Shown here: positions 1 through 20,048 of the stretch, in pieces | Position numbering within the stretch: position 1 is the stretch's first letter | How the letters are laid out: the number at the start of each line of letters is the position of its first letter | DNA from: a virus | Virus record (IMG/VR): IMGVR_UViG_3300048550_000392 | Coordinates: 1 to 20,048 of that record | Length of the DNA: 20,048 nucleotides | Strand: one strand, 5' to 3' | Notes under the pieces: generated by a model | The model's input: only the letters and a program-made list of their open reading frames with translations | What the model was told of the DNA's origin: nothing | The model's database searches: none | Translations under genes and position numbers: made by a program

Positions 1-1121
1 TTTGTTTTTTCATCTATTATTTGTGGTCTGGCATTTACACCTTCACCAACCATTTGTAGTCCGGGAACTACTCTAGATCCTGTTTGCACTTCTTTTAGTG
101 CATTTTTTACAGCATCACTTAATGCCATAGGTTTCCCTCTAGGCGTAGTCGGATCAGGCAACACAGGGGCATCTATCATTGGTTTTGGTGAAGCAGGTGA
201 CTTTACTATTGGACCGTCTGTATTTTTAGGATCAAATCCTCTATCAGTTATAGGTGCGGCTGTTGCATTTCTTGCTTTCTCTAAAACGTCTGAAACACTA
301 GTCATACCAAGTTTCTTGAATAGTGCGATAGCTCCTGCTACCCCACCCACAACCAACATTCTACCAAGACCTAATCCAACAAACTTCAACAACTTGGATG
401 CAATAATAGCTACTGATGCACCTAGTGCCATCTGCACATTTTCATTATCAAGAGACTCGCCTATGGTATCTGGACCTATACCGAATAAAGATTTTAGAGG
501 GTTTGGCTTATTAATGATATTATCACCAAGCCAACCAGATAGGACATTTGCAATGTCTCCCCCAAATGCTGCACCAATACCACCTGCTATTGCTGCTGGT
601 CCTTTTGCGCCAAGAAACTTTAGACCAAACCCCGCACTAATAGCAGTGGTAGCCTTCTTTTTAAATTCTTCTGGATCTTGTATTCCAAGCTCTTCTAACT
701 TAGCAGGATCAACATTATCAAATAATCTATCTACCGCTTCTTGAGCTAATGATGTTAAAGCTAATCCTGCAGCGCCAAACTTAAGACCTCTACCTGCTAG
801 TTTAGCTAATGATACACCACCTATGCCACTAAATAGCCCTGCTATTGCTCCTGTAGCCATTGCATATAGCTTGTCTCCAAATAAACCTTGACCAAACTCA
901 CCAGCCGTAGTTGTGGGTTGTCTACCACCTGTAGATACCTTAGTAGTCTTTCCTCTTCTAGCAGCCTCTCTAGCAGCCTCCTCTGCGTCTTTTCTTCCCC
1001 TAGACTCTTCTTTTCTGCGCTTAACTTCTTCAGCAAGCATATCACTCAAGGTCTTAGAAACATTGTCTAAGGTATCATTATTTTTCATAAGTGTTTCGTT
1101 TACTGCTGCTAAAGTTGGCAT
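1..1121 (-). CDS. Putative tail tape-measure protein, N-terminal part (runs off the left edge)
   Basis: An open frame starts at the ATG at 1121 and runs uninterrupted to the window edge (373 complete codons; the C-terminus is missing). Residues about 1-60 are charged and probably helical, rich in Lys, Arg, Glu and Ala. They are followed by three Gly/Ala/Leu-rich hydrophobic stretches at about residues 80-125, 160-190 and 225-270, then a Pro-rich linker. I recognise no family from the sequence. The function is inferred from position: it begins 5 nt after the small ORF that follows gp26, where tailed phages keep the tape measure behind its chaperones. Hydrophobic segments also suit a tape measure that enters the host inner membrane. 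The tape-measure counterpart in T4 would be gp29. A GGTAATAAAG stretch just upstream may serve as ribosome-binding site. It could instead be another hub or tail protein. Confidence 0.5.
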   Translation of the reverse strand, partial: MPTLAAVNETLMKNNDTLDNVSKTLSDMLAEEVKRRKEESRGRKDAEEAAREAARRGKTTKVSTGGRQPTTTAGEFGQGLFGDKLYAMATGAIAGLFSGIGGVSLAKLAGRGLKFGAAGLALTSLAQEAVDRLFDNVDPAKLEELGIQDPEEFKKKATTAISAGFGLKFLGAKGPAAIAGGIGAAFGGDIANVLSGWLGDNIINKPNPLKSLFGIGPDTIGESLDNENVQMALGASVAIIASKLLKFVGLGLGRMLVVGGVAGAIALFKKLGMTSVSDVLEKARNATAAPITDRGFDPKNTDGPIVKSPASPKPMIDAPVLPDPTTPRGKPMALSDAVKNALKEVQTGSRVVPGLQMVGEGVNARPQIIDEKT

Positions 1122-1126
1122 CTTTA

Positions 1127-1261
1127 TTACCTTTGCATTTGTTGTCTCTGCGCTTCTTCACGCTGTTGTTTTAAATCATCTATTAGCATACTCAAGTATA
1201 TTTCCCTCTCCCATGGCATCATATATTCTAAGTCTTCAAGAGAGTATTTGTGATGCTGCAT
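1127..1261 (-). CDS. Small gp51/T-like tail chaperone ORF, probably expressed as a -1 frameshift extension of gp26
   Basis: This 44-residue ORF is counted from the first in-frame ATG (1261) to TAA (1129-1127). It reads MQHHKYSLEDLEYMMPWERE, then IYLSMLIDDLK and a Gln/Glu/Arg-rich helical tail. As I remember them, short proteins with a Pro-Trp/Phe-Glu-Arg-Glu-Ile-Tyr core recur behind gp26 in marine T4-like phages. The ATG has no Shine-Dalgarno sequence. The frame is, however, open without a stop from the T8 run at the end of gp26, adding L I T L S H D S L V N H Y Q V N Y Q L before this Met. I therefore read it mainly as the 'T' part of a G/GT-type tape-measure chaperone. Independent translation cannot be excluded. 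It lies directly before the putative tape-measure gene, as expected. Confidence 0.7.
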   Translation of the reverse strand: MQHHKYSLEDLEYMMPWEREIYLSMLIDDLKQQREEAQRQQMQR

Positions 1262-1314
1262 CAACTGATAGTTAACTTGATAATGATTAACCAAAGAGTC
1301 GTGAGAGAGGGTTA

Positions 1315-1330
1315 TTAAAAAAAATCTCCT
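1315..1330 (-). promoter_or_regulatory. Putative programmed -1 ribosomal frameshift site (T8 slippery run at the gp26 stop)
   Basis: On the minus strand the last gp26 codons are GGA GAT TTT TTT TAA. This gives the heptamer T TTT TTT (1324-1318) followed at once by the stop codon. Slipping back one base reads TTA ATA ACC and enters the frame of the small downstream ORF, which stays open to the TAA at 1129-1127. The -1 frame has a stop just upstream (TGA, 1351-1349), so the extension is not a remnant of a longer gene. The product would be gp26 residues 1-233 plus 63 residues, 296 in all. An AGGAG at 1330-1326 lies just upstream. The +1 frame closes after nine codons and cannot reach the ORF. 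Transcriptional slippage on the T8 run would give nearly the same fusion. Confidence 0.7.
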
Positions 1331-2016
1331 ACACCTTTCAAGGTTATTTCATTATGTTCACCGCATTCTGTACAATCGAACTCCACATGTCTTTCTAAAT
1401 TTGGAATACTGTTAATAAATGCCATTATATTTTGTAGCTGATCTGCTGTTAGGTTATCAACGAAAGTTTTAACTTCTTCTTCAGTTTCCTCATCAAAATT
1501 TATAATTTCATCTTCAGTAATTAGTTTATCTAAACATGCTACCACAACCTTTATAAGATTTTCTGCAGCATTACTCTTATCATCTTCTTCTAGCATTAAA
1601 TCGTATCTAGGATATCCCATCTGTATAGTGTAGTTTTCGTTCATCTTAACTTTATTTTCAACATCACTGAGATTAATATCAATATCTTCTAGATTTATTT
1701 TCACTTCGTTTTCAGTATCACATTTCGAACAAATCAAATTAATATCTGCTGTTTCACCTACGCTTTTTGCTCTAAGTTGCATAAACATATACTCAACATC
1801 AAAGGTGGCTAATCTACTTACATCTATCTTATCAAGAACACAAACTTTTATAGTATCTGTTATTGCATTTAATATCTGCTTCTTATCCTGTGTCTCCAAC
1901 GCCATTAACAATACTTTTTGCTCCTTAACAAGAAACGGACGAAACATCACCGATTTTCCTGTTGAAGGTATTTTCATTTCATATTTTGGTACATCATTTA
2001 GTTTAGGTAGTGCCAT
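1315..2016 (-). CDS. 26: gp26-like baseplate hub / tail assembly protein
   Basis: The 233-residue protein begins MALPKLNDVPKYEMKIPSTG and matches the T4 gp26 family (T4_baseplate family in marine phages), including the early KEQKVLLMALE stretch. T4 gp26 is 208 residues and is needed for baseplate hub assembly. The protein has two CxxC pairs, C96-S-K-C99 and C215-T-E-C218-G, which could form one zinc knuckle. The middle is acidic. The start at 2016 is preceded by AAAGGA at suitable spacing, 12 nt after the upstream gene's stop. The C-terminus ends G-D-F-F over a T8 run that probably promotes a -1 shift into the next small ORF. The pair therefore behaves like the G and GT chaperones of other long-tailed phages, with the tape measure next in line. 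Confidence 0.85.
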   Translation of the reverse strand: MALPKLNDVPKYEMKIPSTGKSVMFRPFLVKEQKVLLMALETQDKKQILNAITDTIKVCVLDKIDVSRLATFDVEYMFMQLRAKSVGETADINLICSKCDTENEVKINLEDIDINLSDVENKVKMNENYTIQMGYPRYDLMLEEDDKSNAAENLIKVVVACLDKLITEDEIINFDEETEEEVKTFVDNLTADQLQNIMAFINSIPNLERHVEFDCTECGEHNEITLKGVGDFF

Positions 2017-2028
2017 TCATTTCATCCT

Positions 2029-2748
2029 TTAATTAAATACTCTTCCTATTGCTGTTCCTATTTGAGTTGTCAAAAACTTTTCTATATTACTTGTAGCTTC
2101 AACCTCATTTGGAATCCATTTTGTATACGACATTTGCACATTCAACTCCACGACACCATCAATATCATTGTTCAACTGAATGTCGTTCATGGTGGTAGGG
2201 AATGCGTCAAACAACGTACACGAATATATTACATCATCGCCTGTCACAAAGTCCAAGTCAAACTGACCTTGTGCAAGATCAATAGGACCAAACTTAGGTA
2301 ATCTATTTTGTATTTCTGATGGCAGTTTAGGAATGCCAAGAGGTGTGGAGTAGACAGGAAGACCAATACCTTTCTTCAACTGTTCAATCACAATCTGCTT
2401 TCCATACCCTTCTTTGCCTCTGAGATATCCTGCTGTCTGACCGTTCTGATCTACAGCAAGACTTTGCCAAGTATCAAAGTACTTTCGGATACCATAATCG
2501 TTTAGAACTTGAAAAGTCATAGAAATGTCTGTAACAGCATATCCATAAGGAACCTTCTGCATTTGCATACCAATCCTGCGTTCATTCGTCAGAACCTGCT
2601 TACCGGGCAATATAACGTCCTTACAGAGCAAGTTTACTTCTTCGGAGGTAGCACCAGGGATTGTTGGTAGCTTAACCCTGAATACATTTGGACGTGCTAT
2701 ACCATCTTTTCTAGACACTAAGCTTTTTAATTGGTCAACACTAGCCAT
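2029..2748 (-). CDS. gp19/gp54-like protein, probable baseplate tail-tube initiator
   Basis: The predicted product has 239 residues and begins MASVDQLKSLVSRKDG. I chose the ATG at 2748 because it forms a TAATG overlap with the stop of the preceding gene. A frame extended to 2802 would overlap that gene by 55 nt. The sequence FRVKLPTIPG, then LPGKQV, PYGYAVTDISMTFQ and a closing MSYTKW segment resemble the T4 gp19 tail-tube fold that gp54 and gp48 share. T4 gp54 (320 residues) sits on the baseplate and, with gp48, starts tube polymerisation. A true tail-tube paralogue is the main alternative, but the location among hub genes favours the initiator. It is followed by gp26 in the same leftward operon. 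Confidence 0.6.
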   Translation of the reverse strand: MASVDQLKSLVSRKDGIARPNVFRVKLPTIPGATSEEVNLLCKDVILPGKQVLTNERRIGMQMQKVPYGYAVTDISMTFQVLNDYGIRKYFDTWQSLAVDQNGQTAGYLRGKEGYGKQIVIEQLKKGIGLPVYSTPLGIPKLPSEIQNRLPKFGPIDLAQGQFDLDFVTGDDVIYSCTLFDAFPTTMNDIQLNNDIDGVVELNVQMSYTKWIPNEVEATSNIEKFLTTQIGTAIGRVFN

Positions 2749-3332
2749 TAGATCATTCCCCTTGAGTCTCTCCAAACTTTGGTTTGGGTGCTTTTCTGCC
2801 AATCAGCAGTAGGTAAGAACGTTGCAATTTCCCATTCGGGTGCAGGTATTCTAGCAAATCTACTTCTTACGTGTTTACTTAAATAATGCTTCACACAAGG
2901 CTTAAAATATTTCATCTTAGTCGAAGCTTTTAGCATATCATAGGTAATATCAAACTTAGTACTATCGTTAAACTTGTTGTTGGTTGTAACATCCATAAGT
3001 GCATCTAAGAATTTTGCTCTTAATGGAAGCGGTAAATAGTGAAGGTTTAGTCCAAGGAACCCACCTTTAGCAGGGCCAATAACAATAGCTAATGGAAAGC
3101 TATCGTAGTATGGCAACGTATCTTTGTGCTTGGGGTCATAAAAAAACATCTGCATAGAACCAACCAAAGTTCTATTTTTAAGATTTATTGATTCATCTTT
3201 CATCAATTCGTTACGGTTTATTTTTTTAATTCCAGAAAGCCTTTTACGGAACCAATCCCTAGACTCTTTTGATCTAGGGGTGATACCTGCTCTGAATGCT
3301 TCTATTTCTAGGTTTTTAAATAAGTTTGCCAT
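2748..3332 (-). CDS. Conserved T4-like virion protein, possibly the DNA-end protector gp2
   Basis: The protein has 194 residues. Its core contains FFYDPKHKDTLPYYDSFPL, then GGFLGLNLHYLPLPLRAKFLDAL, a KYFKPC segment and a closing KVWRDSRGMI. From memory, proteins of this type lie next to gp4 in marine T4-like phages and are usually labelled DNA-end protector (gp2). In T4, gene 2 is also next to gene 4. T4 gp2 is longer (274 residues) and I cannot align it here, so the name is tentative. The ATG at 3332 is the only possible start: an in-frame TAA lies within the late promoter 13 nt upstream. The stop overlaps the next gene as TAATG. No ribosome-binding site is visible, because the late promoter box lies only 5 nt upstream. 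Confidence 0.5.
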   Translation of the reverse strand: MANLFKNLEIEAFRAGITPRSKESRDWFRKRLSGIKKINRNELMKDESINLKNRTLVGSMQMFFYDPKHKDTLPYYDSFPLAIVIGPAKGGFLGLNLHYLPLPLRAKFLDALMDVTTNNKFNDSTKFDITYDMLKASTKMKYFKPCVKHYLSKHVRSRFARIPAPEWEIATFLPTADWQKSTQTKVWRDSRGMI

Positions 3333-3337
3333 AGTGT

Positions 3338-3345
3338 TATTTATA
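3338..3345 (-). promoter_or_regulatory. T4-type late promoter TATAAATA, leftward
   Basis: The minus strand reads TATAAATA ACACT ATG. The box is a perfect match to the T4 late consensus recognised by gp55-RNA polymerase with gp45. With T4 spacing (box at -13 to -6), transcription would start at the A of the ATG at 3332, giving a leaderless message for the first gene. It would serve the leftward group gp2-like, gp54-like, gp26 and tape measure. Confidence 0.75.
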
Positions 3346-3358
3346 TCTATTTTAGGGG

Positions 3359-3386
3359 TTGACGAATCATAAAAAATGTATATAAT
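3359..3386 (+). promoter_or_regulatory. Sigma70-like promoter, rightward, antisense to gp4
   Basis: TTGACG (3359-3364) and a perfect TATAAT (3381-3386) are 16 bp apart, in the 85-bp gap between the gp4 stop and the next leftward gene. The predicted start is near 3393 and would run across gp4 on its opposite strand and on toward gp48 (3956). No convincing ORF follows. It looks like a host-polymerase (early-type) promoter in a region otherwise served by late promoters. Confidence 0.5.
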
Positions 3387-3417
3387 AAAGAAGAGGTTTT
3401 TGAGGTGGGTGAATATA

Positions 3418-3909
3418 CTATTTCTTTTTAGGTTTACGTAATGGTTTTAAGGGCTTTATAGTTTTTTTAGGTTTAGGTAAGATACCCATAGCACTAAGTT
3501 CATTCTCAGTCCATATTTGAAATCCCCAACCACGATCTGCAGCATAGTTCTGTGCAGCAGCCCACTTGTTCATATTCTTTACATAGGTCATTCCTTCACT
3601 GATGTATCTCTTAGACTTTCTGCCATTGAACTTTGGTGGTGCAGTTTCTTTATTAGGTTTTATTTCAACTAGAACTGTCTTACCAGTTTTATAAGTAATC
3701 TTAAGATCCATGAAGTATCTATGGTACTTTTTATCAACCTCATAGAAGTAAGGTATCACAACTTCTTCACTAGACCATGCAACAATATCCTTTGCATCAT
3801 CACACCACTTGAACGCATTTCTTTCCCAAAGAGATCTAAAGATTACTTTATCAGCATCTCCTTTGTACTTAGAACGGTTTTTAACATTATACTTGCCAGA
3901 ATATGCCAT
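3418..3909 (-). CDS. 4: gp4 (gp50/65) head-completion protein, nuclease fold
   Basis: The predicted product has 163 residues, starting MAYSGKYNVKNRSKYKGD. T4 gp4 has about 150 residues and the same Gly-Lys-Tyr opening, and acts late in head maturation so that tails can join. The layout matches the TnsA/PD-(D/E)xK nuclease-like fold: FRSLWERNAFKW with E29, D68 in RYFMDLK and E82-I-K84 in VLVEIKP, so the usual acidic residues and lysine are present. The C-terminal tail is very basic (K-P-K-K repeats). I chose the ATG at 3909, which has AAGG upstream. A frame opening at 3966 would cross the divergent promoter region and add an unlikely leader. It is the first gene of the leftward block. A sigma70-like promoter beyond its 3' end points antisense to it. 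Confidence 0.88.
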   Translation of the reverse strand: MAYSGKYNVKNRSKYKGDADKVIFRSLWERNAFKWCDDAKDIVAWSSEEVVIPYFYEVDKKYHRYFMDLKITYKTGKTVLVEIKPNKETAPPKFNGRKSKRYISEGMTYVKNMNKWAAAQNYAADRGWGFQIWTENELSAMGILPKPKKTIKPLKPLRKPKKK

Positions 3910-3917
3910 AGATACCT

Positions 3918-3925
3918 TATAAATA
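3918..3925 (+). promoter_or_regulatory. T4-type late promoter TATAAATA, rightward
   Basis: This exact TATAAATA lies in the 46-bp gap between divergent gp4 and gp48. The predicted start is near 3931, leaving a leader of about 25 nt that contains AGGTAGG as ribosome-binding site ahead of the gp48 ATG at 3956. It heads the long rightward baseplate operon. Confidence 0.8.
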
Positions 3926-3940
3926 ATAGAAACTTTTTTA

Positions 3941-3948
3941 TATTTAGG
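3941..3948 (-). promoter_or_regulatory. Possible weak late promoter CCTAAATA, leftward, for gp4
   Basis: On the minus strand CCTAAATA matches the T4 late box at 6 of 8 positions. The predicted start near 3935 would leave a leader of about 26 nt carrying AAGG before the gp4 ATG at 3909. The divergent gp48 promoter lies within the same 31 bp. The match is imperfect, so the call rests mainly on position. Confidence 0.4.
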
Positions 3949-3955
3949 TAGGCAG

Positions 3956-4918
3956 ATGGCATACAAGAAAAACTTTAAGTTTCCTCTAGAAGATGATGGT
4001 TACAAGGGTAGGATAACTTTTGAGGCTATTCAAGAGAACTATAAGACTCTGCCTGAAACTGTGTTCAGTGGCTTAGTTGAAGCGGCTTCTGGTACAACAA
4101 ATAGAGAACGTGCAAGACAGCCAGAAACAGGATTCAAAGGACAGCAACAAGTGGTGAGGGGAAGTATACCTGCACGTGTTGGTAGTGGGCGTAAGGCTAC
4201 AATGTATTTACCTTCAACCTTACAGTTTCAGGATAACATTGAATACACTAATGTTGATCTTGGTATCATAGGTTCTGCGGCAGCAAACTCTTTGGGAGAT
4301 CCGAATGCTAGTGGCAGAGCAGTTCTTGGTGCGATCAAAAATAATCTTACACCAGACTTTGCCTCAATACAAGAGGCTTTCAATGTAGGACTTAGAAGTG
4401 AAGGCGCTCAAGTTGCTGCACTTCGTTTATCTAGTAAACTTAGTCCTGAAATTCAAGGTGCTATTGAAACCACAACAGGCATTGCGTTGAACCCTAATAG
4501 AAGATCTACTCTCAGAGGCATTGGTGTCAGGCAGTTTAGATTTACATTTAAAATGATTCCAACTTCTCAAGTAGAGGCAGAGGAAGTCAAACAGATAGTT
4601 CAGTTCTTTAGAGAAGAAATGTATCCAGATACTTCTGATGAGGGATTGAATGCGGCACTGAGATTTCCTAGTAAGTTCAACATAAAAATGTTCTATGACA
4701 ATAAAAGAGTTGCAACTAAGATATTACCATCTTTCTTGGCTAACGTTGATGTTGTGTACAATGCAACGGGTATGGCTTTTCACAAGGATGGTAACTTCCA
4801 AGAAACAGACATTTCATTATCGTTTGTAGAAGAAAGAGCATTGACTAAAAGAGATATTATAAGTGAGGCTACTGCAATAGATAATCCAAACTATGTACTA
4901 TCAGCAGGGGCAGGATAA
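3956..4918 (+). CDS. 48: gp48 baseplate tail-tube cap protein
   Basis: The protein has 320 residues (T4 gp48 has 364). T4 gp48 binds the upper face of the hub and, with gp54, nucleates tail-tube polymerisation. The match is clearest in the second half: a QFRFTFKMIPTSQ segment, then EEVKQIVQFFREEMYP, and a C-terminal GNFQETDISLSFVEERALTK that parallels the T4 gp48 end (GNFNGL, then a beta strand and MREIITL). The N-terminal half has a Thr/Gln/Arg-rich extended region. The gene has its own late promoter and an AGGTAGG ribosome-binding site. Its stop lies 1 nt before gp53. The likely partner, the gp54-like protein, is in the divergent leftward operon. Confidence 0.8.
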   Translation: MAYKKNFKFPLEDDGYKGRITFEAIQENYKTLPETVFSGLVEAASGTTNRERARQPETGFKGQQQVVRGSIPARVGSGRKATMYLPSTLQFQDNIEYTNVDLGIIGSAAANSLGDPNASGRAVLGAIKNNLTPDFASIQEAFNVGLRSEGAQVAALRLSSKLSPEIQGAIETTTGIALNPNRRSTLRGIGVRQFRFTFKMIPTSQVEAEEVKQIVQFFREEMYPDTSDEGLNAALRFPSKFNIKMFYDNKRVATKILPSFLANVDVVYNATGMAFHKDGNFQETDISLSFVEERALTKRDIISEATAIDNPNYVLSAGAG

Positions 4919-4919
4919 T

Positions 4920-5978
4920 ATGTCATTTTTTAGAAACTTTCCCACAGTAGCATATAACTTTGGTAATGAAACATTCGACACTACGTTTCACAACCTTACC
5001 ACTTATATAGATCTCATCGATCAAATAGCTGATGATGCGTCTTTCTATGAAAAGTATTATATTCAGGATGGTCAAAGACCTGATGTTCTTTCGTATGAGT
5101 TATATGGAACCTCTGACTTTTATTGGACATTTTTCTTATTGAACCCTAGTCTTCGTAAGCAGGGATGGCCTATGAGTAGCCTAGAGGTTTATGATGCTGC
5201 AAAGCTTTTTTATCCTAATAAAGTTATCATGACTACTGCAAGTATGCATGGCGAGTTTTATATTGGAGACATTATTGCAGATAGAGCAAATGTTGATGAA
5301 TTTGGAACAATCTTTAAGGCTAGAATATTAGAGAAGAATTATGATCTTGGTCAGTTAACGGTACAACCTATTGTTGATGTTAGGTCAATAACACTGACTA
5401 ATGGTGGTAGCGGATATACGTCTCCACCCACAGTAACCATATCTGGTGGAGGCGGTAATAGCGCAACAGCGCAAGCAGTTATGACCTTTCTTGATGGGAA
5501 TACTGTTGTGACTTCACAGACCATTCAATCTATAGCAGTTATTACTGGCGGTGAAAACTTTACTAGTGCTCCTACAGTGACTATATCTGAACCCGATATA
5601 GCAAACGGAACACAAGCAACCGCAACGGCGGTTTTATCTGGATTTTCTTTACCTAGACAAACGACTATATATTCTCAGCAAAACGAACCTAACGTATTAC
5701 TGTGGTCAGAAACTAAAGTTAGAAGTTTAATTACTAGAGATACTGTTGAACAATATAATGCTGCTGCATATTACACTGACACTAATCAAAATATCGTTGA
5801 TTTAAATATTAATGTTGGTGGTGGTGTTGATAACGAAGTCGGACAACTTAATAAAATACCTGTCACATATCTAGATAGACTTATAACCACAAATAATGAA
5901 TTACGAAACATTAATATATTTACGCCAAGTGTTGCAGCACAGGTAAACAGTGAATTTCAAAAACTATTGAGAAGTTAA
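4920..5978 (+). CDS. 53: gp53 baseplate wedge protein with inserted beta-repeat domain
   Basis: The product has 352 residues from the ATG at 4920. The frame is open from 4893, but that would overlap gp48. T4 gp53 has 196 residues and links neighbouring wedges into a ring around the hub. The N-terminal third matches closely: a YYIQDGQRPDVLSYELYG motif followed by FYWTFFLLN parallels the T4 GSPRPEELANAIYG...YWVLLMCN segment. The last 40 residues (TYLDRLITTNNELRNINI...) also match the T4 C-terminus. Between them, about residues 155-245 hold two copies of a Gly-Gly-x-x-Tyr/Phe-Thr-Ser-x-Pro-Thr-Val-Thr-Ile-Ser unit that T4 gp53 lacks. This accounts for much of the extra length. The stop is directly followed by the next ATG. 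Confidence 0.85.
   Translation: MSFFRNFPTVAYNFGNETFDTTFHNLTTYIDLIDQIADDASFYEKYYIQDGQRPDVLSYELYGTSDFYWTFFLLNPSLRKQGWPMSSLEVYDAAKLFYPNKVIMTTASMHGEFYIGDIIADRANVDEFGTIFKARILEKNYDLGQLTVQPIVDVRSITLTNGGSGYTSPPTVTISGGGGNSATAQAVMTFLDGNTVVTSQTIQSIAVITGGENFTSAPTVTISEPDIANGTQATATAVLSGFSLPRQTTIYSQQNEPNVLLWSETKVRSLITRDTVEQYNAAAYYTDTNQNIVDLNINVGGGVDNEVGQLNKIPVTYLDRLITTNNELRNINIFTPSVAAQVNSEFQKLLRS
5382..5655 (+). repeat. Two-copy beta-repeat insert inside gp53
   Basis: The first unit is NGGSGYTSPPTVTIS (residues 161-175) and the second is TGGENFTSAPTVTIS (209-223), 48 residues apart. Each is followed by a small-residue, Ala/Thr-rich stretch (SATAQA, QATATA). They are repeats of protein sequence; the DNA has diverged at third positions. 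A related unit occurs in gp8 of this window. Confidence 0.75.
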
Positions 5979-7334
5979 ATGGCAACTCCACTAGTATCAG
6001 CAGAACAGCTTAAGATTATTAGCATTCGATTGGAAGCAGATCGATACAACAAGCCCCTTTTTCTTTCAGGGGATGGTAAGTCTGGCATTGTTGTTGAGGT
6101 TAATATATATGAAGATTTGTCTAAGGGATACCTAACAGGTGGTATAATCATTCAAGATGATCTAGACATTTATAGAGTGGCTGACCTTGTAGGTACTGAA
6201 AGGATTGTTGTTGAGTTTGAGTCTCCTGATAGATCATCAGGCGTAATAACAAAGACTTTTATAATCGAAGAAATCACTGACAATATAAAGACTAATGATC
6301 AATCGTCCTTTTTATCAATGGCATTAATAGAAGATATAAAGTTTTATAATGATCTTATTAGGTTTAGTAAGGCGTATACAGGAACTGGTGAAGATATTAT
6401 ATCTGCTATTGCAAAGGACAAGCTTGGTAGAGAGGTTGTTATAGAAAGCAAAGTTTCTTCCTTTCAACAAGCATTTAGATACATCGTACCTTTTCAAGAT
6501 CCTTTGAGTGCCATTAATACTGTCTTAAGTAAAATGACTACAGAGAGCGGATTACCATTCTTTTTCTATTCCTCTGTTATCGACAATAAATTTTATCTCA
6601 CTGACTTAGAAACCATAATAAAAGAAGAATCTTTTAATAAAGATAGACCTTTCGTGTTTGATCAGTTCAATACCGTTCAGAGTGATATTGAATCTCAGGC
6701 TGTGAATATAACCAATTTAAATTTAGGATTGTTAGAAAACACTTTAGAGATAGCACTAGACGGTGGTATGGGGTCTCAATACAACTCTATTAATGCTACT
6801 ACTGGATCTCCATTTAAGTTTCATATAGACATGGGAGATTGGTTTGCTAGACTAACAGAAGCTGAACTATTTCCAAGAGAACAAAACTTTATTGCTTTTG
6901 ATAAAAAGTTTATTGCAGATCCATCACAGTTTGATAATAAGACGATTACTGATTATAATACTAAAATAGTAACTAGAGTTACTTCACAACCATATAATGA
7001 TACCAATAGCTTTAGTCAGGAAGCGTATCCTGCAGCAGAAATATATACTATGATAAGAAAAAGTGCTATTAGCCATTTGATGAGAAACATATATTCGATA
7101 AACATGCCAGGATTACTTTTCTCTGTTAATAACATAAAAACTTGTGTTGGACATCAAGTTCGTATGAATGTCAAAAGAAACAACACTGATATAAAAACAA
7201 ACACTACAATAGATGAAAAGAGATCTGGTGACTTTGTGATATTAGCAAAACGTCATTGCTTCGATGTTGTTGGAGAAAGACATACAGTCGCTTTAAATTT
7301 AAGTAAACTTGCAAGTCGGAGTATTCAAGAATGA
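5979..7334 (+). CDS. 27: gp27-like baseplate hub protein
   Basis: The protein has 451 residues (T4 gp27 has 391). T4 gp27 forms the trimeric hub torus that joins the tail tube to the gp5 spike. Direct similarity is low, but the order of parts agrees: an N-terminal beta domain with a rule-like YEDLSKGYLTGGIIIQDD, an FIIEEI segment, a helical DIISAIAKDKLG segment, an aromatic FFFYSSVIDNKFYLTD stretch comparable to T4 KFVFVWQDIMG, and a C-terminal RSGDFVILAKRHCFDVVGERH strand pair like the T4 FYVDEVIHELSNNNS ending. Position is the strongest support, because the next gene, overlapping by ATGA, encodes the gp5-type OB-fold spike base. No enzyme motif is visible. Confidence 0.7.
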   Translation: MATPLVSAEQLKIISIRLEADRYNKPLFLSGDGKSGIVVEVNIYEDLSKGYLTGGIIIQDDLDIYRVADLVGTERIVVEFESPDRSSGVITKTFIIEEITDNIKTNDQSSFLSMALIEDIKFYNDLIRFSKAYTGTGEDIISAIAKDKLGREVVIESKVSSFQQAFRYIVPFQDPLSAINTVLSKMTTESGLPFFFYSSVIDNKFYLTDLETIIKEESFNKDRPFVFDQFNTVQSDIESQAVNITNLNLGLLENTLEIALDGGMGSQYNSINATTGSPFKFHIDMGDWFARLTEAELFPREQNFIAFDKKFIADPSQFDNKTITDYNTKIVTRVTSQPYNDTNSFSQEAYPAAEIYTMIRKSAISHLMRNIYSINMPGLLFSVNNIKTCVGHQVRMNVKRNNTDIKTNTTIDEKRSGDFVILAKRHCFDVVGERHTVALNLSKLASRSIQE

Positions 7335-8260
7335 ACGAATATTATGGTGACAATATCCGATGGTTTGTTGGTAGGATTATCAGTGGTCAAGATCCTGATG
7401 AGGCTGGCAGATTTCAAGTTAGAATATATGGCATTCACTCTGAAGAAGTTGAAAACAAATACCTACCTTGGGCAGAAACAATGTTGCCGACTACAGAAGG
7501 CGGCGTGTCAGGCATAGGTAAAATACCACAACTAAAAAACAGTGCATTAGTATTTGGTTTCTTTTTAGATGGCATGACCTCTCAAAGTCCTATTATACTT
7601 GGATCAATGAGCCACATAGAACAACCATCTTCACCACAGGTAAGGGCGGCTGCAGAAGGTGGAAGAGTTGATCTTCTAGACAAAAAGAACATTGGTAAAG
7701 AAGGTGTTATTGTTACTGAACAGCAAAAGCAAATCTACAGGAACGGGAATGCAGAAGTTGCAGAGTTGAGGGTTCTTGTTATGGACTTTTTAGTTAGCAA
7801 TGGTCTACCGATAAAAGCTGCAGCAGGAGTGTGTGGAAACTTAGAGGTTGAAAGTAACTTTGATCCAAATGCTAAACTTCAAAACGAAATAGAGGATTCT
7901 AGAGGTATAGCTCAGTGGAACTCTAAATGGGGAAGGTGGCAAAGCGTAGAAGCATATGCTTCAGAACTAAATGAAGATCCATATGATTTTTTCTTACAGT
8001 TAAAGTTCCTTATATTTGATATGAAAACAAATCGCACCCATAGGTGTTGGGATCATTTAAGTAACCCTGCCAATATATCTAACTTTGATGGACCAAAAAA
8101 TGATTTGAACTCTACCTATCATTTCTTTCGTAGATATGAAAGGGCTGCAGAAGAAGGCTATCCAGGAAGACCTTTGGCAGCAAGAGAAGCATATGATGGT
8201 TACCAAGCTTCTTTAAGGGCGTCTGCAGAAAACAACTTAATATCGTCAGGAGCAGGTTAA
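7331..8260 (+). CDS. 5: gp5-like hub protein: OB-fold plus phage tail lysozyme domain
   Basis: The protein has 309 residues. Residues about 8-100 match the N-terminal OB-fold of T4 gp5: D-N-I-R-W-F-V-G at the start, DPDEAGRFQVRIYGIHS, LPWAE, then SGIGK and a GFFLDG motif. Residues about 145-300 look like the Phage_lysozyme2 (tail lysozyme) family and not the T4 lysozyme domain of gp5. They contain GVCGNLEVESNFDP with E174 as the likely catalytic Glu (E172 nearby), then SRGIAQWNSKWGRW, QLKFLIFDM and FFRRYERAAE. The T4 gp5 beta-helix is absent and is encoded two genes downstream. The domain probably opens the cell wall under the baseplate during injection. The gene overlaps the gp27-like gene by ATGA and the next by TAATG. 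Confidence 0.82.
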   Translation: MNEYYGDNIRWFVGRIISGQDPDEAGRFQVRIYGIHSEEVENKYLPWAETMLPTTEGGVSGIGKIPQLKNSALVFGFFLDGMTSQSPIILGSMSHIEQPSSPQVRAAAEGGRVDLLDKKNIGKEGVIVTEQQKQIYRNGNAEVAELRVLVMDFLVSNGLPIKAAAGVCGNLEVESNFDPNAKLQNEIEDSRGIAQWNSKWGRWQSVEAYASELNEDPYDFFLQLKFLIFDMKTNRTHRCWDHLSNPANISNFDGPKNDLNSTYHFFRRYERAAEEGYPGRPLAAREAYDGYQASLRASAENNLISSGAG

Positions 8261-9762
8261 TGTCATTACCAAAGGAGAAGTTGCAAGACGGTATTAATGC
8301 TGTAGAAAGATTATTAGATCTAGAATCCTCTAGTAAAAAAACTAATATATTAAATGAAGTTTTCGACACAGCATTTAGTTTTAAATATAAGCCAGACAAC
8401 TCTACATCAGGAGGGTTTAAAAGTGTCACTAACTCTGATAGAGATATAATATCGGGTGTTGATGGATCTGTTCCTAGTCAGATAAAAAAGAAAGTTGGTG
8501 TAGTACAGTTAGACTCTAGTGCCAAGAAAGACGAACTGGTAAAAAAGGTTGGATCTGATGCTACAGATTTATCCACCATTACAGGTGATAGTAGACTTTC
8601 GGCAAACGGATTTTTAGATGTTGCCATCTCTGCCCCATTCCCTGAAGCTTTGGCAGAGGTTGTTAAGTCAACTACTACAGCAAGCTCAGATGAAATAACA
8701 AATATTGTTGGTAGTAATGTTTTGACTGAACTTGCAAGAGATAATATACTTGACAACGTACTAGGAGATGTTTTAAATACAACTAAAGGATTATCTTCAT
8801 TGGCATCAAGCACAGTTCTAAGCCAAGTATCGTCTTTAGATAAATTAATAAAAAATTCTTTTTCTGGATTTTCTGGTTTAGTTGAAAATCTTGTTGAGAA
8901 TACTTTTCAGTCAACAGAAAATCTCTTAGGATCTGTGGCTAAAAAGGGAGATGTTTTATTAACCATTCCATCTAATGATATAAAGGATATTGTCGAGCTT
9001 AAACAAAAGGGTGATATAGATAAGGCTGTTTCTGTATTGAAAAAGTATTCAGATAAACCAGACGCAGAGTTACGAGAAGTCGTACTTAAAATAGATAACA
9101 GAGCGTCTAAAGCATTAGAACCAACTGCAGTTAGCGTAGACATACCCACAAAAAGAACTGATAACTATATTAATGTTTGGAGAGAAAGTACAACAGACAT
9201 TAGTACAAAAATATTCGATCCTATTGAAGACATATCAGAAGTTGAAACTGAAGTTGCAAATCTAAAAAGAGATGTTACACAAATGGTATGGGAAGCATGG
9301 AATGTATTTGCTTCTGATGGAAAGGGCACTATTGAAGGGTATCATCAAGTATTTGTTGACGATTACGATCAAGGATTAGAGCCTCATTTTTTCATAGATC
9401 AGGCAGGTATTGCATATAGAGGTAGACCCCTAGAGATAGAAGGAACTGGTGTATACTATTCAAGTAATGATCTTCCTAATCATGCAAAAAGAACTATATT
9501 GATTGCTCTTGAAGAACTTGAATGGAAAGTAAACTCATCACAAATAAAAACAGTAAAAAAACTTATGGAAGCTATTTATAATGTAAAACCGGGCATACAG
9601 ACACTAGGATTATATGATATTCTAAGTACAACAGAATCCCCATGGTGGGATGTGCAAAATGCTGCAAGGATTTGGTTTGGAAAAGAAAATATAAAGGGCT
9701 ATGATCCAAGAAAGTCAGAACCTTTAACGCAAAAACAAATAATAGATGGTTTAGGAAACTAG
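8260..9762 (+). CDS. Spike-associated structural protein with a degenerate amidase_2/PGRP-like domain
   Basis: The protein has 500 residues. Residues 1-300 are Ser/Thr/Leu/Val/Asp-rich, probably helical, and not recognised. Residues about 335-480 follow the order of an N-acetylmuramoyl-L-alanine amidase (amidase_2/PGRP) domain: IEGYHQVFVDDYDQGLEPHF, then FIDQAGIAYRGRPLEIEG (Y386, R387, G388, R389, P390), a helix, and GLYDILSTTESPWWD (450-464). The last motif lines up with the family's GHRDxSSTxCPG, but the zinc-ligand His is L451 and the Cys is S460. The second His position (GAHA) reads G-T-G-V, and no His lies in the first-strand region (338-350). The domain therefore looks catalytically dead, perhaps a wall-binding or structural module. 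It sits between two spike genes, with a TAATG overlap upstream and a 1-nt gap downstream. Confidence 0.7.
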   Translation: MSLPKEKLQDGINAVERLLDLESSSKKTNILNEVFDTAFSFKYKPDNSTSGGFKSVTNSDRDIISGVDGSVPSQIKKKVGVVQLDSSAKKDELVKKVGSDATDLSTITGDSRLSANGFLDVAISAPFPEALAEVVKSTTTASSDEITNIVGSNVLTELARDNILDNVLGDVLNTTKGLSSLASSTVLSQVSSLDKLIKNSFSGFSGLVENLVENTFQSTENLLGSVAKKGDVLLTIPSNDIKDIVELKQKGDIDKAVSVLKKYSDKPDAELREVVLKIDNRASKALEPTAVSVDIPTKRTDNYINVWRESTTDISTKIFDPIEDISEVETEVANLKRDVTQMVWEAWNVFASDGKGTIEGYHQVFVDDYDQGLEPHFFIDQAGIAYRGRPLEIEGTGVYYSSNDLPNHAKRTILIALEELEWKVNSSQIKTVKKLMEAIYNVKPGIQTLGLYDILSTTESPWWDVQNAARIWFGKENIKGYDPRKSEPLTQKQIIDGLGN

Positions 9763-9763
9763 T

Positions 9764-12244
9764 ATGGCTATTGTATACCCAAATAATCTATCATCACTTA
9801 CGCAAGAAGCTATTGATCGTAGAGCGTCTGATAAGGTTTCAAATCTTCCTGAAGATCCTACAGGTAAGTATCCTGAGACAGGATATTTCTTTTCAAGTAA
9901 TATTGCAAAAGAAGCAAGAGGCGTTGCTAGAAACGATCTAGAGTTTTTTGCACAATACGATGGGATGGAAATATCCTCAGGCGATAAGATCTCATCAGAC
10001 TATGGCAAAAACCAAGTATCTAAATCTGAGAAGGGTCACGTGTGGGAAGTTGATGATACTGATGGAAATGAACGCATCCTTATCAAGCACTTTGAGGGTA
10101 GCGGTATAGAACTATCTCCTGATGGTAGTATCATCATTAGTTCTAAGAAGCGTAAGGTTGAGATAATCGGCGGTACTAATGATGTTATTGTTGAAGGCGA
10201 TGCACAACTAGTATATAAAGGCAACCTAAACATAAAGGTTGTAGGAGAGTTTAATGTTGATTGTTTAGATTACAATGTTACAGTGAATGGTAATAAAGTA
10301 GAGACTGTAAAGGGATCAGAAGAAAAGAATGTTGGCAACGGATTACAGACTTCTGTTACAGGTCCAATAACAACCTACTCAACTGGTTTAGTTACTGATG
10401 TGTTCTTGGGTGGACATCAACACAATGTCAAAGGTAATCTTGATTATAACGTTAATGGTAATGTTGGTTTATTCTCTAGTGGTGAAATGAACATCACCTC
10501 ACAGGACTATATTAATATTGCTTCAGATAACGTGACTGCTTCAGCACAAAATATGACTGTACAAGGTGGTAGTGGAGTCATAGGTGGCACTGCTGTTGAC
10601 TTTGTGGGTAACGGCGCTGTGTTTGATAAAGGTATCACTGCCCCGACATTCCATGGAGACCTAGATGGAACTGCGACTACTTCAACAGTAACTCAGTCTC
10701 AAAACTATGGGGAAGCAGTTACAGGAACTGCAGGTAGTATTACTAATACTGCGACTCCTACTATCACTACGCCAACTTCGACAAATGTTCTTACATACTT
10801 GCTTAAGGCAGCAGGTGGTATTCGTAAGGTGATCATTGACAAGGGCGACTACTTAAAGAACTTTATCGACAAGTCAAAAGATTATGGCGGTATTTCTACA
10901 GGAGATATGACTACTGCCAAGGCTAGATCAAAGCTACGAGATGCTGCTAACTTAGGCAACACTCAGTTTATGGGCCAACTACTTAAAGAAAATCTTATTT
11001 GTTCTGAATATAATAATCCAACCCCTAAACGGATTGGTAGAACAGTAAAGCAAGAGTCTACTCCTATCTTAGGTAATAAGCCTGTAAGTATTTACTCGCC
11101 TAGACTTGCTGCAACATATATACCCAAAAACAATGTAGTAAGTATTGTTCCTGAAGATAAGTACAATCCTCTGAAGCAAGATGATATCACTATAAAAACT
11201 AAGTTGTCGGACAATATTACCATAGCAAAGTTTTTGGGATCAGAAGATGCAACAAACCTTAAGTTCATAAAATCATTGTCTGTGAAAAGAGAGCTTGCTA
11301 GAAACCTATACTTACACAGTCTTATATTGAAAAAGGTGCAAACTAATACTGATAGGTTTAAAGGTATAAATCTAGTTGTATCAGAAGGCATTTATAAACC
11401 TGGTCCATCTGAAGTAATAACACCAAAAAGTATAAACGATTTAAAAGCTAAAGGCAAGGCTGTTGTATACAAAGTGGTGGATCAAAGCGGTGCAGAAAAC
11501 AACTTAGATTTGTTTGATATTGCAGAGTATGTAAAGGATGTGAGTTTCTTTGATGAAATGATTTTGTCATACGATACTTTAGAGTGCAAGAACGATCAAC
11601 CAGTTTTAAAGGCAAGACTTATTTTAATAATGCCTGATATTGATGACAACTGGACAGGAAGATTTAACAGAAAAGTTTCTACTGAATATAATAGACAGTT
11701 GTTATCTAAAGGTGAGCTAATAGAATGTTTGTTAGAAGATAATGAAACATTAGAAGCACGTGCGATAGAACAGTCTGCCATTCCACCAAGTGATGGTGTT
11801 GTAACTCACTCTAGAGGACCAGACCGAATAAATTGGCCTAATCAAAATATTGTTGATGCGATTGCGGCTGCTGTTCGTGAACTTGGTCAGGAATATACTG
11901 CACAGATAACTTCAAATGGTGGTAGGGCTAAAAGAGATACTGGAACTCAAAACCATCCAAAAGGAGAAGCAGCTGATCATTATTTAATGCTAAATGGCGT
12001 CAGAATAATGCCGTCAGAAAACGCATTCCTCTACCAACGGTATATTCGTATTTTAGTTAAGAACGCAAAGGCACGTGGAGTTCGTCCCGGTATTGGTGGT
12101 TATTCTTCGGAAAGGACCGTTGAGGGAGTGACCGAGAGGACTGGGTTTATTCATTATGATGAGAGTACATGGAGACAAGGCGGTGCAGGATCTGCAGGAA
12201 CTTGGAACGCAGGTTTTGATGTTTCCTTCGCAAAATCATTATAA
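9764..12244 (+). CDS. Central spike: gp5C-type beta-helix with C-terminal M15-type peptidase
   Basis: The protein has 826 residues. Residues 91-105 read GHVWEVDDTDGNERI, as at the start of the T4 gp5 C-terminal part. They are followed to about residue 300 by short VxGxxx-type repeats (IEVVEGD-, YKGNLNIKVVGEFNV-, VNGNKVETVKG-like) that should form the triple-stranded beta-helix needle. Residues about 300-530 are not recognised. Residues about 540-620 resemble a worn M15 domain (SEGIYKPG, LKAKGKAVVY, FFDEMILSYD) without metal ligands. Residues about 680-826 look like an active M15/VanY-type zinc carboxypeptidase: SNGGRAKRDTG, NHPKGEAAD with H731 and D738, and FIHYDE with H797 and D799. It probably pierces the outer membrane and cuts peptidoglycan peptides. 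The stop codon lies within the next late promoter. Confidence 0.75.
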   Translation: MAIVYPNNLSSLTQEAIDRRASDKVSNLPEDPTGKYPETGYFFSSNIAKEARGVARNDLEFFAQYDGMEISSGDKISSDYGKNQVSKSEKGHVWEVDDTDGNERILIKHFEGSGIELSPDGSIIISSKKRKVEIIGGTNDVIVEGDAQLVYKGNLNIKVVGEFNVDCLDYNVTVNGNKVETVKGSEEKNVGNGLQTSVTGPITTYSTGLVTDVFLGGHQHNVKGNLDYNVNGNVGLFSSGEMNITSQDYINIASDNVTASAQNMTVQGGSGVIGGTAVDFVGNGAVFDKGITAPTFHGDLDGTATTSTVTQSQNYGEAVTGTAGSITNTATPTITTPTSTNVLTYLLKAAGGIRKVIIDKGDYLKNFIDKSKDYGGISTGDMTTAKARSKLRDAANLGNTQFMGQLLKENLICSEYNNPTPKRIGRTVKQESTPILGNKPVSIYSPRLAATYIPKNNVVSIVPEDKYNPLKQDDITIKTKLSDNITIAKFLGSEDATNLKFIKSLSVKRELARNLYLHSLILKKVQTNTDRFKGINLVVSEGIYKPGPSEVITPKSINDLKAKGKAVVYKVVDQSGAENNLDLFDIAEYVKDVSFFDEMILSYDTLECKNDQPVLKARLILIMPDIDDNWTGRFNRKVSTEYNRQLLSKGELIECLLEDNETLEARAIEQSAIPPSDGVVTHSRGPDRINWPNQNIVDAIAAAVRELGQEYTAQITSNGGRAKRDTGTQNHPKGEAADHYLMLNGVRIMPSENAFLYQRYIRILVKNAKARGVRPGIGGYSSERTVEGVTERTGFIHYDESTWRQGGAGSAGTWNAGFDVSFAKSL

Positions 12245-12247
12245 ATA
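12240..12247 (+). promoter_or_regulatory. T4-type late promoter TATAAATA overlapping the spike stop codon
   Basis: The exact box covers the TAA (12242-12244) of the spike gene. The predicted start near 12253 gives a leader of about 17 nt containing an AGAAGA purine run before gp25 (12270). It would supply extra gp25-gp6 wedge transcripts independent of the upstream hub genes. Confidence 0.75.
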
Positions 12248-12269
12248 ACAGTAAAATAGAGAAGACCTA

Positions 12270-12716
12270 ATGGCAACAACTAGAGTATTAGCAAAGGAAG
12301 ATGGTAATCTTAGTCAATCTACTTTAATCGGTGGTAGACGTAAAGAATACAAAGATGTAGATCTGTCTTTCACTGCTAAACCAAATGGAGAAATATTTGT
12401 TAAAAAAGAAGCGGCTGCTGTAAAGCAAGCCGTAAAAAATCTTATTTTGACAGACTATTTTGAAAAGCCTTTTGAGCCTTTCTATGGCGGTAATATAAGA
12501 GCACTTCTATTTGAACTTGCCGACAATGAGATTGAAGAAGAGACACGTGAAAATATAATAAGAGCTATCAATGCTTATGAACCAAGAGCTATTGTAAGAG
12601 AAGTGTCGGTAAGCTATCAAGAGGAAAGAAACTCTATAAGTATTTACATAGAGTTTCAAGTTATAAACACAGAAGAAGTTGTAATATTCACAACTTCATT
12701 ATCAAGGTTAAGATAA
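12270..12716 (+). CDS. 25: gp25 baseplate wedge protein
   Basis: The protein has 148 residues; T4 gp25 has 132. It belongs to the GPW/gp25 family, which sits in the wedge core, binds gp6 and gp53 and starts sheath assembly. The sequence shows NLILTDYFEKPFEPFYGGNI, the expected region for this fold, then a helix and the family's Glu-Pro-Arg motif at E104-P105-R106 (NAYEPRA). The C-terminal strands (ISIYIEFQVI) complete the small domain. The first 20 residues (TRVLAKEDGNLSQST) resemble the short N-terminal tail of marine gp25 proteins. It has its own late promoter and lies 1 nt before gp6, its binding partner. Confidence 0.92.
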   Translation: MATTRVLAKEDGNLSQSTLIGGRRKEYKDVDLSFTAKPNGEIFVKKEAAAVKQAVKNLILTDYFEKPFEPFYGGNIRALLFELADNEIEEETRENIIRAINAYEPRAIVREVSVSYQEERNSISIYIEFQVINTEEVVIFTTSLSRLR

Positions 12717-12717
12717 A

Positions 12718-14724
12718 ATGGCAACAACGATTAAATCATCAGCCTTAGACTTTAATAATATTAAGAGTAATCTAAAAGACTATCTTGCTAATAAAGATGA
12801 ATTCAAAGACTATAACTTTGAGGCATCAGGATTGTCAAATATTCTTGATGTATTGGCATATAACACGCACTTAAATGCTTTGATTGCAAACTTTGCTTTA
12901 AACGAGTCGTATCTCCCAACCGCACAGTTGAGAAGTTCAGTTGTATCACTATCTGAAGGTATTGGGTATGTTCCTGATACAGATACTGCAGCACAGGCAA
13001 AGGTTAGACTTACGTTTAATACTACTGCAGCAGGACGTGAGCAAACAGTATCCTTACCTGCATACACACAGTTCACCTCAAATGTTGACGATGTGTCCTA
13101 CACGTTTCAAACCGTAGAGTCGTTTACGGCAACTGATGATGGAACAGGATTTTATGAGTTTAAAACAAATGATGGTTCTAATCGTATTTCTATTTTTGAA
13201 GGAACATTAAAAACTAAAACATTTTTAGTTGGTGAATATGAAGATAATCCTGTTTACGTTATTCCTGATGGAACACTAGACGCTGACACTGTTACCGTAA
13301 AAGTATATACCAGTGCTACCTCAGTAGATTTTACCACATATCAAAACATTGTAAATGTAACTTCTATTAGTTCTAACTCGACTATCTACATTTTAAAAGA
13401 ATCTCCTAATGGATATTTCGAGCTATCCTTTGGTGATGGTGAGACATTTGGTATAGCACCACAAGCAGGTAATCGTATTGAAGTTGAATATCTGTCAGTA
13501 AAGGGAAATGCTGCTAATAATGCTACTATATTCACACCTGTTTCTCAGTTTACGTCAGGAGTTATAACCTCTGATATAAATGTGATAACATATGTCAACT
13601 CTATTGGTGGTGATGAAAAGGAAAGTATTGAATCCATTCGTAAGAATGCTCCTTTTCAATATGCTACTCAGAACCGTATGGTTACTGCAGAAGACTATTC
13701 ATCTTTAATTCTACAAAGCTATTCCACACTTATTGAAGACATTGCATCATGGGGCGGCGAAGAAGCGGTGGAACCTGAGTTTGGCGCAGTATACATATCT
13801 ATTTTGTTTGAAGATGATGTGACTGCAGCTACAATTGCAAGCACTAAACAAGCGATACGAGAGTTAGCAGCACAACTTTCCATCGTATCCTTCAACATAA
13901 GATTTATTGATCCAATAGAAACCTTTATTGAAATGGATACTTTCTTCCAGTTCAATCCTAAACTCACAGATTTAACTTTGAATGCTGTTCAGGATCAGGT
14001 CAAAAATACAATATCTTCTTACTTCACTAATAATACTGGTGGGTTCAAACAAGCCTTTAGAAGATCGAATGTCTTATCCCTTATAGATGAATCTTCTATT
14101 TCTATTTTGTCTACTAGAGCAAATATTAGAATGCAGCAGAGGTTTACTCCCACAGCACCTACTTTGATTTCTGTTATTAACAGTTTACTTTTAGATGTTG
14201 ATGCCACTTCTACTGATGATATTAATAATATTGTTGATTTAGTTGTGAGTCAAAGATATAATGATGCTGCAAACTTCATGGTGTTAAATAGTTTAAGTGG
14301 TGAGAATACCACGACTATTAAGTCAAAACTTTCAGCAACAAAAGTTTCTAACAATCAACAATTGCAGTATCCCGTACCCATTGCCGCACCTGATGATAAT
14401 GAGTATATTATTACTAGCAACGAGTTTACTTTCCAAGCTCAAACCTGTACACTTAGAAACAAACTAAGTTCTAATATCATTCAAGTTATTGCTATTGCAG
14501 GTAATGCCGTGATAATAGATAATGTTGGCAGCTTCAATTCTGCAACAGGGGTAGTTACTATTAACTACTTTAACCCGACAAGTATATCTGCAGGACTAAC
14601 ATTTATCAAACTAGCTGCTGTACCAGCTAATCAAAGTGCATTAGCACCTACAAGAAATGAGATTTTAAACTTTGATACTGATAGATCAACCACAACTGCT
14701 GTAACTGTAAGTGCCACAAACTAA
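12718..14724 (+). CDS. 6: gp6 baseplate wedge protein (baseplate J-like)
   Basis: The protein has 668 residues, close to T4 gp6 (660). gp6 dimers form the continuous inner ring of the baseplate that rearranges on contraction. The N-terminus fits the family: LDFNNIKSNLKDYLANKDEF, then SNILDVLAYNTHLNALIANF and NESYLPTAQLRSSVVSLSEG with YVP, the standard gp6 helical opening. The middle has the baseplate-J-like region with ENPYFELSFGDGETFG-type strands (here PNGYFELSFGDGETFG), APFQYATQNRMVTAEDYSSL and an FIDPIETFIEM segment. The Thr/Asn-rich C-terminal 150 residues are beta-rich. It starts 1 nt after gp25 and its stop overlaps the next start as TAATG. Confidence 0.92.
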   Translation: MATTIKSSALDFNNIKSNLKDYLANKDEFKDYNFEASGLSNILDVLAYNTHLNALIANFALNESYLPTAQLRSSVVSLSEGIGYVPDTDTAAQAKVRLTFNTTAAGREQTVSLPAYTQFTSNVDDVSYTFQTVESFTATDDGTGFYEFKTNDGSNRISIFEGTLKTKTFLVGEYEDNPVYVIPDGTLDADTVTVKVYTSATSVDFTTYQNIVNVTSISSNSTIYILKESPNGYFELSFGDGETFGIAPQAGNRIEVEYLSVKGNAANNATIFTPVSQFTSGVITSDINVITYVNSIGGDEKESIESIRKNAPFQYATQNRMVTAEDYSSLILQSYSTLIEDIASWGGEEAVEPEFGAVYISILFEDDVTAATIASTKQAIRELAAQLSIVSFNIRFIDPIETFIEMDTFFQFNPKLTDLTLNAVQDQVKNTISSYFTNNTGGFKQAFRRSNVLSLIDESSISILSTRANIRMQQRFTPTAPTLISVINSLLLDVDATSTDDINNIVDLVVSQRYNDAANFMVLNSLSGENTTTIKSKLSATKVSNNQQLQYPVPIAAPDDNEYIITSNEFTFQAQTCTLRNKLSSNIIQVIAIAGNAVIIDNVGSFNSATGVVTINYFNPTSISAGLTFIKLAAVPANQSALAPTRNEILNFDTDRSTTTAVTVSATN

Positions 14725-15776
14725 TGTCAAAGCAAGATAAAACATTACTAGACAATAATCGTACAGATTTAAATCTCTTTAAGAATGAGATTGATAATGT
14801 ATTACCAGAATATTTCAAAGAAGATTTTCCAAATATTAAATCTTTATTTGAAGCATATTATGAGTTTATGGATTCTGCAGACAACCCATCTGGTCAAATA
14901 AAGAGATTATATTCTTCTAGAGATGCTACACAAGTTCCTGATAAGCTATTGCAATATCTTGAAGATGAACTTCTTCTAGGTCAAGCGTACTTTGGGGGGT
15001 TCTTAAATAAAAGAGAAGCTATTAAGTTTTCTAACACTCTCTACAGATCTAAAGGTACTAAGTATAGTATTGAGCAGTTCTTTAGAGGATTCTTTGGTGA
15101 AGATCCACAGATACTATACCCTAAAGAAAGTATATTCAAAGTCGGGCCAGCAATCGACTATGAACAAGATAGCATTAATACTGGTGGACAGCAAATAAAA
15201 GAGTTTGCCTCTGTTATTGGTCCTGAGTCACGTAAGTTTATTACTGATGATAAACTATATCAAGTTATGTCAGTTTTGATTAGGATTGGTCTTCCTCTTA
15301 AAGATTGGGTTGACACATATAAACTATTTGTTCATCCTGCAGGAGTATATCTTGGTTCAGAACTTTTATTAGAACTTGTTAATGATATAGGTCTTTCTAG
15401 AGATCAGGATGAGATTGGCGATCCAATCACTGAACAGGTTGTTTCTGAAGAAATCGCTGCAATGAGTATGCAAGCGGAAACTTCTATGACACTTCTTTTA
15501 GCAGACAGTGCCACAGGCATTAGACGTTTCGCAACAGGAACTGAGTTCAGAGACCTTGGTGAAATTCAAATCCAAGACTTGGATGCTGATAGAGATGCTT
15601 ATAACATCTTAGGTCTTTCAGGCACATTTATGGATGACTCTGCAAATGGTTTGGTTCTCACTATGGACCAAGATTCAGATGGTGTCATTACAGTAGAATC
15701 TACTATGGATGGTAATAAGTTCTCGACATTATTCGACTTAGATAATGCTGCAGATTCGGCTAATTATGTATTCTAA
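14724..15776 (+). CDS. Putative baseplate wedge protein, gp7-position candidate
   Basis: The protein has 350 residues and starts MSKQDKTLLDNNRTDLNLFK. Residues 1-100 are helical with many aromatics (VLPEYFKEDFPNIKSLFEAY and YEFMD). They are followed by KFSNTLYRSKGTKYSIEQFF with RGFFGEDP, the kind of segment seen in phage wedge proteins. A conserved-looking IRIGLPLKDWVDTYKLFVHP AGVYLGSE stretch follows. The acidic C-terminus contains D315-Q-D-S-D-G-V-I-T-V-E325, close to an EF-hand calcium loop. In T4, gp7 (1032 residues) forms the wedge core with gp6 and gp53. This protein directly follows gp6 with a TAATG overlap and could be its reduced counterpart, but I cannot show homology. No enzyme motif is seen. 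Confidence 0.5.
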   Translation: MSKQDKTLLDNNRTDLNLFKNEIDNVLPEYFKEDFPNIKSLFEAYYEFMDSADNPSGQIKRLYSSRDATQVPDKLLQYLEDELLLGQAYFGGFLNKREAIKFSNTLYRSKGTKYSIEQFFRGFFGEDPQILYPKESIFKVGPAIDYEQDSINTGGQQIKEFASVIGPESRKFITDDKLYQVMSVLIRIGLPLKDWVDTYKLFVHPAGVYLGSELLLELVNDIGLSRDQDEIGDPITEQVVSEEIAAMSMQAETSMTLLLADSATGIRRFATGTEFRDLGEIQIQDLDADRDAYNILGLSGTFMDDSANGLVLTMDQDSDGVITVESTMDGNKFSTLFDLDNAADSANYVF

Positions 15777-15780
15777 CATG

Positions 15781-15788
15781 TATAAATA
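15781..15788 (+). promoter_or_regulatory. T4-type late promoter TATAAATA
   Basis: The exact box lies in the 38-bp gap after the gp7-candidate gene. The predicted start near 15794 gives a leader of about 21 nt with AGAGAG as ribosome-binding site for the fibre-like gene at 15815. A second, partial box (ATATAAAT) follows directly. Confidence 0.75.
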
Positions 15789-15814
15789 ATATAAATCAAG
15801 CTAGAGAGTAAGTT

Positions 15815-16816
15815 ATGGCAAAACAAACAATCAACACAGGTCTTTCTGCGAATGACAGAACAGGAGATACATTACGTACTACTGGTATAAAGATCAATGC
15901 CAACTTCACAGAACTATATGATGTTTTAGGTGGATCTAATATCGGTTCAGGTACATCACAACTTACAGACAGTGGATTAGATATTTTAGGCACATCAGCA
16001 CGTACTAAATTGGGCGCTGTTGGTGGTAATGTTGAAGTTAACATTGACTTACCAGATTCGTCAGGAACAGTTCTAGTTAACACTGCTGTTCAGACTATGA
16101 GCAATAAAACTCTGGACAGTGCTCAACTAAACAATCCATCACTACTTAACATTAGTATGTTTGATGATAACTCAAGTCACAAATACTCTATTGTTGCGGG
16201 TTCTTTAACTGCAAACCATAATCTTAATGTACCTAGTTTAACAGACAGTGACACTCTTGTATTAAATAATAACTCCGCAACTATCACAAATAAAAATATA
16301 ATTTCTCCTGTCATAGAGAGACCTAGAATTCATGAATACTTAGCTGACTCTCTTGGAAATGCGGTATTATCTTTTACGGATACATTTAGCCCTAGTAGAA
16401 ATAATGTTAAAATATCTGATAAGGGTGCAGGTACAGCACCAGTTATTGAGGCCATAGGAACAGACGGAAATATAAATTTGGATTTGGTTTCAAAAGGAAC
16501 TGGATCTGTAAATATAAGTAAAGCCGCAGTGAGTTATGCAACTGCTGCTAATAGTCAAGCTGCACCTGTTAGTGCAGGATTCATATCCTTGACAGGATCT
16601 TCTTCGGGTACAGTGACACTAGCAAATGGTACGGTTAACGGTGAAATAAAAATATTTGCAAGACGTGGTGGTGGATCTGGAACAGTGACACTAGCACCTG
16701 CTACCTTTGCACAAGGAACTAGTATAGAATTTGATCCACTAGATACAGCACAACTTATTTGGGATGGTTCCAATGGTTGGAATATTATCGGTGGTTATGG
16801 ATACGCAGTCGTATAG
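15815..16816 (+). CDS. Fibre-like virion structural protein
   Basis: The protein has 333 residues. The N-terminus, INTGLSANDRTGDTLRTTGI followed by KINANFTELYDVLGG, is a module I know from the starts of tail-fibre and baseplate-peripheral proteins of marine T4-like phages. The body is Ser/Thr/Asn/Asp-rich with regular short strands (SNKTLDSAQLNNPS, ITNKNIISPVIERPRI), as in trimeric fibres. The C-terminal 80 residues hold two GTVTLA strands, an FARRGGGSG turn, and a WDGSNGWNIIGGYGYAV end, a common C-terminal cap in such proteins. It is probably an adaptor or short fibre on the baseplate rim (in the place of T4 gp9-gp11), but its exact role is unknown. It has its own late promoter. Confidence 0.55.
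   Translation: MAKQTINTGLSANDRTGDTLRTTGIKINANFTELYDVLGGSNIGSGTSQLTDSGLDILGTSARTKLGAVGGNVEVNIDLPDSSGTVLVNTAVQTMSNKTLDSAQLNNPSLLNISMFDDNSSHKYSIVAGSLTANHNLNVPSLTDSDTLVLNNNSATITNKNIISPVIERPRIHEYLADSLGNAVLSFTDTFSPSRNNVKISDKGAGTAPVIEAIGTDGNINLDLVSKGTGSVNISKAAVSYATAANSQAAPVSAGFISLTGSSSGTVTLANGTVNGEIKIFARRGGGSGTVTLAPATFAQGTSIEFDPLDTAQLIWDGSNGWNIIGGYGYAVV
16610..16696 (+). repeat. Short duplicated segment in the fibre-like gene
   Basis: The 15-mer ACAGTGACACTAGCA occurs at 16610-16624 and 16682-16696, in the same frame, encoding Thr-Val-Thr-Leu-Ala after a Gly/Ser run in both copies (GSSSGTVTLA and GGGSGTVTLA). It looks like duplication of a single beta strand, 72 bp apart. Confidence 0.65.
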
Positions 16817-16826
16817 GAAATAGACA

Positions 16827-18245
16827 ATGCCAGCAATTATTACAGATAAATTAAAAAGACAGTTTGCACAGCAAATCTTTGATGAGAACCAAGGCACAAA
16901 CCTTGGCGATTCTGACAACTATTTCTACATTGGTGTAGGGCACTCTCAGATTTGGCAAACAGGTGACAACACAGATGTTACCGTGAACCCAAATAATACC
17001 GACAGAGACCGCCGGTTGTTTAGGTACAATCTTCAATCAGTAAAAGCTGTTGAGGCATTTTCTTTTGTTGTTCCATTAACTGATTGGACCACTAACACAG
17101 TTTATCCTGCTTTTAACGATAATATTGAAGACGTACAAACTCCTTCATTCTATGTAAGGACTGCTGATAATAACGTATATGTGTGTATTCGTCAAGGTAA
17201 AAATAGTTTTGGATCTGCTGTTGTATCACAGTTTGTTCCTGATCATACGAACACGACTTTGCCAGTAGAAACCGATGGGTATATTTGGAAGTATTTGTAT
17301 ACTATTACGACTGCAGATGCAAACAGATTTTTAACTGGAAACTTTATGCCAGTTAAGTTTGTAGACTCAGCAGAACCAACTGCTCCTGAAGCTCCGCAAC
17401 TTGCTGTGCAGAATGCTGCAATCGATGGTCAGATTATTGGATATAGAGTAGAACCAAACACGGGTGTATACTCTGCTGCACCTACTCTTACAGTTGTCGG
17501 TGATGGTATTGGTGCTAAAGCACATGGAGTACTTGATGCTACAGGTAAACTAGCAGCAGTTCAAGTTGGGGATAGTGATACTGTGGGTACAGGCGCAGGA
17601 CCGGGAGCGTTTGTTCCCATTGGAACTGTCTTGGGATCAAATTACAATAAAGCTTCTGTTAGAGTAGATCAGACTAACTTAACATCAGGTATCAATGCAG
17701 AAGTATACCCTATTTTTTCACCCGCAGGTGGACTAGGAGCAGATGCAAGAACGGATTTAAAGTCCACTAACATGATGTTCAACATCAAACCTGAAGGTAA
17801 TGTTAATAATAAGTGGGTTGTAGATAACGAATATCGTCAAGTTGGTCTTCTAAAAAATATTTTAGACTCTGCAGCAGGAACTAAGTTTCAGCTTACTGAA
17901 GGTCTTGCTCTTAAGCAACTTGTGTTGACTGTACCTATTACAGGTGGACTATCGTGGGCAGACGATGTTACAATAAGTGGTGACAGTAATGCTCAAGCAT
18001 GGATTGATTTCTTTGACGACTCGTCAACCATATGGTATCATCAGGATGAAGAAACTGGTTTCACGCCATTTAGAACTGGTGAGACAGTAACAATCTCAGG
18101 TAAATCAGGATCGTTTACTATTGGCGACAGAGTTGCATCAGAGATAGACGTGTTCTCTGGAGATTTGTTGTTCCTAAATAATCAGGCAAAGATTGCAAGA
18201 GACGCTGACCAAACTGAAGATATTAAAATCGTTATTAAACTTTAA
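16827..18245 (+). CDS. 8: gp8 baseplate wedge protein with repeat insert
   Basis: The protein has 472 residues; T4 gp8 has 334. T4 gp8 dimers sit on the wedge and bind gp7 and gp10. The match covers both ends: ITDKLKRQFAQQIFDENQGT and an FYIGVGHSQIW motif (T4 ITFGRSEPW), a PLTDW segment (T4 PRRDW), YVCIRQG (T4 YRCLD), DGYIWKYLYTI (T4 DGYVWEYLFEI), and the final DQTEDIKIVIKL (T4 DQTEEINILFTF). A beta-repeat-like insert at about residues 203-285 is absent from T4 and explains part of the extra length. An AGGAAA ribosome-binding site lies 8 nt before the ATG, and the preceding gene stops 10 nt upstream. Confidence 0.88.
   Translation: MPAIITDKLKRQFAQQIFDENQGTNLGDSDNYFYIGVGHSQIWQTGDNTDVTVNPNNTDRDRRLFRYNLQSVKAVEAFSFVVPLTDWTTNTVYPAFNDNIEDVQTPSFYVRTADNNVYVCIRQGKNSFGSAVVSQFVPDHTNTTLPVETDGYIWKYLYTITTADANRFLTGNFMPVKFVDSAEPTAPEAPQLAVQNAAIDGQIIGYRVEPNTGVYSAAPTLTVVGDGIGAKAHGVLDATGKLAAVQVGDSDTVGTGAGPGAFVPIGTVLGSNYNKASVRVDQTNLTSGINAEVYPIFSPAGGLGADARTDLKSTNMMFNIKPEGNVNNKWVVDNEYRQVGLLKNILDSAAGTKFQLTEGLALKQLVLTVPITGGLSWADDVTISGDSNAQAWIDFFDDSSTIWYHQDEETGFTPFRTGETVTISGKSGSFTIGDRVASEIDVFSGDLLFLNNQAKIARDADQTEDIKIVIKL
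17433..17680 (+). repeat. Beta-repeat module inserted in gp8
   Basis: Residues 203-230 read IIGYRVEPNTGVYSAAPTLT VVGDGIGA, followed by KAHGVLDATGKLAAVQV and a second half ending SNYNKASVRV. The pattern (Gly-x-Tyr-x-x-x-Pro-Thr-x-Thr-Val, then Gly/Ala-rich stretch, then a Gly-x-x-x-x-Val-x-Val strand) matches the two units in gp53 of this window. The right boundary is approximate. Confidence 0.55.
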
Positions 18246-18254
18246 GGGTAAACC

Positions 18255-20048
18255 ATGGCTACTAATCTCACTAGTACAACATTTTTAAGCGAATACAATG
18301 ATGATTACAGAGATAGTGATCATTATCATCGTGTTCTGTTTAATAACGGAAGAGCACTACAGGCACGTGAACTAACACAGTCTCAGTCTATTATCCAACA
18401 AGAACTGAGTAGACTTTCTAAGTTTATTGTTAATGAAGGTGCTATTTTCAACAATAGTGGTAACTTAGCCTCAGGCGTTAATGCATTCTCATATACTTAT
18501 CTTAAGGTTAACTCCTTACCTGTTGGCTATGCTCAACTAAAAGGCACTGAGATAAATGACGGAGATTTATTTGCATTAGTAAAGGAAATTCTTCCTGCTG
18601 AAGGTGGTGATCCTGATACCATATTTGTAAAAATGACAAAAGGTCAGTCTGGTGGAGCGGCTACAGCAACTAACACTACTACATCTAAACCTTTTGCAGC
18701 AGGTGCAACTCTTACTACAAATTTAGGTAATATTACTATTCAGTCTGTCAACGATGCTGTTGGGAAAGCATCTATTGCTGAAGTTCCTCAGTTTGACACG
18801 TTTGCCGCCAATCACCTAGTTATGGTTGAGGCTCAGACATTAGTTCTCTCAAAATATTCCCCCGAATTCACGGGAGTTATAGGATTTAAAGTAACTGAGG
18901 ACATCGTTACTACTGCAGATAATATCGCTCTTTTTGATAACTCAGGAACTACGCCTAACCTAACATCACCCGGCGCAGATCGTCTTAGAATTGTTTTAAC
19001 TTTAACAACAAAAGACACTATTTCTGCTAGTGATACATTTTATGAAGTCTATAGAGTTCGTGGTGGTCAAGTTTCTCTTATAAAAACACCCGATAAAATT
19101 CTATCTAAGATAGGAACCCTTATTGACGCAAGAACCTTTTCTCAAACAGGTAACTTTATTGAACAAAGTTCTTCAGGTGAGTTTGACTTAACTATAGAAA
19201 AAGATAGTGACGATGACTTCTTAAGTTTTAAAGTATCAGGCGGTACTGCATTTGTTAACGGATCACGTGTTGAAAGAGATTTCAATTTACCCATTCGTGT
19301 AGAAAAACCTAGAAATCTTACTTCAGATCTTAAAGTAAAAACTACCGAAAAGGTTGGCGCAAATATTGGTAACTATGTTGTTGCAGATAGTGCTTATGGG
19401 TTGGTCGGATATATTGAAGATGTCACTGAAGTAAACCTTTACACTGCTGTGGATAGAGGTGGTAGTAATATTGGTACTGCACGTGTAAGAGGCTTGTACA
19501 CAGCACAGGCTGATTATCGCATTCATCTATTTGATATACAGTTGTCAAATCCTTCTGCCAATGGTATTGGTGATGTTAGAAGTATTGGTGTTGATGCTGC
19601 TAACTATGCTAACTTAAAAGCTATTCAGAATAGATACGATATTTATAATAAAGAAGAAAATAGTCTTTTATTTAGACTTCCTAGTACTAGAGTTCAAGAA
19701 GTATCATCTGTGACAGCAGTTATTGGTACTGTATATACAACAAACAAAACAGCGTCAACTGTGGTAATCAACGCAGGTACTGATACTTTCACAGAAACTG
19801 ATGATTGGATTTATCAGGTAGACGGTGATGGAGAGTTGACTACTCCAACTGTGGTATTAAGTGGAGGTAATACACAAGCAACGATCTCTGGACCTGATAA
19901 TGGTACAGGGCATGTGATTGCATATCAGAATAAAACTCTTGTTCGTAAGAATAAATCTCTGAAGCCTAGTACGGCTGCAAATGATTGGGAATCTGAAACT
20001 ATTGCCTTAAGTAGTGGCGTGTTTACTCTTGCCAAAGCTGACATTTTT
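18255..20048 (+). CDS. DUF4815-type virion structural protein (cut by the right edge)
   Basis: The first 598 residues are present and the frame is still open at the edge. The N-terminus, FLSEYNDDYRDSDHYHRVLF followed by NNGRALQARELTQSQSIIQQELSRLSKFIVNEGA, fits the DUF4815 family of large baseplate or tail structural proteins in marine phages. The rest alternates beta-rich Thr/Ser/Asp segments (DLTIEKDSDDDFLSFKVSGG, RVRGLYTAQADYRIHLFDIQ) with short linkers. DUF4815 proteins have no assigned reaction. Its place directly after gp8 suggests a peripheral wedge protein in the position of T4 gp10, but I see no direct similarity to gp10. The ATG at 18255 lies 9 nt after the gp8 stop, with AAGGGT upstream. 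Confidence 0.72.
   Translation, partial: MATNLTSTTFLSEYNDDYRDSDHYHRVLFNNGRALQARELTQSQSIIQQELSRLSKFIVNEGAIFNNSGNLASGVNAFSYTYLKVNSLPVGYAQLKGTEINDGDLFALVKEILPAEGGDPDTIFVKMTKGQSGGAATATNTTTSKPFAAGATLTTNLGNITIQSVNDAVGKASIAEVPQFDTFAANHLVMVEAQTLVLSKYSPEFTGVIGFKVTEDIVTTADNIALFDNSGTTPNLTSPGADRLRIVLTLTTKDTISASDTFYEVYRVRGGQVSLIKTPDKILSKIGTLIDARTFSQTGNFIEQSSSGEFDLTIEKDSDDDFLSFKVSGGTAFVNGSRVERDFNLPIRVEKPRNLTSDLKVKTTEKVGANIGNYVVADSAYGLVGYIEDVTEVNLYTAVDRGGSNIGTARVRGLYTAQADYRIHLFDIQLSNPSANGIGDVRSIGVDAANYANLKAIQNRYDIYNKEENSLLFRLPSTRVQEVSSVTAVIGTVYTTNKTASTVVINAGTDTFTETDDWIYQVDGDGELTTPTVVLSGGNTQATISGPDNGTGHVIAYQNKTLVRKNKSLKPSTAANDWESETIALSSGVFTLAKADIF

Follow-up and report, generated by a model that had tools for sequence, protein, structure and literature searches.

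In excerpts of the Atkins review (PMC5009743), the lambda G/GT system is described as widely conserved in long-tailed phages except T4. For T4, the relevant excerpt of a review of the phage tail (PMC3004832) presents gp26 and gp51 as hub assembly chaperones, gp51 being essential and of unknown function, and states that genetic evidence favours gp26 being a component of the hub; such a role as a hub part argues against a purely transient chaperone that leaves the virion. Chaperone genes of T4-like phages were identified by Vladimirov, Gautam and Davidson (Virology 566:9-15, 2022), as cited in excerpts of the papers on PRFect (PMC10885494) and on phage Adele (PMC12846349), the latter of which cites this study for poly-T slip signals in T4-like TAC-N genes. 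The frameshift mechanism is already published for the T4-like group, and the locus described here is a well-supported new example, to which we add conservation statistics and two candidate stimulators. In a literature search covering titles and the starts of abstracts, no paper on a frameshift in cyanophage or pelagiphage gp26 was found, which is not a claim that the subject is unpublished.

The window, that is, the whole stretch of 20,048 nucleotides of viral DNA that was analysed, carries on its minus strand a gene of the gp26 family that ends with the codons GAT (1326-1324), TTT (1323-1321), TTT (1320-1318) and TAA (1317-1315). The T8 run and the slippery heptamer directly before the stop, first noticed in a sequence-only reading of this DNA, were confirmed (Table 1). 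In the -1 frame, the heptamer is followed by TTA ATA ACC CTC TCT CAC, and the frame stays open to a stop at 1129-1127, adding 63 residues after Phe-Phe, PWEREIY among them, just as that reading had described. Judging from the sequence and its relatives, gp26 and the small downstream frame very probably constitute the tail-assembly chaperone pair of a T4-like marine phage, produced via -1 frameshifting.

Table 1. Features of the gp26 locus, in window coordinates
Feature	Position	Strand	Basis
Tail tube gene immediately preceding gp26; start codon provisional	2029..2802	minus	match of 2032-2757 to phrog_45 (tail tube), E 9.8e-34
gp26-like protein of 233 aa, proposed as the short (G-like, TAC-N) tail-assembly chaperone	1315..2016	minus	PF12322, phrog_150, AlphaFold2 model
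AAAGG, beginning 14 nt before the heptamer; candidate upstream stimulator	1334..1338	minus	anti-SD duplex; inferred
Slippery heptamer T TTT TTT, coding Phe-Phe	1318..1324	minus	read from sequence; T8 run = 1317-1324
Zero-frame stop TAA, adjoining the heptamer	1315..1317	minus	read from sequence
-1 frame extension of 63 aa beyond Phe-Phe (proposed TAC-C, T-like; homologue of the gp51 C-terminus)	1127..1318	minus	phrog_634, conserved core, pN/pS
Weak hairpin at the place of the relatives' candidate 3' stimulator	1269..1293	minus	signal across relatives
Probable tape-measure protein, cut by the window end	3..1121	minus	position and AAAGG upstream

Along this strand, the genes follow in the order head closure, DNA end protector, tail tube, gp26, extension and probable tape measure, an order shared with phage C48C1 (Kyanoviridae), in which the last gene is annotated as a peptidase. 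The gene after the extension starts at 1121 and is preceded by AAAGG. Its position, as noted in the sequence-only reading, is that of the tape measure; the window's own cut ORF (3..1121) yielded no tape-measure match in Pfam or phrog searches. Among the downstream genes of eight relatives tested, three matched tape-measure phrogs (L046, L055, L069) and five matched none. The probable tape-measure genes downstream in relatives (for example, L082:3371-4789 and L097:3424-5712) vary much in sequence and length, the complete candidates printed ranging from 473 to 763 aa and some of the cut ones being longer, and the chaperone that precedes them is conserved. Elsewhere in the window, on the plus strand, a gp5-like hub/lysozyme seems to be split (7331-8260 and 9764-12244), with one gene corresponding to phrog_430 positions 14-110 and another to positions 331-614; the 500-aa gene between these parts (8260-9762) has no phrog match up to E 0.001. 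Also on the plus strand, a gp53-like wedge gene (4893-5978) matches tail-fibre and virion structural families over residues ~139-250.

The gp26 protein matches PF12322 (T4_baseplate; E 3.9e-59, 200 bits, cut-off 24.5) and phrog_150 (E 3.5e-60). The extension, in which an H, an N and a PWE.E core are conserved, matches phrog_634, 'baseplate hub assembly catalyst' (E 4.1e-25). A second match, to the C-terminal part of phrog_150 (E 1.3e-9), suggests that this family includes fused proteins; a Pfam search with the extension gave no match. Many of the listed records annotate the extension as a separate gene, either 'baseplate hub assembly catalyst' or gp51. Contrary to what had been supposed from the sequence alone, the ORF was therefore not simply overlooked.

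The AlphaFold2 model of gp26 (mean pLDDT 88.9) suggests a chaperone fold for the N-terminal domain. Residues 1-87 match the HK97 tail-assembly chaperone 2ob9 (Z 7.2, rmsd 3.3 over 85 residues, 11% identity). The top structure matches of the first 88-96 residues are the uncharacterised 3fgx (Z 7.5), 2ob9 (Z 7.2) and YqbN, 3klu (Z 7.0), which we take to be a tail-assembly chaperone, the next row being at Z 4.0; all of these lie below Z 8, and a Z of ~7 is within the range that the tool treats as possibly a mere common arrangement. Among the top structure matches listed, 2ob9 is the sole named tail-assembly chaperone, and its Foldseek match to gp26 is weak (E 0.95-1.1, prob 0.66-0.69). The top matches in the Foldseek viral library are mostly gp26-type proteins, and a profile search of PDB sequences with gp26 returned nothing relevant.

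The slip site and the -1 frame are conserved in relatives. In a scan anchored on gp26, which was alignment-based and made no use of the slip site, every one of the best 80 among 592 loci carries T TTT TTN, in frame and close to the stop codon of gp26, and has its extension in the -1 frame, with PYERE in place of PWERE in one of them (L122); at none of the 80 does the small ORF lie in the same or the +1 frame, arrangements at odds with the frameshift proposed from the sequence alone. In a scan anchored on the extension, the best 80 of 595 loci all have the heptamer, preceded by a zero frame that lacks stops for up to 150 codons; the zero-frame stop follows 0 or 1 codon later at 73 of these loci and 8 or 9 codons later at the other 7. 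Both scans lean to closer relatives, and 18 contigs, by a count of the listings, are common to the two sets. A first scan returned 23 loci, several of them near-copies of each other or of the window; the gp26 end is included in 21, and all 21 read GATTTTTTTTA with the stop abutting. Among 21 named junctions from outside the Tevenvirinae, hand-chosen from the listed matches, 19 carry the heptamer, including those of Kyanoviridae, Emdodecavirus, Pootjesviridae, Schizotequatrovirus, other Straboviridae, Menderavirus and a Pseudoalteromonas phage. The two others, those of Vibrio phages K397 and D532 (L036 and L210), are alike at the junction: gp26 ends CTT TTC AAG TAA, the -1 extension is open, and an ATG overlaps the stop. 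A switch to reinitiation is possible in these two phages. By the counts from the two anchored scans and from the named junctions, the T-run and the open -1 frame, whose retention the sequence-only reading had put forward as a test, are conserved among relatives.

Altogether, 116 of the 117 gathered junctions carry the heptamer T TTT TTN at the 3' end of gp26. The 117 comprise the 80 gp26-anchored ones, L001 and L003-L021 from the first scan, 16 named loci and the window. Excluded were L002 (a duplicate), L022 and L023 (gp26 incomplete), L024 (the window itself), L035, L039 and L211 (split-gene type), L123-L201 (counted apart), and L210 and L212-L215 (fetched later). This figure and that of the gp26-anchored scan are the unselected ones; the 100 representatives referred to below were drawn from the 116 heptamer-bearing junctions so as to be <85% identical in gp26, and in these the heptamer is present by construction. 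A chance T-run next to a chance open frame, or a degenerate leftover, would be helped by the composition of the AT-rich window, where a T8 run is not rare (3.68 expected on both strands; at least one in 95 of 100 shuffles), the run in gp26 being the sole one present. Conservation at every one of the best loci in both anchored scans stands against this explanation, as does the occurrence of a 63-codon open frame in only 20 of 5000 dinucleotide shuffles of the stretch, and we give it practically no credence.

In 97 of the 100 representatives, the stop lies 0 or 1 codon past the heptamer, which is TTTTTTT in 52, TTTTTTC in 41, TTTTTTA in 6 and TTTTTTG in 1. Elsewhere in the same gp26 genes, Phe is encoded as TTT in 688 of 968 cases; other FF pairs are slippery in 55 of 544, a count that takes in long open stretches of any of the six frames, whether or not they are genes. 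The T-run is six long in 48 representatives, seven long in 10 and eight long in 42. These lengths bear on an alternative in which RNA polymerase slips on the homopolymeric T8 run, one extra U in the transcripts leading to the same D-F-F-L-I-T-L junction as a ribosomal slip, as could happen in the 42 representatives with a T8 run. A run of six is too short for efficient polymerase slippage, and the six-long runs end in C, A or G; given that the run is merely that long in 48 of the 100 representatives, ribosomal slipping is favoured. The heptamer, moreover, keeps the form suited to a two-tRNA slip, and the upstream anti-SD pairing, which exceeds that of synonymous recodings (see below), suits a ribosomal event. 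Thus, polymerase slippage appears unlikely. According to the excerpt of the Atkins review (PMC5009743), U_UUU_UUU is much less shift-prone than A_AAA_AAG in E. coli, which counts against the frameshift reading.

The -1 frame of the extension is conserved at the protein level. For extension codons 3-21, pN/pS is 0.34 in the -1 frame versus 1.12 and 1.48 in the other frames, and for codons 22-40, it is 0.22 versus 1.15 and 3.66; these values come from 2172 sequence pairs that are not independent, and shared ancestry is uncorrected in them as well as in the codon counts. The extension might instead be a separate small protein, the real gp51, its translation beginning internally or with ribosomes that reinitiate once past the gp26 stop, as would fit its annotation as a gene of its own in many listed records and the ATG that overlaps the stop in K397 and D532. 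Among the 100 representatives, 35 have an ATG, GTG or TTG no later than extension codon nine, and where such an early start codon is present, the pN/pS test by itself would be compatible with reinitiation. The first Met of the extension lies at index 19 or later in 61 representatives and earlier in 38, the latter count going against a clean frameshift picture. Against a separate gene, the first Met scatters from index 3 to index 34, with none in one representative; codons 3-21 are conserved as protein; and the heptamer is kept at all but one of the gathered junctions. A clear ribosome-binding site at the start of the extension, which would also speak for a separate gene, is rarely seen, an SD-like 4-mer preceding the first extension ATG in only 3 of 99. 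In the window, the extension contains five Met codons, and the claim of the sequence-only reading that there is only one ATG was wrong; the first is extension codon 22 (1261-1259), and no Shine-Dalgarno was seen before it, in line with what that reading had stated. The combination of pN/pS, position of the first Met and rare SD-like sequence favours a reading of the extension that begins at the slip site. A start of its own for the small ORF is disfavoured by the Met scatter, the rarity of SD-like sequence and the conservation of codons 3-21, and we consider it quite improbable, less so where there is an early start codon.

T4 gp26 and T4 gp51 both belong to PF12322, and the C-terminus of T4 gp51 matches the extension, which in gp51 is in frame (hhalign prob 90.8, E 1.2e-6, 38 columns). 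The Phe-Phe of T4 gp26 is encoded by TTC TTT, which is not slippery, and likewise in gp26 of Erwinia phage Cronus. Among 17 named records searched whole, two PF12322 genes are found in T4 and in the T4-like Klebsiella phage KSKp, and one in the remaining 15, of which 14 have the heptamer and one, K397, lacks it; C48C1, the best-scoring named relative listed, has one PF12322 gene. The window's own record is a 20-kb fragment. The proposal that gp26 and the small ORF are a G/GT system, made in the sequence-only reading, is supported by T4 gp26/gp51 and by the conserved -1 frame, together with the modest HK97 fold match and the tape-measure matches downstream in three of eight relatives.

Two candidate stimulators flank the heptamer. 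Upstream, SD-like 4-mers cluster 12-17 nt from it (98 overlapping motif hits in 100 representatives, with a motif list that does not include AAGG). Much of this signal follows conserved Glu-Gly or Lys-Gly, and the presence of an SD-like 4-mer shows no excess over synonymous recodings (79 vs 78.1 of 100). The strength of anti-SD pairing, in contrast, beats the mean synonymous recoding in 76 of 100 representatives (mean -6.03 vs -4.71 kcal/mol), Glu being GAG at this site in 31 of 52 cases versus 576 of 2292 elsewhere, and Gly being GGG in 21 of 98 versus 38 of 620. At this place in the window, the best anti-SD duplex, with AAGG included, is -5.5 kcal/mol. Downstream, folding of 60-nt segments that begin 6 nt past the heptamer is more stable than that of shuffled sequence (mean z -1.26, against -0.23 to 0.09 for the controls), and extension codons 8-20 are more stably folded than their synonymous recodings, with a mean z of -1.29 and 52 of 100 under -1; the recoding controls gave z -0.16, -0.15 and -0.52, with 21, 22 and 31 under -1, a mild excess in one of the three. 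The excess pairing begins ~21 nt past the heptamer, which is further than usual for bacterial stimulators, and the window's own hairpin shows no excess over synonymous recoding (z +0.22). Fixed-register covariation was sought in the 25 best stems across 95 gapless representatives (28-55% pairing), with none convincing, so that for the downstream hairpin we claim only an excess of stability. In all stimulator tests, shared ancestry was handled by the 85% identity cut alone. We tentatively propose, as a model that may well turn out otherwise, a composite signal of three parts: an SD-like element that lies 12-17 nt upstream and is reinforced through codon choice, a U-rich heptamer abutting the stop, and a hairpin ~21 nt downstream that drifts in register. 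Jointly these would set the short-to-long ratio, and the T4 lineage would have replaced the signal by gene duplication into 26 and 51.

Under the preferred reading, -1 frameshifting by the ribosome, most ribosomes would stop at the TAA of gp26 and release the 233-aa short form, whereas a minority would slip back one base, with two tRNA-Phe on U UUU UUU, read UUA in place of UAA and produce a 296-aa long form with the extension. Were the pair to work as G/GT does in lambda, the abundant short form would coat the product of the next gene, the tape-measure protein, and the scarcer long form would use its extension to bring in subunits of the tail tube. The occurrence of the frameshift, its ribosomal nature, its rate and the binding partners, that is, tape measure and tube, are what we infer from the conserved sequence, frame and protein. 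At the marine T4-like loci examined, the 'hub protein' and the separate small gp51 are most likely one gene read in two ways, and the same is probably the case in many among the 704 phage records that match gp26, only a few of which were looked at. If this is true, the 'baseplate hub assembly catalyst' annotations in these phages need correcting, T4 gp26/gp51 become tied to a testable chaperone role, and the two arrangements can be compared as naturally occurring ways of fixing a protein ratio, by frameshifting in one case and by gene duplication in the other.

Compared with the HK97 chaperone 2ob9, gp26 aligns over residues 1-87, and its residues 88-233 fall outside the alignment. The slip sequence of lambda G/GT differs from the heptamer of the window. 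Compared with the lambda proteins, gp26 is also longer, with a further part after the chaperone-like N-terminal domain, and belongs to the T4-like, contractile-tailed group; common to both, on the proposed reading of our locus and going by the excerpted account of lambda (PMC5009743), would be a short form and a rare -1 long form acting on the tape measure. The Vandenendeviridae and Andersonviridae, as represented by phage Adele in the excerpted parts of its description (PMC12846349), resemble our locus in the open -1 frame at the TAC-N end, the poly-T motif, the annotation of the extension as a separate gene and the tape-measure gene, probable in the window, next to it, and differ in the motif, GTTTTT, and in being other phage families. 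T4 gp26/gp51 share the PF12322 family with the window, and gp51 carries the homologue of the extension in frame; unlike in the window, they are two separate genes, and T4 gp26 lacks the slip heptamer. There is also a likeness in kind to the T4-like TAC-N/TAC-NC pairs, which, in the same excerpts (PMC12846349), share with this locus the gp26/gp51 family and poly-T slip signals in the TAC-N genes; the locus described here differs in coming from an uncultivated lineage and in having U UUU UUU directly abutting the stop.
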